Of a DNA stretch of 64,000 bases, positions 1-64,000 are shown one piece after another (the first letter of the stretch is position 1; each line of letters starts with the position of its first letter). A program made the position numbers and the translations under genes. The notes under the pieces were generated by a model, which ran no database searches, was not told where the DNA came from, and worked only from the letters and a program-made list of their open reading frames with translations. Where the stretch lies: the NCBI RefSeq assembly GCF_024464185.1, contig NZ_JANHAU010000003.1:62001-126000 (forward strand), given 5' to 3'. The DNA is from Haloarchaeobius salinus (GTDB taxonomy: Archaea; Halobacteriota; Halobacteria; Halobacteriales; Natrialbaceae).

Positions 1-538
1 CCGTGATGACGGAGCCGTCGGCGAGCACCGCTTCGAGTTCGAGCACCCAGTCCGCGACCTCGCCGTACTTCACCGTCTGCATCCCGCTGGCGGCGTTGGC
101 GATCATCCCGCCGACGGTCGAGATGCTCCCGGAGGACGGCAGCGGCGGGAAGAACAGCCCGTGTTCGCCGGCGACGTCGTCGACGACGTTCCCCATCACG
201 CCCGGTCCGACGTCGATCTGGAAGTCCTCGGGACGCACGTCGAGCACGGTGTCCATCCGGGTGAGGTCGAGGCTGATGCCGGCGTGGGCCGGCACCGCGT
301 TCCCCTCGAGGCTCGTCCCGGCGGCGTAGGGGGTGACGGGCACGTCGCGTGCCGTCGCCGCTTCGAGCACTGCCGAGACGTCCGCCGTGGATTGTGGGTA
401 GACGACGGCGTCGGGCAGCACCTCGTCGCCGGGCTTCGTGCCCCAGTCGCTGTCGTGGGCCTCGCGTGTCGCCTCGGCGAACGAGACCTGGTCGTCGTCG
501 AGGTCGAGGTCGGCGAGGAACGAGCAGTCGCGTGTCAT
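1..538 (-). CDS. FAD-binding oxidoreductase, GlcD/D-lactate dehydrogenase family (3' part off the window)
   Basis: The first 179 residues are present; the rest lies beyond the left edge. The fold is the FAD-binding PCMH domain of the GlcD and D-lactate dehydrogenase group, which oxidises 2-hydroxy acids and passes electrons to the membrane chain. Visible signatures are AAGTSLEGN (residues 72-80) and GGMIANAASG (143-152), both part of the FAD pyrophosphate-binding region. The ATG at 536-538 gives a normal N-terminus. The gene is divergent from the quinone oxidoreductase at 685, so the 146 bp between them should hold both promoters. The exact substrate (glycolate, lactate or another) cannot be told from this part. 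Confidence 0.88.
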   Translation of the reverse strand, partial: MTRDCSFLADLDLDDDQVSFAEATREAHDSDWGTKPGDEVLPDAVVYPQSTADVSAVLEAATARDVPVTPYAAGTSLEGNAVPAHAGISLDLTRMDTVLDVRPEDFQIDVGPGVMGNVVDDVAGEHGLFFPPLPSSGSISTVGGMIANAASGMQTVKYGEVADWVLELEAVLADGSVIT

Positions 539-684
539 GCACACACGTGGGGCGACGCCGGCGATAAAACTGTCTCCGCCGGCAGTCGTCTCGCCGTCCG
601 GCCGCACGATGAACACTGAACTGGTGGTTGGTTTCGCCGGTTGACCGAACCTTTTCCCGCCGGCGGATGTATGATGGTCCGAAC

Positions 685-1656
685 ATGCGAGCCATCCAGG
701 TCACCGAGTACGGCGGGAGCGACAACATCGAGGTCGTCGAGACGGAGAAACCGGAGCCAGGGCCGGGCGAGGTCCGTATCGCGGTCGAGGCCGCGGGTAT
801 CAACTTCGCGGACATCATGCAGCGCCGCGGCCACTACCCGGGTGGCCCGGACGCGCCGTTCGTCCCCGGCTTCGAAGCGGCGGGGACCATCGACGCCGTC
901 GGCGAGGGTGTCGGCATCGAGGAGGGCGCGCGCTACGTCGGCATGGTCGGCGTCGGCGGCTACGCCGAGTACGCCGTCACCGACGCTGACTCCCTGTTCC
1001 CCATCCCGGAAGGGATGAGCTTCGCGGAGGCCGCCGGCTTCCCGGTGCAGTTCCTCACCGCCCACAACTGTCTGTTCGAGTGGGGCGGGCTTGAGGAGGG
1101 CGAGTCCGTGCTCATCCAGGCCGCGGCCGGCGGCGTCGGGACCGCCGCCGTCCAGCTCGCCGACCGCGCCGGAGCAGAGGTGTTCGGCACAGCCAGCACG
1201 CAGGAGAAGCTCGACCTCGCCGAAGAGCTCGGCTGCGACCACCCCATCAACTACACCGAGGAGGACTTCGTCGATGTCGTGAAGGCGGAGACCGACGGCG
1301 TCGGCGTCGACCTCTCGCTCGACGGCGTCGGCGACGACGTGTTCTCGGACTGCATCCGCGCCACGACCGACTTCGGACGGGTCGTCCCGTACGGCGCGGC
1401 CAGCGGCGTGCCCGGGACGCTCGACACCAGCGAGATGTTCTTCCGCAACCAGTCGGTCATCGGCTACCACCTCGGCCGCGCGATGGCCAGAAAGCCCCAG
1501 AAGGTGCTCGAGGCCGTCCCGGACCTCACCCAGGGACTCACGGACGGCGAGCTCGAGGTCGTCGTCGGCGAGACGTTCGCCCTCGAAGATGCACAAAAGG
1601 CCCACGAGTACATCGAGGACCGCAAGTCCGTCGGGAAGGTCGTCCTCGAGCCGTAA
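685..1656 (+). CDS. NADPH:quinone oxidoreductase family protein (zinc-independent MDR)
   Basis: The 323-residue protein belongs to the quinone oxidoreductase branch of medium-chain dehydrogenases. It has a GroES-like N-terminal half (AAGINFADIMQRRG, near residues 36-49) and a Rossmann half with AAAGGVGTAAVQLA (about 144-157). The cysteine ligands of zinc alcohol dehydrogenases are absent, which fits the one-electron quinone reductases. The ATG at 685 starts exactly at the conserved MRAIQVTEYGG; the upstream in-frame GTG would only add an unrelated tail. It stands alone between divergent and convergent neighbours. Physiological substrate unknown. Confidence 0.9.
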   Translation: MRAIQVTEYGGSDNIEVVETEKPEPGPGEVRIAVEAAGINFADIMQRRGHYPGGPDAPFVPGFEAAGTIDAVGEGVGIEEGARYVGMVGVGGYAEYAVTDADSLFPIPEGMSFAEAAGFPVQFLTAHNCLFEWGGLEEGESVLIQAAAGGVGTAAVQLADRAGAEVFGTASTQEKLDLAEELGCDHPINYTEEDFVDVVKAETDGVGVDLSLDGVGDDVFSDCIRATTDFGRVVPYGAASGVPGTLDTSEMFFRNQSVIGYHLGRAMARKPQKVLEAVPDLTQGLTDGELEVVVGETFALEDAQKAHEYIEDRKSVGKVVLEP

Positions 1657-1671
1657 CGTCGCGGTCCCGCT

Positions 1672-2349
1672 CTAGCCGACCGGTTCGAGGCCGTCCCGCA
1701 GGTCGTCGAGCACCGCGAACCGCTCGTCGCGTCGGCGCTCCAGCCACGCGAGCAGCCGGGCCGCCCAGTGGAGCTTGCGACGCTTCATCGGCCCCACGTC
1801 CGGATCGTCGAACGTCCAGCCAGGGAACGAGAGCCGGGCTGCCCCGGCGTGGTCCGCGAGGAAGGCGGCGCGGTCGCCGTCGGTGAACCCGCCGAAGTTC
1901 CGCACGTGGCCGACGGGCGCGGCCTGGGTCGTCGGCAGCACCGGCTCGTCGGGGAGGTCGGGGACCATCGACCGCACCCGTTCGACGTTGTCGCCATGGG
2001 CGTGGACGGCGACCGGCGTCCCGTCGGCCGCGAGCTCGCCCACGAGTTCGGGTTCCCCGTCGAGGTCCGTCACGTAGACGTCGACCGGGACGCCCCGCTC
2101 GCGGCAGACCGCCGCAGCGGAGGAGGCGGCGACGACGCGGTCGGCGTCGACGCTCCCGAGGTCCGTCTCGAGGGTCGGGCCGGCCCCGCAGACGGCGACG
2201 TGCGCGCCGTCGAGGACGGAGAGTCGCGACTCGTCGAACGGTGTCGTCAGCTCCGCGAGGACGTCCCGTGCGCGCTCGTCGCCGGCCCGGTCGAAACCGA
2301 ACTCCGCGAGGATGGCCTCGTACACCGGCTCGAACGTTTCGAACTCCAT
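1672..2349 (-). CDS. mptE: 6-hydroxymethyl-7,8-dihydropterin pyrophosphokinase, MptE type
   Basis: The 225-residue protein looks like the archaeal MptE (DUF115) family, which activates 6-hydroxymethyl-dihydropterin with ATP for folate or methanopterin synthesis in place of bacterial FolK. The Rossmann-like core shows CGAGPTLETDL near residue 52 and a VYVTDLDGEPEL strand-loop near 95. The next gene on the same strand, a dihydropteroate synthase homologue, is the following step in the classical pathway and supports the call. The ATG at 2347-2349 is chosen over upstream starts: a TATA-like ggttatctt on the minus strand about 25 bp away suggests a leaderless mRNA. The cytoplasmic pathway role comes from family knowledge. 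Confidence 0.85.
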   Translation of the reverse strand: MEFETFEPVYEAILAEFGFDRAGDERARDVLAELTTPFDESRLSVLDGAHVAVCGAGPTLETDLGSVDADRVVAASSAAAVCRERGVPVDVYVTDLDGEPELVGELAADGTPVAVHAHGDNVERVRSMVPDLPDEPVLPTTQAAPVGHVRNFGGFTDGDRAAFLADHAGAARLSFPGWTFDDPDVGPMKRRKLHWAARLLAWLERRRDERFAVLDDLRDGLEPVG

Positions 2350-2617
2350 AGCTGTCACTGTGGGACGTAGGTCCAAGATAACCGTTGGTGTGGGCCGGAA
2401 TTGCCTCGTGTGAGTACCCCTACCCGAGAGGCCCTCCCGGCTTCCACCCCCACCTTCTGAACCCACCGGTATAAGTTTTCTCTTACCGAGTTATACAGGC
2501 GATAACGGGTCGTTAGTTGCCTCTCGCTACCGAATTCGAGGGAATCTGGTGTCGGAGGGGTCCCGACGACGGACCCGCGACTGGACGGCGACGGGGTGGT
2601 GTCGCCCCACCGACGGG

Positions 2618-3805
2618 TCACGCAAGCGCCGCCGCGACGGCGTCGAGGACGGCCGCGGTGCCCCCGGTCTCGGCATCCTCGGCGACCAGTTCCGCGAGTG
2701 CGGCGTGGCTCCCGACGAGCAGCCCGCCACCGGCGTTCGTCGCGACGGTGGCATCGGCGGCGGACGCGAGCGACGCGAGCTCCGCGCGGGCGTCGTCGGT
2801 GAGCCCCTCGACGGCGAACACGGCGAGGGTCGCGGCGGCAGCCACGTCTCCCGTTCCGAGACGGTCGACGTGCCGGCGCAGGTCGGCTTCCGTCCGGACG
2901 TCCAGCTCCTCGACGGAGACGTCGCCATCGCGGCTCCGGTGCCGCTCCGGCAGGAACGCGTCGCCGACGGCGGCGGCGTCCACCGTCTCGCGCACGTCGT
3001 GGGTCCGAACGACGTGTGCGCCGCGCTCGATGGCCATGGACGTGGCCGCGAGCGAGACGGCGAGTGCGTCCTCGGTCGAGCGGTCGGTCAGGGAGCGGAG
3101 GAAGTTCTTCCGGTTGATGGAGACCAGCATCGGCTGGCCGAGCCCGCGGAACTCCCGCAGTCGGCGGAACGTCTCGCGGTCGTCCTCGACGGTCTTCGCC
3201 TCGGACCAGCCGCCGAACGCCGGGTCGACGATGGTGTCGTCGGGCAGGCCGTTCTGCTTGAGCGCCTCGTACACCATGTCCACGTAGTCGGCCTCCCTGG
3301 CCCACGCCTCGCCCTTGCGCTCGGCCCACGGCGTCTCCTCGACAGCCCCGGGGCGCGTGAGGTCCGGCGGGCTGGCCATCTTCGCGACGGCGACGCCGTA
3401 CTCCTCGGCGACGCGGGGCATCTCCGGGTCGGCGAAGCCCGCGATGTCGTTGATCATGTCGAAGCCGCCCGAAAGCGCCGCTTCTGCGACCTCGTGGTAG
3501 CGCGTCTCGATGGACCAGACCGGGTCGGCGGCGGTGTTCTCGATGACCGACAGCGCCACGTCGAGCCGCTCCAGCTCCTCCTCGGCGCTGAGTACCTCGA
3601 AGCGTTTGTTCGCCGACTCCAGCCCGATGTCGACGATGTCCGCGCCCTCGGCGACGAGTTCGTCCTCGACGTACGCCGCTGCCTCCGCTGGGTCGTCGAA
3701 CACGCTCGGGTCGTACGGCGATTCCGCGCTCACGTTCAGCACGCCCATGATGCGCGTCGGGTGGTCGTCCCCGATACCGAGTCCGGCGGCGTCGACGTTC
3801 TGCAT
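2618..3805 (-). CDS. folP: Dihydropteroate synthase homologue with divergent pABA loop and C-terminal extension
   Basis: The 395-residue protein begins as a pterin-binding TIM barrel: IMGVLNVSAESPYD (about 19-32) matches the DHPS motif around the catalytic Asn, NDIAGF and the DPAFGG loop follow, and SINRKNFLRS occupies the site of the usual LSRKSFL. The second signature, normally GGESTRPGA, reads GLESANKRF here, so the loop that closes on pABA is altered. About 110 extra residues follow the barrel (usual length about 280). mptE lies 268 bp downstream on the same strand. The natural aromatic substrate may therefore differ from pABA. The pterin role is well supported; strict FolP activity is not certain. 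Confidence 0.8.
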   Translation of the reverse strand: MQNVDAAGLGIGDDHPTRIMGVLNVSAESPYDPSVFDDPAEAAAYVEDELVAEGADIVDIGLESANKRFEVLSAEEELERLDVALSVIENTAADPVWSIETRYHEVAEAALSGGFDMINDIAGFADPEMPRVAEEYGVAVAKMASPPDLTRPGAVEETPWAERKGEAWAREADYVDMVYEALKQNGLPDDTIVDPAFGGWSEAKTVEDDRETFRRLREFRGLGQPMLVSINRKNFLRSLTDRSTEDALAVSLAATSMAIERGAHVVRTHDVRETVDAAAVGDAFLPERHRSRDGDVSVEELDVRTEADLRRHVDRLGTGDVAAAATLAVFAVEGLTDDARAELASLASAADATVATNAGGGLLVGSHAALAELVAEDAETGGTAAVLDAVAAALA

Positions 3806-3951
3806 ACCAACACTGGAGGTGCTGAGGCTGAAAAGAGGCGTGTTCCCCGGCGGGACTGCCGGGACCGCGGACCGGGCCGGACGCCCCCGGAGCTTCGGCC
3901 ACGACGTGTGCCAACGAAAACCACTCAAACCACCGGCTCCGAGTGACCGAC

Positions 3952-4905
3952 GTGAACCGAGAGCGACTCCTCCCGGTCGTCCTCGCGCTCGTCTGCGTGG
4001 TCGCGCTCTCGCTCGTGGCCGCGAGCGTCGTCGACCCCGCCGACGGTGGTGGTGGGTCGAGCGTCACCGACCCGACCGACGGGAACGACCGCGACTCCGG
4101 ACAGAACGGCAGCAGCGGGCGCGAGCCCCTGACCGACCCGGGGGAGTTCTCCGTCTCCTTCGGCCTCTGCATCCCGTTCCTGCTGTCGGGTGAGTTCTTC
4201 ATCATCGTCGGCGGCGTCGGGCTCGTCCTCTGGTCGGGGCTCGCGTACCGCGACGACGGGTTCGCCGCCTCGGCGGCGCTCGTCGCCATCGGCTTCCCCG
4301 GGTTCTTCGTCTGGATGTTGCTGACGAGCTGTGTGGAGCGGACCGGTCCGACCTCGGCCGACATCCTCGCCTCGGAGCCGGCACCGCCGAGCACCGGCGG
4401 CAACGCCTCGATCGGTCTCGCGAACGACTCCGGGCTGGTCGTCACGCAGCCGTCGGTGTTCGTGGTGCTCCTCGCGGCGACACTCGTGACCGGCGTCCTG
4501 GGCTACGTCGTCCTGTCGTCCACCGACGACGAGGCTCCGGAGGAGGAGCCGCCGGAGCACGGGCCGGAGGGGGACGCCGAGGCGGGCAGGCGGGTCGCCA
4601 CCATCGGCAACGTGGCGGGTGCGGTGGCCGACAGACTGGAGCAGAACGCCGGGACGGAGAACGAGGTGTTCCGTGCGTGGGTCGAGATGACACGGCATCT
4701 CCCGGTCGACCACCCCCGGTCGAGTACGCCCTCCGAGTTCGCCGACGCGGCGGTGGAGGCCGGCGTCGAACGTGAGGACGTCACCGAGCTCACCGAGCTG
4801 TTCGAGGAGGTCCGCTACGGCGGCGAACCGGTGACCGACGAGCGCGAGCGGCGGGCCGTCGAGGCGCTCCGACACATCGAGGCCGAGTACGGCGACGAGT
4901 CGTAG
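3952..4905 (+). CDS. DUF4129-like membrane protein, first tandem copy
   Basis: The protein has an N-terminal hydrophobic segment, an extracellular low-complexity loop, two to three further membrane helices and a cytoplasmic C-terminal domain of about 100 residues. That domain carries VFRAWVEMTRHLPV and TPSEFADAAV, as seen in DUF4129 (the tail of many transglutaminase-like proteins). It is a paralogue of the next gene: both C-terminal domains share RAWVEMTRHLPVDHP. By comparison with that paralogue (MNRRTIG) I start at GTG 3952 (MNRERLL); GTG 3943 is also in frame. It heads an operon with DUF58, and a MoxR gene faces it. Function unknown; the family setting suggests cell-envelope or cofactor-chaperone work. 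Confidence 0.75.
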   Translation: MNRERLLPVVLALVCVVALSLVAASVVDPADGGGGSSVTDPTDGNDRDSGQNGSSGREPLTDPGEFSVSFGLCIPFLLSGEFFIIVGGVGLVLWSGLAYRDDGFAASAALVAIGFPGFFVWMLLTSCVERTGPTSADILASEPAPPSTGGNASIGLANDSGLVVTQPSVFVVLLAATLVTGVLGYVVLSSTDDEAPEEEPPEHGPEGDAEAGRRVATIGNVAGAVADRLEQNAGTENEVFRAWVEMTRHLPVDHPRSSTPSEFADAAVEAGVEREDVTELTELFEEVRYGGEPVTDERERRAVEALRHIEAEYGDES

Positions 4906-5003
4906 AACCGCCGGCGTATCCGCATCAGCACCGGCGAACCGTCGGCACAGCAGGCGTTTGAGTTACCACAAGCGTTAGGTTCGGTTTACCAGAACAGTGC
5001 CCC

Positions 5004-5981
5004 GTGAACAGACGGACGATCGGGGTCGCTATCATCGCGGTCTGCTGCGTGGGGGCCATCGTCTTCGCGGCGGGGACGCTCAGTCAGACGACGAGCGCTG
5101 GCGAGGACGCGAACCAGCCGGCACCGGAACGGGACGACAGCATCCCCGCGACCGACTCGCCGATGGACGCGAACGTGGACGGTGGCGAGACACGGCAGAA
5201 GCCGCCGGTGGAGGTCGAGCGGTGCGAGCAGTCGATCCCACCGCTGCTCCTGCTCGGACTGGCCGGGCTCGTCGTCGGGGTGACGGCGTTCATGCACCGG
5301 AAGTACGACCGGATGGTCGCGCTCACCTCCTTCTTCGTGGTCGGCGTGCTGGTCGCGACGACGGTGCCGTTCCTGGTGGGCTGTCCGACCCAACCGGTCC
5401 CCGAGGAGCAACAGAACGGGTCGCCGGACGTGATCGAGAACCAGACCGCCTCCGGTGGCGGCGGCGACGGCACCGGCGGTGGCGAACAGGGAGAGACGCG
5501 CCAGCAGCTGCCGGACGCCCTCCTGCTCCTGCTCGGGGTCGTCGGCATCGCGATGGTGGTGGTCGCCGGCGTCTGGGTGGTCCGCTCCGGCGACGACGAC
5601 GAGGAGTCCGAACTCGTCACGGCGGCCGACCCGGACGAGGAGACGGACCCGCCGGATTCGCCGGACGTCGGGGCGGTCGCGGCCGCCGCCGGCAGAGCGG
5701 CCGACCGCATCGAGGAGCGCCCGGGCACCGAGAACGAGATCTACCGCGCCTGGGTCGAGATGACCCGGCACCTCCCGGTCGACCACCCCGATACGAGTAC
5801 GCCACGGGAGTTCGAGGCCGTCGCCGTCGAGGCCGGTTTCGACGCCGACGCGGTCGGCGAGCTCACCGACCTGTTCGAGTCGGTGCGGTACGGACAGGAA
5901 TCGGCGACCGCGGAACGAGAGGACCGGGCGGTCGAAGCACTGAGGCGTCTCGAGGACCAGTTCGAGGGTGAGAACGAATGA
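5004..5981 (+). CDS. DUF4129-like membrane protein, second tandem copy
   Basis: The 325-residue paralogue of the preceding gene has the same plan: N-terminal helix, disordered Asp/Thr/Gln-rich outer segment, QSIPPLLLLGLAGLVVG helix, further helices near residues 100-125 and 170-195, then the DUF4129-like domain with IYRAWVEMTRHLPVDHP (about 248-264). The last codons overlap the next start as ATGA (5978-5981), so translation is probably coupled. GTG at 5004 is the start. Keeping two copies back to back suggests they form a heteromer or divide labour, but this is inference. Confidence 0.78.
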   Translation: MNRRTIGVAIIAVCCVGAIVFAAGTLSQTTSAGEDANQPAPERDDSIPATDSPMDANVDGGETRQKPPVEVERCEQSIPPLLLLGLAGLVVGVTAFMHRKYDRMVALTSFFVVGVLVATTVPFLVGCPTQPVPEEQQNGSPDVIENQTASGGGGDGTGGGEQGETRQQLPDALLLLLGVVGIAMVVVAGVWVVRSGDDDEESELVTAADPDEETDPPDSPDVGAVAAAAGRAADRIEERPGTENEIYRAWVEMTRHLPVDHPDTSTPREFEAVAVEAGFDADAVGELTDLFESVRYGQESATAEREDRAVEALRRLEDQFEGENE

Positions 5982-6541
5982 AGCTGCGCACCCTGCTCGC
6001 CGTCCTCGGCGTGGGACTCGCGCTGACCGGGTTCACCCTCGTCGCCGCCCCGGGGCTCGCGTCCTCCATCACGCTCGACGAGGCCGTCCTCGTCGTCGTG
6101 GGGTTCCTCGGCATCCTGCTGGGCGTCCGTGTCGCCGTCGGCCGGTCGCGCACCGCGTACGAGCAGGTCGAGACGCCCGACCCCGAGGCCTCGCAGGACC
6201 TCCCGACGCCCGGCGACGAGTTCGACGAGCTGCTCGCGACCGCCGGTGCGGACCGGCGCGAGATCGAGACGCGCGAGACGGTCCGGAGCCGGCTCGAACG
6301 CGCGGCCGTCGCGACCATCGTCCGTACCGAGGGCTGTACCGAGTCGGAGGCCAGCAGACGGCTGGAGACCGGCGAGTGGACCGACGACCCGTACGCACGT
6401 GCCTTCTTCACCGGCAGTGTCGAGGGCGCGTCGCTGTTCGACCGCATCGACCTCCGCCGGGAGAACCAGTCGCAGTACCATCGCTGGGCGGTGCACGCGG
6501 CCAGCGAGATCACCCGCCGTTCGGAGGCCTACGAGTCATGA
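5978..6541 (+). CDS. Small haloarchaeal membrane protein of the DUF4129-DUF58 operon
   Basis: The 187-residue protein has two N-terminal membrane helices (about 5-27 and 33-52) and a soluble charged tail. The tail contains AAVATIVRTEGCTESEASRRL and ends in a region with paired Arg/Glu. Start and stop both overlap the neighbours as ATGA (5978-5981 and 6538-6541), a strong sign of translational coupling. I recall this position in haloarchaeal DUF58 operons being held by a family of unknown function (possibly DUF7269; the number is from memory). No catalytic motif is visible. Confidence 0.75.
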   Translation: MKLRTLLAVLGVGLALTGFTLVAAPGLASSITLDEAVLVVVGFLGILLGVRVAVGRSRTAYEQVETPDPEASQDLPTPGDEFDELLATAGADRREIETRETVRSRLERAAVATIVRTEGCTESEASRRLETGEWTDDPYARAFFTGSVEGASLFDRIDLRRENQSQYHRWAVHAASEITRRSEAYES

Positions 6542-7929
6542 GTTCGACGGTTACACAGGAGACGACGGGCGGGTCGACGACCGGCGCGGCCGGGGCCGAC
6601 AGTGCTCCGACGGCACAGGCTCCGGAACGCTCGGCGGACGGCAGCCAGCGTGTCATCTCGGAGACCGAGGAGGACACGAACCACTGGCTCGGCATCGGTG
6701 CACTCACGTTCGTCGCGGGTGGCGCGGGCGTCGTCCTGAAACAGCCCGCACTGCTGCTCGCGGCGGTCGTCGGCGTCGCCTACCTGGCGTACGTGCAGGT
6801 GACGACGGTGCCCGCGGCGACGGTCCGTATCCGGCGGGAGCTGTCGGACCCGACGCCCGACCTCGGCGACGACCTGACGCTGACGGTGACCGTCACCAAC
6901 GAGGGCGACCGCGTCCTGCCCGACCTGCGCGTTGTCGACGGCGTCCCCGAGGAGCTGACCGTCGTGGGCGGCTCGGCACGCCTCGGAACCGCACTCCGTC
7001 CCGGCGAGAGCGACTCGTTCAGCTACACGCTCACGGCCAGACGCGGTACGCACGAGTTCCGGACCTGCGACACCATCATCAGGGACTGGTCGGGCAAGCG
7101 AGAGCGACACACCCGGTTCCGGACCGGCGGCGAGGTCGTCGTCACCCCGTCGCTGACGTCGACGCTCCCGATGCCGCTGCGGAAGCAGACCTCGCAGTAC
7201 GCGGGGCGTGTCGAGACCGACCTCGCGGGCGACGGCGTCGAGTTCCACTCCACCCGGGAGTACCGCGCCGGTGACCCGCTCTCTCGTGTCGACTGGCGAC
7301 GCTACGCACGCACCGGCGACCTCGCGACCCTGCAGTTCCGCGAGGAGCGTGCCGCGACCGTGATGCTGCTGCTCGACCTGCGGCAGGAGGCGTACGTCCG
7401 CCGCGACGAGGACGACCTCCACGCGGCCGACCTCGGCATCAACGCTGCAGGGCAGATATTCATCACGCTGCTGGAGACCGGTGACCGCGTCGGCATCACC
7501 GCTCTCGCCCCGCAGACGGTCTGGCTCTCGCCCGGCCTCGGCAACGAGCACCGGGTGAAGGTAGAGGAGCTGTTCGCCCACCACCCCGCGCTCTCCGCCG
7601 AACGCCCGAAGGGACGCTACTCGGTCCACCTCGGTGTGCGGAACCTCCGGAAGCGCCTCTCGGGCGACGTGCAGGTGATGTTCTTCTCACCGCTCTGTGA
7701 CGACGACGCGGTGACGGCGGCACAGCTGCTCCACGCGCACGGCCACAAGGTGACGGTGCTGAGTCCGGACCCGACCGGCGAGGAGACGCTCGGGCAGCGC
7801 TTCGCTCGGGTCGAGCGTGCCGGTCGCATCTCCAGGCTCCGCGAGGGCGGTATCCGCGTGCTCGACTGGGACCCCGAGGACCCGCTCGCGGAGGCCATCG
7901 CCCGCTCCACCGTGCGGTGGTCACGATGA
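6538..7929 (+). CDS. DUF58 domain-containing membrane protein
   Basis: The 463-residue protein has a Ser/Thr-rich cytoplasmic start, two membrane helices around residues 45-85, a CARDB-like beta domain (LTLTVTVTNEGDRVLPDLRV) and then the DUF58 signature HSTREYRAGDPLSRVDWR (about 239-256), followed by a von Willebrand A-like fold with VMLLLDL at the expected strand. DUF58 proteins are regularly encoded with MoxR AAA+ ATPases and are thought to act with them as metal- or cofactor-loading chaperone systems. Here the MoxR gene lies at the end of the operon on the other strand. Overlaps on both sides (ATGA) show a single transcription unit. Confidence 0.9.
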   Translation: MSSTVTQETTGGSTTGAAGADSAPTAQAPERSADGSQRVISETEEDTNHWLGIGALTFVAGGAGVVLKQPALLLAAVVGVAYLAYVQVTTVPAATVRIRRELSDPTPDLGDDLTLTVTVTNEGDRVLPDLRVVDGVPEELTVVGGSARLGTALRPGESDSFSYTLTARRGTHEFRTCDTIIRDWSGKRERHTRFRTGGEVVVTPSLTSTLPMPLRKQTSQYAGRVETDLAGDGVEFHSTREYRAGDPLSRVDWRRYARTGDLATLQFREERAATVMLLLDLRQEAYVRRDEDDLHAADLGINAAGQIFITLLETGDRVGITALAPQTVWLSPGLGNEHRVKVEELFAHHPALSAERPKGRYSVHLGVRNLRKRLSGDVQVMFFSPLCDDDAVTAAQLLHAHGHKVTVLSPDPTGEETLGQRFARVERAGRISRLREGGIRVLDWDPEDPLAEAIARSTVRWSR

Positions 7930-8435
7930 CCGAGATCGACCGGCGGCCGACTCGGCTCTCGGCCATCGTCTCCCTCGGCGCGGCGGCGGTCGCGGCGCTC
8001 GCGGCCATCCTGACGGCGAGCATCGGCGGCGTGTTCGCCGGAGTCGGCATCGTCGCGCTCGCGCCCGGCCTCGTCGTCGGCTCCCGACGGCTGGTCCACG
8101 TCGGCGGCGTCGTCCTCGCCGCCGGGATGGTGCTCGCCGGGGCGACCGGCGGTGGCGGCGCGGCGGAGCTGTTCATGCTCGTCGGCACCGCCGCGACCGT
8201 CGTCGCCTGGGACGTCGGACAGAACGCGGTCGGGCTCGGCGAACAGCTCGGCCAGGAGGCGGAGACGACACGGGCCGAACTCGCCCACCTCGGCGCGACG
8301 CTCGTCGTCGGTGCGGTCACCGTCGGCGTCGCCTACGGGCTCTACCAGGTCGCCGGCTCGGGACAGCCGCTCCCCGCGCTGGTGATGCTGCTGGTCGCGG
8401 CACTGGCGCTGACCACGGCGCTGCGACAGAAGTAG
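7926..8435 (+). CDS. Small four-to-five-helix membrane protein closing the DUF58 operon
   Basis: The 169-residue, very hydrophobic protein has helices near residues 14-35, 38-53, 59-76, 80-95 and 120-165, and a short ALTTALRQK tail. The ATG at 7926 overlaps the DUF58 stop (ATGA); a GTG three codons upstream is possible but less likely. I recall a conserved haloarchaeal family at this position (possibly DUF7519; from memory). It ends 6 bp before the stop of the convergent moxR gene. No enzyme motif is seen; a membrane partner of the DUF58 protein is the simplest guess. Confidence 0.75.
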   Translation: MTEIDRRPTRLSAIVSLGAAAVAALAAILTASIGGVFAGVGIVALAPGLVVGSRRLVHVGGVVLAAGMVLAGATGGGGAAELFMLVGTAATVVAWDVGQNAVGLGEQLGQEAETTRAELAHLGATLVVGAVTVGVAYGLYQVAGSGQPLPALVMLLVAALALTTALRQK

Positions 8436-8441
8436 GAGACG

Positions 8442-9392
8442 CTACTCGACGGTCGGGACCGGGACCGAGTCGAGCACCGTCTGCACGACCTCTCGCTTGT
8501 CGACGTTGTTCACCATCGCGTCCGGCGTCAGCACCAGCCGATGTGCGAGCACCGGCTGTGCGACGCGCTTGATGTCGTCGGGCGTGACGTACTCGCGGCC
8601 GACCATCGCGGCGTAGGCGCGGGATGCCTCGAACAGCCGCTGTGTCCCACGCGGGGAGACGCCGATGTCGACGCGCCCGTCCTGTCTGGTCTCGCGACAG
8701 AGCGCGGCCATGTACGCGAGCAGGTCGTCGTCGACCCGCACGCTCTCGGGCACCTGCCGGAGCTCCGCGACCTCCTCGTCGCTGAGGACGCGGTCGACGC
8801 TCGGGCTCTGGTCGACGCGGCCCGCACGACGGCGGAGCAGTTCGATCTCGCCGTCATCGTCGGGGTACCCGATGCTGGACTTGACGATGAAGCGGTCGAC
8901 CTGTGCCTCCGGCAGCGGGAACGTCCCCTCCTGCTCGACCGGGTTCTGCGTCGCGATGACGAAGAACGGCTGGGGGAGCATGCGCGTGTCGCCGTCGACG
9001 GTGACCTGTCCCTCCTCCATCGCTTCGAGCAGGGCGGCCTGGGTCTTCGGCGGCGCGCGGTTGATCTCGTCCGCGAGCACGATGTTCGCGAAGATGGGAC
9101 CCGCCTGGAACTCGAACTCGCGGGTCTCCTCGTTGAACACGTGCGTCCCCGTCACGTCGGAGGGCAGCAGGTCGGGGGTGAACTGGATGCGGGAGAAGGA
9201 CAATCCGAGGGCGGACGCCATCGACCGGGCGGTCAGGGTCTTGCCGGTCCCGGGCACGTCCTCGAGCAGGACGTGGCCGCGGCCGACGACGCCCATGAGC
9301 ACGGTCTCCAGGAACTCCCGGTCGGCGATGACCGAGTTCCCGATGGCGTCGAGGACTGCGTTGCAGTCCTCGTTTGCTTGGCTTACCTCCAT
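8442..9392 (-). CDS. MoxR-family AAA+ ATPase
   Basis: The 316-residue AAA+ protein of the MoxR class has Walker A DVPGTGKT (residues 45-52), Walker B VLADEINRAPP, sensor 1 ATQNPVEQEGTFPLPEAQ, an arginine finger region DRF and a C-terminal lid domain with SPRGTQRLFEA. MoxR ATPases remodel or activate partner proteins, often together with DUF58 and VWA proteins; such partners lie on the opposite strand, ending 6 bp away. A TATA-like ggaataaatt on the minus strand at about 9414-9425 precedes the ATG at 9390-9392 and points to a short or absent leader. Convergent transcription with its presumed partner operon is unusual but workable. Confidence 0.95.
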   Translation of the reverse strand: MEVSQANEDCNAVLDAIGNSVIADREFLETVLMGVVGRGHVLLEDVPGTGKTLTARSMASALGLSFSRIQFTPDLLPSDVTGTHVFNEETREFEFQAGPIFANIVLADEINRAPPKTQAALLEAMEEGQVTVDGDTRMLPQPFFVIATQNPVEQEGTFPLPEAQVDRFIVKSSIGYPDDDGEIELLRRRAGRVDQSPSVDRVLSDEEVAELRQVPESVRVDDDLLAYMAALCRETRQDGRVDIGVSPRGTQRLFEASRAYAAMVGREYVTPDDIKRVAQPVLAHRLVLTPDAMVNNVDKREVVQTVLDSVPVPTVE

Positions 9393-9461
9393 AGTCTCTC
9401 ACTGCGACCGGTGCAATTTATTCCTGACGATTGTCACCACATCGCCGGCCGAATCGAAACC

Positions 9462-9471
9462 CCTAAAATAC
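9462..9471 (+). promoter_or_regulatory. TATA-like element of tRNA-Ser
   Basis: cctaaaatac lies about 27 bp upstream of the first base of tRNA-Ser, the normal distance for an archaeal TATA box. It sits between the divergent moxR gene and the tRNA. Confidence 0.55.
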
Positions 9472-9493
9472 TCAGCGGGCAAGGTGAGAGCGA

Positions 9494-9578
9494 GCCGAGA
9501 TAGCCTAGCCTGGCCAAGGCGGTAGATTCGAAATCTACTGTCCACACGGACACGGGAGTTCAAATCTCCCTCTCGGCG
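9494..9578 (+). tRNA. tRNA-Ser (anticodon CGA)
   Basis: The 85-nt class II tRNA folds fully: acceptor GCCGAGA/TCTCGGC with discriminator G, a D arm with GCC..GGC pairing, anticodon stem GTAGA/TCTAC around loop TTCGAAA (CGA, reads UCG), a long variable arm (TCC..GGA) and T arm GGGAG/CTCCC with TTCAAAT. The long variable arm and discriminator G are serine features. CCA is not encoded. Its 3' end and following flank are repeated 198 bp downstream (see repeats). Confidence 0.97.
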
Positions 9579-9602
9579 TTCTCTCGACGCACCGACGACG
9601 AG
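9558..9602 (+). repeat. Direct repeat copy A: tRNA-Ser 3' end plus flank
   Basis: These 45 bp run from the T loop of tRNA-Ser through its 3' end (9578) and 24 bp of flank. The same 45 bases recur without mismatch at 9756-9800. Such repeats of a tRNA 3' end are the classic footprint of integrase attachment sites, but no integrase gene lies nearby. Confidence 0.9.
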
Positions 9603-9755
9603 CGGTGCGTGTTCCGAACGCAGTGAGGAACACGAGAGCCCGAACGGGGAGCGACGCGACCCGTGAGCAGCGAGTCGTCCGGGTCGGAAGACCGACAGCA
9701 CAGGGAGTATGAACCAGGGAGGACGCGCGGAGCGCAGCGAGCACGTCCGACCGTG
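9579..9755 (+). other. Non-coding cassette between tRNA-Ser and its 3'-end copy
   Basis: About 177 bp without a credible gene. It contains a perfect 8-bp hairpin stem (cgtgttcc at 9608-9615 with ggaacacg at 9627-9634), a gggagtatgaaccagggag element at 9703-9721 and gaccgtggttcaaatc starting at 9749, which leads into the repeated tRNA end. Very similar elements occur in the same order downstream of tRNA-Gly at 47.2 kb, on the other strand. Confidence 0.7.
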
Positions 9756-9800
9756 GTTCAAATCTCCCTCTCGGCGTTCTCTCGACGCACCGACGACGAG
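9756..9800 (+). repeat. Direct repeat copy B: isolated copy of tRNA-Ser 3' end
   Basis: Perfect 45-bp copy of 9558-9602. Bases 9756-9776 correspond to the T loop, T-stem 3' side, acceptor 3' side and discriminator of tRNA-Ser; no 5' half accompanies them, so this is a tRNA fragment and not a second gene. Confidence 0.9.
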
Positions 9801-9824
9801 TGTCGACGCTCGTCGCCGGCGGGT

Positions 9825-12113
9825 TCAGTCGTCTTCGTCGTCCGGTCTGGTGCGGCGGTACAGGAGCAGTGCGGCACTCCCGACGGTCGCGATACCCGCG
9901 GTGATGAGGTCGAACCCGGGTTGCCCGCCAGCGCCGCCGCCAGCCGTGCCCGTCCCACCGGGGCCCGTGGTGTCACCGGGTTGCGTTCCGGTCCCACCCG
10001 CGGTCTGGGTCTCGTCCCCGGTTCCAGTTCCCGAGTCGGTTCCGGTCCCCGTGCCAGTTCCGGTTCCCTCGCCCGGGGCCTGCGTCGTGCCGTTGGGTTC
10101 CTCCTCGGCGGGCAGCAGCTGGAGGACCGCACCGGTGTCTCCTTCCGGGACCCCCTGGCGGTTGACCAGGACGTACACTTCTCCGTTCGGTCCCTGCCCG
10201 AACATCCGGACGAAGTAGTCGAACCCGCCGGTGACGACGAGTTCCTCCATCTCCCAGAGACGGTCCGTCGGAACAGCTCCCGGGTCTCCGTCGGTCGGGG
10301 TCCCGGTGGTCGCAGTCGTTCCGCTAGTGGTGGTGGTGTCGGTGGTTCCGGCGGCGGTCGACGTCTCCGTTGCCGTCGTGGTCTCGCCGTCCGTCTCCCC
10401 GAGGCCGCCGAAGTCAGACGGGGGCGTCGCGGCGAAGATGCGTCCGTCGGGCTGGTTCCGCGCCGGGTCGGACGTCCACGCGCCGAAGACGTACTTGCCC
10501 TGGAGTTCGGGAACGTCGCCGGCCTCGTAGCGGTGGCCGCCGATGATGGTGATGCCGACGCTCTCGCCCTGGTAGGTGTGCGGGAACTCCACCACGGGGT
10601 CGATGAGCGGACGGCCGTCGTGGGGTGCCTCGTCTGGCGCATTCGACGGACAGTCCGTGATCGCGGCGGGGTCGCCCGGGCTCTCGGTGCTGAAGCAGTG
10701 GGTTCCCTCCTTGACGTTCCAGCCGTAGTTGCCGCCGGCCTCGATGATGTTCGCCTCCTCGAAGAGGTTCTGGCCGGCGTCGGCCACGAACTGGTTCCCC
10801 TGGCTGTCGAACGAGATACCGAAGGGGTTGCGCAGTCCGTAGGCGTATATCTCCGGGAGGGCGTCGGTGTCGACGAACGGGTTGTCGTCCGGGATGCCGT
10901 ACGGCCGGTCCTCGCCCTCGGTATCGACGTCGATGCGGAGGACGCTCCCGAGCAGGTTCTCCGTGATGTCCTGGCCGTTCCCGCCCGCGTTCCGGTCGTA
11001 CCAGTCCTCGACGTGGCCGTCCATGTCGTCGTCCGCGCCGCCGCCATCGCCCATCGGGACGTAGAGATAGCCGTCTGGACCGAACGCCATCGGGCCGGCG
11101 TCGTGGTTGTACTGGGGTTTCTGTATCTCGAGGAGCGTCCGCTCGGAGTCGGGATCCGCGGACTCCATGTCGTCGGACATGCTGAACTCCGAGACCACTT
11201 CCACGTGCGACCATCCGTCCGGCGTGTCGTCGTTGGGTGGTGCACTGTAGTGCAGGTAGAACAGGCCGTTGTTCGCGACGTCCGGGTGGAAGTCGATGCC
11301 GAGTAACCCGCGCTCCTCGTACGCCTGCGTGGGGTCGGCGTACGACCCGGCGAACTCTCCGAGTTCGACGATCCGGTCGGAGACGTCGAGGAACGGCGTT
11401 TCTTGCCGTCCGTCGGACGTGACGACCCAGACCTCGCCGGCCTGGTCGGTGACGAACTGCCTGTCGCTCCCGTCGTCCGGAACCGCGTAGTCCGTCGGCG
11501 CTGTCATCCCCTCGGCGATGGGTTCCACGGAGACGCGCGTACCCGGCTGGAAGAATCCGGGGCGCTGGCCATCGCCCTGGTCGGTCGTCGTCTCGGTTTC
11601 CGTTCCCGTCGTCGTCCCGGCCTGACCGCTCACCGAGACGTCGCCGACCATCGTGTTGGGGTGGACCTCACAGAGGTATCGCGACATCTCGGAACTCGCC
11701 GTGAAGGTCACGGTCTGTGTCTCTCCCTGCTGACTAATGAGTTCGGACCGGACCAGCTGGTTCCCGTCCGAGTCCCTGATGAGGACGTTGTGCGGGAGAC
11801 CGTCCAGGTTCTCCCACGTCAGTTCGTACTGCTGTCCCGCCTGGAGCGAGAGGGTCGGGTTCGCCTGCCCCGAGATGGACTCCGGGGCCCGACCCTGCCA
11901 CGCCTCGACTTCTCCGCCGAGGCGAATCTCCTCCTGCTGACCGCTCGTCAGGAACGGAGCAGCACCGAACGCGACGCCCGCCGTTCCGATCCCGGCCAGA
12001 ATCCGTCTCCGGGATGGCGCGTCGATCCCGTCGGACGAACCGGAACCGTCGGTCGACTCGTCCGGAGCAGGTGTGTGTTTCGAAGCGTCCCCCGCATCGT
12101 TCTGGTTGCTCAT
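9825..12113 (-). CDS. Secreted cupredoxin-PQQ glucose/sorbosone dehydrogenase fusion with PGF-CTERM anchor
   Basis: The 762-residue surface protein has several parts in order. A Tat signal comes first (SRRRILAGIG near residues 33-42). A plastocyanin-like domain follows (PHNVLIRD and a YLCEVHPNTMVG copper loop with Cys/His/Met ligands). Then comes a six-bladed propeller of the soluble PQQ sugar dehydrogenase class (GLLGIDFHPD, MGDGGGADDD, YGLRNPFGISFD). After it lie Thr/Gly-rich spacers and a C-terminal PGF motif, a membrane helix and RRTR, the tripartite signal cut by archaeosortase A. The family oxidises aldoses with PQQ; a fused copper domain could accept the electrons. The start at 12113 places the twin arginines correctly. 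One spacer interrupts the propeller late (TATETSTAAGTT region), which is unusual. Confidence 0.88.
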   Translation of the reverse strand: MSNQNDAGDASKHTPAPDESTDGSGSSDGIDAPSRRRILAGIGTAGVAFGAAPFLTSGQQEEIRLGGEVEAWQGRAPESISGQANPTLSLQAGQQYELTWENLDGLPHNVLIRDSDGNQLVRSELISQQGETQTVTFTASSEMSRYLCEVHPNTMVGDVSVSGQAGTTTGTETETTTDQGDGQRPGFFQPGTRVSVEPIAEGMTAPTDYAVPDDGSDRQFVTDQAGEVWVVTSDGRQETPFLDVSDRIVELGEFAGSYADPTQAYEERGLLGIDFHPDVANNGLFYLHYSAPPNDDTPDGWSHVEVVSEFSMSDDMESADPDSERTLLEIQKPQYNHDAGPMAFGPDGYLYVPMGDGGGADDDMDGHVEDWYDRNAGGNGQDITENLLGSVLRIDVDTEGEDRPYGIPDDNPFVDTDALPEIYAYGLRNPFGISFDSQGNQFVADAGQNLFEEANIIEAGGNYGWNVKEGTHCFSTESPGDPAAITDCPSNAPDEAPHDGRPLIDPVVEFPHTYQGESVGITIIGGHRYEAGDVPELQGKYVFGAWTSDPARNQPDGRIFAATPPSDFGGLGETDGETTTATETSTAAGTTDTTTTSGTTATTGTPTDGDPGAVPTDRLWEMEELVVTGGFDYFVRMFGQGPNGEVYVLVNRQGVPEGDTGAVLQLLPAEEEPNGTTQAPGEGTGTGTGTGTDSGTGTGDETQTAGGTGTQPGDTTGPGGTGTAGGGAGGQPGFDLITAGIATVGSAALLLYRRTRPDDEDD

Positions 12114-12358
12114 ACGGTCGATACACTCGGACCGGCGGTCTTTGTTATCAACGTGCTTTGAAATCTGGCGGTCGGTAAGGTCGGCTGAACCTGACCGGGG
12201 TGGAGAACCGACCGCTCGCACAGTCGTTTCGCGCCTGGTTCGACTTTCAGAGTCGGTTACTCAGTGTCTCCTTGTCTTACCCGGCGGAGGTGACGGCCTT
12301 CCGGACGGACCGCCGGGGATTCGGTGGGTTTTACGCCCCGTCGCTCGTCGGTTCGACC

Positions 12359-13765
12359 ATGTCCGACGACTTCCGCACCGAACAGGACAGCCTCGGCGAG
12401 ATGCAGGTACCGGCCGACGCGTACTGGGGGGCACAGACCCAGCGCGCCGTCGAGAACTTCCCCATCTCGGGGCTGACGTTCGGCCGCCGGTTCGTGCGTG
12501 CCCTCGGCGTCGTGAAGAAGGCCGCCGCGCAGGCCAACCGCGACCTGGAAATGATCCCCGAGGACAAGGCCGACTGCATCGTCGCGGCCGCCGACGAGGT
12601 CATCGCCGGCGAGCACGACGACCAGTTCCCGGTCGACGTGTTCCAGACCGGGTCGGGCACCTCCTCGAACATGAACGCGAACGAGGTCATCTCGAACCGC
12701 GCCACGGAGCTCTACGGCGGCGACATCGGCAGCCGCGAGATCCACCCGAACGACCACGTCAACTTCGGCCAGTCGAGCAACGACGTCATCCCGACGGCGA
12801 TGCACGTCGCCGCGCTGGAGGCCGTCGAGAAGGACGTCATCCCGGCGCTCGACATCCTGCGCGAGGCGCTTCGCGCGAAGGCGGAGGAGTTCGACGGCGT
12901 CGTCAAGACGGGCCGCACCCACCTGCAGGACGCGACGCCGGTCCGCCTCGGCCAGGAGTTCGGCGGCTACGCCACGCAGATGGAGAAGGGGCTCGTCCGC
13001 GTCGACAACGTGCGCGAGCACCTCGGCGAACTCGCCCTCGGCGGTACCGCAGTCGGGACCGGGCTGAACACGCATCCCGAGTTCGCCGCCCGCGCGGCGG
13101 AGTACATCACGAAGGAGACCGGCGTCCAGTTCCGCGAGGCCGACGACCACTTCGAGGCACAGGCCGCCCACGACGCGATGGGTGAGGCCCACGGCGCGCT
13201 CCGCACCGTCGCGGGCAGCCTCAACAAGATCGCGAACGACCTGCGCCTGCTCGCCTCCGGCCCGCGCAACGGGCTCGGCGAGATCGAGCAGCCCGAGAAC
13301 CAGCCCGGCTCCTCTATCATGCCCGGCAAGGTGAATCCGGTCGTCGCCGAGGCCGTCAACCAGGTCCACAAGCAGGTCGTCGGCAACGACGCCGCCGTCG
13401 CGGCCGGTGCCGCGGAGGGCCAGCTCGACCTCAACCTGTACAAGCCGGTCTGTGCGTACAACTTCCTCCAGTCCGCCGAACTCGTCACGAACGCGAGCGA
13501 GGTGTTCGCCCGGAAGTTCGTCGCGAAGCTGGAGGCAAACGAGGAGCACTGCGAGACGCAGGTCGAGCAGTCGATGGCGCTCGCGACCGCGCTCAACCCG
13601 CACATCGGCTACGACAAGGCCAGCGAGGTCGCCAAGGCCGCACTCAAGGAGGGCAAGTCCGTCCGCGAGGTCGTCGTCGAGAAGGGCTACCTCTCCGAGG
13701 AGGAGGCCGCCGAGGTCATCGACCCCGAGGCGATGACCCACACGGGCATCCTCGGCGACGACTGA
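12359..13765 (+). CDS. fumC: Fumarate hydratase class II
   Basis: The 468-residue protein matches the class II fumarase length. It converts fumarate and malate in the TCA cycle as a cytoplasmic tetramer. Visible are the substrate region TGSGTSSNMNANEV (about 97-110), the HPNDHVNFGQSSND active-site block and the superfamily signature GSSIMPGKVNPV (about 317-328). The ATG at 12359 is preceded by gggttttacg about 30 bp upstream, typical for a leaderless haloarchaeal transcript; an in-frame upstream start would add 53 residues without similarity. Single gene between a divergent secreted protein and a zinc-finger gene. Confidence 0.97.
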   Translation: MSDDFRTEQDSLGEMQVPADAYWGAQTQRAVENFPISGLTFGRRFVRALGVVKKAAAQANRDLEMIPEDKADCIVAAADEVIAGEHDDQFPVDVFQTGSGTSSNMNANEVISNRATELYGGDIGSREIHPNDHVNFGQSSNDVIPTAMHVAALEAVEKDVIPALDILREALRAKAEEFDGVVKTGRTHLQDATPVRLGQEFGGYATQMEKGLVRVDNVREHLGELALGGTAVGTGLNTHPEFAARAAEYITKETGVQFREADDHFEAQAAHDAMGEAHGALRTVAGSLNKIANDLRLLASGPRNGLGEIEQPENQPGSSIMPGKVNPVVAEAVNQVHKQVVGNDAAVAAGAAEGQLDLNLYKPVCAYNFLQSAELVTNASEVFARKFVAKLEANEEHCETQVEQSMALATALNPHIGYDKASEVAKAALKEGKSVREVVVEKGYLSEEEAAEVIDPEAMTHTGILGDD

Positions 13766-14021
13766 CTGCTGGACTCGCGGACCGTTTCCCGAGTTGGCCC
13801 ACGGGCCCCGAACCGTGGGACGGCCCTGCACGACGACGTCCCGATTCCACGCCTCGCGCGACCCGGGGTGGCCATCGCGGAGAAAGTTTTATCACCGAGG
13901 ATCCGTTCGACGGGCGTCAGACGAACCGCACGACTGCAGAGAGTTACCAGCAGTAACCGATAGACGGCGTCACGGCGAACAATCCACTGTTGTTATGGGG
14001 GATGCCGGAGTGGATTCTAGC

Positions 14022-14255
14022 ATGTACACCTGCAGAGACTGCAGTCAGTCGTTCAGCACGGAGCTCGCCCTGGAGCTACACCGGGACAAATGCGAGAAAG
14101 GGCAGCTGTTCTGTGAGTCCTGTGGTGGACGCTTCTCGGAGCGCGTAGCCACACGGGACGGCTGGCACTACCGATGTCCAGACGAGGACTGCGACGGCGA
14201 GGGCCTCGGCGAAGACATCGTCCGGATCGAGGACATCAAGGCGGCGACGCAGTAG
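14022..14255 (+). CDS. Small haloarchaeal zinc-finger protein
   Basis: The 77-residue protein has a C2H2-type finger at its N-terminus (CRDCSQSFSTELALELHRDKC) and a second ribbon, C-x2-C then C-x4-C (FCESCGG ... YRCPDEDC). It belongs to the tiny zinc-finger families common in Halobacteria (HVO_2901-like is possible; from memory). The ATG at 14022 is preferred because a weak TATA (tgttgttat) lies about 27 bp upstream; ATG 13995 would add nine residues. It may bind nucleic acid or protein; no function is established from the sequence. Confidence 0.8.
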   Translation: MYTCRDCSQSFSTELALELHRDKCEKGQLFCESCGGRFSERVATRDGWHYRCPDEDCDGEGLGEDIVRIEDIKAATQ

Positions 14256-14360
14256 GGGCGACGGGCTGTTCTGTGGAACCCTGACTCTGAGAGGTGTCGC
14301 TGCTCGGTGGCGACTGTCGCTGACAACGTCCCAGGATACTCGTAACATCGGGGGAGACTG

Positions 14361-14371
14361 GACGGTTTTTT
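14361..14371 (+). promoter_or_regulatory. TATA box of gatE
   Basis: ggttttttac lies about 30 bp before the gatE ATG at 14398. The spacing predicts a transcript that begins at or within a few bases of the start codon. Confidence 0.55.
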
Positions 14372-14397
14372 ACCCCTCCGGGTCGGACCAACTCGCA

Positions 14398-16266
14398 ATG
14401 ACCGACCACGACTACGAGGAGCTCGGGTTGGTGGCCGGGCTGGAGATACACCAGCAGCTCGACACCGACACGAAGCTGTTCTGTGCCTGTCCGACGGAGC
14501 TCCGCGAGGCCGAGGACTCGACGCACCGGTTCACGCGCTATCTGCACCCCACCAAGAGCGAACTGGGCGAGATCGACGAGGCGGCCCTGGAGGAGAGCCA
14601 GGTCGAACGGGAGTTCACCTACCTCGGCTACGACACGACCTGTCTGGTCGAGGCGGACGACGAGCCGCCGCACCGGCTGGACGCGGAGGCGCGCACGGTC
14701 GTCCTCGAGATCGCCCAGCTGCTCGACATGGAGCCGGTGGACGTGGCCAACGTCATGCGCAAACTGGTCGTCGACGGCTCGAACACGTCGGGGTTCCAGC
14801 GGTCGACGCTCGTGGCGACCGACGGCGAGATCGAGACGGACGAGGGCCCGGTCAGGGTCGCGGACCTGATGCTGGAGGAGGAGAGCGCCCAGCGCGTCGC
14901 GGAGACCGACGAGGGCGTCACGTACAGCCTCGACCGGCTGGGTATCCCGCTGGTCGAGATCGGCACGAAGCCGGACATCTCGTCGCCGGAGCAGGCCCGC
15001 GATGCGGCGGAGCGCATCGGGATGCTGCTGCGCTCGACGGGACACGTCAAGCGAGGGCTGGGCACCATCCGGCAGGACGTGAACATCTCCATCGCCGAGG
15101 GGGCGCGCGTCGAGGTGAAGGGCGTCCAGAGCCTCGACGACATCGACGACATCGTCCGCAACGAGGCCGGCCGGCAGGTCGCGCTGCTCGACATCAGGGA
15201 CGAACTCCACGAACGCGACGCGGGTGTCGGCGACGTGCAGGACGTGACCGGGGTGTTCGAAGACACCGACTCGGGCGTCGTCCGCGGCGCGCTGGACGAC
15301 GGCGGCGCGGTGTACGCGGTCCCGCTCTACGGCTTCGTCGGGCTCGTGGGTCGCGAGATCCAGCCGGACCGCCGCCTCGGCACGGAGCTGTCGGACCACG
15401 CGAAGCGCCACGGCGCGGGCGGTATCTTCCACACGGACGAACTGCCGGCCTACGGCGTCACCGAGGACGAGGTCGCGGCCATGCGCGAGGCCGTCGGTGC
15501 CGGCGAGGATGACGCAGTGGCGATGGTCGCCGCCGGAGCGGATGTCGCCGAACCGGCCGTCGAGGCCGCCGCCGAGCGCGCCGAGACCGCGATGGACGGC
15601 GTGCCGGAGGAGACCCGCGGCGCGAACGAGGACGGGACGACGCGCTACCTGCGGCCGCTTCCCGGCGCGGCGCGGATGTACCCCGAGACGGACGTGCCGC
15701 CGGTCGAACTGGACCCGAGCGAGGTCGAGGAGCCCGAACTCCTCACCGAGAAGGTCGAGCGCTACCAGGCCGAGTACGACCTCGACGCCGGGCTGGCCGA
15801 GCAGGTCGCCTACGGCACGCACATGCCGCTGTTCGAGTCGGTCGTCGCCGAGCGCGTCGACGCGACGCTCGCCGCCGGCACGCTCGAATCGACGCTGACG
15901 GAGCTACGTCGCGACGACGTGCCCGTCGCCGATCTGACCGACGAGCACCTGCGCGACTCGCTCCACCTCGTCGACGATGGTGAGGTGCCCAACGAGGGGC
16001 TCACGGACCTGCTGACTGCGCTCGCCGAGAACCCCGAACTCACCGCCGCGGAGGCCGTCGAGCAGGAGGACCTCGGCGGCGTGGACGAGAGCGAGGTCCG
16101 AGAGGCCGTCGTCGAGGTCGTCGAGCGCAACGCCGACCAGGTAGAGGAGCAGGGGATGGGTGCGTTCTCCGCGCTCATGGGTGAGTGCATGGGCGCGCTA
16201 CGGGGGAAGGCCGACGGCGACGTCGTCAGCGACACGTTACGCGAGGAGATACAGAAGCGGGCCTGA
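14398..16266 (+). CDS. gatE: Glutamyl-tRNA(Gln) amidotransferase subunit E
   Basis: The 622-residue GatE is the archaeal kinase and tRNA-binding subunit of GatDE, which turns Glu-tRNA(Gln) into Gln-tRNA(Gln) because haloarchaea lack the usual glutaminyl-tRNA synthetase route. Visible are the GatB/E N-terminal motif GLEIHQQLDT (residues 14-23), Zn-binding FCACPTEL, the AspRS-like insertion that separates GatE from GatB, and the C-terminal YqeY-like tail (GAFSALMGECMGALRG). Start ATG 14398. The asparaginase-like partner gatD is not in this window, so the pair is unlinked here or lies further away. Confidence 0.97.
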   Translation: MTDHDYEELGLVAGLEIHQQLDTDTKLFCACPTELREAEDSTHRFTRYLHPTKSELGEIDEAALEESQVEREFTYLGYDTTCLVEADDEPPHRLDAEARTVVLEIAQLLDMEPVDVANVMRKLVVDGSNTSGFQRSTLVATDGEIETDEGPVRVADLMLEEESAQRVAETDEGVTYSLDRLGIPLVEIGTKPDISSPEQARDAAERIGMLLRSTGHVKRGLGTIRQDVNISIAEGARVEVKGVQSLDDIDDIVRNEAGRQVALLDIRDELHERDAGVGDVQDVTGVFEDTDSGVVRGALDDGGAVYAVPLYGFVGLVGREIQPDRRLGTELSDHAKRHGAGGIFHTDELPAYGVTEDEVAAMREAVGAGEDDAVAMVAAGADVAEPAVEAAAERAETAMDGVPEETRGANEDGTTRYLRPLPGAARMYPETDVPPVELDPSEVEEPELLTEKVERYQAEYDLDAGLAEQVAYGTHMPLFESVVAERVDATLAAGTLESTLTELRRDDVPVADLTDEHLRDSLHLVDDGEVPNEGLTDLLTALAENPELTAAEAVEQEDLGGVDESEVREAVVEVVERNADQVEEQGMGAFSALMGECMGALRGKADGDVVSDTLREEIQKRA

Positions 16267-16294
16267 ACGGCGACCACCTGGTTCTCCGGAGTCC

Positions 16295-17167
16295 TCAGTC
16301 GGCGCGCTGGGCCCGCGTCTCGCTCTCGTCGGAACCGATGGGAAGGAGGTCCGCGACGCGCGCCTCGTACACCGCCGGATCGGGCATCCGCTGGGAGATG
16401 TAGTACGCGATGCCGACGAGCACCAGCGCGAAGGCGGCGTCGCTCAGCCAGTGGACGCCGAGGTAGAACGTCGAGAACATGATGAGCACCGTGAGGATCC
16501 CGGCGAGCCAGGCGTACGGCCGGTCGGTCTCGCGGGCGTACAGCGCTGCCATCGCCGAGATACCGGTGTGGAGGCTCGGGAACGCCTTCACCAGCGTGTC
16601 GGTCGTGGTGATGCCCTCGCTGACGATGGGATGCAGGTCGTACAGCAGCGCGCGCATCACCGGCTCGCCGCTCGCGGTCTGCCCGAGGTACTCCGACGTT
16701 ACCGCCACGGGGAACGCCAGGAAGTACGGCAGCGCGAAGAGGACGAGCAGCGCGTAGCCCGCACAGTACCGCCGTGCCTGCTCGCGGTCGTGGACCTTCA
16801 GCTTGAAGTACGTGAACAGGGTCAGGAACGGGAAGCCGATGAGGTAGACCAACGCCATGAAGTACGTCAAGGGCTCCCACGTGACCGCCTGGAATGCGAG
16901 CACGGCTGTCCCTTCCAGGTCGTAGATGACGGCGGTGTACGCCGCGCCGGAGTGGAAGGTCCCGGCCATGGTGTTCACGCCCTGCGTGACGACCCAGGCG
17001 ACGCCGAGGTACTTCCAGTCGGTCCGCACGAGCTCGCGGGCGAACTCGCGGGGCGACGCTCCGGGGACGAACAGCGAGAAGCCGACGGCGAACGCGACGA
17101 GCGTGGGGACCGCTACGATGATGGTGAACAGCGTACCGAACGAGATGGCGGGGAGGAGCTGTTCCAT
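16295..17167 (-). CDS. PAP2-family membrane phosphatase (AUR1-like)
   Basis: The 290-residue integral membrane protein has about six helices. The PAP2 catalytic motifs are FPSLHTG (about residue 200) and STFYLGVHWLSD (about 236-247), giving the two histidines and the Asp/Arg needed for phosphomonoester or phosphotransfer chemistry at the membrane surface; the first Lys/Arg-rich motif is less clear. Relatives include lipid phosphatases and inositol-phosphorylceramide synthases, so the substrate is probably a prenyl or archaeal lipid phosphate. It converges with gatE (28 bp between stops). Confidence 0.88.
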   Translation of the reverse strand: MEQLLPAISFGTLFTIIVAVPTLVAFAVGFSLFVPGASPREFARELVRTDWKYLGVAWVVTQGVNTMAGTFHSGAAYTAVIYDLEGTAVLAFQAVTWEPLTYFMALVYLIGFPFLTLFTYFKLKVHDREQARRYCAGYALLVLFALPYFLAFPVAVTSEYLGQTASGEPVMRALLYDLHPIVSEGITTTDTLVKAFPSLHTGISAMAALYARETDRPYAWLAGILTVLIMFSTFYLGVHWLSDAAFALVLVGIAYYISQRMPDPAVYEARVADLLPIGSDESETRAQRAD

Positions 17168-17353
17168 GGTGCTACTCGTCGACGGCTGTCGTCGGCTGTC
17201 GGTCGTCGAGCTGTACGTCGGGGGGCGCGGTGGGCGGTGCGACGGGGCGGAACCGTCGCTGGCGGCTCTGGAGGGGCATTGACCTATCGATTACTGAATA
17301 GTCTTTCGCGTCGGACAAATGCTTTCCGGTACGGTTGACACACGTCAGCCGGC

Positions 17354-18112
17354 CTACCGCTCGTGGTCGCGGCCCCGGAGGTCCCGACCGCGTTCGAGCT
17401 CCTCGCTCGCCCGGCGGAAGATGCCCATCATCGTCCGGGTCTCGCGTTCGGTCAGGTGCGCCCGGCCGAACACCCGGCGGGCCATCCTGACGGTCTTGTG
17501 TCGCTTCTCGTCGTTGTGGTCGATCCCGTCGAGCAGGTCCTCGAACTTCTCGTAGAGGTGCTCGATGAGCTCCTCGTCGGCGCGCTCGTGCTGCCGGTCC
17601 GGGAGCTGGGTCTCCTCGACGGTCAGGTCCCGCAGCTCGTACATCGTCACCGTCGCGGCCTGCCCGAGGTTCAGCACGGGGTACTCGTCGCTCGCCGGGA
17701 TGGAGCAGACCGCGTCGAGCCGCGAGAGCTCCCGGTTGTGCAGCCCGTTGGCCTCGCGGCCGAAGACGATGCAGCTGTCGCCGTCGAGCTCGGCGAGGTC
17801 GTCCGCGAGCTCCGCCGGCGTCGAGTAGGGGAACCGGACGTGCTTCCGGCAGTCCTCGTTCGTCGTCGCCGTCAGCCCGACCGTGTAGTAGTTCTCCACG
17901 AGGTCGTCGAACTCGACTTCGCGGGCGTCGGCGAGCACGTCGCGCCGTGCCCGGCCCGCGAACCCCCACGCCTCGCCGTGCTTCTCCTTGACACCCTCGG
18001 GCGGGTCGACCAGCAGCAGCTCCGACAGCCCGAAGTTCTTCATCGCCCGGGCGATGGTGCCGACGTTGCCCGGCGTCTTCGCGTCGACCACCGCGACTGC
18101 GGGCACGCTCAT
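17354..18112 (-). CDS. trmJ: tRNA 2'-O-methyltransferase TrmJ (SPOUT)
   Basis: The 252-residue SPOUT enzyme has the three SpoU/TrmH motifs: KTPGNVGTIARAMKNFG (residues 12-28), IVFGREANGL (about 118-127) and LNLGQAATVTMYEL (about 146-159). The first contains the catalytic Arg and the third forms the knotted SAM site. TrmJ methylates the ribose at position 32 of tRNA; archaeal enzymes studied act on cytidine 32. The C-terminal tail with RMARRVFGRAHLTERE is the dimerisation part typical of TrmJ. Its ATG overlaps the upstream gene's stop (18109-18112), so the two are co-translated. Confidence 0.93.
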   Translation of the reverse strand: MSVPAVAVVDAKTPGNVGTIARAMKNFGLSELLLVDPPEGVKEKHGEAWGFAGRARRDVLADAREVEFDDLVENYYTVGLTATTNEDCRKHVRFPYSTPAELADDLAELDGDSCIVFGREANGLHNRELSRLDAVCSIPASDEYPVLNLGQAATVTMYELRDLTVEETQLPDRQHERADEELIEHLYEKFEDLLDGIDHNDEKRHKTVRMARRVFGRAHLTERETRTMMGIFRRASEELERGRDLRGRDHER

Positions 18113-18648
18113 GCGTCGTCGCCGGTCGGGTAGTCCCGGTCGAACTCCATGTTCCGCAGGTCGATGCGCTTCTCCTCCTCTTCCTCCTGCTGGTCGGCGA
18201 ACTCCTCGGGGTCCGGTAGGTTGGGAGTCGGCAGGTCACGCGGGTCCGTGTCCACGTGCTCCATCCCGGCGTAGCCCTCCGGCGCGCGCCCACCGTCGAG
18301 GAACCACTCGTGGAACGCGTCCTCGAACTCCTCCGTCTCGGCGTACTCGACGCCCCCCTCCTCGCGGAACCAGTAGAGGAAGTCCAGCTCGTGCTCGTCG
18401 CAGAGCACCGCCTCGTTCAGCGGTTCGCCGTACACCGCCGCCGCCTCGTTGCACTGCTCGATGTTCTCGTCGCCGTGAATCAGCCAGCAGGCGTCGCACG
18501 GCCCGCCGAAGATGACGGTGAGCCGGACGAGCCGCCGACGTGTGTCGTCGCTCATCTCGTCGAACGGACGCACCTCGGCATCCTCGGTGAACACCTCGTC
18601 CTCGTCGAAGCGCCACCCCCGGAGACCGATGCTGATCTTCTCGCTCAT
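18109..18648 (-). CDS. Conserved acidic protein coupled to trmJ, putative metal site
   Basis: The 179-residue acidic protein does not match a family I can name. The N-terminal half reads as a compact domain with GGPCDACW (Cys 51 and 54), C67 and LCDEHELDF (C83, H86), a spacing that could bind zinc. The C-terminal 50 residues are Glu/Asp/Pro-rich and likely disordered. The stop overlaps the trmJ start by four bases, which suggests a shared role in RNA modification or simply coupled expression. The ATG at 18648 is the only good start. Confidence 0.75.
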   Translation of the reverse strand: MSEKISIGLRGWRFDEDEVFTEDAEVRPFDEMSDDTRRRLVRLTVIFGGPCDACWLIHGDENIEQCNEAAAVYGEPLNEAVLCDEHELDFLYWFREEGGVEYAETEEFEDAFHEWFLDGGRAPEGYAGMEHVDTDPRDLPTPNLPDPEEFADQQEEEEEKRIDLRNMEFDRDYPTGDDA

Positions 18649-18786
18649 ACCCGACGGTATCGGGTCTGTGGGTAAAAGCGACGCGTATCGGGACTAGTAT
18701 CTGTGGCTCGTGATTGGGTCGGGTCGGTCTCGGACACGGACGGTCAGGAAGCGACTTCGAGGCCAACAGGCCCTATTGACGATAAC

Positions 18787-19033
18787 AACCGGAAAGCCCC
18801 GAGCGTCTCGACGGCTGCACCTCGCTGCGCTCCTCGTACCTGCGGTGCTTGCGTCGGTTCGCCTGTCGAGACGCTCGCCCCTTTCAGCCCCACCCGACCG
18901 CGACCGCCCCGCACCTCAGACCTCCCCAGCCGATTGCGCTTCTCAGTCGCTAGCGCTCCCTGCGATGCTCATCCCTCGCGCGAGTGCGGCGAGCGGCCTT
19001 CGGCACGCTCGCCAGCCGCGCGCCATCCGGCTG
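18787..19033 (+). repeat. GC-rich intergenic repeat-like element with inverted repeats
   Basis: The 509 bp between 18649 and 19157 hold no credible gene; short open frames there have no start signals and show the Arg/Pro/Ser bias of non-coding GC-rich DNA. Within it, gagcgtctcgac (18801-18812) pairs perfectly with gtcgagacgctc (18865-18876), and ggcgagcg (18988-18995) with cgctcgcc (19006-19013). The segment between contains ccccacccgaccgcgaccg and cattcgc-like runs that I recall seeing interspersed in other haloarchaeal genomes; that memory needs a search. Possible nature: a dispersed non-coding repeat or structured RNA. Confidence 0.5.
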
Positions 19034-19157
19034 GTCGGACAACGACGACGCCACAGTCCGGGAACCCTACGCAGGCCGAAGTTCTACAATAGCCGTCAAC
19101 TATTCTCGTGTCGAGACCTCCCGAAGACACTTGCCTGTGTTCTCCGATACCTCGGTC

Positions 19158-19625
19158 ATGCGACACGGAATCGCCCTGCTGTGTCTCTGCCTGGTCCTCG
19201 CAGGCTGTTCGTCGTCGACACCAGCGCCGGGGACGACGACGCCGACGGACTCTCCGTGTTCGACGACGGTCGAGTACGAGCAACGACCGGTTCCCGACCT
19301 GCCCTCGAACGTCACCCGTGAGACGGCCATCGCGTTCGCAGAGAGCCACGCTGAGGCCCTGGCGTGGAACGATAGCATCCGTTCGGCCGAGTTCGGGCTC
19401 AGCGTTACCAGCGACACCTCCGTCGTGAACCGGACCCCTGACGGATTCATCATCCACGTCACCGGTGGGGTGACGTTCCAGGGCTGTACCGACGGGAGCG
19501 TGTGGGTTGCGGACGGCGGACTGGCTGCGAACTACTTCGTCAACGAGACGACGGCTATCCGCCTCAATCATCCACAGAACACGACCGACGACCCGCGAGA
19601 GCACGGCGGCGAGGTCGTTGTATAA
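19158..19625 (+). CDS. Small secreted lipoprotein of unknown function
   Basis: The 155-residue protein starts with a Sec-type lipoprotein signal: hydrophobic ALLCLCLVLAGC, with the lipobox LAGC at residues 13-16. A short Ser/Thr/Pro linker and a mature domain of about 120 residues follow, with four Asn-X-Ser/Thr sites. No twin arginine is present, unlike most haloarchaeal lipoproteins. The fold around VTGGVTFQGCTDGSVWVADGG looks beta-rich. Upstream starts in the same frame run through the non-coding repeat and are rejected. No family recognised. Confidence 0.72.
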   Translation: MRHGIALLCLCLVLAGCSSSTPAPGTTTPTDSPCSTTVEYEQRPVPDLPSNVTRETAIAFAESHAEALAWNDSIRSAEFGLSVTSDTSVVNRTPDGFIIHVTGGVTFQGCTDGSVWVADGGLAANYFVNETTAIRLNHPQNTTDDPREHGGEVVV

Positions 19626-19631
19626 CCCGAC

Positions 19632-21278
19632 CTAGGGCCGTACCACGTCCCGGTACGCCGACCAGAGCGACGACGCGCCCTCGCCGGGATGGGTCAGCCC
19701 GAGGCGCTGGCCGATGTCGTCCTGGCGGCGCAGCGGCTCGAAGACGGCGGGCCACTCGAACGGCCAGATTTCACAGCGCTTCGCGGGGTGACCGACATCG
19801 TCGAGCAGCGCGTTGACGGCCCGTCGGGCGGCCTCGTTCGCACACTCCATGCTCGCGAGGTCCGTCTCCGTGCGGACGTAGTCGGCGGCGAGGTAGAGGT
19901 TCGGGCACTCGGTGGCCGCGTCCGGGCGGTGCTGGAGGCTTCCGACGGTGTTGATGAGGAGTTCGGCGTCGTTCGTCGCCGTGCCCGTTTCCTCGTCGAA
20001 CCCGACGGCGGGGTCGAGCTGGCTGGCGACGAGGGTGGCCTCGTTCAACAGGTCGGTGCCGAGGTGGGCGCGGAGCTGTGCCCAGGTCTCGTCGACGATC
20101 TCCTCGCGGGTGCACTCGCGGGCCGGCTTGCCGTAGACGATGCCGGGTTCGTCCCACTCCGAGATAATGACCGAGAGCACACCCTCGGTCTCGTCGAACG
20201 CGTCGAAGTCGTAGCGCTCCCAGAACTGACGCTGGCTCACGGCGGTCAGCGCCCACGGCGAGTCGTAGAACACGCCGTGCCCCCGGACCGGCGCGAGGTC
20301 CTCCCGGAGGTAGAACTGCACGCCGTTCATCCAGCCGTGGTCGAGGTTCCGCACGCCGGACAGGGAGGGGGCGGCCCGTTCCAGTTCGGGCGTGAGCAGC
20401 GCCGCGACGGCGGGCGCTGGCACCGCGAGGACGTAGTGGTCCGCCTCGATTCGTTCCTCGTCACCGTCGGGACCGTCGTACCGAATTCGGGCACCGGTGA
20501 CGCGCTCCCCGTCGGATTCGACTGCGGTGACGGCCGCGTTCGGGACGAGTTCGACGCCACGGCGGCGCAGGTGGTCGACCCACGGGTCGATCCACGCCTC
20601 GTTCGTCGGGCCGTCGAGCAGCCGGTCGGCGGGGAGGTCCGGGTCGAACAGCCCGCGGAGCATCTGCAGGTAGATGCGGCCGATGGTCCGCGTCGAGGAC
20701 ACCTGCGGGCGCATCGCGACGAGGGACTGGGTGATGCCGTAGCCGAGGTACGTCTGGTACGCGTGTGACATCTCCTCGGCGCGGATGAACTCCCACCAGG
20801 AGCGCTGCTCGTACTCCTCGCGCCAGCGTCGCTCCGAGCTGGACAGCAGGGTCAGCAGGCGGTTCGCGAAGAACGCCGCCTCGTCTCGGGGCACCTCCGA
20901 GCCGAACACGTTCAGGATGCGTTCACGCCACTCCCGCACCGAGCGCGGCGCGCCGACGCGCATCAGCCGGTCGTCGCCGTCGGTCACCGCCTGCAGGAGC
21001 TCGTCGGTGGTCGTCAGCCGGTCGGCGACGGTGCCGCCGTCGACCGGGATGCGGGACATGGTGTCGGTGACGTGCCGGTAGAACCCCGGGAAGAACCGGA
21101 ACCCGTGCTCCGCCGGGAGGTGGGCGTCGCCGTCCGCCGGGCCGGGGAAGCTCCGGGCCTTCCCGCCGAACCGGTCGTTGCGCTCGTACACCGTCACGTC
21201 GAACCCGCGCTCCGCGAGTTCGTGTGCTGCACTCAGACCGCCGATACCGCCGCCGAGTATCGCTACCGTTCGTGTCAT
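19632..21278 (-). CDS. FAD-dependent amine oxidase/desaturase-like protein (HpnE/CrtI type)
   Basis: The 548-residue flavoprotein has an N-terminal dinucleotide fold VAILGGGIGGLSAAHELAER (residues 5-24), the ERNDRFGGKARS continuation and an AEHGFRFFPGFYRH block characteristic of hydroxysqualene dehydroxylase and phytoene desaturase-like proteins. The C-terminal FAD motif is LYLAADYVRTETDLASMECA. These enzymes act on isoprenoid hydrocarbons, which suits haloarchaeal carotenoid or squalene metabolism, but no carotenoid gene is adjacent. Start at 21278 (MTRTVAILGGG); the longer upstream frame is non-coding. Substrate unproven. Confidence 0.82.
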   Translation of the reverse strand: MTRTVAILGGGIGGLSAAHELAERGFDVTVYERNDRFGGKARSFPGPADGDAHLPAEHGFRFFPGFYRHVTDTMSRIPVDGGTVADRLTTTDELLQAVTDGDDRLMRVGAPRSVREWRERILNVFGSEVPRDEAAFFANRLLTLLSSSERRWREEYEQRSWWEFIRAEEMSHAYQTYLGYGITQSLVAMRPQVSSTRTIGRIYLQMLRGLFDPDLPADRLLDGPTNEAWIDPWVDHLRRRGVELVPNAAVTAVESDGERVTGARIRYDGPDGDEERIEADHYVLAVPAPAVAALLTPELERAAPSLSGVRNLDHGWMNGVQFYLREDLAPVRGHGVFYDSPWALTAVSQRQFWERYDFDAFDETEGVLSVIISEWDEPGIVYGKPARECTREEIVDETWAQLRAHLGTDLLNEATLVASQLDPAVGFDEETGTATNDAELLINTVGSLQHRPDAATECPNLYLAADYVRTETDLASMECANEAARRAVNALLDDVGHPAKRCEIWPFEWPAVFEPLRRQDDIGQRLGLTHPGEGASSLWSAYRDVVRP

Positions 21279-21396
21279 TGTCTGTCGTGGAGGCCGGGTG
21301 TTCACCCCCGCTAGGGAACACAGCACAAAAACCGTTCGCACGGGGAAGCGGGGTCGTATGCCAACGTCTATACTTCTCGCGTTCCTCCGAACAGTT

Positions 21397-21693
21397 ATGA
21401 CCGACGAGGCGGAGCTTCGCGACCGCATCGGGGCGTTCCTCGACCGGAACTTCCCGCAGATCGAGATGCATGGAGGGAGCTGGGACATCGCGAGCCTCGA
21501 CGCCGAGAGCGGCGAGGTGCACCTGCTGCTCTCCGGTGCCTGCGACGGCTGTGGCATCTCCAGCCTGACGACGGAGGCGCTGCGCGCCCGACTCCCGGCG
21601 GAGATCCCCGAACTGACCGAGGTCACCGTCGAGACCGGCATGGGCGAGGAGTCCCGTCCGACCGCCGAGGACCTCTCGGACGTGCCGTTCTGA
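21397..21693 (+). CDS. NifU C-terminal-domain iron-sulfur scaffold protein
   Basis: The 98-residue protein has the NifU/NFU core MHGGSWDIASLD (24-35) and the cluster-binding pair Cys49-x2-Cys52 in GACDGCGISSLT. Proteins of this class carry or deliver Fe-S clusters in the cytoplasm. The start at ATG 21397 (MTDEAELRD) agrees with the usual length; the upstream ATG at 21358 would add 13 hydrophobic residues that are not part of the family. Divergent from the flavoprotein; the DUF192 gene follows 61 bp later. Confidence 0.9.
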   Translation: MTDEAELRDRIGAFLDRNFPQIEMHGGSWDIASLDAESGEVHLLLSGACDGCGISSLTTEALRARLPAEIPELTEVTVETGMGEESRPTAEDLSDVPF

Positions 21694-21754
21694 GGGCGAC
21701 CCGGGGACGGGAGCGACCCGCAGACCTAAATCGGGGGCCGACGAAGCCTCCCCC

Positions 21755-22117
21755 GTGCGACTCGTCCACTACGAAGCGAGGGGCGACGACGAGCTGTCGT
21801 CCGAGACGCTGGCCTCGACCGTTGAGTTCGCCGACTCGTTCCTCTCGCGGGCCCGTGGACTCATGTTCCGACGTTCGATCCCCGACGACTACGCGCTCGT
21901 GTTCCGGTTCGACCGGCCGTCGACCCACGACCTGCACATGGTGTTCGTCCCGTTCGCCATCGACGCGCTCTGGCTCGTCGACGACGAGGTCGTCCACAAG
22001 AAGCGCCTGCGGCCCTGGGTCGGTATCGGCCGGGCGACCGCCGACACCATCGTCGAACTCCCGGCGGGGGCGGCCGCCGACGTGGAGCCGGGCGACATCG
22101 TCCACGTCGAGGACTGA
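21755..22117 (+). CDS. DUF192 family protein
   Basis: The 120-residue single-domain protein has the DUF192 pattern: SFLSRARGLMFRRSIPDD (28-45), HMVFVPFAIDALWLVDD and ILEL-like TIVELPAG near the end. DUF192 proteins are small beta-rich proteins, many of them exported; here no signal peptide is visible. Biochemical role unknown. Starts with GTG 21755. It may be cotranscribed with the upstream NifU-like gene. Confidence 0.85.
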   Translation: MRLVHYEARGDDELSSETLASTVEFADSFLSRARGLMFRRSIPDDYALVFRFDRPSTHDLHMVFVPFAIDALWLVDDEVVHKKRLRPWVGIGRATADTIVELPAGAAADVEPGDIVHVED

Positions 22118-22209
22118 CCGACGGCAGTTTTTGCGGGTCCGACAGTTCGGTCTGTCCGACGGAGTCGTTGATTACCGTGTGCGGTCACGGATCGAGTGGC
22201 ATATGACCG

Positions 22210-23811
22210 GTGACCGATTTATTCGGGGGCTCCCCCGAACACACACTCTCGAACGCTGACGTCAGCTTTCTGGACACGACACTGCGCGACGGCGAACAGG
22301 CACCCGGCGTCTCGTTGACCCCGGAGGAGAAAGTGGAGATAGCGGCGGCGCTGGAGCGGTCCGGCGTCGACGTGGTCGAGGCCGGCTCGGCCTGCACGGG
22401 CGAGGGCGAGCGCGCGGCCATCAGCCGTGTGACCGACCTCGGGCTCGACGCGACCGTGACGAGCTTCGCCCGCGGACTGCAGGGAGACATCGACAGCGCG
22501 CTCGGCTGCGACGTCGACGGCGTGAACCTCGTCGTCCCGTCGAGCGACCGCCACGTCGAGCGGAAGGTCGGCTCCACGCGTGCGGAGGTGCTCGACTCCA
22601 CCGTCGAACTCGTCGAGTACGCGAAGGAGCACGGCCTCTGGGTCGAGGTCATCGGCGAGGACGGCTCGCGTGCGGACCTCGACTACCTCGAAGAGCTCGC
22701 CGAGGTCTCGCTCGACGCGGGCGCGGACCGGTTCTGCTTCGCCGACACGGTCGGCCACGCCGGCCCGGAGGAGACCGCCGAGGCAGTCGAGCGCCTGGCC
22801 GCGGTCGGCCCCGTGAGCGCACACACGCACGACGACCTCGGACTCGGCGTGACGAACGCGCTGGCGGCCGTCGAGGCCGGCGCGGACCTCGTCCACGCGA
22901 CCGTCAACGGCGTCGGCGAGCGCGCCGGCAACGTCGCGCTGGAGGAGGTCGTGATGGCGCTCTCGCACGTCTACGGCGTCGAGACGCTCGACACGGAGAC
23001 GCTGTACGACCTCGGCAGCGTGGTCGCCCGGACGACGGGGATGCGGCCCGCGCCGAACAAGGCCGTCACGGGCGCGAACGCGTTCGCCCACGAGTCCGGC
23101 ATCCACACGGACGGCACGCTGAAGGACGACCGGATGTACGAACCGTACCCGCCGGAGGCGGTGGGCCGCGAGCGCCGGCTCGTCCTCGGCAAGCACGCCG
23201 GCCGGGCCGGTGTCCGCGCCGCGCTCGCCGAACACGATGTCGACGTGACCGAGGAGGAACTCGGGGTCGTCGTCGGGCGCGTGAAGGACCTCGCGGAGCG
23301 GGGCCGCCGCGTGACCGACGCCGACCTCCTGGCGGTCGCCGAGGACGTGACCGGCCGGGAGCGCGACCGCCGGGTCGAGCTCGTGGAGGTGACCGCGACC
23401 GCCGGCAGCGCGACCCCGACCGCGAGCGTCAGGCTGGACGTGGACCCGTCGGTGCTCGGCCCCGAGGACCTCTCGGACGCCGAGGTCGCCGAGGCTGAAG
23501 AGTCGGGCGGGACCGTCGAGCGCGTCGCCAGCGGCACCGGCTCCGGGCCGGTCGACGCGGCGGTGTCGGCGGTCAGGAAGGCCGTCGGCGGTGCGACCGA
23601 TGTCCACCTCACGGCGTACCACGTCGACGCCATCACCGGGGGCACCGACGCCCTCGTGACCGTCGAGGTGACGATGGCCCGCGACGACGACGAAGTGACC
23701 GTCGCCCACAGCGACGCCGACATCACCCGAGCCAGCGTCGAGGCGATGGTCGACGCCCTCGACCGATTGCTCGCGGACGCACAGCCGCGGCTCGCCCCGA
23801 CGACGGACTGA
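22210..23811 (+). CDS. 2-isopropylmalate/(R)-citramalate synthase family protein
   Basis: The 533-residue protein of the LeuA/CimA family condenses acetyl-CoA with a 2-oxo acid in leucine or isoleucine synthesis. The catalytic start FLDTTLRDGEQAPGVSL (about 20-36), HTHDDLGLG, VNGVGERAGN and HESGIHTDG signatures are all present. After the barrel and linker, the last 130 residues look like the LeuA regulatory dimer domain that binds the end-product amino acid. GTG at 22210 is the only usable start, since a stop lies two codons upstream. A GC-rich hairpin sits in codons 5-10. LeuA versus CimA cannot be decided from this sequence alone. Confidence 0.88.
   Translation: MTDLFGGSPEHTLSNADVSFLDTTLRDGEQAPGVSLTPEEKVEIAAALERSGVDVVEAGSACTGEGERAAISRVTDLGLDATVTSFARGLQGDIDSALGCDVDGVNLVVPSSDRHVERKVGSTRAEVLDSTVELVEYAKEHGLWVEVIGEDGSRADLDYLEELAEVSLDAGADRFCFADTVGHAGPEETAEAVERLAAVGPVSAHTHDDLGLGVTNALAAVEAGADLVHATVNGVGERAGNVALEEVVMALSHVYGVETLDTETLYDLGSVVARTTGMRPAPNKAVTGANAFAHESGIHTDGTLKDDRMYEPYPPEAVGRERRLVLGKHAGRAGVRAALAEHDVDVTEEELGVVVGRVKDLAERGRRVTDADLLAVAEDVTGRERDRRVELVEVTATAGSATPTASVRLDVDPSVLGPEDLSDAEVAEAEESGGTVERVASGTGSGPVDAAVSAVRKAVGGATDVHLTAYHVDAITGGTDALVTVEVTMARDDDEVTVAHSDADITRASVEAMVDALDRLLADAQPRLAPTTD
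22222..22239 (+). other. Perfect GC hairpin inside the first codons of the LeuA/CimA gene
   Basis: ttcggggg and cccccgaa form an 8-bp perfect inverted repeat with a two-base centre, 12 bp after the GTG start. It lies in the initiation region of the mRNA and could damp translation; no evidence of regulation beyond the sequence. Confidence 0.4.
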
Positions 23812-23827
23812 CGAGCCAAACTACCCG

Positions 23828-23838
23828 GTTTTTTAACC
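23828..23838 (+). promoter_or_regulatory. TATA box of the gene at 23866
   Basis: ggttttttaac is about 30 bp upstream of the ATG at 23866, consistent with a leaderless transcript, and follows the LeuA/CimA stop by 16 bp. Confidence 0.5.
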
Positions 23839-23865
23839 AGCAGTATCATTGTTCCGCCCGTTGGG

Positions 23866-24330
23866 ATGACCTACGACAGCCCGACGCAGTCGCCGGCGAG
23901 GGCCCAGTTCGTCGACGAGACGCCCCCGGGGAAGCGGATCGTCGACCGGACGGACGGCATCGTCGACCGGCTGCGTGACGAACTCGGTCGCGACCTCACG
24001 ATGGTCGCGGCCTACAACGCGGACGTGCTGGAGATCCACTACTTCCACGAGACGTTCCGCGAGCAGTACGAGCCCTCGGACCTCGACGCGCTCGCCGCGG
24101 ACCTCTGTCTCGACGGACGCATGGGGGATTCGTTCCAGGAGGAGCTCCTGCAACTCGGCCGCTTCAACTTCGTCGTCAAGGGGTTCGACGACGGACTGCT
24201 CCTGCGCGTGCCGCTCAGCGACGGGACGGGGGTCGCGGTCTCGACGAACCTCAACGCGGGGGAGAAGGTGGCGACGATGGTCCCGCGTATCGTCGAGAAC
24301 TGCGAGGTGCGTGTCGAGACCCGCGATTAG
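23866..24330 (+). CDS. Conserved haloarchaeal protein, function unknown
   Basis: The 154-residue soluble protein alternates helices and strands: IVDRLRDELGRDLTMVAAYN, EIHYFHETFREQYEP, then GRFNFVVKGFDDGLLLRVPL. I recognise the type as a haloarchaeal conserved family without known function, but no catalytic motif is seen. Its TAG stop overlaps the convergent TFB gene's stop by four bases (24327-24330). Own promoter likely (TATA at 23828). Confidence 0.75.
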   Translation: MTYDSPTQSPARAQFVDETPPGKRIVDRTDGIVDRLRDELGRDLTMVAAYNADVLEIHYFHETFREQYEPSDLDALAADLCLDGRMGDSFQEELLQLGRFNFVVKGFDDGLLLRVPLSDGTGVAVSTNLNAGEKVATMVPRIVENCEVRVETRD

Positions 24331-25307
24331 GGTCTCGCGTCCGACGCATCTGCGGCCTCGAGCAGCTCCTTGTAGCGGTTCCGGATGGTGACCTCGCTCA
24401 CGTCGGCCACCTCGCTGACCTCGTTCTGCGTGACCCGTTCGTTCGTCAGCAGCGAGGCGGCGTAGACGGCGGCGGCCGCGAGGCCGACCGGCGACTTGCC
24501 CGAGTGGATACCGGCCTCCTTGGCGTCGCGGAGCAGTTCGCGGGCGGTCATCTCGCCCTCGTCGGTGAGCCCGAGGTCGCTCGCGAACCGGGGGACGTAG
24601 CTCTCGGGGTCCGCGGGCTCGACCTCGAGGCCGAGCTCGCGCACGATGTACCGGTAGGTCCGCTTGAACTCCATGTCGTCGACGCGGCTGACGCGGGCGA
24701 CCTCGTCGAGGCTGCGGGGGACGCCACCCTGTCGGGCGGCGGCGTACAGTGCGGCGGTGGCGACGCCCTCGATGGAGCGTCCCGGCAGGAGGTCCTCGGA
24801 GAGGGCACGCCGGTAGATGACCGACGCGGTCTCGCGGATGTCGTCCGGGAGGCCGAGCGCGCTCGCCATGCGGTCGATCTCGCCGAGGGCCTGCTTGAGG
24901 TTGCGGTCGCGGGAGTCGCGGGTGCGGAACCGTTCGTCCCAGGTTCGCAGGCGCTGCATCTTGCGGCGCTGCTTCGAGCTCAGCGACCGGCCGTAGGCGT
25001 CCGTGTTCTGCCAGCCGATGGTCGTCGACAGCCCCTTGTCGTGCATCATCTTCGTCGTCGGGGCACCGACGCGGGACTTCCGGTCCTTCTCGGCGGCGTC
25101 GAACGCGCGCCACTCGGGGCCGCGGTCGACGGACTCCGTCTCGACGACGAGCCCGCAGTCGGCACAGACGGTCTCGCCGCGTCCATCGTCGGTGGCGAGT
25201 CGGCCGCCACACTCGGGACACTGCTCTCGCGTGCGTGTCTGTTCGGAGACGTCGCGCTCGCGAACGGCGGTCTCGCGACCGCTCGTCCGGGTACGGGTTT
25301 CTGTCAT
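24327..25307 (-). CDS. tfb: Transcription initiation factor TFB (TFIIB homologue)
   Basis: The 326-residue TFB recruits RNA polymerase to TBP-bound promoters. A zinc ribbon with Cys30, 33, 48 and 51 (CPECGG ... CADCG) is followed by the B-reader/linker (RGPEWRAFDAAEKDRKSRVG), and two cyclin folds then cover the rest, ending in the helix-turn-helix that contacts the BRE (EVSEVADVSEVTIRNRYKEL). Haloarchaea usually have several TFBs for different gene sets; which one this is cannot be told here. Start ATG at 25305-25307. It is divergent from coxB across a 205-bp region with an inverted repeat. Confidence 0.96.
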   Translation of the reverse strand: MTETRTRTSGRETAVRERDVSEQTRTREQCPECGGRLATDDGRGETVCADCGLVVETESVDRGPEWRAFDAAEKDRKSRVGAPTTKMMHDKGLSTTIGWQNTDAYGRSLSSKQRRKMQRLRTWDERFRTRDSRDRNLKQALGEIDRMASALGLPDDIRETASVIYRRALSEDLLPGRSIEGVATAALYAAARQGGVPRSLDEVARVSRVDDMEFKRTYRYIVRELGLEVEPADPESYVPRFASDLGLTDEGEMTARELLRDAKEAGIHSGKSPVGLAAAAVYAASLLTNERVTQNEVSEVADVSEVTIRNRYKELLEAADASDARP

Positions 25308-25380
25308 CGTGGGTGGAGGGCAAGCGCCTCGACGCGGTGTCGAGTCCTTGCTAACCGAACGTAACCTCCAGCCATTTATG

Positions 25381-25421
25381 AATTTTTCGCCAGTTATTAA
25401 GTGAGGGGGTGGGCGAAAATT
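25381..25421. promoter_or_regulatory. Inverted repeat around a TATA-like sequence between tfb and coxB
   Basis: aatttttcgcc (25381-25391) and ggcgaaaatt (25412-25421) are inverted copies, one base apart in length. Between them lies agttattaag, which could serve as a TATA element. The arrangement resembles an operator surrounding a promoter in the divergent tfb-cox region. Which gene it would serve is not clear. Confidence 0.4.
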
Positions 25422-25472
25422 TCCGCGGGAAAGGCCTTGCTGACACGAACCAAACCCCTTGGTAACACTCCC

Positions 25473-25487
25473 CAATAAATAAATACT
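25473..25487 (+). promoter_or_regulatory. TATA box of the cox operon
   Basis: aataaataaatac is strongly AT-rich in a GC-rich region and lies 26-40 bp before the coxB ATG at 25513, so the transcript should start within a few bases of the start codon. Confidence 0.6.
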
Positions 25488-25512
25488 CGCGCATCGGAGA
25501 CTCGGACATCCG

Positions 25513-26379
25513 ATGCAAGGTGGACTACTGGTACAGGTCGCCGGGCAGCTAGAGCCCGACGGGAACCGGGCCGAGGTGTTCGGTACGATCTTCGAGGTGT
25601 TCCTGATCCTCGGCACCGTGGTCGGTGTCGTCGTTATCGGGTACATGCTGTACAACGCGTACAAGTACCGTGACGACGGGACCGCTCCCGCCGAGGAGAC
25701 GGTCGAGCGGCCCACCCTCGGGGAGCTCCCGGAGGGTGGCGGGCACGGGCGGAAGCTGCTGCTCTCGTTCACGCTCAGCGCCGTCATCGTCATCTCGCTC
25801 ATCCTCTGGACGTACTGGGCGCTGCTGTACGTCGAGGCGGGGGCGGCACAGCCGGCCGAACCCGAGATGGAGGACGGGACGACGGTGGACGTCACGGGCT
25901 ACCAGTTCGGCTGGGAGTTCGAGTACCCCAACGGCAACACCAGCGAGGGGACGATGTACGTGCCCGAGGGTGAGCGCGTCCGCATCGTGGTGACGTCCTC
26001 GGACGTGATGCACAACTTCGGGGTTCCGGCGTTCAAGACCAAGACCGACGCCATCCCCGGCCAGACGACGAGCACCTGGTTCGGCCCGGTCGAGGACGGT
26101 ACGTACACCATCAAGTGCTACGAGCTCTGCGGGGCCGGCCACTCCTACATGACCGGGACGGTGGAGGTCATCGACGCCGACGAGTACGACCGGATGTTCG
26201 AGGAACCGATGAACAGCACGAACTCGAGCAACAGCACGCAGGCTGACGGTGACGCTCGGATCGCGGCCGGTGGCGCACCGGGGACCGACAGTCCGTCCAT
26301 CGCAACCCCGACTGACGGCGCGCCGGCGGTACGACCGGCCGCCCGCCCCGCGGCCACGAGGGGTGTTCTCAGGGCATGA
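25513..26379 (+). CDS. coxB: Cytochrome c oxidase subunit II (CuA)
   Basis: The 288-residue subunit II has two membrane helices (about 24-50 and 83-110) followed by an extracellular cupredoxin domain. CuA ligands are visible: His167 (MHNFGVPA), Cys202 and Cys206 with Glu204 (CYELCGAGH), His210 and Met213. It takes electrons from a copper protein or cytochrome and passes them to subunit I. The last 60 residues are a disordered Asn/Ser/Pro/Ala tail. The stop overlaps the subunit I start (26376-26379), so the operon is translationally coupled. Confidence 0.96.
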   Translation: MQGGLLVQVAGQLEPDGNRAEVFGTIFEVFLILGTVVGVVVIGYMLYNAYKYRDDGTAPAEETVERPTLGELPEGGGHGRKLLLSFTLSAVIVISLILWTYWALLYVEAGAAQPAEPEMEDGTTVDVTGYQFGWEFEYPNGNTSEGTMYVPEGERVRIVVTSSDVMHNFGVPAFKTKTDAIPGQTTSTWFGPVEDGTYTIKCYELCGAGHSYMTGTVEVIDADEYDRMFEEPMNSTNSSNSTQADGDARIAAGGAPGTDSPSIATPTDGAPAVRPAARPAATRGVLRA

Positions 26380-28985
26380 CCGACGACGACCACGGGACGA
26401 CGACGGACGGTACCGGCGACGAACCAGTGAACGACGGCGGCACGGCCAGTGACGGGGGACTCGTCGATGACGACCGGTTCCCCACCGGCGGGGTCCCCGA
26501 CACCTCCCACGAGGACGACGACGAGCACGGGCTCCCACCGACGTACTCCATCCGGCGCTGGTTCGTCACGACCAACCACAAGGACATCGGGCTGCTGTAC
26601 ACGGTGACGGCACTGTTCTTCCTCATCTTCGGCGGCCTGCTCGCGCTCCTGATGCGCCTCGAGCTGTGGGCCCCCGGTGCGAACGTCATGTCGGCCGGTT
26701 CGTACAACCAGGCCGTCTCCGCACACGGGCTCATCATGGTGTTCTGGTTCCTCTCGCCGCTGGCGTTCGGCTTCGCGAACTACATCGTCCCGCTGCAGAT
26801 CGGCGCGAAGGACCTCGCGTTCCCGCGGCTGAACGCGCTCTCGTACTGGCTCTACCTGTTCTCGGGCATCCTCATGGGCATCTCCTTCTTCCAGGGGAGC
26901 ACGTTCAACGGCGGCTGGACGATGTACGCGCCGCTGAACATGCCCGTCTACACGCCGGAGATCGGCGGGACGACGACGGTACTGGCGTTGATACTGTTCG
27001 TCGCCTCCGCGACGGTCGGCTCCGTCAACTTCCTGACCACGATGCATCGCATGCGTGCGGAGGGGATGACCCTCCGTCGGATGCCCATCTTCACGTGGAG
27101 CATCCTGCTGACGGTGTGGATGATGCTCTTTGCGTTCGCAGCGCTGCTGGCCGCGCTGATGCTGCTCAGCTCCGACCGGCTCATCGGGACGGGCTACTTC
27201 GCGGAGAGCAGTCCCGGCGGGGCGATGCTGTGGGCGCACCTGTTCTGGTTCTTCGGCCACCCCGAGGTGTACATCGTCTTCTTCCCCGCCCTCGGCGCGA
27301 TGGCGGAGATATTCCAGACGTTCACGGGTCGCCGTCTCGTCGGCCGGAAGTGGTTCATCGGGGCGATGCTGCTCGTCGCCATTCAGAGCTTCGTCGTCTG
27401 GATGCACCACATGTTCCTGACGAGCATCAACCTCGAGATCAAGACGCTGTTCATGGCGACGACCATCGGAATATCACTACCCTTCGACCTGATGGTGTTC
27501 TCGCTGATCTACACCATGTTGAAGGGGAAGATACGGTTCAAGACGCCGTTCCTCTTCGGCTTCGGCGCGCTGGTGCTGTTCATCCTCGGGGGCATCACGG
27601 GTGTCTTCCTCGGCGCGGTCGTGCTCGACTACACGCTCCGGGGCACCTACTGGGTCGTCGCGCACTTCCACTACGTCATGGTCGGCGGCGTGACCGGGCT
27701 CGTGGGGGGTCTCTACTACTGGTTCCCGAAGATGACCGGCAGGATGTACGACGAGACGCTCGGGAAGGTCCACTTCGGGATGTACTTCGTCGGGTTCAAC
27801 CTGCTCTACTTCCCGATGTTCATCGCCTGGGAGACCCCGCGGCGCGTGTTCGAGTACGCGCCCGCGCTCACCGGCATGCACCAGCTCTCGACGGTCGGGG
27901 CGTTCCTGCTCGGCTCGTCGTTCCTGGTGATGTTCTACAACCTGTTCAAGAGCGCCTTCGTCGGCGAGGAGGTGGAGGGCCAGCCCTGGGACTTCGCCTC
28001 CACGGCCGAGTGGACGGTGCCGTCGCCGCCGCCGCTCGAGAACTTCCCCGGCGTCCCGACGTACGCGAGCGGCCGCCTGGAGTTCGAGGACGGCGGCTCC
28101 GCACAGACCGACGGGGGTGCTGTCCACGGCAAGGCCGCGGCGCTCCCCGGTAGCGAGGCGACCGAGACCGACCACGAGGGCGGCGAGAGCCACGCGAGCA
28201 TCTGGCCGTTCGTCCTCGGTCTCGGCGGCTTCCTGGTCCTGCTCGGGCTCTCCGGACTCCAGCGTGGCTACTTCCCCGACGGGACGATGGGCGGGCTGTA
28301 CATCGGAACGGCCGTCGTCGGGGGGATCGTCGCGTTCGGCAGCCTCGTGGCGATGACCCGCGAGAAGTTCCACGGTCCCGAGGGGCCGTTCGGCGAGAGC
28401 TGGCCGTTCACGAGCGTCGAGAACACGAAGCTGGGGCTGTGGATCTTCCTCGCCTCCGACGTCATCCTGTTCGGCGCGTTCATCGGCGCGTACGTGTTCT
28501 CCCGGGTGGCGTACGGCTGGACCGACTGGCACCACCTCATCCCCGAGGCACACGTGGTGTTGCCCGGGCTCATCAACACCTACCTGCTGTTGACGAGCTC
28601 GTTCGCGGTCGTCATCGCGATGGAGTTCGCCGAACGGGAGAACCGCCTCGGCGTCGTCGGCTCGCTGCTGGCGACGGTCGGCCTGGGGGTCGGCTTCCTC
28701 ATCAACAAGGGGATCGAGTGGCAGCACCTGTTCCACATCTCCACCGACGCGTTCCCGGCCGGCTGGGACCCAGCGACGAACATCGCGTCGACGACGTTCT
28801 ACGTCACGACCGGCCTGCACGCCCTGCACGTCATCGTCGGCCTCGTCATCGCCGGCTACATGATCTTCAGAGCGTGGGGTGGGGCCTACATGGGCGACGA
28901 CGAGCCCATCGAGTACTTCGGGCTGTACTGGCACTTCGTCGACATCGTCTGGCTGTTCCTGTTCCCGCTGTTCTACATCGTGTGA
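26376..28985 (+). CDS. coxAC: Cytochrome c oxidase subunits I and III fusion
   Basis: The 869-residue protein joins subunit I (about 50-560) and subunit III (about 600-869), an arrangement I know from other haloarchaea. Heme and CuB ligands are visible: AHGLIMVFWF (low-spin heme His), FFGHPEVYIVFFP (CuB His and the cross-linked Tyr), WMHHMF and VAHFHYVMVGG. The subunit III part has ENTKLGLWIFLASDV and ends YWHFVDIVWLFLFPL. A hydrophilic linker of about 40 residues connects the two. The enzyme reduces oxygen to water and pumps protons. The N-terminal 45 residues are acidic and unstructured. Confidence 0.97.
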   Translation: MTDDDHGTTTDGTGDEPVNDGGTASDGGLVDDDRFPTGGVPDTSHEDDDEHGLPPTYSIRRWFVTTNHKDIGLLYTVTALFFLIFGGLLALLMRLELWAPGANVMSAGSYNQAVSAHGLIMVFWFLSPLAFGFANYIVPLQIGAKDLAFPRLNALSYWLYLFSGILMGISFFQGSTFNGGWTMYAPLNMPVYTPEIGGTTTVLALILFVASATVGSVNFLTTMHRMRAEGMTLRRMPIFTWSILLTVWMMLFAFAALLAALMLLSSDRLIGTGYFAESSPGGAMLWAHLFWFFGHPEVYIVFFPALGAMAEIFQTFTGRRLVGRKWFIGAMLLVAIQSFVVWMHHMFLTSINLEIKTLFMATTIGISLPFDLMVFSLIYTMLKGKIRFKTPFLFGFGALVLFILGGITGVFLGAVVLDYTLRGTYWVVAHFHYVMVGGVTGLVGGLYYWFPKMTGRMYDETLGKVHFGMYFVGFNLLYFPMFIAWETPRRVFEYAPALTGMHQLSTVGAFLLGSSFLVMFYNLFKSAFVGEEVEGQPWDFASTAEWTVPSPPPLENFPGVPTYASGRLEFEDGGSAQTDGGAVHGKAAALPGSEATETDHEGGESHASIWPFVLGLGGFLVLLGLSGLQRGYFPDGTMGGLYIGTAVVGGIVAFGSLVAMTREKFHGPEGPFGESWPFTSVENTKLGLWIFLASDVILFGAFIGAYVFSRVAYGWTDWHHLIPEAHVVLPGLINTYLLLTSSFAVVIAMEFAERENRLGVVGSLLATVGLGVGFLINKGIEWQHLFHISTDAFPAGWDPATNIASTTFYVTTGLHALHVIVGLVIAGYMIFRAWGGAYMGDDEPIEYFGLYWHFVDIVWLFLFPLFYIV

Positions 28986-28990
28986 TACCC

Positions 28991-29260
28991 ATGTCCAGAG
29001 CAAAACTCTACACCGTGATATACGTCGTTCTGTTCGTGCTGGCGACCGTCCAGGTCGTCGTCGAGCAGGCCGGCTACCTGGAGGAATCGTACTGGATGGC
29101 GTTCTGGGCCATCATGGTCCTGTCGGCGCTGAAGGCGGTCGTCGTCGCGGGCTGGTACCAGCACCTGCGCTGGGAGCCCCGCTCGGTGACGACGCTGATG
29201 CTGCTCGGCCTGCTCGGGGCGGTCGCGCTGACCGTCGCCGCGTCGTACTCCATCCTGTGA
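28991..29260 (+). CDS. Cytochrome oxidase subunit IV-like small membrane protein
   Basis: The 89-residue protein has three helices (about 5-22, 31-50 and 62-86), six bases after coxAC. Length, position and the YWMAFWAIMVLSALKAVVVA helix match the small prokaryotic subunit IV that stabilises the oxidase. It contains no cofactor ligands. Confidence 0.82.
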   Translation: MSRAKLYTVIYVVLFVLATVQVVVEQAGYLEESYWMAFWAIMVLSALKAVVVAGWYQHLRWEPRSVTTLMLLGLLGAVALTVAASYSIL

Positions 29261-29347
29261 CGGCGGCTTCCCGTTTCCACACCACTGTCCCACAGCGGCA
29301 GCTGCACGACCGGAAGGGCGAGGGGGACGACGGCCCACCATCGACCC

Positions 29348-29875
29348 ATGCAGATCCGCGTCGCCACCGAGGCCGACGTCCAGGCGATCAGAACCGTCCA
29401 CGAGGCGTCCATCCGCGGCCTCGGGTCGGAGACGTACGACGTCGAGCAGGTCGACGCGTGGGCGGCGGGCGTCGAGTCGGCCGACTACGCCGCCGTCTCG
29501 CACGACGGGTTCTACTACACCGTCGCGGAGATCGAGACGGGGGCTGTCGACGGTCAGTCCGTCGTCGGATTCGGTACCCTCGCGTGGTGCGAGCCCGACG
29601 GCTACCAGGCCGACGTGGACGCCGAGGTGACCGCGGTGTACGTCCACCCGGACGTGGCCCGCGACGGCGTCGGTACGGCGCTCCTCGTGGACCTCGAACG
29701 GCAGGGCCGTTCCGAGGGCTTCCGAAGCCTCGGCCTCACCGCCTCCACGAACGCCGTACCGTTCTACGAGGCCCACGGCTACGTGCGGGTGCGAGAGCGG
29801 ACACACGAGTTCTCCGTCCGTGAGGGGACGGGTGTCGAGGGAACCGTCGTCGAGATGCGGAAGGGGCTCGACTAG
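29348..29875 (+). CDS. GNAT-family N-acetyltransferase
   Basis: The 175-residue GNAT has a first strand-helix MQIRVATEADVQAIRTVHE, the acetyl-CoA motif VHPDVARDGVGTALL (about 98-112) and TASTNAVPFYEAHGY near the end. The acceptor is unknown; GNATs acetylate proteins, amines or small molecules. It lies between the cox operon and the convergent membrane operon, whose last stop it overlaps by four bases (29872-29875). Confidence 0.88.
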   Translation: MQIRVATEADVQAIRTVHEASIRGLGSETYDVEQVDAWAAGVESADYAAVSHDGFYYTVAEIETGAVDGQSVVGFGTLAWCEPDGYQADVDAEVTAVYVHPDVARDGVGTALLVDLERQGRSEGFRSLGLTASTNAVPFYEAHGYVRVRERTHEFSVREGTGVEGTVVEMRKGLD

Positions 29876-31011
29876 CGGGCGCAGGTCGCCCGGACCGTCG
29901 ACGCGAGCGTCACCGCACTCGCGGTCAGTAGTCCGATCGCGGCGACGAGGAAGAGCGTCGCGAGCGGCGACTCGGGGTCGGTGAACGCCCAGTACAGTGG
30001 ACTCGCCGACGCCCCCAGGGCCGCGCTGGCGATGCCGTACAGTGCGGGACCACAGCAGCAACACGCCGTCGCGCCGGTCGTCGCGAGCGCGCCGGTGACG
30101 CCCGTGACGGTCCCGCCGTCGGCCGCGGCCGTGCGGTCAGGGCTCGCAGCGTCCTGCGTCCGCCAGACCGTCGTGCCGAGCGCGGCGTTGATGCCGACCA
30201 GCCCGGCGAGCAGGCCGAGGGTGATGCCGGTGCCGACCGAGAGCGCGGCGAACATCGGGACTGCCGGCCGGTACATCTCGATGGCCGGCCACGAGACGAG
30301 CGGGCTGACGAACGTCGTCACCACAGTGAAGGGCTCCCCGCCGGCCTGCGGCACCGGGTCGGGGTTGAACGTTGCGAGCCCGGACGAGAACGCGAAGAAG
30401 CCGGCGAACCCGACGGCTGCGAGCGCACCCACGAGCCGCCCTCGGGTGCCGACGCGGGCGAGCGCGGGCCGGAGCTCCGTCCAGTAGACGTAGCCGAGCA
30501 ACGCCGGCACCGCGAGCACGAGCAGGTAGCCGAGCGGGTGGCGCGAAGCGTCGCCCGGCAGCAGCGCGGGGTAGGCCACCCAGAAACCGAGGACGGAGCC
30601 CAGCACCGGGTAGGCGTGGCGGTCGCCCCACCGGAGCTGGTAGGCGACGACGCTGCCGAGCGCGATGGCCATCCCGCCGAACACCGTCAGGACCGGGTAG
30701 AACTGGCGTGGCAGCGGCGTCGTCGACAGCGGCTCGACCTGCACCTCGACGAGTCCGACCGTCGCGAGCGCGGAGAGGGAGACGCCGGCCACGAGCAGCC
30801 CTGCGCTCGTGCGTGGGTCGGGTCGCTGCCCGGTCCGGTCGAGCCACGCGACCGTGCCGAGGAGCGCGACCCCGACGAACAGCGTTCCCAGCAGCAGCAG
30901 ATGGGGCGTGCCGCCGTGGACCGTGCCCTCGTGGGCGCTCGCGGTCGGCACGAGCGTCGTGCTCGCGAGTGCGACCAGCACCGTCTGCAGGCCTCGGCGG
31001 CGACGGCTCAC
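29872..31011 (-). CDS. Polytopic membrane protein with predicted mature N-terminal His and a Cys4 helix
   Basis: Last gene of a five-gene minus-strand operon facing the cox genes. The 379-residue protein starts with a Sec signal ending ASA (24-26), then His27 in HEGTVHGGTPH. If cut there, the mature chain would begin with His, the arrangement of copper-binding histidine braces. About nine membrane helices follow, and near residues 316-319 the run TACCCCGPALYG opens a terminal helical hairpin. No family name is recognised. Copper handling for the adjacent oxidase is an inference from the His terminus, the Cys run and the location. Its start overlaps the upstream stop by four bases. Confidence 0.75.
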   Translation of the reverse strand: MSRRRRGLQTVLVALASTTLVPTASAHEGTVHGGTPHLLLLGTLFVGVALLGTVAWLDRTGQRPDPRTSAGLLVAGVSLSALATVGLVEVQVEPLSTTPLPRQFYPVLTVFGGMAIALGSVVAYQLRWGDRHAYPVLGSVLGFWVAYPALLPGDASRHPLGYLLVLAVPALLGYVYWTELRPALARVGTRGRLVGALAAVGFAGFFAFSSGLATFNPDPVPQAGGEPFTVVTTFVSPLVSWPAIEMYRPAVPMFAALSVGTGITLGLLAGLVGINAALGTTVWRTQDAASPDRTAAADGGTVTGVTGALATTGATACCCCGPALYGIASAALGASASPLYWAFTDPESPLATLFLVAAIGLLTASAVTLASTVRATCAR

Positions 31012-31364
31012 AGGCTCAACACCACCATGTAGACGAGGACGAGCACGGCGTAGAGGCTGGCGAGCCCCGCGATGACCTTCAGGTGGTAGACGAACAGCTC
31101 GTCGGTCTCGGCCTCGATGGCGTCCTCGTAGCGTCCGCGTTCGGCGTCGGTCAGATCACCGGCGTGGACCTCGCCGAGGTGGAGGTCGTGGTGCGTCGTC
31201 GTCGGGAACGGCCGGCCGCATCGGTCACAGGTCGCCGCCGGCTCCTCGCCGGCGGGAACGTCGTACGTGGGCGGGTCGTGGCCCGGACGGTCGGCCTTCG
31301 ACGACTGCGGGGGCTCCTCGGTCGCGGGCGTGCCGTCGGTCGGGTGGTCGTGTGTCGTGGTCAT
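31008..31364 (-). CDS. C2H2 zinc-finger protein with C-terminal membrane helix
   Basis: The 118-residue protein has an acidic, disordered N-terminal half followed by a C2H2 finger, Cys46-x2-Cys49-x12-His62-x4-His67 (CDRCGRPFPTTTHHDLHLGEVH region), and a single C-terminal membrane helix (about 92-116). The finger would face the cytoplasm. It sits between two polytopic membrane proteins with four-base overlaps at both ends, so it probably works with them. Role unknown; a metal-responsive or assembly adaptor is conceivable. Confidence 0.75.
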   Translation of the reverse strand: MTTTHDHPTDGTPATEEPPQSSKADRPGHDPPTYDVPAGEEPAATCDRCGRPFPTTTHHDLHLGEVHAGDLTDAERGRYEDAIEAETDELFVYHLKVIAGLASLYAVLVLVYMVVLSL

Positions 31365-32734
31365 ACTGGTGGGGCGACGTAGGGCTGGCCGAGCAGCCAC
31401 ATGCTGGTCATCGTGTAGAACACCATCACGAGGGCGAACGGGTACTGGCTGCGGATGGGCTGGAGCCGGCCGGTGAACGTCTCGAAGGCGATGGAGTGGG
31501 CGACCCAGATGGCGAGCAGGTGCCCGAGCACGACGAACGCCAGCCCCAGCGAGCCGAACCAGTCCGGCAGCACGGCGACGGGGACGTTCTGTGGCGGCGT
31601 GAACGGGTCCAGCGCGAGCACCTCGAGGGTCGGGACGAAGGTGAGGAAGTAGCCGAGGAAGTGCGCGAGGTGGTAGCCCGCCGCGATGGGCACCAGCGAA
31701 CCGACGAACCGGCGCTCGACCGTGCCCGCGCTGACGTAGCTCTCGGCGGTCCGACGACCGACACGTGCCGCGAACCGGTAGACGCCGAGGAACAGCGCAT
31801 AGCCCGCGACGATGCCAGCGACGTACACCGCGAGTGCGGGGACGCCGACGTCCACGAACCACCGGGCCGTCCCGGCGAACGCCGGCGTGGACACCAGGCC
31901 GTCGAACGAGGTCGCCCAGACGAGCGCGACGACGAACCGCACGTCGGCCCCCGTCGCGCCGTCGGCGTCGTGGACGAGCCGCGAGCCCGGGAGTTCGACC
32001 GTGAACCCGTCCGCTGTCCGGCGGAACGGTGCGAGCCGGCCGTAGACGCTGAAGACGCGCGAGATGGGGTCGACGGACTCGTACCACTCCTCGCCGAAGA
32101 CGGCCGCGCCAGCGAGGGTGACGGCGGTGTAGGCGAGGACGACCGTCGCGAGCAGGACCGGGTCGGAGGCGACCGGGGTGACGACCTCCAGCCAGACCAT
32201 CCCGAGCAGGCCGGCGGTCGCGGGCCAGTTCCGGGCCGACGCGGGCAGCTCGCGCTCGCTCACGCGCGGGAGGACGGCACTGATGGCTCGCCACGGGTTG
32301 ACGGCCGGCCAGCTGTTCCCGAGCAGGTACACCGACGCGGTGTAGCCGGCCCACCAGGCCGCCCAGACGCCGACGATGGCGAGGTTCCGCCGGGGGTCGG
32401 CCGGCGCGAGGAACGCCACGGCGAGCAGGAGGACGAGTGCGACGACGCTTGCCACGCCCGCCACGCGGCCGAGCCATCGCGAGAGCGACGCGGCAGACGG
32501 GAGCCCGAGTCGCCGGTCGTTCAGCCACGCGATGAACTCGTGATCGGTCGCGAAGCTCGTGAACAGGAACGACGCGCCGACGAGCCCCCCTCCGGAGACG
32601 GCGACGAGCCAGGACGGCACCGACGTCGAGGTGAGCGAGCCCGCGAGCGAGCCGGAGTGTGCGAGCACCGGCTCGGCGAGCAGGCTCGCGGCGAGGACGG
32701 CGACGAGCGCGCGCCCGGCGTCACGTCGACGCAC
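31361..32734 (-). CDS. Large polytopic membrane protein with predicted mature N-terminal His
   Basis: The 457-residue protein has a signal peptide ending VLA (23-25) and His26 directly after (HSGSLAGS), then about ten helices. Paired histidines lie in late helices (YHLAHFLGYFL and GHLLAIWVAHSIAFE), and no cysteine is present. GTG at 32732-32734 is the start, overlapping the preceding gene by 14 bases. Related multi-pass proteins in bacteria sometimes carry the label fenitrothion hydrolase (from memory), which says little about function. Intramembrane His pairs suggest metal or heme binding; that is inference. Confidence 0.72.
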   Translation of the reverse strand: MRRRDAGRALVAVLAASLLAEPVLAHSGSLAGSLTSTSVPSWLVAVSGGGLVGASFLFTSFATDHEFIAWLNDRRLGLPSAASLSRWLGRVAGVASVVALVLLLAVAFLAPADPRRNLAIVGVWAAWWAGYTASVYLLGNSWPAVNPWRAISAVLPRVSERELPASARNWPATAGLLGMVWLEVVTPVASDPVLLATVVLAYTAVTLAGAAVFGEEWYESVDPISRVFSVYGRLAPFRRTADGFTVELPGSRLVHDADGATGADVRFVVALVWATSFDGLVSTPAFAGTARWFVDVGVPALAVYVAGIVAGYALFLGVYRFAARVGRRTAESYVSAGTVERRFVGSLVPIAAGYHLAHFLGYFLTFVPTLEVLALDPFTPPQNVPVAVLPDWFGSLGLAFVVLGHLLAIWVAHSIAFETFTGRLQPIRSQYPFALVMVFYTMTSMWLLGQPYVAPPV

Positions 32735-33401
32735 GCACGCTCACCCCGGGACGCCAGTAGAGCAGCGCGACCGCGACGACGAACACGAGCGTCGAGGCGT
32801 CGAGCGAGAAGGCGTACACCGTCCCGAGCGCGGCCGTGGTGCTGCCGGTCAGGCCGGCCCCGACCGAGGAGACGATGGGGAGCGCACAGCTCACGCAGGA
32901 GAACAGGCCGACGAGCCCGCGGACGGACGAGCTGGCGGCCTCGACGACGGTCGCGTACACCAGGTAGGAGAGCCCGAGGTAGCCGAGCACGCGGAACGGG
33001 ACGAGCGTCACGTGGCCGAACGGCGCGACGTACGCGACGATGGGGCCCCAGCCGGGCGAGGCGAGGCGCACGGAGAGGCCGGTCGCCGCGGCACCCACGT
33101 CGTGCAGCCCGACGATACCGACGAGCCAGGAGAGCAGCACGAGGTAGCCGACGGCGACGGCGGCGGCGACGGCCTTCGTCCGGCGCGAGCCGGTGACCGG
33201 TGCCGTGTGGAGGACCGCGTACGCGGCCACGTTGACCCAGACGAACGGGTAGACGACGTAGCGCAGGTCGAGCACCCGTTCGCCGGTCGCGACGAAGTAC
33301 GCCGCGAGTACGAGCAGTTCGATGGCGACCAGCAGGAGGAGCCAGAGCGTGCGCTCGCTGGGGAGCGTCTCGGGGTCGACGGTCGCCGTGTTCGCGGCCA
33401 T
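32721..33401 (-). CDS. Six-helix membrane protein with intramembrane Cys-x2-Cys
   Basis: The 226-residue protein has helices near 17-37, 46-63, 79-100, 125-155, 160-185 and 195-218. Around residues 168-172 it reads LFSCVSCALPIVSSVG, a Cys-x2-Cys followed by Pro in a helix, then TTAALG and a last helix ending YWRPG. The same layout (Cys group, Pro, small residues, final helix) closes the 379-residue protein of this operon. Mercury and copper uptake proteins such as MerT use comparable Cys-Cys-Pro helices. Start ATG at 33399-33401, two bases after the upstream stop. Confidence 0.74.
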   Translation of the reverse strand: MAANTATVDPETLPSERTLWLLLLVAIELLVLAAYFVATGERVLDLRYVVYPFVWVNVAAYAVLHTAPVTGSRRTKAVAAAVAVGYLVLLSWLVGIVGLHDVGAAATGLSVRLASPGWGPIVAYVAPFGHVTLVPFRVLGYLGLSYLVYATVVEAASSSVRGLVGLFSCVSCALPIVSSVGAGLTGSTTAALGTVYAFSLDASTLVFVVAVALLYWRPGVSVRAST

Positions 33402-33403
33402 CG

Positions 33404-33817
33404 TCAGGCGAGGAGGAGGCTGGCCGTGATGGCGAAGAGCAACAGCGCACCGAGCGCCCACGCACTCAGCATCGCCGCGATCGCGTTCGTGTGCCCGCGT
33501 GCCCGGGTGGAGATGAAGGTCCCGTAGCCGACGTACCCGACGAGCAACAGCGCGCCGACACCGACGAGGACGCCGCCAACGACGGCCTGCTGGGCCGCGC
33601 TCCCCGAGACGAATACGACGACGCTCGTGGCCACAGCGGCGACCACGAGCAGGAACGAGAGCACCCAGACGAGTGGGCTCCCCTTCAGCGACCGCAGTAC
33701 CGAGCTCTCCGCGCCCCCGTCGGGTACGTACTCCTTCCAGGCGCGACTCGCCAGGAAGGCGACGACGACGACCAGGAACACCGCCATCACTGCGGAGACC
33801 CCGACCAGGTATGACAT
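33404..33817 (-). CDS. Four-helix membrane protein, first gene of the cox-facing operon
   Basis: The 137-residue protein has four helices (about 3-24, 47-69, 76-99 and 112-135) and short loops, one of which (AWKEYVPDGGAES) is the only clear hydrophilic patch. No cofactor residues are seen. A TATA-like gttaaat on the minus strand about 30-35 bp upstream of the ATG (33815-33817) makes this the likely operon head. Conserved haloarchaeal type, function unknown. Confidence 0.72.
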   Translation of the reverse strand: MSYLVGVSAVMAVFLVVVVAFLASRAWKEYVPDGGAESSVLRSLKGSPLVWVLSFLLVVAAVATSVVVFVSGSAAQQAVVGGVLVGVGALLLVGYVGYGTFISTRARGHTNAIAAMLSAWALGALLLFAITASLLLA

Positions 33818-34023
33818 GGTATGTGGTCACAATAATCAGGCATCGCATTTAACGTTGCCGTCCGGAACAGCACGGGACCGACACCGGGCGTCCACCCGGA
33901 GGCGACACCGGACACTGGACCATGAGACCGATTCACTTACTCGGAAATGAATTAATTTGGGGAACTATTAAGTAGGGCCTTGCGCAAAGAATGGGTACGT
34001 CTCCCATAGAGACACGTGGTGGC

Positions 34024-35325
34024 ATGACAGGACACGATTCGGACTCCGGCGTTTCGCGACGTAGCGTACTCAAGACAACCGGTGCTGCAGGTGCGGCAGG
34101 CATGGCCGGCCTCTCCGGCTGCCTCAGCGGGCTGACGGGCGGCGACAGCCCCGAGCCCCTCGAACTGCTCCACGCGTGGAGCGGGGGCGACGGTGCGGCG
34201 GCCATCGAGGCCCTGTTCGAGGGCTTCCAGGAGCAGCACCCGGACATCGAGCTCACCAGCGAGGGGATCGAGGGCGCGGCGACCCAGAACCTCGGACAGG
34301 TGATCAACGAACGCATCCGTAACGACAACCCGCCGGCGACCTGGCAGAACTGGCCGGGGCAGGCGCTCACCCCGTTCGTCGAGGCGGACGCACTCGGCGA
34401 CATCACCGACTCCGTCTGGAGCGAGAACGAGATGGAGTCGGCCTACCGCGAGGGCCCGAAGGAGCAGGCGAAGGGCGGCACGGACAACTACGTCTCGGTG
34501 CCCATCAACATCCACCGCATCAACAACCTGTTCTACAACACGAGCGTCGTCGAGGAGGCGGGCGTCGACCCGACCAGCCTCTCCTCGCCGTCGGACGTGG
34601 TCGACGCGTGTGCGACCATCGCGTCCGAGACCGACGCGGTCCCCTTCGCGCACCAGACGAACGGTCTCTGGTCGACGGCCCAGCTCTGGGCGACCGTGCT
34701 GCTGGCCGACTCCGGACACGGCGCGTACCAGAGCTTCTACGAGGGCAACCCGGACCGCGAGGCCGTCGTCTCCGCGCTCGAGATCGTCGCCGACCTCAGC
34801 GAGTACTACCCCGACGACGCATCCAGCATCGCGTTCACCGACGCCAACAACATGGTGATGAACGGCGAGGCCGCCTTCATCCACCAGGGTGACTGGGCCG
34901 CCGGCGCGTACCGCAACACCGACGGCTTCGAGTACGGCGAGCACTGGAGCTACGTGCCGTTCCCCGGGAGCGAGCACAGCTACCAGCTGAACATGGACGC
35001 GTTCCCGTACCCGTCCGACAACCCGACGCCGGACGAGACGCAGACGTTCCTCCAGTACTGTGGCAGCAAGGACGCCCAGATCCGGTTCAACCGCGCCAAG
35101 GGCTCCATCCCGCCGCGTGGTGACGTCGACCCCTCGGAGTTCCCGCAGTTCCAGCAGGACCAGATCGAGGACTTCGGCAACGTCGACCACCAGCCGCCGT
35201 CCATCCATCACGGCCTCGCACTGCCCCCGGCGACCAAGACCAGTGTCGACGAGGCCATCGGGGCGTTCATCGGCAACTACGACGTCGAGACGGCCGCCGA
35301 CGAGCTCGTCTCCGCGGTCCAGTAA
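34024..35325 (+). CDS. Sugar ABC transporter substrate-binding lipoprotein
   Basis: The 433-residue extracellular binding protein has a Tat signal SRRSVLKTTGAAG (residues 11-23), then the lipobox LSGC, so it is exported folded and held by a lipid anchor. The body is a family 1 solute-binding protein (LELLHAWSGGDGAAAIEAL, then NINRINNLFYNTS-like hinge and WAAGAYRNTDGF). The ATG at 34024 puts the twin arginines at residues 12-13; ATG 33991 is an alternative. First gene of a complete importer with two permeases and an ATPase. The sugar is not identifiable from sequence. Confidence 0.93.
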   Translation: MTGHDSDSGVSRRSVLKTTGAAGAAGMAGLSGCLSGLTGGDSPEPLELLHAWSGGDGAAAIEALFEGFQEQHPDIELTSEGIEGAATQNLGQVINERIRNDNPPATWQNWPGQALTPFVEADALGDITDSVWSENEMESAYREGPKEQAKGGTDNYVSVPINIHRINNLFYNTSVVEEAGVDPTSLSSPSDVVDACATIASETDAVPFAHQTNGLWSTAQLWATVLLADSGHGAYQSFYEGNPDREAVVSALEIVADLSEYYPDDASSIAFTDANNMVMNGEAAFIHQGDWAAGAYRNTDGFEYGEHWSYVPFPGSEHSYQLNMDAFPYPSDNPTPDETQTFLQYCGSKDAQIRFNRAKGSIPPRGDVDPSEFPQFQQDQIEDFGNVDHQPPSIHHGLALPPATKTSVDEAIGAFIGNYDVETAADELVSAVQ

Positions 35326-35339
35326 GCCGAGCATCTCCC

Positions 35340-36350
35340 ATGGACGCAATACGTTCGTGGTTGCGCAGACGACGCTCCAACGACGGCTCGGAGCGGGAGC
35401 TCCGGACCGACGGCGGTGCCACGGGGGCACCCGAGCGCGAGGAGGGGCTCGTCGCACGCTACCGCCGGAGCGACGCCGTCCGGTCGGCCCCGTTCTGGCT
35501 GCCGGCGTTCCTGCTCGTCGGTCTGTTCGTCTACGGTGCGATCTTCTGGAACATCCTCATCTCGCTGACGGACTACTCCGGACTCGGCGACCCGGAGTAC
35601 GGGAGCTTCGACCTCGACAACTACGGTCGGCTGCTCTCCGAGACCGGCTCGTACTCGTTCACCAACGCGTTCGTGAACACGGTCATCCTGTTGATCGCGT
35701 TCACCCTCATCTGTCTGGCGTTCGGGCTGGTCGTCGCCATCCTGGTCGACCGCGACATCCGATACGAGAACACGTTCCGGACGATCTACCTCCTGCCGAT
35801 GAGCCTCTCGTTCGTCGTGACGGCGAAGATGTGGCTCTGGATGTTCAGCTCCGACGGGGGGCTCGTCAACGTCCTCCTCGGTGTCGTCGGCATCGGTCCC
35901 ATCGACTTCATCCGGAACCCCGACCCGAACGTCCAGCTCGCGGCGGTGACGTTCGCGCTCATCTGGCAGTTCAGCGGCTACGCCATGGTCGTCTACCTCG
36001 CCGGACTGCGCGCCATCCCCGACGAGCACTTCGAGGCCGCCCGCGTCGACGGCGCGAGCCTCGTCCGGATGTACTGGCGGGTCATCATCCCCCAGCTCCG
36101 GACCGCGACCGTGAGCGCCTCGGTCGTCCTGATGGTGTTCGCGCTGAAGGCGTTCGACTTCCTGCGCGCGCTGTACGGGAGTAGCACGCCGTCGGTCGGG
36201 ACCGACATCCTCGCGACGAAGATGGTCCGCGTGGCGTTCGACAACAACCAGGTCGCGTACGGCTCGGCCATCGCGGTCGTGCTGTTCGTCATGGCGTTCT
36301 CCATCGTCACGCCGTACCTGTACAGCGAGTACCGGCGGGGGGCACTATGA
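35340..36350 (+). CDS. Sugar ABC transporter permease 1 (MalF-like)
   Basis: The 336-residue permease has an Arg-rich cytoplasmic start, six helices and the EAA loop EAARVDGASLVRMYWRVIIPQL (near 236-257) that docks on the ATPase. Belongs to the carbohydrate uptake 1 class. It follows the binding protein by 14 bp, and its stop overlaps the second permease (36347-36350). Confidence 0.94.
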   Translation: MDAIRSWLRRRRSNDGSERELRTDGGATGAPEREEGLVARYRRSDAVRSAPFWLPAFLLVGLFVYGAIFWNILISLTDYSGLGDPEYGSFDLDNYGRLLSETGSYSFTNAFVNTVILLIAFTLICLAFGLVVAILVDRDIRYENTFRTIYLLPMSLSFVVTAKMWLWMFSSDGGLVNVLLGVVGIGPIDFIRNPDPNVQLAAVTFALIWQFSGYAMVVYLAGLRAIPDEHFEAARVDGASLVRMYWRVIIPQLRTATVSASVVLMVFALKAFDFLRALYGSSTPSVGTDILATKMVRVAFDNNQVAYGSAIAVVLFVMAFSIVTPYLYSEYRRGAL

Positions 36351-37228
36351 GCGGGCCCGACCAGGGGTCGACGCTCAGCCGCGTCGGCCTCTACGTCGTG
36401 CTCGTCGGGCTGGTGCTGTTCTACCTCCTGCCGCTGGAGGCAGGCATCGTGACCTCGTTCAAGACGACCGGAGCGTACGGCTCGACGCAGCCGTTCCTGC
36501 CCGCGTTCGACGGGCTGACCCTGGAGAAGTGGACCGGCGCGTTCGACGAGCTGTCCGGCGGGCTGTTCAACAGCGTCATCATGGCGGTCCCGGCGACCGC
36601 GATGTCTGCGCTCATCGGCAGCATGGCGGCCTACGGGCTGACCAACGTCGACTGGCGCGGCCAGGTCGGCATCTACACCCTGTTCATCGCGGGCATCTTC
36701 GTCCCGTACCAGGCGGTGCTGGTGCCCCTGAAGCGGTTCTGGTCGCAGTGGGTCCCGCTCGACGTCTGGCTCGAACCGCTCTGGCTCCTGCCCGGACTGA
36801 CGAACGACCACGGCGGCCTGTTCGCGCTGATGATCACCCACGTCGCCTACGGCATCCCCATCTGTACGCTGCTGTTCCGGTCGTACTACAAGGCCGTCTC
36901 CGACGAGATGGTCGAGGCTGCCCGACTCGACGGGGCGAGCATCCGGCGCATCTACCGACGCATCATCCTGCCGCTGTCGGTGCCGATGTTCGCCGTCGCG
37001 CTCATCTACCAGTTCACGCAGATATGGAACGACCTGCTGTTCGCGCTCATCCTCATCGGAGGGTCGGGCGACGCGGCGGTCGTCACGCAGGAACTGGTCG
37101 GCGTCGGGCAGGCCCAGGAGGCGACCGACTTCCCGCTGCAGATGGCGGCGGCGTTCGTCACCGCCCTGCCGACGCTGCTGGTGTACATCTTCTTCGGCGA
37201 ACAGTTCGCGAAGGGAGTGACCGCATGA
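36347..37228 (+). CDS. Sugar ABC transporter permease 2 (MalG-like)
   Basis: The 293-residue permease has six helices and the EAA loop EAARLDGASIRRIYRRIILP (about 189-208). It pairs with the previous permease to form the membrane channel. A 16-codon frame starts inside its stop (37225) and bridges to the ATPase gene. Confidence 0.94.
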   Translation: MSGPDQGSTLSRVGLYVVLVGLVLFYLLPLEAGIVTSFKTTGAYGSTQPFLPAFDGLTLEKWTGAFDELSGGLFNSVIMAVPATAMSALIGSMAAYGLTNVDWRGQVGIYTLFIAGIFVPYQAVLVPLKRFWSQWVPLDVWLEPLWLLPGLTNDHGGLFALMITHVAYGIPICTLLFRSYYKAVSDEMVEAARLDGASIRRIYRRIILPLSVPMFAVALIYQFTQIWNDLLFALILIGGSGDAAVVTQELVGVGQAQEATDFPLQMAAAFVTALPTLLVYIFFGEQFAKGVTA

Positions 37229-37275
37229 CCATGAACGCTTACACATTCGGACGACGGAGGTACACGCATGGCTGA
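37225..37275 (+). CDS. Possible 16-residue coupling ORF between permease and ATPase
   Basis: ATG at 37225 overlaps the permease stop as ATGA. The frame encodes MTMNAYTFGRRRYTHG and ends at TGA 37273-37275, inside the first codons of the ATPase gene (ATG 37268). Ribosomes ending on the permease could continue through it to the ATPase start. Whether the peptide is made is unknown. Confidence 0.35.
   Translation: MTMNAYTFGRRRYTHG
37256..37260 (+). promoter_or_regulatory. Shine-Dalgarno sequence of the sugar ABC ATPase gene
   Basis: GGAGG lies seven bases before the ATG at 37268. Internal operon genes of haloarchaea often lack such a site, so this one decides the start and shows independent initiation for the ATPase. 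Confidence 0.6.
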
Positions 37276-38416
37276 ACTCGAACTCGACGGCATCACCAAG
37301 GTGTTCGTCGAGGACGACGGGAACGAGATCGTGGCCGTCGACGACGTCGACGTGACCGTCGGCGACGGCGAGTTCCTCGTCCTCGTCGGTCCCTCGGGCT
37401 GTGGCAAGTCGACGACGCTGCGGATGATCGCCGGCCTCGAGTCCATCACCTCGGGCGAACTGCGCCTCGCAGGTGAGCGCATCAACGAGCGCAAACCCGC
37501 CGACCGGAACACCGCGATGGTGTTCCAGTCGTACGCGCTCTACCCGCACATGACCGTCAAGCAGAACATGAGCTTCGGGCTGGAGGAGTCGACCGACATG
37601 CCCGACGACGAGATCGCGAAGACGGTCACCGAGGCCGCGGAGATGATGGGTATCGGCGACCTGCTCGACCGCAAACCCGGCGAGCTCTCCGGTGGTCAGC
37701 AACAGCGCGTCGCCCTCGGCCGCGCCATCGTCCGCGACCCCGAGGTGTTCCTGATGGACGAGCCGCTGTCGAACCTCGACGCGAAGCTGCGCTCGAAGAT
37801 GCGCACCGAGCTCCAGCGGCTGCAGGACGACCTCGGCGTGACGACCGTCTACGTCACGCACGACCAGACCGAGGCGATGACGATGGGCGACCGGATCGCC
37901 ATCCTCGACGACGGCGAGCTCCAGCAGGTCGGTACCCCGCTGGAGTGCTACCACCGGCCCGCGAACCGGTTCGTCGCGGACTTCATCGGCGAGCCGTCGA
38001 TGAACTTCTTCGACGTCGAGGTGCAGGGCGACCGCTTGCTGGCCGACGACTTCGCCTACCCGGTGTCGAGCGAGACGCTCTCGACGGTCGGCGACCGCAC
38101 CGAGCTGACCCTCGGCATCCGACCGGAGGATATCGAGCTCCGGACCGAGGCGACCGGCCCCCACGACTTCGAGACCGTCGTGGACGTCGTCGAGCCGACC
38201 GGCGACGAGAACAACCTCTACCTGACGTTCGACCCGGACGCGGCCGAGCCCGAGACGTTCATCGCCACGACCGGCGGCATGAACCGCATCGAGGCCGGCC
38301 AGCCCATCGTCGCCCACATCCCGGAGGACGCCATCCACCTGTTCGACGCGGACACCGGGCAGGCGGTGAAGAACCGGTCGTTGGACGACGCCGAGACGCT
38401 CGGCAAGCCGGTCTGA
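37268..38416 (+). CDS. Sugar ABC transporter ATP-binding protein (MalK/UgpC-like)
   Basis: The 382-residue ATPase has Walker A GPSGCGKST (about 40-48), Q loop VFQSYALYPHMTV, signature LSGGQQQRVALGRAIV, Walker B VFLMDEPLSNLDAKLR and switch His in VYVTHDQTEAMT. The last 140 residues form the TOBE/MalK regulatory domain. It powers the two permeases upstream. Such ATPases are sometimes shared by several sugar importers. Confidence 0.95.
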   Translation: MAELELDGITKVFVEDDGNEIVAVDDVDVTVGDGEFLVLVGPSGCGKSTTLRMIAGLESITSGELRLAGERINERKPADRNTAMVFQSYALYPHMTVKQNMSFGLEESTDMPDDEIAKTVTEAAEMMGIGDLLDRKPGELSGGQQQRVALGRAIVRDPEVFLMDEPLSNLDAKLRSKMRTELQRLQDDLGVTTVYVTHDQTEAMTMGDRIAILDDGELQQVGTPLECYHRPANRFVADFIGEPSMNFFDVEVQGDRLLADDFAYPVSSETLSTVGDRTELTLGIRPEDIELRTEATGPHDFETVVDVVEPTGDENNLYLTFDPDAAEPETFIATTGGMNRIEAGQPIVAHIPEDAIHLFDADTGQAVKNRSLDDAETLGKPV

Positions 38417-38420
38417 GCGG

Positions 38421-40034
38421 TCAGTTCTCCCCTCGCGTTCGCCCGTGCAGTTCTCGATGGAGCCTGTCGCGGAGCGTCCGCTGTAGCGACGCTGCCGTCG
38501 CCGCGTCGATGTCGAACGCCGTCGGGGTCGCCCTGACGAGCGTGCTCGAACTCGCGGTGTCGACGACGAGCGACGCGAGCGCGAGCCGGCGCTGGAACAC
38601 GGTCGCCTGCCGGATGACGGTCTGGAGCCGGTAGTACGGGACGACCTGCGTGCGCCGCCGCCAGAAGCCCGTGCGGACGACGACGGTATCCTCGCCGACG
38701 TGGTAGCCGCGGCTCGCCCACTTCAGGTGGGCCGCGGGAGGCACGAGGAGGAACAGGACCGCCGGGACGTACCAGAGCGTGAACCCGGAGACGACGGTCG
38801 AGACCGCGTAGGCGACGGCGAGGAGACCGACGACGACCAGCCCGTACCTGACGGCGTAGCGTCGGCGTGCCCGGGTCGGGGGGCGCTCGAAGTCGGGGTC
38901 GGAGAACTCGCCGAGGTCGCGTGCCAGCTCGACGACCCGTGACCGGTCGGCGACAGGGATGGCCGACTGACTGCCCTGCTCGGCGCGTTGTCCGGCGTAC
39001 CCCGCCGTCTCCACGTCGAGAGCGGCGTAGCCGAGCAGCCGCATCGCCAGCGACTCGCGGAGCGTGACGGTCTGTATCTTGTCGCTCGGGATGGAGCCGG
39101 AGTATCGCTGGACGAGCCCCCGCTCGTAGACGAGGTCGGTGCCGCTGCGTGCGAGCTGGAAGCCGTAGAAGCCCAGCGCGGAGAACACGCCGCTGACGAG
39201 GTACGAGCTGACGAGCACCAGCGGGAGCGAGACGAGCCCGAGGACGAGCAGCTCGTCGGGCGTCGCCTCCCAGAGGTCCAGCGTCTCGGGGCCACCGAAC
39301 GGGTCGGCGGACGCCAGGAGGAACTCGCCCGCAAGCTCCGGCAGCACGGGGATGCCGATGACGACCAGCGCGATGGCCCCCGGGCGGAACCGGGTAAGCG
39401 AGAGGACGGCCAGTTCGACGGGCGTGATGGCGAACAGCGGCTCCAGCACGTCCGACCCGGCCGTCCCGGTCGTCCGGTCAGTCGTGGGCGGCTCCGTGGG
39501 ACCGCTCTCGGGACCCGTCCGCTCGTCCGTCTCCGTCGCCGCGGGCTCGGCCTCGGTGGCCCGCCGCGAGCTGTCCCGTCGTTCGCGTATCTCCCGCTGG
39601 AGCCGGTTCGCTTCCGCGAGCGAGACCACGGAGAGTTCGGCCTCCGTCCCGCCACCGCCCGCGGTCTCGATGCGGACGACCGCGACGGAGAACAGGCGGT
39701 GCCACAGGCTCTGGGAGATGTCGACGTTCTGGATTCGCCGGAGCGGGATCTCCCGCTCGGTCCGCCCGACGACGCCGGCGGCGAAGTCGAACGTGTCCGC
39801 GGTCAGCGCGTACTCGAACCGGAGGTAGGAGGCGACCCCGTAGCCGGCCCCGAGCAGGCCGAACAGCGGTGCGACCACGAAGAGCAGGTCGAAGACGCTG
39901 TCGCCGAAATCCACCCCGAGCAGCGCATCGGCCCCGGTCGACCCCACGAGCAGGATGAAGAAGGGGACCGAGAGCGCGTTCACGCCGTACTGGAGTGCCC
40001 GGACGAACCCGGTGATGGGATGGAGCCGTCTCAT
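38421..40034 (-). CDS. Membrane protein with three bacterial-PH domains (YdbT-like)
   Basis: The 537-residue protein alternates pairs of membrane helices with three bPH_2 domains: ALTADTFDFAAGVVGRTERE near the N-terminus, the YERGLVQRYSGSIPSDKIQ copy in the middle, and VVVRTGFWRRRTQVVPYYRL near the end. A disordered Glu/Thr/Pro-rich segment (about 155-190) interrupts it. The upstream partner has a single PH domain and helices; the pair matches the bacterial YdbS-YdbT arrangement, whose role is poorly known. The genes overlap by four bases (40031-40034). Confidence 0.85.
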   Translation of the reverse strand: MRRLHPITGFVRALQYGVNALSVPFFILLVGSTGADALLGVDFGDSVFDLLFVVAPLFGLLGAGYGVASYLRFEYALTADTFDFAAGVVGRTEREIPLRRIQNVDISQSLWHRLFSVAVVRIETAGGGGTEAELSVVSLAEANRLQREIRERRDSSRRATEAEPAATETDERTGPESGPTEPPTTDRTTGTAGSDVLEPLFAITPVELAVLSLTRFRPGAIALVVIGIPVLPELAGEFLLASADPFGGPETLDLWEATPDELLVLGLVSLPLVLVSSYLVSGVFSALGFYGFQLARSGTDLVYERGLVQRYSGSIPSDKIQTVTLRESLAMRLLGYAALDVETAGYAGQRAEQGSQSAIPVADRSRVVELARDLGEFSDPDFERPPTRARRRYAVRYGLVVVGLLAVAYAVSTVVSGFTLWYVPAVLFLLVPPAAHLKWASRGYHVGEDTVVVRTGFWRRRTQVVPYYRLQTVIRQATVFQRRLALASLVVDTASSSTLVRATPTAFDIDAATAASLQRTLRDRLHRELHGRTRGEN

Positions 40035-40513
40035 ACGGCGTCCTCCGGCTCGCTCTCGACCGCGAGCGCCCGGAGCTCGTTCCGCAGCCGTTTCGCACGC
40101 TCCGGCGTGAGGCCGGGCACCGTCACGTCCGCGCCGCGCGAGCCGGCCGTGTAGATGACCACCGAGGAGAGCCCGAGCGCGCGGTCGACCGGCGAGCGCT
40201 GCGTGTCGACGTGCTGGACCCGGACGTACGGGACCGCGGTCTCGACCCGCGTGAGGACGCCGCGTTCGAGGTACAGCGCGTCGTCCTGCAGCTCGAAACG
40301 CCAGTCACGGTACAGCAGGAGGGCGTGCACGGTCCCGAGCAGGAGTGCCACGACGCCGGTGACGATGCCTGGCACGAACGTCGAGACCCCGGCGTCCGCG
40401 AGCCGGTCCTCGAAGAAGACCGCCGGGACCGTGACGACGACGGCGAGCACGGCGGCCACGACGAGGACGCGCACCACCCATCTGATTCGAACTCTCGCGT
40501 GAAGGGCTTCCAT
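40031..40513 (-). CDS. Bacterial-PH-domain membrane protein (YdbS-like)
   Basis: The 160-residue protein has two N-terminal helices (about 12-30 and 43-62), then one bPH_2 domain with LYLERGVLTRVETAVPYVRV and VVIYTAG. Partner of the three-domain protein downstream. The start ATG at 40511-40513 is chosen over an upstream in-frame start because a TATA-like ctatttgtg lies about 27 bp away. Confidence 0.85.
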   Translation of the reverse strand: MEALHARVRIRWVVRVLVVAAVLAVVVTVPAVFFEDRLADAGVSTFVPGIVTGVVALLLGTVHALLLYRDWRFELQDDALYLERGVLTRVETAVPYVRVQHVDTQRSPVDRALGLSSVVIYTAGSRGADVTVPGLTPERAKRLRNELRALAVESEPEDAV

Positions 40514-40587
40514 ATCCGGGGCGTCGGCCCGGGAACACAAATAGCGGCGGGGTCGGTTTCAGGTTCGGTGTCCCGGTGCCGGGCGGA

Positions 40588-40833
40588 TCAGCCGTCGAAC
40601 TCCTCGGGGGTGTAGGTCTTCAGTTCGAGCGCGTGGATGTCCGTCGTCATGTGCTCGCCCAGTGCGTCGTAGACGAGCTGGTGCTGTTGGACCAGCGGGA
40701 GGCCCTCGAACGCGGGGGAGACGACCGTCGCACGGAGGTGGTCGTCGTCGTGCTCGCCACGGGCGCGCCCGACGGTTGCTTCACAGTCCTCGATACCAGC
40801 CTCGATGAGTGCCGCGACCTCGTCCGGTTCCAT
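40588..40833 (-). CDS. BolA family protein
   Basis: The 81-residue protein has the BolA fold: a helix MEPDEVAALIEAGIEDCEA, a DDHLRATVVSPAFEGLPLV core and the HALELKTYTPEEF C-terminal strand. BolA proteins work with monothiol glutaredoxins in iron-sulfur metabolism or act in stress responses in bacteria. Start ATG at 40831-40833; the longer frame upstream is not family-like. No glutaredoxin is adjacent. Confidence 0.85.
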   Translation of the reverse strand: MEPDEVAALIEAGIEDCEATVGRARGEHDDDHLRATVVSPAFEGLPLVQQHQLVYDALGEHMTTDIHALELKTYTPEEFDG

Positions 40834-40956
40834 GCCTTCCCCTGGGGCGTTGGAGGGCAAAAGACCACCGTACCGAACCGGCGACCACCGGGCCCGGCCG
40901 ACCACGCGAGCACCCGGTCCGTCCCGGGGCAACGACCGGGTCCTGCCGGCCGGGGA

Positions 40957-41124
40957 TCAGTCCGGGAACACGGCGGCGAGGTTGGTGAAGGGAACGTACG
41001 CGACCCGTTCCATGGTGCCGCCGTCGAGCTTGCGCTTCAGGTGCACGCCGTTCGACCCCTCGTGGACCTCGTTGACGTCGTCTATCTCGGTCCCGTCCTC
41101 GAGCCTCGCTATCATGCTCACCAT
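40957..41124 (-). CDS. Small conserved hypothetical protein
   Basis: The 55-residue protein reads MVSMIARLEDGTEIDDVNE at the start and VAYVPFTNLAAVFPD at the end: a short beta-rich chain with an acidic composition fitting a haloarchaeal protein. A second ATG at 41115 is possible. No family recognised; codon use agrees with its neighbours, so I keep it. Confidence 0.5.
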   Translation of the reverse strand: MVSMIARLEDGTEIDDVNEVHEGSNGVHLKRKLDGGTMERVAYVPFTNLAAVFPD

Positions 41125-41248
41125 GTTCGAGTCTAGTGGGTGTGGAGGGATACGTGCACGGTCGACATGGGGTCGGTTCACGGCCGACGCACGGACCGGT
41201 GGGGGGCAGTGCCCCAACGCTCCACCTCGACCGGAACAGGAGCGCCGC

Positions 41249-42229
41249 TCACGTCCAGCGGTCGAGCCCGGTCTGGGTGAGCGCGTCCTCGATGCGCTCG
41301 AACCCGCGGGCGACCTCGCTCTCGTCGACCTCCCACTCGTCGACGACGAAGGAACGGGCGGCCTCGATGTCGGGGTCGAGGTCGGTGTCGAAGCCGTACT
41401 CGTCGGTGACGTTCGGGTTCCGGAACAGCCCGCGCACGAGGTCCGCGTTCTCGACGTAGACGTCCTCGTGCTCGAAGACCGCCCAGAGGTCGCCGTGCTC
41501 TCTGACCTTCTTCAGGGCGGTCTTGGGGCCGTAGCCGTGGACGCCCTCGTTGAAGTCGGTGCCACAGAGGATGGCGACGTCGACGAGCTGTTCGAGGGAG
41601 ATGTCGAGCTCCGCGAGGGTCTCGTCGAGGGTCATGCGCTCGGGGTCGCCCTTGCTGGTGAGCTGGCGGAGGGTCGTGGGCGCGCCGAACAGCAGCGCGT
41701 CGTAGTCCTCGGTGCCGACGTACTCGGCGTCGCCGCGCTTCGCGATGTGGGCGCACTGCGCCTCGCCCTCCGCCGGGGCCTCGACGACCGGGATGTCCAG
41801 CAGTTCCAGCAGCTCGCGGCTCGTCTCCTGGATGACCGGCGTGAGGCGCTGGGTGGCGGAGTCGAGCCGGGCGACCTCGACGGCGTCGCCGGCCTCGCGG
41901 GCATCCTCGAGCTGTGATTCGTACTTCTCGCGCTGCTCGCGGCGCTCCGCTATCTCGTCGGCTTTGAGCTCGGAGGGGCCGCCGTCGAACACCATCACGG
42001 GGTTGAGATCGTGTTCGAGGAACTTCGGGAGGCCCTGGACGATGCCGACGAGGTTCGCCACCTCGTCGCCGTCGGCGGTCGTGTACTTGCTGTCGCTCGT
42101 CCACCGAACCGTCGTCGTGAGGTAGCGGTAGAGCCAGTTGTGGGCGTCGACGGCGACGACGCCGGGGTCCAGCTCGTCGAACGGTACCGTCTCGATGTGC
42201 GCGAGGTCCCGGAGATCTGCGTTACCCAT
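41249..42229 (-). CDS. fen1: Flap endonuclease 1
   Basis: The 326-residue FEN1 removes 5' flaps in lagging-strand maturation and repair. It begins MGNADLRDL, has the N domain with [14 protein letters not shown] and [12 protein letters not shown], and the I domain [28 protein letters not shown] region with the acidic metal ligands, then [18 protein letters not shown] (helix-hairpin-helix). The C-terminus QTGLDRWT (319-326) is a PCNA-binding PIP box. Start ATG at 42227-42229. Confidence 0.97.
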
Positions 42230-42254
42230 CGGTCGCCCTACGGCCCGGGTGGCT

Positions 42255-42857
42255 TCAATCCTGGCGGTCCCGGGCGGACGCATCGACGCCGTCTCCCGCC
42301 GCCGGTGGCCCCTGCTCTCGCTTCCGCTCGACGAACTTCCGTTCGCCCTCGGAGAGGTCGTCGCGTCCGGCGAAGACGTCGAGTCCGGCGCGGTAGCGCC
42401 CGGGTGACCGCTCGCCGGGTCGTTCGAGCACGAGCTCGGCGAGGCCGGTCTCCTCGCCGGAGAAGCCGAACCCCGCACGGTACAGCGCCTCGTAGGAGTA
42501 GGGATTGTTGACGGCGATGCGGGCGCGCTCGTAGCCGCGTTCGCGGGCCCGGTCGTACGCGAACCCGACGAGTCGGGGTCCGAGTCCCTCGCCGCGGTGG
42601 TCCTCACGGACGGTCACGTACCGGAGCCAGAGCGTGTCCGGGTCGGTGCGGTCCGCGTTGAACGCGACCGCGGCGAGGACGTGGTCGTCGAACTCGCCGT
42701 CCGCGTCGGTGGCGCTCTCTGTCTCCGGGTCGAGCACGACCGCCTTCCCGGTCGAGGACATCACGAACTTCCCGGCGTAGCTGAACCGTCGGTAGTCGAG
42801 CCGGAGCGTCGGTCCGTCTTCGGGCCAGCCGAGCAGTGCGAGTTCGGGCTCGCTCAC
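42255..42857 (-). CDS. GNAT-family N-acetyltransferase-like protein
   Basis: The 200-residue protein has the acetyl-CoA loop [19 protein letters not shown] and the following [20 protein letters not shown]. The start region [20 protein letters not shown] looks conserved, so I start at GTG 42857. A TATA-like gttgtatcc about 25 bp upstream supports a leaderless message from that GTG; the ATG at 42932 would add 25 weak residues. Acceptor unknown. The final 40 residues are charged and probably flexible. Confidence 0.78.
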
Positions 42858-42980
42858 GCCCGGAGCGACGTGCGGAGGATACAACGCTCTTTCGACGGAA
42901 CCACACTCGGGGGACCCGGTGTCTCCGTTCAACGTCGTGAAACTGTGAGAACCATACTCGATGGTGATAGTCTTTGGCAG

Positions 42981-42989
42981 GTTTTATCA
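42981..42989 (+). promoter_or_regulatory. TATA box of the 5'-nucleotidase gene
   Basis: gttttatca is about 30 bp before the ATG at 43016, consistent with a leaderless transcript. The in-frame ATG at 42974 lies upstream of this box and is therefore rejected as start. Confidence 0.55.
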
Positions 42990-43015
42990 GCCGATGCCCG
43001 TGTTGGCTTCGGTGT

Positions 43016-45127
43016 ATGCGACGGATCCTTGCAATCGTGCTCGCGTTCGCAGTCGTCGCCGCCGGCGTCCCGGTGGCGTCGGGTGCAGGCGCACCGACAG
43101 GAGGGGACACCGCAGCGCCGACGTCCGGGACCACGACCCCCACGGCGGGGACGGTGGCCCCGACCGACAACGAGTCGGACAACTCGACGACGGTCACGCT
43201 CCTGACGTACAACGACATCCAGACCGCGATGGCACAGAACACGACCGTGCCGCGGATGGTCCACCTGATCAACGAGCGCCGTGCCGCCCACGACAACCCC
43301 ACCGTCGTGGTCGGCGGTGGCGACCAGGTCAGCCCGCACTCGCTGGCACCGGTCAGCCAGTGGCGGCTGCCCGTCGAGGTGCTGAACGTCCTCCAGCCCG
43401 ACGTGGAGGTCGTCGGCAACCACGACCTCGACTACGGCTTCGGGCCGGTGGCGAACTACTCGAACACCTCGGAGTTCCCGTGGGTCATGGCGAACATCGT
43501 GCAGGCCGACTCCGGCGAACCCATCCCGGGCACCGAGCCGTACACCGTCGTCGAGCGCGACGGCGTGCGCGTCGGCGTCATCGGCCTCGCGGACGAACAG
43601 ATTCTGGGCAAGACGGCCGTCGACTTCGACGAGCAGGGCTACGAGCTCCGCGACTACGCCGAGGTCGGCCAGGAGTACGCGACCGAGCTCCGCACTGAGG
43701 AGGACGTCGACGTGGTCGTCGTCGCCGGGCACTTCGGCATCCCGACCGCGCAGGACCTGGCCAACCGGACCAGCGGTATCGACGCCGTCGTCGTCGGCGA
43801 CGACGAGGTCGAGTACCCGCCCGCCGAGACCAGCGGCACCGTCATCGTGGAGGCCGAGGCCCGCGCCGAGCACCTCGGCGAGGTGAACCTCACCGTCTCC
43901 GACGGCGAGGTCACGAGCTGGAACGGTCGGCTCCTCTCGGTCACGGAGAACACGACGAAGAACGCGACGGCGGACCGCATCATCACCGAGACGCGCGGCG
44001 AGGCGCTCTCCCGTGTCGTCGGCGAGACGCGGACCGAACTCGACGCCCGGTTCGCGTCGAACTACCACGACGAGACCGCGCTCGGCAACCTCATCACCGA
44101 CGCCTTCCGCTGGAAGGAGGGCTCCGACATCGCCATCACGAACGCCGGCGGCATCCGGTCCAACTCGGTGTACGGCCCCGGCGAGGTCACCGTCGGCGAC
44201 GTGTACAACGTGCTGCCCTTCGGCAACTCGCTCGTCACGGTCGAGCTGACCGGGGACGAGGTCAAGCAGCTGCTCGAGAGCCAGGTCGTCACGATGGAGA
44301 GCGAGACCGGCCAGCAGTACGGTGCCGAACCCCAGCTCCAGGTCTCCGGCATCACCTACGAGTACGTTCCGCACGAGGACGTGCCCGCCGACCAGCGGAT
44401 CCAGGACGTCTGGGTCGACGGCGAACCCATGCAGGACGACGAGACGTACACCGTCACCGTGAACTCCTACATGGCCGGCTGGGAGGGCTCCGTGCTCGAG
44501 AACGCGACCCGCGTCAGCGAGACGCAGGACCTCTACGGCACCGTCACGCTGGAGTACATCCAGGCGCACACGCCCGTCTCGCCGACCGACGCGGACCGCA
44601 TCCGCCGCGTGAACCACCTCGCGGGTCAGGACCCCGTCACGCTCGACGGTGAGGGCACGGTGACCGCGGAGTTCACCCTGCCGGAGAACGCGACCGACCT
44701 GCAGCACTTCTACGCGACCGCGAACGCCTCGACGATGGTGGAGGCACAGACCGTCAGGGTCGGCGAGGACACGGTCACGGTCAACTTCTCGGACTACGAG
44801 CTCCGCCGGCTCGCGAGCGAGGACGCCGAACTCCAGGTGTACGGGAGCTACAACAGCAGCAGCCTCGACACCGTCTACTTCGACAGTCTCCGGATGGCCG
44901 GCGACCTCGAGGTGACGCTCGAATCACCCGAGACGGCGACGCCGACCGCGACCGCCACGCCGACCGCCGCACCGACGACGGCGGCAGGCACGACGGCCGC
45001 CGGGACGACCGCAGACGCGCCCGCCACGACCGAACCGAGCGACGACGGCGGCTCGCCCGGCTTCGGTCCCGGTGTCGCAGTCGTCGCAGTCGTCGCCGCC
45101 GCACTGGTCGCGCTCCGCCGACAGTAG
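43016..45127 (+). CDS. Secreted 5'-nucleotidase-family metallophosphatase with PGF-CTERM anchor
   Basis: The 703-residue protein has a Sec signal (MRRILAIVLAFAVVAAG), a Thr/Pro-rich stalk, the calcineurin-like phosphatase domain (GGDQVSP; GNHDLDYG at 133-140; VVAGHFG) and the 5'-nucleotidase C-terminal domain (TAIGNLITDAFRW-like ALGNLITDAFRWK; NAGGIRS). Ends with a Thr-rich spacer and SPGFGPG plus helix and RRQ, an archaeosortase A signal. The first motif is ND-I-Q instead of the usual D-x-H. It probably dephosphorylates extracellular nucleotides, which would feed the nucleoside importer at 55.8 kb. Confidence 0.9.
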   Translation: MRRILAIVLAFAVVAAGVPVASGAGAPTGGDTAAPTSGTTTPTAGTVAPTDNESDNSTTVTLLTYNDIQTAMAQNTTVPRMVHLINERRAAHDNPTVVVGGGDQVSPHSLAPVSQWRLPVEVLNVLQPDVEVVGNHDLDYGFGPVANYSNTSEFPWVMANIVQADSGEPIPGTEPYTVVERDGVRVGVIGLADEQILGKTAVDFDEQGYELRDYAEVGQEYATELRTEEDVDVVVVAGHFGIPTAQDLANRTSGIDAVVVGDDEVEYPPAETSGTVIVEAEARAEHLGEVNLTVSDGEVTSWNGRLLSVTENTTKNATADRIITETRGEALSRVVGETRTELDARFASNYHDETALGNLITDAFRWKEGSDIAITNAGGIRSNSVYGPGEVTVGDVYNVLPFGNSLVTVELTGDEVKQLLESQVVTMESETGQQYGAEPQLQVSGITYEYVPHEDVPADQRIQDVWVDGEPMQDDETYTVTVNSYMAGWEGSVLENATRVSETQDLYGTVTLEYIQAHTPVSPTDADRIRRVNHLAGQDPVTLDGEGTVTAEFTLPENATDLQHFYATANASTMVEAQTVRVGEDTVTVNFSDYELRRLASEDAELQVYGSYNSSSLDTVYFDSLRMAGDLEVTLESPETATPTATATPTAAPTTAAGTTAAGTTADAPATTEPSDDGGSPGFGPGVAVVAVVAAALVALRRQ

Positions 45128-45210
45128 CGACCGACACCGACGGACGAGGACGGTCCGGTTCACGGACCGCTTCCGACGCACATTTTCCGGTGCCACCCCA
45201 ACGCCCAGCC

Positions 45211-46245
45211 GTGACGCTCCCGGACGCTGTCGTGACGTTGCAGGCAGGCGTGGCCAGCGTCCCGCTCGACCTGCTGCTGTCGGTACTTCGCCGCGTGCTC
45301 TCCATCCTCGTGTTCATCGGCATCGGCCTGACCCTCGCGAACCTCGCCGTGGAGTTCGGCCTGGTCGAGTACGTCGCCGTCCTCTCCAGACCGCTGACCG
45401 CACCCGCGAACCTGCCGGACGAGGTCGGCACCGCCATCCTCTCGACGGCGGCCTCGCCGACCGCGGGCTACGGGATGCTCGCCGAGTTCCGCGAGGAGGG
45501 TATCCTCGGTGACCGGGCGACGCTCGTCGCCGTCACCATCAACACGTTCTTCGGCTTCGTCCAGCACATCTTCACCTTCTACGTGCCCGTGCTCATCCCC
45601 ATCCTCGGCCTCCGTGTGGGCCTGCTGTACGTCGGCTCCCGCGCCGCGATCTCGCTCGCCATCACCCTCACCGGCATCGTCGCCGGCGCGGTCCTGCTCT
45701 CGCCGCCGAGCGACGCGTCCGAGGCGCTCCCCGACGGGGTCGCGAGCGACGGCGGTTCCGGAGTCGGCGACGATGCGGACGACGACGAGCCCCGCAGCCG
45801 TCGCGAGACGGTCGTCGATGCGCTACTGAGCACCCGCGACAAGCTCCGCGACATCGCCCCGCGACTCGTCCTCGTCTACACGTTCGTCGCCGTGCTCACC
45901 GCCAGCGTCGACATCTCGGCGTTCACCGTCGTCGCCGAGCCCGCGACGGGACTGCTCGGGCTCCCCGGCGAGGCCGCCGCCGTCGTCGCCGTCTTCGCCA
46001 TCGACACCACCAGCGGCGCGGCGTTCATCGCGCCGATGCTCGGCGACCCGTTCACGCCCGAGGCCGCCGTCGCCACGATGCTCGTCGGCGGTATCGTCTC
46101 GTTCGCCTTCTCGACGTTCAAGCGGTCCATCCCGTTCCAGTTCGGCATCTGGGGCCCCGAGTTCGGCACCAAGGTCGTGGTCGTCAACACCGTCCTGAAG
46201 GTGGTGTTCATCGCCGCGACGCTGGCCGTGCTGCTCGTTCCCTGA
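45211..46245 (+). CDS. Nucleoside-recognition (Gate) domain membrane protein
   Basis: The 344-residue protein has eight or so helices in two Gate-like halves: FIGIGLTLANLAVEFGLVEY with TAASPTAGYGML in the first, and FAIDTTSGAAFIAPML in the second, joined by a disordered Asp/Glu linker (about 165-200). Gate domains occur in nucleoside transporters and spore proteins. The GTG at 45211 (MTLPDAVV) is the start. Being next to the 5'-nucleotidase gene, it may move nucleosides or a related solute; this is inference. Confidence 0.8.
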   Translation: MTLPDAVVTLQAGVASVPLDLLLSVLRRVLSILVFIGIGLTLANLAVEFGLVEYVAVLSRPLTAPANLPDEVGTAILSTAASPTAGYGMLAEFREEGILGDRATLVAVTINTFFGFVQHIFTFYVPVLIPILGLRVGLLYVGSRAAISLAITLTGIVAGAVLLSPPSDASEALPDGVASDGGSGVGDDADDDEPRSRRETVVDALLSTRDKLRDIAPRLVLVYTFVAVLTASVDISAFTVVAEPATGLLGLPGEAAAVVAVFAIDTTSGAAFIAPMLGDPFTPEAAVATMLVGGIVSFAFSTFKRSIPFQFGIWGPEFGTKVVVVNTVLKVVFIAATLAVLLVP

Positions 46246-46274
46246 TACGGCCTGCACCGCCCTGAGATGACAAC

Positions 46275-46284
46275 CGTTTTATTT
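46275..46284 (+). promoter_or_regulatory. TATA box of the gene at 46306
   Basis: cgttttattt is about 25-30 bp upstream of the GTG at 46306, fitting a leaderless mRNA. Confidence 0.5.
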
Positions 46285-46305
46285 CGAAGCTGATACGTTA
46301 CCCGC

Positions 46306-47166
46306 GTGCCCTCCCTCGACACCAAGCTCGGTCTCGCGGTCGGTTCCTACGTCGGCCTCCTCGTCGCGTTCGGCGTCGGTCTGGTCGTGGACGCCGGTGT
46401 CTTCGACCCCACCGTCCAGGCCACCGGTCTCCTCACCTGTCTACTCGGTGGGACCCTGTTCGCGTACCGCCCCACCCTCGCCGTGCCAGTCGTCGAGCGT
46501 CACGTCGTCTCGGCCGTCTTCGTACTCCACGTCGCCGGCATCCTCGCGGTGCTCGCGGTCGCCGGGACCGACGGGGCGACCGGGGCCCACCCGCTGGTGT
46601 TCCCGTTCATCGTCAGCGCCGCCGTCGGGCTCGTCGCGTTCGTCCTCCTCCGCGACCGCCACGTCGAGACAGTCTTCGGTGGCGACGTCGCCCGCGTCAG
46701 CTGGTACGGCGGCCCGCACGACCGGACCGTACGACGGATGCGGATCGTGGCCATCCTCGCCGGCGTGACGGCGATCGGCGCTCCGCTCGTCGGCTTCGCC
46801 GTCGTCCCGCACCGGGCCAGCTGGATCGAGTCGACACGTGCCTGGACGCTCCTCGCCGAAGTTGGGCCGACCATCATCGGCGGCGTCCTCGGGGCGTCCA
46901 TCGGGGCCCTCCTCATGCCGGACCGCGACAGGCGTTTCACCGTCTACGACGGCGGGCTCGTGGTCCAGACCGGTCGCTCCGGTCTCCGGTCGCGGCTCTC
47001 CTGGTGGTACGTCCGCGGCTACGAGCTGACCGACCGCGAGCTCGTCGTCCACACCTGGTTCCCGCTCCAGACCTACCGGTTCGACCGGGAACACTTCGAA
47101 CAGCCCGACCGAGTGGCCGACATCCTCGCCGAGTACGTGCCCGAGAGAGAGGCCACGTGGCTCTGA
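46306..47166 (+). CDS. Membrane protein with C-terminal PH-like domain, unknown function
   Basis: The 286-residue protein has six to eight helices in the first 210 residues, two of them probably flanking a charged loop (LLRDRHVETVFGGD). The last 75 residues form a beta-rich domain (RRFTVYDGGLVVQTGRSGLR, then VVHTWFPLQTYRFDRE) that recalls PH-like folds. GTG start at 46306. No family name can be assigned. Confidence 0.7.
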   Translation: MPSLDTKLGLAVGSYVGLLVAFGVGLVVDAGVFDPTVQATGLLTCLLGGTLFAYRPTLAVPVVERHVVSAVFVLHVAGILAVLAVAGTDGATGAHPLVFPFIVSAAVGLVAFVLLRDRHVETVFGGDVARVSWYGGPHDRTVRRMRIVAILAGVTAIGAPLVGFAVVPHRASWIESTRAWTLLAEVGPTIIGGVLGASIGALLMPDRDRRFTVYDGGLVVQTGRSGLRSRLSWWYVRGYELTDRELVVHTWFPLQTYRFDREHFEQPDRVADILAEYVPEREATWL

Positions 47167-47202
47167 GTCGCTCCCGCTGCTCATTCAGTCGTGCTGCAGA
47201 AC

Positions 47203-47223
47203 TGCGCCGGCCGGGATTCGAAC
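47203..47223 (-). repeat. Partial copy of tRNA-Gly 3' end
   Basis: 21 bases identical to 47333-47353, the T arm and acceptor 3' side of tRNA-Gly. With flanks the similarity extends over about 42 bp with a few mismatches. It is preceded on the minus strand by gaccgtggttcgaatcc (47214-47230), as at the tRNA-Ser cassette. Confidence 0.85.
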
Positions 47224-47332
47224 CACGGTCGCTCCACTCCGTTCCGCTCCCTGATTCAAATCCCTCAGGGTTGCATTTCTGCAACACGCTTCGCTCGTCG
47301 CTGGCGCTCCTCACTCAGGTGTGTTGCAGAAA
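47224..47332 (-). other. Non-coding cassette downstream of tRNA-Gly
   Basis: On the minus strand, downstream of the tRNA, gtgttgcagaaatgc and its inverse copy gcatttctgcaacac (47321-47335 and 47273-47287) form a perfect 15-bp inverted repeat whose first arm includes the last three bases of the tRNA gene. The element gggatttgaatcagggag follows (minus strand of 47247-47264). No gene seen. Confidence 0.7.
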
Positions 47333-47403
47333 TGCGCCGGCCGGGATTCGAACCCGGGCCATGAGCTTGGAAGGCTCAGGTCCTACCACTAGACCACCGG
47401 CGC
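47333..47403 (-). tRNA. tRNA-Gly (anticodon TCC)
   Basis: The 71-nt gene folds as a standard tRNA: acceptor GCGCCGG/CCGGCGC with discriminator A, D arm GTCT/GGAC, anticodon stem TGAGC/GCTCA with loop CTTCCAA (TCC, reads GGA), T arm with GGTTCGAATCC. CCA is not encoded. Parts of both its 3' and 5' ends are repeated nearby. Confidence 0.97.
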
Positions 47404-47460
47404 TCGCTCACTGCGTTCGCTCCTCGCGCGCCGAGCGCCACGTCGCTACGCTCCGTGGCA

Positions 47461-47475
47461 CACCGGCGCTCGCTC
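47461..47475 (-). repeat. Copy of tRNA-Gly 5' end near the predicted transcription start
   Basis: caccggcgctcgctc is repeated exactly at 47395-47409, where it covers the first nine bases of tRNA-Gly and six of its upstream flank. The isolated copy lies about 26 bp from the TATA-like element at 47498-47507, where the transcript would begin. Confidence 0.6.
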
Positions 47476-47497
47476 CACTTCTTCGTTGTCGCGCCGC

Positions 47498-47507
47498 ATA
47501 ATAAGAC
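47498..47507 (-). promoter_or_regulatory. TATA-like element upstream of tRNA-Gly
   Basis: On the minus strand it reads tcttattatg, the only AT-rich stretch near the gene. Normal spacing would start transcription near 47475, leaving about 70 nt of leader to be removed before the tRNA. Confidence 0.5.
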
Positions 47508-47680
47508 TCCTTCGGAAGCCGACGCCGCACCGGATCGCGAACCGCGTCGGTACGGAGTCGTTCGAAAGCGGTGATGAAAGCCATCACCGATGACGCCCGT
47601 GCGAGCCGTGCGCGAGGGCCCACAGGGCACGCGAATCCCACACCAACGGGTGTGCGCATGGCCAAGTTCCACGCGACGAC

Positions 47681-48325
47681 TTAAGGTCTTTTCTGTTCAG
47701 TGACGACAGCGTAGCAGTTGCCCGAGGAGACGCACGAGGAGCGAACGGCGAGCTCGCTGGCGGCGAGGTCGGCGTCGAACTCCTCCGGGCTGTAGATGTG
47801 GTAGAACCGCGGGACGGTCTCGCCGCCGGGCAGCGTCCAGTCGACCGTCGTGTCGAAGCCCTCGTCACGGCTAAAGCGTTCGTGGGCGGTGCTCCACACC
47901 GAGACGAGTGCCGTCCCATCGGGCGAGAGCACGCGTGCCAGTTCGTCGAGGCTCCGGCGGCGAGCCTCGCGAGTGGGCAGGTGGTGGAGCGTCGCGACGT
48001 ACACCGCGAGGTCGACGCTGTCGGTCGCGAGCGGGAGCCGTGCGGCGTCTGCCTGCACGAGCTCGACGGCGAAGCTACGTTCGCGGGCGCGGTCCCGGGC
48101 GGTCGCGAGCAGGCCCGCGGAGATGTCAGCGCCGACGACGCGCTCACAGCGGTCCGCGAGGAGCTCGGCGTGGCGGCCGTTGCCGCAGCCGAGGTCCAGA
48201 CCCACGGTGCCACCCCGCCCCTCGAGGAAGGAGTCGACCTCGGGCCAGGCGTACTCGCGGGTCTCGGCGAAGTGGTCCGCGATGCGATCGTACGTCGACC
48301 GCGTCGTGCTCGGCGACCGGTCCAT
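47681..48325 (-). CDS. Class I SAM methyltransferase, Trm9/ALKBH8-like
   Basis: The 214-residue protein has the Rossmann SAM motif VGLDLGCGNGRHAELL (about 41-56), the acidic VGADIS and a VYVATLHHLPT post-motif. The opening YDRIADHFAETREYAWPEV is like the Trm9 and ALKBH8 methyltransferases that act on wobble uridines of tRNA, which is my best guess at a substrate. It follows pilC on the same strand by 42 bp, so it may be cotranscribed with the pilus genes without a functional tie. Confidence 0.82.
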   Translation of the reverse strand: MDRSPSTTRSTYDRIADHFAETREYAWPEVDSFLEGRGGTVGLDLGCGNGRHAELLADRCERVVGADISAGLLATARDRARERSFAVELVQADAARLPLATDSVDLAVYVATLHHLPTREARRRSLDELARVLSPDGTALVSVWSTAHERFSRDEGFDTTVDWTLPGGETVPRFYHIYSPEEFDADLAASELAVRSSCVSSGNCYAVVTEQKRP

Positions 48326-48367
48326 GGCGGGAGCGTCGTCCCACAGCCGGTTAGCGGTTCCGTTCGC

Positions 48368-50521
48368 TCACGGCCCCGGGATGAGGACGATGAAGCAGGC
48401 GTAGGCCATCGCGACGAGGATGGCGGCGTGCTTCGCACCGGTCCGGACGTCACCCGAGGAGAGCTGGCCGGCGACGAAGCCGGAGAGCAGCCCCTGGATG
48501 ATGGTGGTGTGGAAGAACACCAGCGTGTACTCGGCCTTGTCGATGCCGCCGGTCGAGCCGACGCCACCGACCGCGGGAACCCCCGAAGCTCCCGTCTGTC
48601 CCGCACCGGTGCCGTTGATGACGGTGCTCGGCCCGCCGTCGGGCAGGTTCGGGATGAGCACCGTCGAGAGCACGACGATGATGAACAGGAAGACGAAGAA
48701 GGCGATGTAGACGACCGCCATGTAGGTGAGCATCTCCTGTCTCCGGGCGCGCTTGAGCCGCCGGTCGGCCTTGGCCTGTCCCGCCGCGATGCGCAGCACG
48801 CTCGCGAGGTCGCCGCTGGCGTTCATCGCCTGCGTGGTCAGCGTGACGACCCGGGAGATGATGGAGGTCCGTAGTCGCGACTCGAACCGCCGGAGCGCGG
48901 TCTCGACGTCCGCCCCCCAGCGGATGTCCGCCCAGACGCGCTCGAGCTCCACGTCGAGCGCGCCGAGCTCGCTCCGACGGACCCGCTCGATGGACTCGAC
49001 GACGGTCATCCCGGCCTCGTTGACGCTGGCCAGCCGGTCGAGCAGGTCCGGGACCGCGGACTCGATGGCCTCGGCCCGCCGCCGGTGGACCTCGAACGCG
49101 ATGGCGAACGTCCCGACGACGAACAGGAGCGCCTGGATGAGCACGTCGTCGAACGAGCGCACGTCCAGCCCCGCCGCGGTGAGGCTGTCGGGCAGCCGGA
49201 CCCCGACGATGAGCAGCGCGATGGGGAGCGTCACCCAGAGCACCGTCACCGGCCGTTCGATGACGGTCCGCACGGGGTTGCCGAGTTTGGACCGGAGCCA
49301 GCGGAACCGCCGGTAGGCCGCGAGCCGGTTGCGGTTCGCCAGCTCGCGGTCGTCGCCACCGTCGGCCTGCTCGAACCCCCCGTCGGTCTGTGCGGCCGTG
49401 TTCGGCGCACCGTCGGCGAGCCGGACCCCCGCGAGCCCGTCGACCGGTGCGTCGACGTCCTCGTAGCCGCGCCCGGCCGACAGCGTGTCGGTCACCGAGA
49501 GCAGGTAGATGAGAAACGCCAGGTTCGACGCCGGGAGGATGACGTAGACGAACACGCGCAGCGGTTCGAGCGTGTTGCCGACCGCGATGCCGATGACGAC
49601 GAGGATGGTGATGAGGAACAGCGGCCCGGCGACGAGGACGGTCACGTACGCCTCGGCGAGCGTCGCGAGCAGGTCCAGCAGCTTCTCCTGCTGTGACTCG
49701 GCCTCCTCCTGGAAGTCCCGGTACTGCTGCTCGAGGAACGACGAGAGCGAGCGCCCGGACTGGAGCACGCTCGCGAGGTTCTCGGAGAACTCCTTGAACT
49801 GCGAGCTCGGCGACCGCCGGGCCATCGTCTGGATGGCCGTGATCATGTCCTGGCCGAACATGTCCATGTTCCTGACCGCGACGCGGACCTCGTCGGCGGA
49901 CTCGCCGTAGATACCGTCGTTCTCGGCGAGGATGCGCAGCACCTTCGGGAACTCCATCCCCGAGCGCGAGAGGGCGTAGATGAACGCGATGGTCCGGGGG
50001 AGCGTCGCCTCGATCCGGCGCTCGCGCTCGTCGGCGACGTACTGCGGGTACCACCAGCGCAGCCAGTACGTCACTCCCGCGAAGGCGACGCCGAGGGTCA
50101 GGCTCGTCACGAGCATCAGCCCGAACAGCTCGAGCACCGACAGCGACGGCAGCCCGACGAAGTCGGTGAGGAAGTGCAGCTCCGGCGGGGCCGTCTGGCG
50201 GATGGTCTCCTCGTCGATGGAGAGCAGGACGAGCCCGAGCCAGATGACGTACATCCCCATGATGGTGCCGGCGACGGCGAACACCGCGCTGTACAGCATC
50301 GTCTTCGCGGAGTACGTCCGGTAGGTCGTCGGCATGTGCGCTGCACGGAGCTGCTGCTTCCGGATCGCCTTGTTCCGGCCCTTGCTGCTCGCGTAGGTCC
50401 CGAAGATGAGCAGGGCGAACCGTGAGACGACCCGGTCCGCGTGGACGCTCACGGGGGCGGCAAGCACCGGCAGTACGATGAACACCGCGAGTACCAGCGG
50501 CACCCAGGTCGTCCAGGACAT
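48368..50521 (-). CDS. pilC: Archaeal type IV pilus assembly protein PilC (T2SSF domains)
   Basis: The 717-residue membrane platform protein has two T2SSF/TadC domains: one around GMEFPKVLRILAENDGIYG, and a second with VPDLLDRLASVNEAGMTVVE and NASGDLASVLRIAAGQAKADRR. About nine membrane helices separate and close them. It is the inner-membrane partner of the PilB ATPase; pilB ends one base upstream of its start codon. Archaeal pilC proteins of this length, with two copies of the domain, are usual. No pilin gene is in the window. Confidence 0.94.
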   Translation of the reverse strand: MSWTTWVPLVLAVFIVLPVLAAPVSVHADRVVSRFALLIFGTYASSKGRNKAIRKQQLRAAHMPTTYRTYSAKTMLYSAVFAVAGTIMGMYVIWLGLVLLSIDEETIRQTAPPELHFLTDFVGLPSLSVLELFGLMLVTSLTLGVAFAGVTYWLRWWYPQYVADERERRIEATLPRTIAFIYALSRSGMEFPKVLRILAENDGIYGESADEVRVAVRNMDMFGQDMITAIQTMARRSPSSQFKEFSENLASVLQSGRSLSSFLEQQYRDFQEEAESQQEKLLDLLATLAEAYVTVLVAGPLFLITILVVIGIAVGNTLEPLRVFVYVILPASNLAFLIYLLSVTDTLSAGRGYEDVDAPVDGLAGVRLADGAPNTAAQTDGGFEQADGGDDRELANRNRLAAYRRFRWLRSKLGNPVRTVIERPVTVLWVTLPIALLIVGVRLPDSLTAAGLDVRSFDDVLIQALLFVVGTFAIAFEVHRRRAEAIESAVPDLLDRLASVNEAGMTVVESIERVRRSELGALDVELERVWADIRWGADVETALRRFESRLRTSIISRVVTLTTQAMNASGDLASVLRIAAGQAKADRRLKRARRQEMLTYMAVVYIAFFVFLFIIVVLSTVLIPNLPDGGPSTVINGTGAGQTGASGVPAVGGVGSTGGIDKAEYTLVFFHTTIIQGLLSGFVAGQLSSGDVRTGAKHAAILVAMAYACFIVLIPGP

Positions 50522-50522
50522 G

Positions 50523-52220
50523 TCAGTCCGTCTCGGCTCCGGCCATCTCGACGTCCCGGTCGACCGTCTCGATGCGCTCCAGTGCGGCCTCTGAGTCGGC
50601 GTAGTACTCGTTGATCAGCGCCGTGAACCGGCGGTAGTCGGAGATACCCTGGTCGCGGAGGTACTCGAGGAACCGGCGGCGGTTCCGCAGCTCCTGCAGG
50701 AGCTCCTGCTGGCTCCAGGCACGTTCGTCGCGGATCTCGTCCAGCACCTGCGAGCCGGAGGAGCCGAACGTGTCGTCGTCGGCGTTCCAGGTGAACGCCG
50801 TCGAGTAGTCCAGCTCGCCGGTCCGCTGGTCGATGCCCTCGATCTCCGCGATGGTCTTGTTCCGGCGGACGCGCTCGTTGTCGAACCGGGTCAGCGTCTG
50901 CACGCAGAGGATGTCGAGGCTCTGGACCATCGAGCGCGGAACGTTGATCGGCTCGTTCTCCAGCCGGTTGATGACGGTCCGGACGGAGTCGGCGTGCATC
51001 GTCGAGTACGTCGTGTGACCGGTGTTCATCGCCTGGAACAGCGTGATGGCCTCCTCGCCACGGACCTCCCCGACGATGATGTACTCGGGGCGGTGCCGGA
51101 GCGCGCTCCTGAGGAGGTCGTACATCGTCACGTCGGTCCCTTCGTGCAGGCGCTCGCGGGTGACCGAGGAGAGCCAGTTGTCGTGGTACAGCGTCAGCTC
51201 CCGGGTGTCCTCGATGGTCAGCACCTTCGAGCGCGGCGGGATGAACATCGAGATGGCGTTCATGCTCGTCGTCTTCCCGGACGCCGTGCCGCCGGCGAAG
51301 ATGAGCGACTTGTTGCTCTCGATGGCGAGCCAGAGGTACGCCATCTGGTCGACGTTGAACGTCCCGTACTCGAGCAGGTCGATGGGGGTAAAGGGCTCCT
51401 CGGCGTACTTCCGGATGGTGAACGCGGAGCCACGCGGGGTGACCTCCTCGCCCAGCGCGAGTTCGGCACGCGAGCCGTCCGGGAGCGTCGTCTCGACCAT
51501 CGGGTCGCCGATGGAGATGTGCCGGCCCGAGTGCTGGGCCAGCCGGACGACGAAGTTGTCGAGCTCCTCCTGTGGGAACCGGACGTTCGTCTCGATGTCG
51601 GTGTGCTCGTCGTGGTAGACGAACAGGGGCAGGTCGTAGCCGTCACACGAGATGTCCTCGACGTGCGGGTCGTGCATGACGGGGTCGAGCTTGCCGTACC
51701 CGCGGAACGCCCGCCAGAGGTAGTAGAACAGCTTGTGGTAGGTGTCCATGTCCACGTCGGCCCCGTACCGTTCGAGGTGGTCGAGCAGCGCGTCGTCGAG
51801 CACCTCGTCCGGGTCGCCATCGTCGATGTCCCGCCGGTAGACCAGGGGGTCGCGGACGTCCTCGAACAGCGTCTCGAGCAGCGCGAGCTCGTACTCGTCG
51901 AGCTCGGGTTCGACGACGTGATAGCGGTACTCGTTGGCCGCCGCGTCGTGGTTGATACTGATGAAGGCGTAGGGTGCGTTCACCCAGTAGCGGTCGACCT
52001 CCTCCCAGCCGTCGAGCCCATCGAACGTGACGAGCTCGCCGTGTTCGCTCGGATAGTACGGCTCGCGGGAGATGGTCGTCCCGCGCAGCATCTGGAGGGT
52101 GTGCTTGATACGGTCGACGAGCGAGTCGCTCCGCCCGGAGGCGACCGCACCGGGCGTGACGGTGCCGTCGCTCTCGTCGCTCGAGATGGTGTTCGGTGCC
52201 TGGTGGCCTGGATCTGTCAT
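50523..52220 (-). CDS. pilB: Type IV pilus assembly/secretion ATPase PilB
   Basis: The 565-residue secretion ATPase has Walker A FAGGTASGKTTSMNA (about 305-319), the Asp box SKVLTIEDTRELTLY, Walker B EYIIVGEVRGEEA and the His box TYSTMHAD. The N-terminal 200 residues form the archaeal-type N domain with DPHVEDISCDGYDLPLFVYH. It powers pilin assembly with PilC. ATG at 52218-52220; the longer frame is rejected. A TATA-like sequence near 52295-52305 precedes it. Confidence 0.96.
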   Translation of the reverse strand: MTDPGHQAPNTISSDESDGTVTPGAVASGRSDSLVDRIKHTLQMLRGTTISREPYYPSEHGELVTFDGLDGWEEVDRYWVNAPYAFISINHDAAANEYRYHVVEPELDEYELALLETLFEDVRDPLVYRRDIDDGDPDEVLDDALLDHLERYGADVDMDTYHKLFYYLWRAFRGYGKLDPVMHDPHVEDISCDGYDLPLFVYHDEHTDIETNVRFPQEELDNFVVRLAQHSGRHISIGDPMVETTLPDGSRAELALGEEVTPRGSAFTIRKYAEEPFTPIDLLEYGTFNVDQMAYLWLAIESNKSLIFAGGTASGKTTSMNAISMFIPPRSKVLTIEDTRELTLYHDNWLSSVTRERLHEGTDVTMYDLLRSALRHRPEYIIVGEVRGEEAITLFQAMNTGHTTYSTMHADSVRTVINRLENEPINVPRSMVQSLDILCVQTLTRFDNERVRRNKTIAEIEGIDQRTGELDYSTAFTWNADDDTFGSSGSQVLDEIRDERAWSQQELLQELRNRRRFLEYLRDQGISDYRRFTALINEYYADSEAALERIETVDRDVEMAGAETD

Positions 52221-52348
52221 CGTGTGCGGTCGCCTCCCCGGAGACGGTACCGTTCGGCGGACTGAACGGTGGTTCTTGGCATCGCTTGGGAGCACCGAGA
52301 CTTAAATGAGGTGGCCAACCTTCGAACGGGAGCGAGCCGCAGAGAGGG

Positions 52349-52882
52349 TCAGGCCCGGTCCGCGAAGAGGTCGAGGACGCCGAACGCGTAGAAGAAGACG
52401 ACCCCGAGCAGGCCGATGGGGACGTAGACGCCCCAGCCGAGGATGTCGGCCGGCTGGTTCAGGTGCAGCTGCACCGCCGCGGCGGTGAACGCAACCCCGA
52501 GAGCGAGCATCGATGCGCCGAGGACGTACACGCCCCGACCGGGGAGCTTCTCGACCAGGTCGTGCTCGAAGTACATCAACAGGCTGACGACCACGGCAGC
52601 GCCCAGCACGATGGCGGCCAGCGTCCAGACGAGGTACGCCGTCGCCTGTGCGGGGAACTGGCCGGCGTTGACCGTGTAGTACTCCCAGGGGGTCCTGATG
52701 GTCGTCCCGTCGACGAGCCCCGTGCCGAAGACGTACTGGATACCGAAGAACGGGAACCGGAGGACGACGAGTTCCGCACCCTGCTCGCTGGTGGCTCGTA
52801 CCACCGACCAGGGGAGGAGCACGGACAGCCACGTCGTGAGCACGGCGAACTCCTCGACGTACTCTGAGTTGATCCACACCAT
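52349..52882 (-). CDS. Five-helix membrane protein, unknown function
   Basis: The 177-residue protein begins MVWINSEYVEEFAVLTTWLS with a first helix near 13-30, an outer loop of about 45 residues (GIQYVFGTGLVDGTTIRTP), then four helices to the end. The start at 52882 has a TATA-like gcttttacg about 27 bp upstream, so leaderless. I recognise a conserved haloarchaeal type without known role. It lies upstream of pilB on the same strand but 128 bp away. Confidence 0.72.
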   Translation of the reverse strand: MVWINSEYVEEFAVLTTWLSVLLPWSVVRATSEQGAELVVLRFPFFGIQYVFGTGLVDGTTIRTPWEYYTVNAGQFPAQATAYLVWTLAAIVLGAAVVVSLLMYFEHDLVEKLPGRGVYVLGASMLALGVAFTAAAVQLHLNQPADILGWGVYVPIGLLGVVFFYAFGVLDLFADRA

Positions 52883-53052
52883 ACCCACGAAGCGACGCCG
52901 CCACACGTAAAAGCTGTCGGTGCCCGGATGCCCGGACTCGTGTTGCCGAACGGACAGCTGGATCCGTCGGTCAGACGGCCGGTACCGTCGACTTACTCGA
53001 CTGCCCCGGGCGTTACGTTCATACCGCGTGAGACCGAAGATAGCGACGTGGA

Positions 53053-53523
53053 ATGAGGCGTGACTACTTCACTTTGCAGGTCAGCAACGTCGACTGGGTC
53101 GACGAGGACGGTACCCCCGAGAGGCCGACAGTAACTATCTCGTTCGAGGGGCCGGTCGCGACACTGAGAGAGCGCCTCACCGGACCGGACGACGAGCCGC
53201 TCGACGCCGCCGAGACGGACGTTGCGTTCCGGCTCCAGACGGCGGTCGACACCGACGACGCCCAGGGGGTCGTCAGCGTCACGAACCGGGTCACCGGTGA
53301 CTTCGTGCTCGAACTGAACGAGTCGGCCGAGAACGTCCTGAAGTTCATCCGTGCGGCGCGACGGTACGGGGAGCACGCGGGCGACGAGGGCGAGTACGGC
53401 GTCCACATCCTGCTCGACGGCGACGAGTTCGTCAGCTACGACAAGAGCACCTTCCTCGTCTACAACGCCGACGGGAACCTCCTCCGGAACCAGAGTCTCA
53501 TCCCGAGCGGCGTCGAGCTCTAG
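53053..53523 (+). CDS. DUF5793 family protein
   Basis: The 156-residue soluble acidic protein begins MRRDYFTLQVSNVDWVDEDG, typical of DUF5793, a haloarchaeal family without assigned function. Contains FEGPVATLRERLTGPDDEPL and a C-terminal YDKSTFLVYNADG. Its TAG stop shares the palindrome CTAG (53520-53523) with the stop of the convergent RecA-like gene. Confidence 0.8.
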   Translation: MRRDYFTLQVSNVDWVDEDGTPERPTVTISFEGPVATLRERLTGPDDEPLDAAETDVAFRLQTAVDTDDAQGVVSVTNRVTGDFVLELNESAENVLKFIRAARRYGEHAGDEGEYGVHILLDGDEFVSYDKSTFLVYNADGNLLRNQSLIPSGVEL

Positions 53524-54155
53524 AACGCCGTCCACTCCGTCGGACGGTCGACGACGCCGACGACGCGACACTCCCGCGAGTCGACACCCTGTCTGGTCTC
53601 GACGGCACCGTCGAACAGTTGTTCGAGCGTGTTCATCGTCTGCTGGTCGTGACTGTCGTCCATCGTCGCGATCCCGAGGCCGTCGACGCCGCTGAGGCGG
53701 CCGGTGAGGATGTGGGTGAACCGGAACACCGTCTTCACGTCGGCCTCCAGCAGCAGGTTCGAGAGCGAGTGCAGGCCGAGCCGGGTCCCCGTCGCCCGGT
53801 CGCCGGCACGTCCGAGGAACTCCGAGGCCGCCATCCCCATGCCGCTGAAGTCCGACGGTGAGGCGACGTACTCGGTGTCGGGGTCGTGTGGCGTCGGCTC
53901 ACCCCGCCGTTCGGAGACGCAGTCGACGACCGAGAGTTCGGGGCCGTCGGTCGTGGCCCGGTCGGCGACCGTCGCTCTGATGTCGTCGGCACCACGGCTC
54001 GTCGAGACGACGACGCCGTGCTGTCCCCGCTCGAGACCCGCCGCGAGCAGGTCACAGAGCAGCTCGTACTTCCCGACGCCCTGTGGTCCGGTCAGCAGGA
54101 GGTTCGTCCCGGGGCGGAGCTCGTCGACCGGCAGGTGGTCGCCTACGTCGTACAC
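53520..54155 (-). CDS. RecA/RAD55-like ATPase homologue with atypical P-loop
   Basis: The 211-residue protein belongs to the haloarchaeal KaiC/RAD55-like group. The P-loop region is LLLTGPQGVGKYEL (about 19-32), where Tyr30 replaces the Ser/Thr that binds magnesium. Later strands read HGVVVSTSRGADDI and GLHSLSNLLLEAD (an L1/Walker B-like place). Starting at GTG 54155 gives VYDVGDHLPVDELRPGTN, which fits relatives; the upstream ATG at 54254 lies on the far side of a TATA-like gtttatgc. Relatives occur in signal-transduction settings; activity uncertain. Confidence 0.75.
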   Translation of the reverse strand: MYDVGDHLPVDELRPGTNLLLTGPQGVGKYELLCDLLAAGLERGQHGVVVSTSRGADDIRATVADRATTDGPELSVVDCVSERRGEPTPHDPDTEYVASPSDFSGMGMAASEFLGRAGDRATGTRLGLHSLSNLLLEADVKTVFRFTHILTGRLSGVDGLGIATMDDSHDQQTMNTLEQLFDGAVETRQGVDSRECRVVGVVDRPTEWTAF

Positions 54156-54286
54156 GTGTTCACCCCACGAGGCCCCCGGGTAGCGGACATGGGGCCACCG
54201 TACGTGATGGCCTCGCATAAACCCCGGGCCCGGCGTCCGACGTGCGTATGCCACAAATTAAGTACGCCTCGGGGCAACCCCCCGGT

Positions 54287-55663
54287 ATGACACTGTTCGG
54301 GACGGCGGGGATACGAGGACCGGTCGCGGAGCGCGTCACACCGGAGCTCGCGATGGCGGTCGGCCGGGCGGCCGGTCGCGACGGCGACCGGTTCGTCGTC
54401 GGCCGCGACGGGCGGGATACGGGCCCGGCGCTGGCGGCCGCGATGGAGGCGGGACTGGAGAGTTCGGGGGCGAACGTCGTCCGGGTCGGGCAGCTCCCGA
54501 CGCCGGCGCTCGCGTTCGCCTCGCAGGGCCGACGTGGCGTGATGCTGACCGCCAGCCACAACCCGCCCGAGGACAACGGCATCAAGCTGTTCGACGACGG
54601 CGTCGAGTACGCCCGCGACGCCGAGGAGCGCATCGAGGCCCGCGTCGACGGCGAGAACGACACCGTCCCGTGGGACGAGTGGGGCGACGGGCACACGGCC
54701 GCCGTCCTCGACGATTACCAGGACGCAGTCGCCGACTACGCACGCTCGCTCGGCGACGACACGGACGACCCCGAACCGCTCGCCGACCTGCGCATCGCGG
54801 TCGACTGCGGCAACGGCATGGGCAGCGTCGCGACGCCACAGGTGCTCCGGGCGCTCGGGGCCGAGGTCGTCGCGATCAACGCCAACGTCGACGGGCGCTT
54901 CCCGGGCCGGCCGTCGAAGCCGACACCGGAGACGCTGACCGAGTTCCTGTCGCTGCTCGCCGACGGCGACTTCGACCTCGGTATCGCGCACGACGGGGAC
55001 GCGGACCGTATCGTCGTCGCGACCGGTGATGGCGAGGTCGTCCACGAGGACACGGTGCTCGCGATGCTCGCCGGCCACTACACCGGACTGAGCGACGCGG
55101 GCGACTCGGTCGTCGTGACGACGCCGAACGCCTCCGCCCGGATCGACGAACGGGTCGCGGCGGCCGGCGGACGCGTCGAACGTGTTCGACTGGGCGCGCT
55201 GCACGAGGGCATCGCACGCGAGCGCGACGCGGGCGGTACGGACACCGCGGTCGTGTTCGCCGCCGAGCCCTGGAAGCACATCCACACCGCCTTCGGCGGC
55301 TGGATCGACGGGGTGACGAGCGCGGCCGTCGTGTCGACGCTCGTCGCCGACGCAGGCGGACTGGCCGCACTCCGCGAGGACATCACCGAGCGACCGTATC
55401 GGAAGGTGAGCGTGGACTGTCCGGACGCCGCGAAGGCCGGCGCGATGGAGCGCCTCGGCACGAGCCTCCCCGAGGCGTTCCCCGATGGCGACGTCGACAC
55501 CGACTACGGCGTCCGCATCGACCTGCCGGACGGCTCCTGGGTGCTGGTCCGCCCGAGCGGCACGGAGCCGTACGTTCGACTCTACGCCGAGAGCGACGAC
55601 GTGGGCGCACTGGTCGACCGGGCCACCGCGGTCGTCGAGTCGGCGGTCGACGCCGAGTGCTGA
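54287..55663 (+). CDS. Phosphohexomutase-superfamily enzyme (phosphoglucosamine/phosphomannomutase type)
   Basis: The 458-residue alpha-D-phosphohexomutase has N-terminal FGTAGIRGP, the phosphoserine loop TASHNPPEDNGIKLF (about 86-100), the metal loop AHDGDADRI, the sugar loop and the C-terminal phosphate loop VRPSGTEPYVRLY. Members are phosphoglucosamine, phosphomannose or phosphopentose mutases. The nucleoside import and salvage cluster begins 147 bp downstream, so a phosphopentomutase role is worth considering; sequence alone does not decide. A TATA-like caaattaagta lies 23-33 bp upstream of the ATG. Confidence 0.9.
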   Translation: MTLFGTAGIRGPVAERVTPELAMAVGRAAGRDGDRFVVGRDGRDTGPALAAAMEAGLESSGANVVRVGQLPTPALAFASQGRRGVMLTASHNPPEDNGIKLFDDGVEYARDAEERIEARVDGENDTVPWDEWGDGHTAAVLDDYQDAVADYARSLGDDTDDPEPLADLRIAVDCGNGMGSVATPQVLRALGAEVVAINANVDGRFPGRPSKPTPETLTEFLSLLADGDFDLGIAHDGDADRIVVATGDGEVVHEDTVLAMLAGHYTGLSDAGDSVVVTTPNASARIDERVAAAGGRVERVRLGALHEGIARERDAGGTDTAVVFAAEPWKHIHTAFGGWIDGVTSAAVVSTLVADAGGLAALREDITERPYRKVSVDCPDAAKAGAMERLGTSLPEAFPDGDVDTDYGVRIDLPDGSWVLVRPSGTEPYVRLYAESDDVGALVDRATAVVESAVDAEC

Positions 55664-55712
55664 CCCAACCCGACGAAACCGGCGACCGGCTTTCCTTCTG
55701 ACCATACCAGCG

Positions 55713-55727
55713 TTCAATTTATATATT
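55713..55727 (+). promoter_or_regulatory. Upstream TATA element of the nucleoside cluster
   Basis: ttcaatttatatatt lies about 90 bp before the BMP gene. Transcription would begin near 55745, right at the hairpin described next. A second AT-rich box (gagttttttcaca, 55778-55790) sits about 27 bp before the ATG at 55811. Confidence 0.5.
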
Positions 55728-55744
55728 CGCCGTGTCCGCTCCCG

Positions 55745-55766
55745 AGACGGCCGTTGCTGGCCGTCT
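55745..55766 (+). other. Hairpin at the predicted 5' end of the nucleoside-cluster transcript
   Basis: agacggcc (55745-55752) and ggccgtct (55759-55766) form a perfect 8-bp stem with a 6-nt loop. A run of six T follows at 55781-55786. The order hairpin then T-run could act as an attenuator or end a short RNA; it could also be incidental to the second TATA box. Confidence 0.4.
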
Positions 55767-55810
55767 TGCATACCAAAGAGTTTTTTCACATGGTTGCAAA
55801 GGGTGCCTTC

Positions 55811-56965
55811 ATGCGCTCGAACAGTGGTCGGCGGCGGTTCCTGAAGGGTACTGGTGTGGCCGGTACCATCGCGCTCGCAGGGTGTATCAGCAGTACAGAC
55901 AACGGTGGGGACGAGACGGACACGCAGACCCCGACCGAGGAGAGCGGCTCGACGGAGACCGAGTCGGGCGACGGCACGGAGACCCAGACCGAGGACGGGA
56001 GCGACGCCGGCGCGGACGTGAACGTCGGGATGGTGTACGCCACCGGCGGCCTCGGCGACAAGTCGTTCAACGACATGGCCCAGCAGGGGGCACTGCAGGC
56101 CGAAGAGCAGCTGGGTATCTCCTTCGACGAGGCCCAGCCCGAGCAGAACTCCGACTTCTCACCGGCACAGCGGAACTTCGCCGAGGGGGGGACCTTCGAC
56201 CTGATCTCCTGCATCGGCTTCGCCCAGACCGACGCGCTCACCGAGAACGCCGACCGCTACTCCGACCAGCACTTCCAGATCGTCGACTCGACCGTCGACT
56301 CGGACAACGTCGCGAGCTACGTGTTCCGCGAGCACGAGGGTTCGTTCCAGGTGGGTCACCTCGCCGGGCTCCTGACGAGCCGTTCGTTCGAGGCCGGACA
56401 GGGCGCGACGACCGGTGACTCGACGAACGTCGGCTTCGTCGGCGGCCTCGACGTGCCGCTCATCCGGAAGTTCCAGGCCGGCTACGAGGCCGGTGTGAAG
56501 TACGCGAACGAAGACGTGGACATCCAGTCGTCGTACGCGGGGTCGTTCAACGATGCCGCGACGGCCCGCGAGGCCGCACTCTCGATGTACGACTCCGGTG
56601 CGGACATCGTCTACCACGCCGCCGGTGCGTCCGGTCTCGGCGTGTTCCAGGCCGCACAGGAGCGCGGCAAGTTCGCCATCGGCGTCGACGCGGACCAGTC
56701 CGCCAGCGAACCCGACTTCGCGGACTGGATCGTCGCGAGCATGGTCAAGCGCGTCGACACCGCGGTGTTCACTGCCATCGAGAACGAGGTCAACGGCGAG
56801 TTCAACGGCGGCAGCGTGACGACGCTCGGACTGGAGTCCGACGGTGTCGCGTGTGTCTACGGCCAGGCCATCGGTGACTCGATCCCGCAGGAGGTCAAAG
56901 ACCAGGTCGATGCCTCCCGGCAAGCCATCATCGACGGGGAGATCACCGTCCCGACCGAGCCCTGA
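55811..56965 (+). CDS. BMP-family nucleoside-binding lipoprotein
   Basis: The 384-residue substrate-binding protein has Tat motif SGRRRFLKGTGVAG (residues 4-17) and lipobox LAGC, then an acidic Thr-rich linker. The BMP/PnrA domain follows (VNVGMVYATGGLGDKSFND, YVFREHEGSFQVGHLAGLL, YHAAGASGLGVFQAAQERG). These proteins bind nucleosides outside the cell and deliver them to the permeases encoded next. Starts at ATG 55811; an ATG seven codons upstream is possible. Confidence 0.94.
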   Translation: MRSNSGRRRFLKGTGVAGTIALAGCISSTDNGGDETDTQTPTEESGSTETESGDGTETQTEDGSDAGADVNVGMVYATGGLGDKSFNDMAQQGALQAEEQLGISFDEAQPEQNSDFSPAQRNFAEGGTFDLISCIGFAQTDALTENADRYSDQHFQIVDSTVDSDNVASYVFREHEGSFQVGHLAGLLTSRSFEAGQGATTGDSTNVGFVGGLDVPLIRKFQAGYEAGVKYANEDVDIQSSYAGSFNDAATAREAALSMYDSGADIVYHAAGASGLGVFQAAQERGKFAIGVDADQSASEPDFADWIVASMVKRVDTAVFTAIENEVNGEFNGGSVTTLGLESDGVACVYGQAIGDSIPQEVKDQVDASRQAIIDGEITVPTEP

Positions 56966-57002
56966 GCCCGGTCACAGATGAACCACGTTCCATCGGATAG
57001 CA

Positions 57003-58559
57003 ATGAGTGAGACAGCAGTCAGACTGGCAGGTATCACGAAGCGGTTCCCCGGTGTCGTCGCGAACGACCAGGTGGACCTGACCGTCGAGAAGGGGTCGGT
57101 GCACGCACTGCTCGGGGAGAACGGGGCGGGGAAGACCACGCTGATGAACGTGCTCTACGGGCTGCTCCAGCCCGAGGAGGGCGACGTGTACGTCGACGGC
57201 GAGCGGCGCGACTTCCAGTCGCCACGTGACGCCATCGACGCGGGCATCGGCATGATCCACCAGCACTTCATGCTGGTCGACCCCATGGAGATCTGGGCGA
57301 ACATCGTCCTCGGTCAGGAGCCCCGGAAGTACTTCGGGCTCGCCGTCGACGAACAACGGGCCATCCATGAGGTCCGCGACCTGAGCGACCGCTACGGCTT
57401 CGAGGTCGACCCGACCGAGACCATCGAGGAGGTCAGCGTCGGCGTCCAGCAGCGCGTCGAGATCCTGAAGGCGCTGTACCGCGGCGCGGACGTGCTCATC
57501 CTCGACGAGCCGACGGCGGTGCTCACACCGCAGGAGGTCGAGGACCTCTACGAGGTGCTCGACGAGCTGACCGCACAGGGCAAGACGGTCATCTTCATCA
57601 CGCACAAGCTCGGCGAGGCGATGCACTCTGCGGACGACATCACCGTCCTCCGGGACGGCGAGAGCATCGCCACCGTCTCGACCGACGAGACGGACCAGAA
57701 CGAGCTCGCGGAGATGATGGTCGGCCGCGAGGTCCTCCTGGAGGTCGACGTGCCCGAGCACCAGGCGGGCGGGACGACCCTCGCCGTCGAGGACGTCACC
57801 GTCACCGACCACGACGACATCGACCGCGTGAAGGACGTCTCGTTCGAGGTCCGCGCCGGTGAGGTGTTCGGTATCGCCGGCGTCGACGGCAACGGCCAGT
57901 CCGAGCTGGTCGAGGCCATCACCGGCCTCGAATCGCCCGCCGACGGCCGTATCGTCGTCGAGGGCGAGGACGTCACGGACCGCTCGCGCCGCCAGCGTAT
58001 CGAGGGCGGGATGGCGTACATCCCCGAGGACCGCCACGAGCGCGGGCTCGTGATGGACTTCGACCTCGTCGAGAACGGCCTGCTCGGGAGCCAGCACACG
58101 GAGCCGTACTCGAAGAACGGTCGCATCGACTGGGGCACCGTCCGCGGCCACGCCGAGGACATCATCGAGACGTACGACGTGCGCCCGCCGAACGCGGACG
58201 CCGACGCGCACTCGCTCTCCGGTGGGAACCAGCAGAAGTTCATCGTCGGTCGCGAGTTCGAACGCGACCCGTCGGTGGTCGTCGCCACCCACCCGACCCG
58301 TGGTGTCGACATCGGCTCGACGGAGTTCATCCACGAGGAGCTGCTCGACCTGCGCCAGCGCGACCGCGCGGTCCTGCTCATCTCCTCGAAGCTCGACGAG
58401 GTACGACAGCTCTCCGACCGCCTCGGCGTGATGTACGAGGGCGAACTCGTCGACGTCGTCGACCCCGACGAGACGACCGAGGAGGAGATCGGCCTGCTGA
58501 TGGCCGGTGAACGACCCGACGACGTCCAGACGGTGCGGACCGCCGGAGGCGAGCCATGA
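57003..58559 (+). CDS. Nucleoside ABC transporter ATP-binding protein (two NBDs)
   Basis: The 518-residue ATPase has two nucleotide-binding halves. The first has Walker A GENGAGKTTLMNVLYG, signature SVGVQQRVEILKAL and Walker B VLILDEPTAVLTP. The second has a degenerate P-loop (GVDGNGQSELVEAI) and signature LSGGNQQKFIVGREF. This is the usual design for BMP-type nucleoside and ribose importers. Start ATG 57003; stop overlaps the permease start (58556-58559). Confidence 0.95.
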   Translation: MSETAVRLAGITKRFPGVVANDQVDLTVEKGSVHALLGENGAGKTTLMNVLYGLLQPEEGDVYVDGERRDFQSPRDAIDAGIGMIHQHFMLVDPMEIWANIVLGQEPRKYFGLAVDEQRAIHEVRDLSDRYGFEVDPTETIEEVSVGVQQRVEILKALYRGADVLILDEPTAVLTPQEVEDLYEVLDELTAQGKTVIFITHKLGEAMHSADDITVLRDGESIATVSTDETDQNELAEMMVGREVLLEVDVPEHQAGGTTLAVEDVTVTDHDDIDRVKDVSFEVRAGEVFGIAGVDGNGQSELVEAITGLESPADGRIVVEGEDVTDRSRRQRIEGGMAYIPEDRHERGLVMDFDLVENGLLGSQHTEPYSKNGRIDWGTVRGHAEDIIETYDVRPPNADADAHSLSGGNQQKFIVGREFERDPSVVVATHPTRGVDIGSTEFIHEELLDLRQRDRAVLLISSKLDEVRQLSDRLGVMYEGELVDVVDPDETTEEEIGLLMAGERPDDVQTVRTAGGEP

Positions 58560-59851
58560 GCTGGCTTCGGGACGTGCTCGAACGGCTCGTCGGTGCCTCC
58601 GGTGCGGAGCGCGCGGTCATCAGCCTCGCCGCGCTCGCGCTCTCCATCCTCGTGGGCGGCGTCATCGTGTTCCTCTCCGGGCTCGGTGCGGCCTGCGAGA
58701 CGGGGGCGAACTACCACCTCGCCATCCCGCTGCCGGGGAGCTTCGAGATACTGCTGTTCGACGGTCGGCTCTCGATGTTCGGCTACAAGTCGTGCTACGA
58801 CCCCATCAACGTCTACGAGAAGCTGTTCGTCGGAGCCATCGGTGGCCTCCCGTGGGAGAGCGGCTGGCAGCCGACGAACTTCTCGATGGAGGTGTTCCTC
58901 CAGCGGGCGACGCTGCTGCTGTTCACCGGCCTCTCCGTCGCGGTGGCGTTCCGTGCGGGCCTGTTCAACATCGGCACGCAGGGACAGATGATCTGGGGCG
59001 CGCTCGTCTCTGCGGTCACCGTCCTGTTCGTCGCCGACTTCGCGCCCGCCGGGCTGGCGGGGACGGCCATCCTGCTCCCGCTCGCGCTGTTCTCCGGCGC
59101 GGTCGCCGGCGGCATCTGGGGTGCGATTCCCGGCGCACTGAAGGCCTACGCCGACGCGAACGAGGTCATCACGACCATCATGCTGAACTTCGTCGCCATC
59201 TACGGGACGACGCTGCTCGTCAGCGAGTTCTTCCAGGACCCACAGTCCGCGGGCGGCACGCAGACCCGGATGGTGCCCGCCAACTCGCTGATCCCGAGCA
59301 TCCCGTTCGGGTTCCAGGGGACCCGCTTTTCCATCCTCGCGCTGGTGCTCGCGCTCGTGCTCGCCCTCGTCGTCTACTTCGTGCTCTGGGGGACCTCGTT
59401 CGGCTTCGACGTCCGGACGAGCGGCCTCCAGCCCGAGGCGGCGACCTACGCCGGCGTGAACGCCGAACGAACCATCGTGCGGAGTATGACGATCTCGGGC
59501 GCGCTCGGCGGCATCGCCGGCGCGCTCTGGGTGCTGCTGGCCAACGGTCGGTTCCTGACCGGCGGCGAGGTTCCGAGTCTCGGCTTCGACGGCATCACCG
59601 TCTCGGTGCTCGCCGGCAACAACCCGCTCGGCGTCATCTTCGGCTCGGTACTGTTCGGCGTCCTCAAGAGTGGAGGCAACGCGCTGAACTTCCAGACCGA
59701 CGTGCCACCGGAGCTGGTCTCCATCCTCTCCGGGCTCATCATCCTGTTCGTCGCGATGCCCGAGTTCTTCCGGCTCATCGGCCGGAGCATGGGAGTCGGC
59801 GACAAGAGTGGTGCGGCCGTCGCGACCGACGGAGGTGAGGACGATGGATAG
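58556..59851 (+). CDS. Nucleoside ABC transporter permease 1
   Basis: The 431-residue permease of the branched-chain/ribose class (BPD_transp_2) has about ten helices, with FRAGLFNIGTQGQMIWGALV, NEVITTIMLNFVAIY and the loop VRTSGLQPEAATYAGVN that contacts the ATPase. A large outer loop lies between helices 1 and 2. It overlaps the second permease gene by eight bases. Confidence 0.94.
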   Translation: MSWLRDVLERLVGASGAERAVISLAALALSILVGGVIVFLSGLGAACETGANYHLAIPLPGSFEILLFDGRLSMFGYKSCYDPINVYEKLFVGAIGGLPWESGWQPTNFSMEVFLQRATLLLFTGLSVAVAFRAGLFNIGTQGQMIWGALVSAVTVLFVADFAPAGLAGTAILLPLALFSGAVAGGIWGAIPGALKAYADANEVITTIMLNFVAIYGTTLLVSEFFQDPQSAGGTQTRMVPANSLIPSIPFGFQGTRFSILALVLALVLALVVYFVLWGTSFGFDVRTSGLQPEAATYAGVNAERTIVRSMTISGALGGIAGALWVLLANGRFLTGGEVPSLGFDGITVSVLAGNNPLGVIFGSVLFGVLKSGGNALNFQTDVPPELVSILSGLIILFVAMPEFFRLIGRSMGVGDKSGAAVATDGGEDDG

Positions 59852-60968
59852 AGACGAGGCCCGGCGACTCGCCACCCGCGCGACGCTCGTCGTCATCGCG
59901 GCCGTGTCCCTGTTCGGCATCGCGTTCCCGAACTCGACGGCGGGTGAGGTGTTCTACACAGCCATCGGGCAGAGCACCATCGAATCGTCGCTCCGGCTCG
60001 CCGTCCCCATCGCCCTCACTGCCATCGGTGGCCTGTACGCCGAGAAGAGCGGCGTCATCAACATCGGGCTCGAAGGGCTGCTCATCATCTCGGCGTTCGC
60101 CGCGGTGCTCGTCGCCGACGTGCTCGGCGGTGCCGGCTCGACCGGCTTCCCGCCCATCATCACGTTCAATCTCGGCGGCAGCACGTACACCATCGACCCC
60201 GGGCTCCAGCTCCTCCTCCCGAACGTCTGGCTCGGTATCGCGGGTGGCGTGCTCGCGAGCATGCTGCTCGCGTTCCTGTTCGCCGTCATCTGCATCCGCT
60301 ACGAGGGCGACCAGATCATCGCCGGGCTCGCCGTCTGGCTCGTCGCCCTCGGGCTCGCACCGTTCGCCTCGAAGGTCATGTACGGCCAGCCGTCGACCCC
60401 GCAGGTCGTCCGCCTCGGCGATTGGACGATTCCGGTGCTCTCGGACATCCCGTTCGTCGGCCCCATCCTGTTCGACGCGAACCCGATGGTGTACATCATG
60501 CTCGTCTCGGTCCCGGTCGCCTGGTACGTCCTCAACCGGACCAGCTTCGGCTACTGGGTCCGCGCGAGCGGTGAGAACCCGAAGGCACTCGACACCGTCG
60601 GCGTGAACGTCAACCGCGTGCGCTACGCCGCCGTCCTCATCTCCGGCTTCTTCGCCGGTATCGGCGGCAGCGCGCTCTCGCTCGGGAGCGGTGGCTTCTT
60701 CAACGGAGCCGGGCAGACGATGGTCGACGGTCGTGGCTTCATCGCCATCGCGGCGTACCTGTTCGGCAACTACAACCCGTTCGGCGCGTTCGCCGCGTCG
60801 TACCTGTTCTCCGGGCTGCAGGCGCTGCAGATCCGCCTGCAGGGTATCGCACCGACGGAGGTGTTCCTGATGCTGCCGTACATCGTGGTCGTCGTCGTCC
60901 TCGTGCTGGTCGGCCGGACCCGACTGCCCGAGGCGGCCGGCGAGCACTACGAGTCCGGCGAGGACTGA
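59844..60968 (+). CDS. Nucleoside ABC transporter permease 2
   Basis: The 374-residue permease is a partner of the previous one: LTAIGGLYAEKSGVINIGLE near the N-terminus and YWVRASGENPKALDTVGVNV as coupling loop. ATG at 59844 (MDRDEARRLA) is preceded by GGAGGTGAGG in the upstream gene, an SD-like site; the GTG/ATG at 59808 would lie well inside that gene. Confidence 0.94.
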   Translation: MDRDEARRLATRATLVVIAAVSLFGIAFPNSTAGEVFYTAIGQSTIESSLRLAVPIALTAIGGLYAEKSGVINIGLEGLLIISAFAAVLVADVLGGAGSTGFPPIITFNLGGSTYTIDPGLQLLLPNVWLGIAGGVLASMLLAFLFAVICIRYEGDQIIAGLAVWLVALGLAPFASKVMYGQPSTPQVVRLGDWTIPVLSDIPFVGPILFDANPMVYIMLVSVPVAWYVLNRTSFGYWVRASGENPKALDTVGVNVNRVRYAAVLISGFFAGIGGSALSLGSGGFFNGAGQTMVDGRGFIAIAAYLFGNYNPFGAFAASYLFSGLQALQIRLQGIAPTEVFLMLPYIVVVVVLVLVGRTRLPEAAGEHYESGED

Positions 60969-61045
60969 CCGTCCTCCCTGTCCTCTCCCGAAACCACCCC
61001 GAGAGAGCCGGGGGCTACTTCACCCTGGCCGCGGTATCGGTGTCC

Positions 61046-61444
61046 ATGGACGACGCAGAGCTCGTCGAGCTGGCACGAACGGCGCGCGAGAACGCCTACA
61101 TCCCGTACTCCGAGTACGCGGTCGGTGCGGCGCTCGTGACCGCCGACGGCACCGTCTACACCGGCTGCAACATCGAGAACGCGAACTACTCGAACAGCCT
61201 CCACGCCGAGGAGGTCGCCGTCGGGAAGGCCGTCTCTGACGGACATCAGGAGTTCGAGCGCGTGGCGGTCTCCTCGGGCGAGCAGGACGGTGTCACACCG
61301 TGTGGGATGTGCCGACAGACGCTCGCGGAGTTCGCGGACGACGAGCTGGTCGTCATCTGCGACGAAGGCGAGACGAGCCGTTCGTACTCCCTCGGTACCC
61401 TGCTCCCCGACACGATCTCCGCGGAGACGCTGGGTCGGGAGTGA
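61046..61444 (+). CDS. cdd: Cytidine deaminase
   Basis: The 132-residue homotetrameric-type cytidine deaminase has His53-Ala-Glu55 (NSLHAEEVAV) supplying a zinc ligand and the proton donor, and Cys86/Cys89 in TPCGMCRQ as the other ligands. It converts cytidine and deoxycytidine to uridine forms, linking the importer upstream to uridine phosphorylase downstream. ATG 61046 is preferred over GTG 61040 by length. Confidence 0.96.
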   Translation: MDDAELVELARTARENAYIPYSEYAVGAALVTADGTVYTGCNIENANYSNSLHAEEVAVGKAVSDGHQEFERVAVSSGEQDGVTPCGMCRQTLAEFADDELVVICDEGETSRSYSLGTLLPDTISAETLGRE

Positions 61445-61479
61445 ACAGACATTTCTACTCGCACGTATAAACCGGGGTC

Positions 61480-62301
61480 ATGACTGACGCGAGCGAAGAC
61501 CCGAACCAGGAGATGCAGTACCACGTGGAGCTGACGCCGGGCGACGTGGCCGACACCGTCCTGCTCCCGGGCAACCCCGAGCGAGTCGACAAGATCACCG
61601 GCTACTGGGACGAGTCGGAGGAGGTCGCCTACCACCGCGAGTACCGCACCGCGACGGGCACCTACGAGGGCGAGCCCATCTCGGTCACCTCGACGGGCAT
61701 CGGTTCTCCCTCCGCGGCCATCGCCGTCGAGGAGTTGGCCCGCGTCGGCGCGGACACGTTCATCCGCGTCGGCTCCTGTGGGGCCATCCAGCCCGAGATG
61801 GACGTCGGCGACCTCGTCATCACGACCGGCGGGATGCGCCAGGAGGGCACCAGCAAGGCGTACGTCCGGGACGAGTACCCCGCGACGGCCGACTTCGAGG
61901 TCGTCAGCGCGCTCGTCGCCGCCGCCGAACGCCTCGGCTACGACTACCACACCGGCGTCACGATGTCCGCCGACTCCTTCTACTCCGGACAGGGCCGCCC
62001 CGGCTTCGAGGGTTTCATGGCCGAGGGCGCGGAGGACCTCGTCGAGCACCTCCAGGAGGCGAACGTGAAGAACATCGAGATGGAGGCCGCGGCCATCATG
62101 ACCATCGCCAACATCTACGGGCTCCGGGCGGGCGCGGTCTGCTCGGTGTACGCCAACCGCGTCACCGGCGAGTTCCGGACCGAGGGCGAGCGCCGCGCCT
62201 CGGAGACGGCGTCGCTGGCGACGAAGCTCCTCGCGAAGATGGACCAGGTCAAGGCGGAGGCTGGCGTCGACCGCTGGCACGCCGGGCTCTCCATCGAGTA
62301 G
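61480..62301 (+). CDS. udp: Uridine phosphorylase-type nucleoside phosphorylase
   Basis: The 273-residue enzyme of the PNP/UDP family 1 class has the phosphate loop LLPGNPERVDKI, TSTGIGSPSAAIAVEEL, the GSCGAIQPEM signature and EMEAAAIMTIANIYG at the active site. It splits uridine with phosphate to uracil and ribose 1-phosphate. In haloarchaea ribose 1-phosphate is known to enter the non-carboxylating pentose bisphosphate pathway. It closes the salvage cluster; purine specificity cannot be fully excluded. Confidence 0.93.
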   Translation: MTDASEDPNQEMQYHVELTPGDVADTVLLPGNPERVDKITGYWDESEEVAYHREYRTATGTYEGEPISVTSTGIGSPSAAIAVEELARVGADTFIRVGSCGAIQPEMDVGDLVITTGGMRQEGTSKAYVRDEYPATADFEVVSALVAAAERLGYDYHTGVTMSADSFYSGQGRPGFEGFMAEGAEDLVEHLQEANVKNIEMEAAAIMTIANIYGLRAGAVCSVYANRVTGEFRTEGERRASETASLATKLLAKMDQVKAEAGVDRWHAGLSIE

Positions 62302-62325
62302 CGCGACACGGACAATCCCCACCAG

Positions 62326-62340
62326 AAAACATATATTTTA
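62326..62340 (+). promoter_or_regulatory. TATA box of the lipoprotein pseudogene
   Basis: aaaacatatatttta lies 18-33 bp before the ATG at 62359: an intact promoter for a gene whose reading frame is interrupted. Confidence 0.55.
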
Positions 62341-62358
62341 GACAGCGGAGCGACAGCT

Positions 62359-62769
62359 ATGGACCGACGGGCGTTCCTCACCTGTGCTGTCGTGCCGGTC
62401 GCGTCAGGGTGTCTCGGAAATGTCCCAGGAGATGCGGACGGAGCGGAGAACACCACCGAGGAGACAACAGCCGAGCGTCAGCAATTTATCAACTGTGAAG
62501 AACACTACATCCGAACAGAACTCGTTGACGACGACGAGCGGATAGACGGCTCGCTCGATCCGGCGGTCGTCGAACTCGACACCCGAGAGGCGGGCATCTA
62601 GGCCGAACTCCGTACCACCTTCGGGACCATCAAGTTATCCGAGGACGCGCCCGACCAGCGGGTCGACTACGAGGTGACGGCCTACTACTACCGTGGAGAC
62701 GACGGAACGTTTCGGACGGAGAACCCGGACGAGGACCCCACCAGCGGAACACGAATCCGGTGCGAGTGA
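62359..62769 (+). pseudogene. Lipoprotein gene interrupted by an in-frame amber codon
   Basis: The frame starts MDRRAFLTCAVVPVASGC, with a Tat-like twin arginine (residues 3-4) and a lipobox ending at Cys18. It runs 80 codons to TAG at 62599-62601. Reading on in the same frame gives 55 more sense codons, with protein-like content (LRTTFGTIKLSED, YEVTAYYYRGDDG) to TGA at 62767-62769. The intact product would be about 136 residues. The simplest view is one nonsense mutation (for example from CAG, GAG or TGG) or a sequencing error. Other genes in the window use TAG as a normal stop. Function unknown. Confidence 0.7.
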
Positions 62770-62946
62770 CGGCGTTTCCGTCGACTTTCGTCTGGACCGT
62801 CTGATAGCGAACAGGCGACTCCACCGCGAGCGTGGGGTGTGTCGCACACCCGCCTCGTCCCCCACGCCGTCGTTTCTCAGGACACGACGGCTCTGGGCGC
62901 GGTTTCGGATATAAAGAGTCGCAGCAGAGAGCAGATGCGGTCCGTT

Positions 62947-64000
62947 CTACAGCGCGTCCCAGGCGTTCCAGGCGCGCTTCCAGGAGGTGAGGTCGGCGAT
63001 CCAGCGCGCGGCGATGCCCTTCTTCAGCATCTTCGCGGGGAAGCCGCCGAACGTGGTGACAGGGGAGATGTAGACGTCGTGGGCGACGGCGCTCTCGCCG
63101 ACGGAGACGACGGTGCCCTTGTCCTCGTGGGTCCACGTCTCCAGTCGCTGGCCGTTGATGGCGCGGACGACGTTGTCGGCGACGACCTCGGCGGCCTGCC
63201 AGGCGGCCTGGGCCGTCGGCGGGGCGGGGTGCTCGCCGGGCTGGTCGACGATGGCGGAGTCACCGAGGGCGAACACGCGCTCGTCGGAGGTCTGGAAGTC
63301 CATCTCGGCGTTGAGGCGGTTGTGCTCGTTCTCGACGTCGACGCCGTCCATCGCGTCCCGACCGGTGACGCCGCCCGTCCAAAGGAACACGTCGGAGTCG
63401 ATGGGGTCGCGCTCGTCGAAGTGTATCTTGTCCTCCTCGGCCTCCGTGATGGGGTCGTCGGTGAGAATCTCGATGTCGTTGTCCTGCAGACGCTTGCGGA
63501 GCGCGCCCTGGATCTCCGGGTCGCCCGGCGGGAAGATCTCCTCCAGCGCCTCGACGAGGTAGATGTCCATCGGGGCGCGGTGCTTGTCGCGGAACTCGGC
63601 GATCTCGCCGGCGGACTGGATGCCCGAGAGCCCCGCACCGCCGACGACAATCTGTGCCCTGTCGTCGCGCGTGGCGTCCTGCGCGGCGTCCTTGACGGCT
63701 TCGTGGATCTCGAGGGCGTCGTCGAGGCCCTTCAGCGTGTGGGAGTGCTCCTCGAGCCCGGGGATGCCGTAGTAGGCGGTCTGGCTGCCCAGCGCGACGA
63801 CGACGTAGTCGTAATCGACCGTCGTCTCGCCGTCGTCGACCTCGACGACGCGCTCGTCGGTGTCGAGCCCGGTGACCTCGCCGCGGACGAACTCGGTGCC
63901 CGGGTCGGCGATCTCGCCGACGGGGATCGTGATCTTGTGCTGGACGGACGGGTCTCGGATGACGCGGTGGGACTCGTGGAGAACGAGGTGGTAGTCGACG
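62947..64000 (-). CDS. Type II NADH dehydrogenase-like FAD oxidoreductase (5' part off the window)
   Basis: About 351 C-terminal codons are present; the N-terminal FAD motif lies beyond the right edge. Visible are VVVALGSQTAYYGIPG, the second nucleotide-binding fold IVVGGAGLSGIQSAGEIAEF, DVFLWTGGVTG, and the closing FAD contact VFALGDSAIVD, followed by a C-terminal membrane-binding segment (GGFPAKMLKKGIAARWIADL). Such enzymes pass electrons from NADH to the membrane quinone without pumping protons; sulfide:quinone reductases share the fold but have essential cysteines not seen here. Confidence 0.88.
   Translation of the reverse strand, partial: VDYHLVLHESHRVIRDPSVQHKITIPVGEIADPGTEFVRGEVTGLDTDERVVEVDDGETTVDYDYVVVALGSQTAYYGIPGLEEHSHTLKGLDDALEIHEAVKDAAQDATRDDRAQIVVGGAGLSGIQSAGEIAEFRDKHRAPMDIYLVEALEEIFPPGDPEIQGALRKRLQDNDIEILTDDPITEAEEDKIHFDERDPIDSDVFLWTGGVTGRDAMDGVDVENEHNRLNAEMDFQTSDERVFALGDSAIVDQPGEHPAPPTAQAAWQAAEVVADNVVRAINGQRLETWTHEDKGTVVSVGESAVAHDVYISPVTTFGGFPAKMLKKGIAARWIADLTSWKRAWNAWDAL

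Follow-up and report, generated by a model that had tools for sequence, protein, structure and literature searches.

The window, by which we mean the whole 64,000-nucleotide stretch of Haloarchaeobius salinus DNA analysed here, carries on its minus strand five genes (P5, DUF7546, P2, DUF7410 and P1) that run from 33817 to 29872 with ends that overlap or almost touch, and that look like one tight five-gene operon (Table 1). This operon is convergent with coxB-coxAC-coxIV, with a GNAT acetyltransferase gene that is probably outside the system sitting between the two, an arrangement that matches an earlier sequence-only reading in which P1 and P2 belonged to a single operon facing CuA/CuB oxidase genes. 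GTG is the start codon of both P1 and P2, and the nearest named relatives of P2 are Haloarchaeobius proteins with 85% identity. Neither P1 nor P2 matched any Pfam or NCBIfam model and neither family has a Pfam model, and our literature search found no papers on DUF7546, DUF7410, DUF7405 or DUF7350.

Table 1. Coordinates of the cox genes, the P1-P5 genes and the histidine codons of interest in the window.
Feature	Position	Strand	Remarks
CoxB, oxidase subunit II (CuA domain)	25513..26379	+	PF00116
CoxAC, fused oxidase subunits I and III (heme a3-CuB)	26376..28985	+	PF00115, PF00510
CoxIV, prokaryotic oxidase subunit IV	28991..29260	+	PF03626
GNAT acetyltransferase	29348..29875	+	between cox and P operon
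P1, 379-aa multi-pass membrane protein	29872..31011	-	predicted signal 1-26, His27 next; C317/C319/C320 (CxCC) near C-terminus
His27 codon of P1 (predicted mature His1)	30931..30933	-	His in 42/42 homologues
P3, 118 aa, DUF7410 (C2H2-like) plus one C-terminal hydrophobic helix	31008..31364	-	usual neighbour of P2
P2, 457-aa multi-pass membrane protein	31361..32734	-	predicted signal 1-25, His26 next; His358, His405, His413 invariant across family
His26 codon of P2 (predicted mature His1)	32657..32659	-	His in 54/65 relatives, one loss
P4, DUF7546 membrane protein	32721..33401	-	another recurrent oxidase-locus gene
P5, 137-aa membrane protein	33404..33817	-	first gene of the operon

Both P1 and P2 begin with a signal of classical Sec n-h-c layout that ends in AxA and is followed directly by histidine. 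The P1 N-terminus reads MSRRRRGLQTVLVALASTTLVPTASA up to the predicted cleavage site and HEGTVHGG beyond it, and that of P2 reads MRRRDAGRALVAVLAASLLAEPVLA and then HSGSLAG, so that the junctions first noted at His27 of P1 and His26 of P2 are indeed seen. From this layout we infer that both signals are cleaved. As a rough background we took 237 unrelated proteins of the fetched loci, almost all of them haloarchaeal, that a crude home-made rule scored as signal-like, a rule that also catches ordinary membrane proteins. Histidine follows any AxA in 3 of them, and by this measure the Ala-His junction in P1 and P2 appears more common than chance. When 25 P1 homologues that share 34-89% identity with the window protein are aligned, no residue ahead of position 47 is invariant except Ala26 and His27. 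A census of all fetched P1 loci gave 42 distinct proteins, and all 42 have histidine immediately behind an AxA-type site. For P1, the expectation that orthologues would keep this histidine directly after the signal is thus borne out throughout.

Conservation in P2 reaches further and is less strict. All 32 sequences aligned from haloarchaea and Marine Group IV have Ala25-His26, and the pair is also present in alphaproteobacterial and actinobacterial relatives. Across the family, 54 of 65 members have the histidine and the other 11, which form one clade, have serine, and the expectation from orthologues holds for P2 only to this extent. On a tree built without the trait, the replacement by serine maps as a single change (SH-aLRT 100); one loss is the simplest reading because the serine clade sits within haloarchaeal histidine lineages. 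For three P2 proteins, those of M. chubuense, M. gallinarum and Rhodococcus WAY2, reading back in frame from the annotated start leads to a stop within 9-14 codons and past no ATG, GTG, TTG or CTG; these proteins therefore start 9-11 residues before the histidine, which leaves no possibility of a signal peptide. Ala-His is nevertheless kept in all three, so the feature that the P2 family conserves is an Ala-His pair close to the N-terminus, and its histidine need not be free at the terminus itself. No such signal-less exception was seen among the P1 homologues. Together with the fact that cleavage is a prediction, the three signal-less relatives and the serine clade would favor the view that the AxA-His junction is incidental, or the signal uncleaved, and that the histidine has no metal role. 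We consider this highly improbable, as Ala-His is the sole invariant pair in the first 46 residues of the divergent P1 homologues, is kept between bacteria and archaea in P2, and has few counterparts in the background set. A profile comparison of P1 with P2 gave a homology probability of 3%, which rules out a single homologous family and means that the Ala-His junction occurs in two unrelated membrane families.

The two families also differ in their genomic neighbourhoods. Among the 46 P2 loci taken from named genomes, 30 have cox genes no further than 6 kb away and 16 have none at this distance; cox is equally close in 15 of 20 P2 loci from relatives, whereas the P1 loci outside the genus, which served as controls, have cox within 6 kb in 2 of 38 cases (Fisher p=5e-9 for 30/46 against 2/38). 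In 116 haloarchaeal genomes at least 36 of 96 P2 copies fall within 8 kb of COX2, against about 0.75 expected. In 35 of 46 loci no more than 0.5 kb separates the DUF7410 gene from P2. The gene order in Marine Group IV (L098, L100) is P2, DUF7410, CoxB, CoxAC, CoxIV, DUF7546, and several Haloferax species also have a P2 gene linked to cox. Many genomes carry a second P2, 26-32% identical to the window P2, just downstream of a divergent CoxB/CoxAC pair, and the source genome has such a copy at C2:819097. Linkage to the oxidase, throughout the haloarchaea as well as in Marine Group IV, is a property of P2 and its DUF7410 partner and not of P1. The association with cox genes proposed for both proteins thus holds for one of them.

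P1 lies beside cox in Halorussus halophilus, as in the window, and was not found in 3 of 6 congeners whose loci keep cox, P2 and DUF7410. Its proximity to an oxidase in only 2 of 38 loci led us to reject P1 as an oxidase-specific gene. This count, the congeners in which it was not found and the lack of homology between P1 and P2 give no support to a single dedicated two-protein oxidase system. Other P1 neighbourhoods are varied: 14 loci have a DUF7405 gene (annotated Dyp-type peroxidase in locus L112), 12 a lipoprotein bearing a P19-type PF10634 domain, 8 a heavy-metal ATPase and 5 a multicopper oxidase; P1 has merA/merB nearby in one locus, a NosL protein in one and a divergent P2-like protein in three, and many loci have no obvious metal gene. 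The CxCC motif is present in 41 of 42 P1 proteins, and one large subgroup has a His-rich segment. The CxCC helix may resemble that of MerT/MerC, a likeness for which Pfam gives no support. A single-sequence structure model of P1 was unusable (pLDDT 46), and a viral-contig scan intended to deepen the P1 alignment found nothing. The invariant histidine, the CxCC motif and the neighbours suggest that P1 is less likely an oxidase-specific factor than a separate metal-handling membrane protein, of the metal-transport type, present at this locus. It forms a parallel to P2 in an unrelated family and is often, but not always, found in metal-handling clusters.

The same features bear on a reading in which the primary role of both P1 and P2 is to import metal, in the manner of anglerase/HupE or YcnJ proteins, with the outward N-terminal histidine fishing Cu, Ni or Fe into the cytoplasm and the oxidase linkage reflecting copper demand rather than assembly. 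An N-terminal histidine next to permease domains is an established layout, as in the anglerases Ang-1 and Ang-2 fused to HupE/UreJ, where a histidine after the signal is attached to a membrane permease (PMC12537917), and the His-rich segment, the nearly invariant CxCC and the P19-type, heavy-metal ATPase and multicopper oxidase neighbours of P1 are consistent with import. In anglerases, however, a folded metal-binding domain precedes the permease, whereas P1 and P2 have only a short segment; neither protein matched the HupE/UreJ permease domain in Pfam or NCBIfam or has detectable similarity to a known permease, and P2 is in or beside oxidase operons, not transporter operons, in most loci. We therefore regard import as the primary role of both proteins as a doubtful reading.

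The conserved residues of P2 extend well beyond its N-terminus. Family-wide invariant positions are A25, P40, W142, P147, W217, H358, H405 and H413 (full-length numbering), with His355 also invariant in the haloarchaeal set, and the three invariant histidines fall in two C-terminal helices. The structure model of P2 is largely helical (pLDDT 84.8, pTM 0.85), with residues around His26 poorly ordered and unreliable. Its fold gave no significant PDB match (best E=0.011, TM-scores about 0.1) and no match in the viral library, and sequence searches yielded no convincing solved relatives of P1 or P2. Three invariant histidines in membrane helices, the oxidase linkage and a CtaA-like reading frame beside P2 in one locus (L102 5805-6335, identified by eye) would also suit a heme-handling factor or accessory oxidase subunit, in which the intramembrane histidines would bind heme and assist the insertion of heme a or b into subunit I, a step in which Surf1 has been proposed to help, and the N-terminal histidine is secondary. 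We judge this role unlikely, because actinobacterial relatives of P2 adjoin copper monooxygenases, which to our knowledge contain no heme, and CopC/CtaG genes.

These bacterial neighbourhoods are informative for the copper reading of P2. In M. chubuense NBB4, M. dioxanotrophicus and Rhodococcus WAY2 the P2 relative lies next to genes for a copper membrane monooxygenase, and the M. gallinarum relative adjoins CopC, heme-copper oxidase subunit III and a Caa3_CtaG protein. Directly upstream of the actinobacterial relatives, and overlapping them, is a small gene for a lipoprotein-like product with an HxH motif, which Pfam did not recognise except for a weak Cupredoxin_1 match in Pseudonocardia. 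An annotation of these relatives as fenitrothion hydrolase was not borne out, the plasmid records giving hypothetical protein. In Neorhizobium, Sagittula and Variovorax, P2 relatives lie in catabolic regions (nicotinate and tannase-GMC among them) with no annotated copper gene nearby, and for this reason the link between P2 and copper enzymes is strong but not universal.

Among established copper-handling proteins, YcnJ is the nearest functional precedent for P2. YcnJ of B. subtilis is a membrane protein with an outward Cu(II)-binding histidine in a CopC domain (a histidine brace) and a second, intramembrane histidine site, and its CopC-domain His24 supports oxidases under copper limitation (PMC13344008). 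P2 likewise has intramembrane histidines, an Ala-His at the start of a segment predicted to face outward, and a tie to heme-copper oxidase genes. P1 and P2 differ from it in having no CopC, CopD or YtkA domain and in carrying the histidine on a short segment that leads straight into the next helix; Pfam scans of both proteins and their alignments gave no CopC/CopD match. Caa3_CtaG (PF09678) is likewise polytopic with conserved histidines, is encoded with oxidase genes and is tentatively a CuB factor (PMC9145763). P2 shares its occurrence with cox operons, which P1 with its 2 of 38 loci does not, but is longer and has the Ala-His segment, and P1, P2 and their relatives gave no PF09678 match while the neighbouring M. 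gallinarum protein matched strongly. Cox11/CtaG_Cox11 (PF04442) is comparable as a CuB copper chaperone on the outer face, but it is a single-helix anchored domain without similarity to P1 or P2, neither of which matched it in Pfam. Sco1/SenC (PF02630), an oxidase copper chaperone that does occur in haloarchaea, is a thioredoxin-fold CuA chaperone unrelated to either protein.

The distribution of these factors defines where P2 might act. Sco is present in 93 of 116 haloarchaeal genomes, and the observation that the window holds neither Sco nor CtaG is correct for the window, although the source genome has Sco elsewhere, at C5:38424. CtaG (PF09678) and Cox11 (PF04442) were each detected in 0 of the 116 genomes, with positive hits in the control genomes for CtaG and in the Caulobacter control for Cox11, and these absences leave a vacancy for a CuB factor. 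A review of bacterial systems anticipates further oxidase assembly proteins yet to be identified (PMC9145763). P2 was found in 78 of the 116 genomes and not in 38, and COX2 in 113, with none of the three COX2-less genomes among the P2-positive ones. Many haloarchaea thus have oxidases without P2, and a CuB role could fall to P2 in many haloarchaea, though not in every one.

Taken together, a conserved near-N-terminal histidine, intramembrane histidines and copper-enzyme linkage in both archaea and bacteria point to copper handling as the best explanation for P2, and we give an even chance to P2 being, with its DUF7410 partner, a membrane copper-handling factor for extracytoplasmic or intramembrane copper enzymes. 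In archaea it would serve heme-copper oxidases, and in actinobacteria both copper monooxygenases and oxidases. In this model, the N-terminal histidine would capture copper outside and pass it to the intramembrane histidines, which may help load the target, possibly CuB. Cleavage of the signal would make this histidine the mature N-terminus of haloarchaeal P2; in some actinobacterial members, where it cannot take that position, it would act as a side-chain ligand. The serine clade, which lacks the histidine and in which several members are still cox-linked, counts against a copper role.

The sequence-only reading had gone further on two points. It drew a parallel to the histidine brace of CopC-type proteins, a site at which the N-terminal amine, His1 and a second histidine bind copper; a mature N-terminal histidine is predicted in all 42 P1 proteins and in most P2 proteins, but the serine clade and the three signal-less actinobacterial members depart from it, and judged from sequence a strict N-terminal histidine brace is not general for the P2 family. 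It also called a dedicated copper-delivery or oxidase-assembly system of the two proteins plausible, and of this the oxidase linkage of P2 and DUF7410 and the copper-enzyme neighbours of bacterial P2 relatives survive, and P1, near an oxidase in 2 of 38 loci, drops out. In a bolder version, P2 would supply the CuB (or general copper) assembly factor that haloarchaeal heme-copper oxidases seem to lack, and would be a maturation factor of ancient origin and unseen fold, at work in both domains and also serving actinobacterial copper membrane monooxygenases. We advance this version only tentatively and rate it as rather improbable. For copper delivery to CuB where CtaG and Cox11 are missing, P2 offers a concrete and genetically accessible candidate with named residues to mutate, and if it also serves actinobacterial copper monooxygenases, two copper enzymes of very different kinds would have a maturation factor in common.

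The source genome carries a second copy of P2, the 457-residue membrane protein of the P operon. This paralogue (47% identical) also has the AxA-His junction and lies immediately 3' of a CoxB/CoxAC pair that is divergent, with DUF7546 upstream of it in divergent orientation. DUF7546, which has a CxxC within a predicted helix, is a recurrent gene at oxidase loci, including those of Marine Group IV; at 20 of 46 P2 loci it lies no more than 6 kb from P2. In actinobacterial relatives of P2, the gene start is overlapped by a small lipoprotein-like protein with an HxH motif, and searches of these proteins against Pfam gave no match except one weak Cupredoxin_1. The sugar-type ABC transporter operon whose start adjoins the P operon appears to have no relation to it.

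Small Tat-signal proteins lie close to genes for P1, the 379-residue membrane protein, and their predicted cleavage (AAA-HFPxxL or AA-HFPxxL, hyphen at the junction) also exposes a histidine. Frequent neighbours of P1 homologues (L122-L139) are a DUF7405 protein with a Tat signal, a lipoprotein (PF10634/DUF7350), a membrane protein with DUF7471 and a regulator of the HVO_0163 type.

Positions of the features described (L, homologue locus; C2, source-genome contig)
Feature	Locus	Position	Content
P2 paralogue	L161	G000:C2:819097-820446	
DUF7546	window	32721-33401	
HxH protein	L180	8555-8992	
HxH protein	L181	8315-8731	
HxH protein	L182	8570-8980	
HxH protein	L183	7970-8461	
ABC transporter operon	window	33991-38416	binding protein, two permease-like proteins, ATPase
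Tat-signal protein	L124	11398	
Tat-signal protein	L145	10446	
P1-homologue cluster, example	L126	6571-8920	

This neighbourhood of P1 homologues is probably an uncharacterised haloarchaeal metal-handling cluster.
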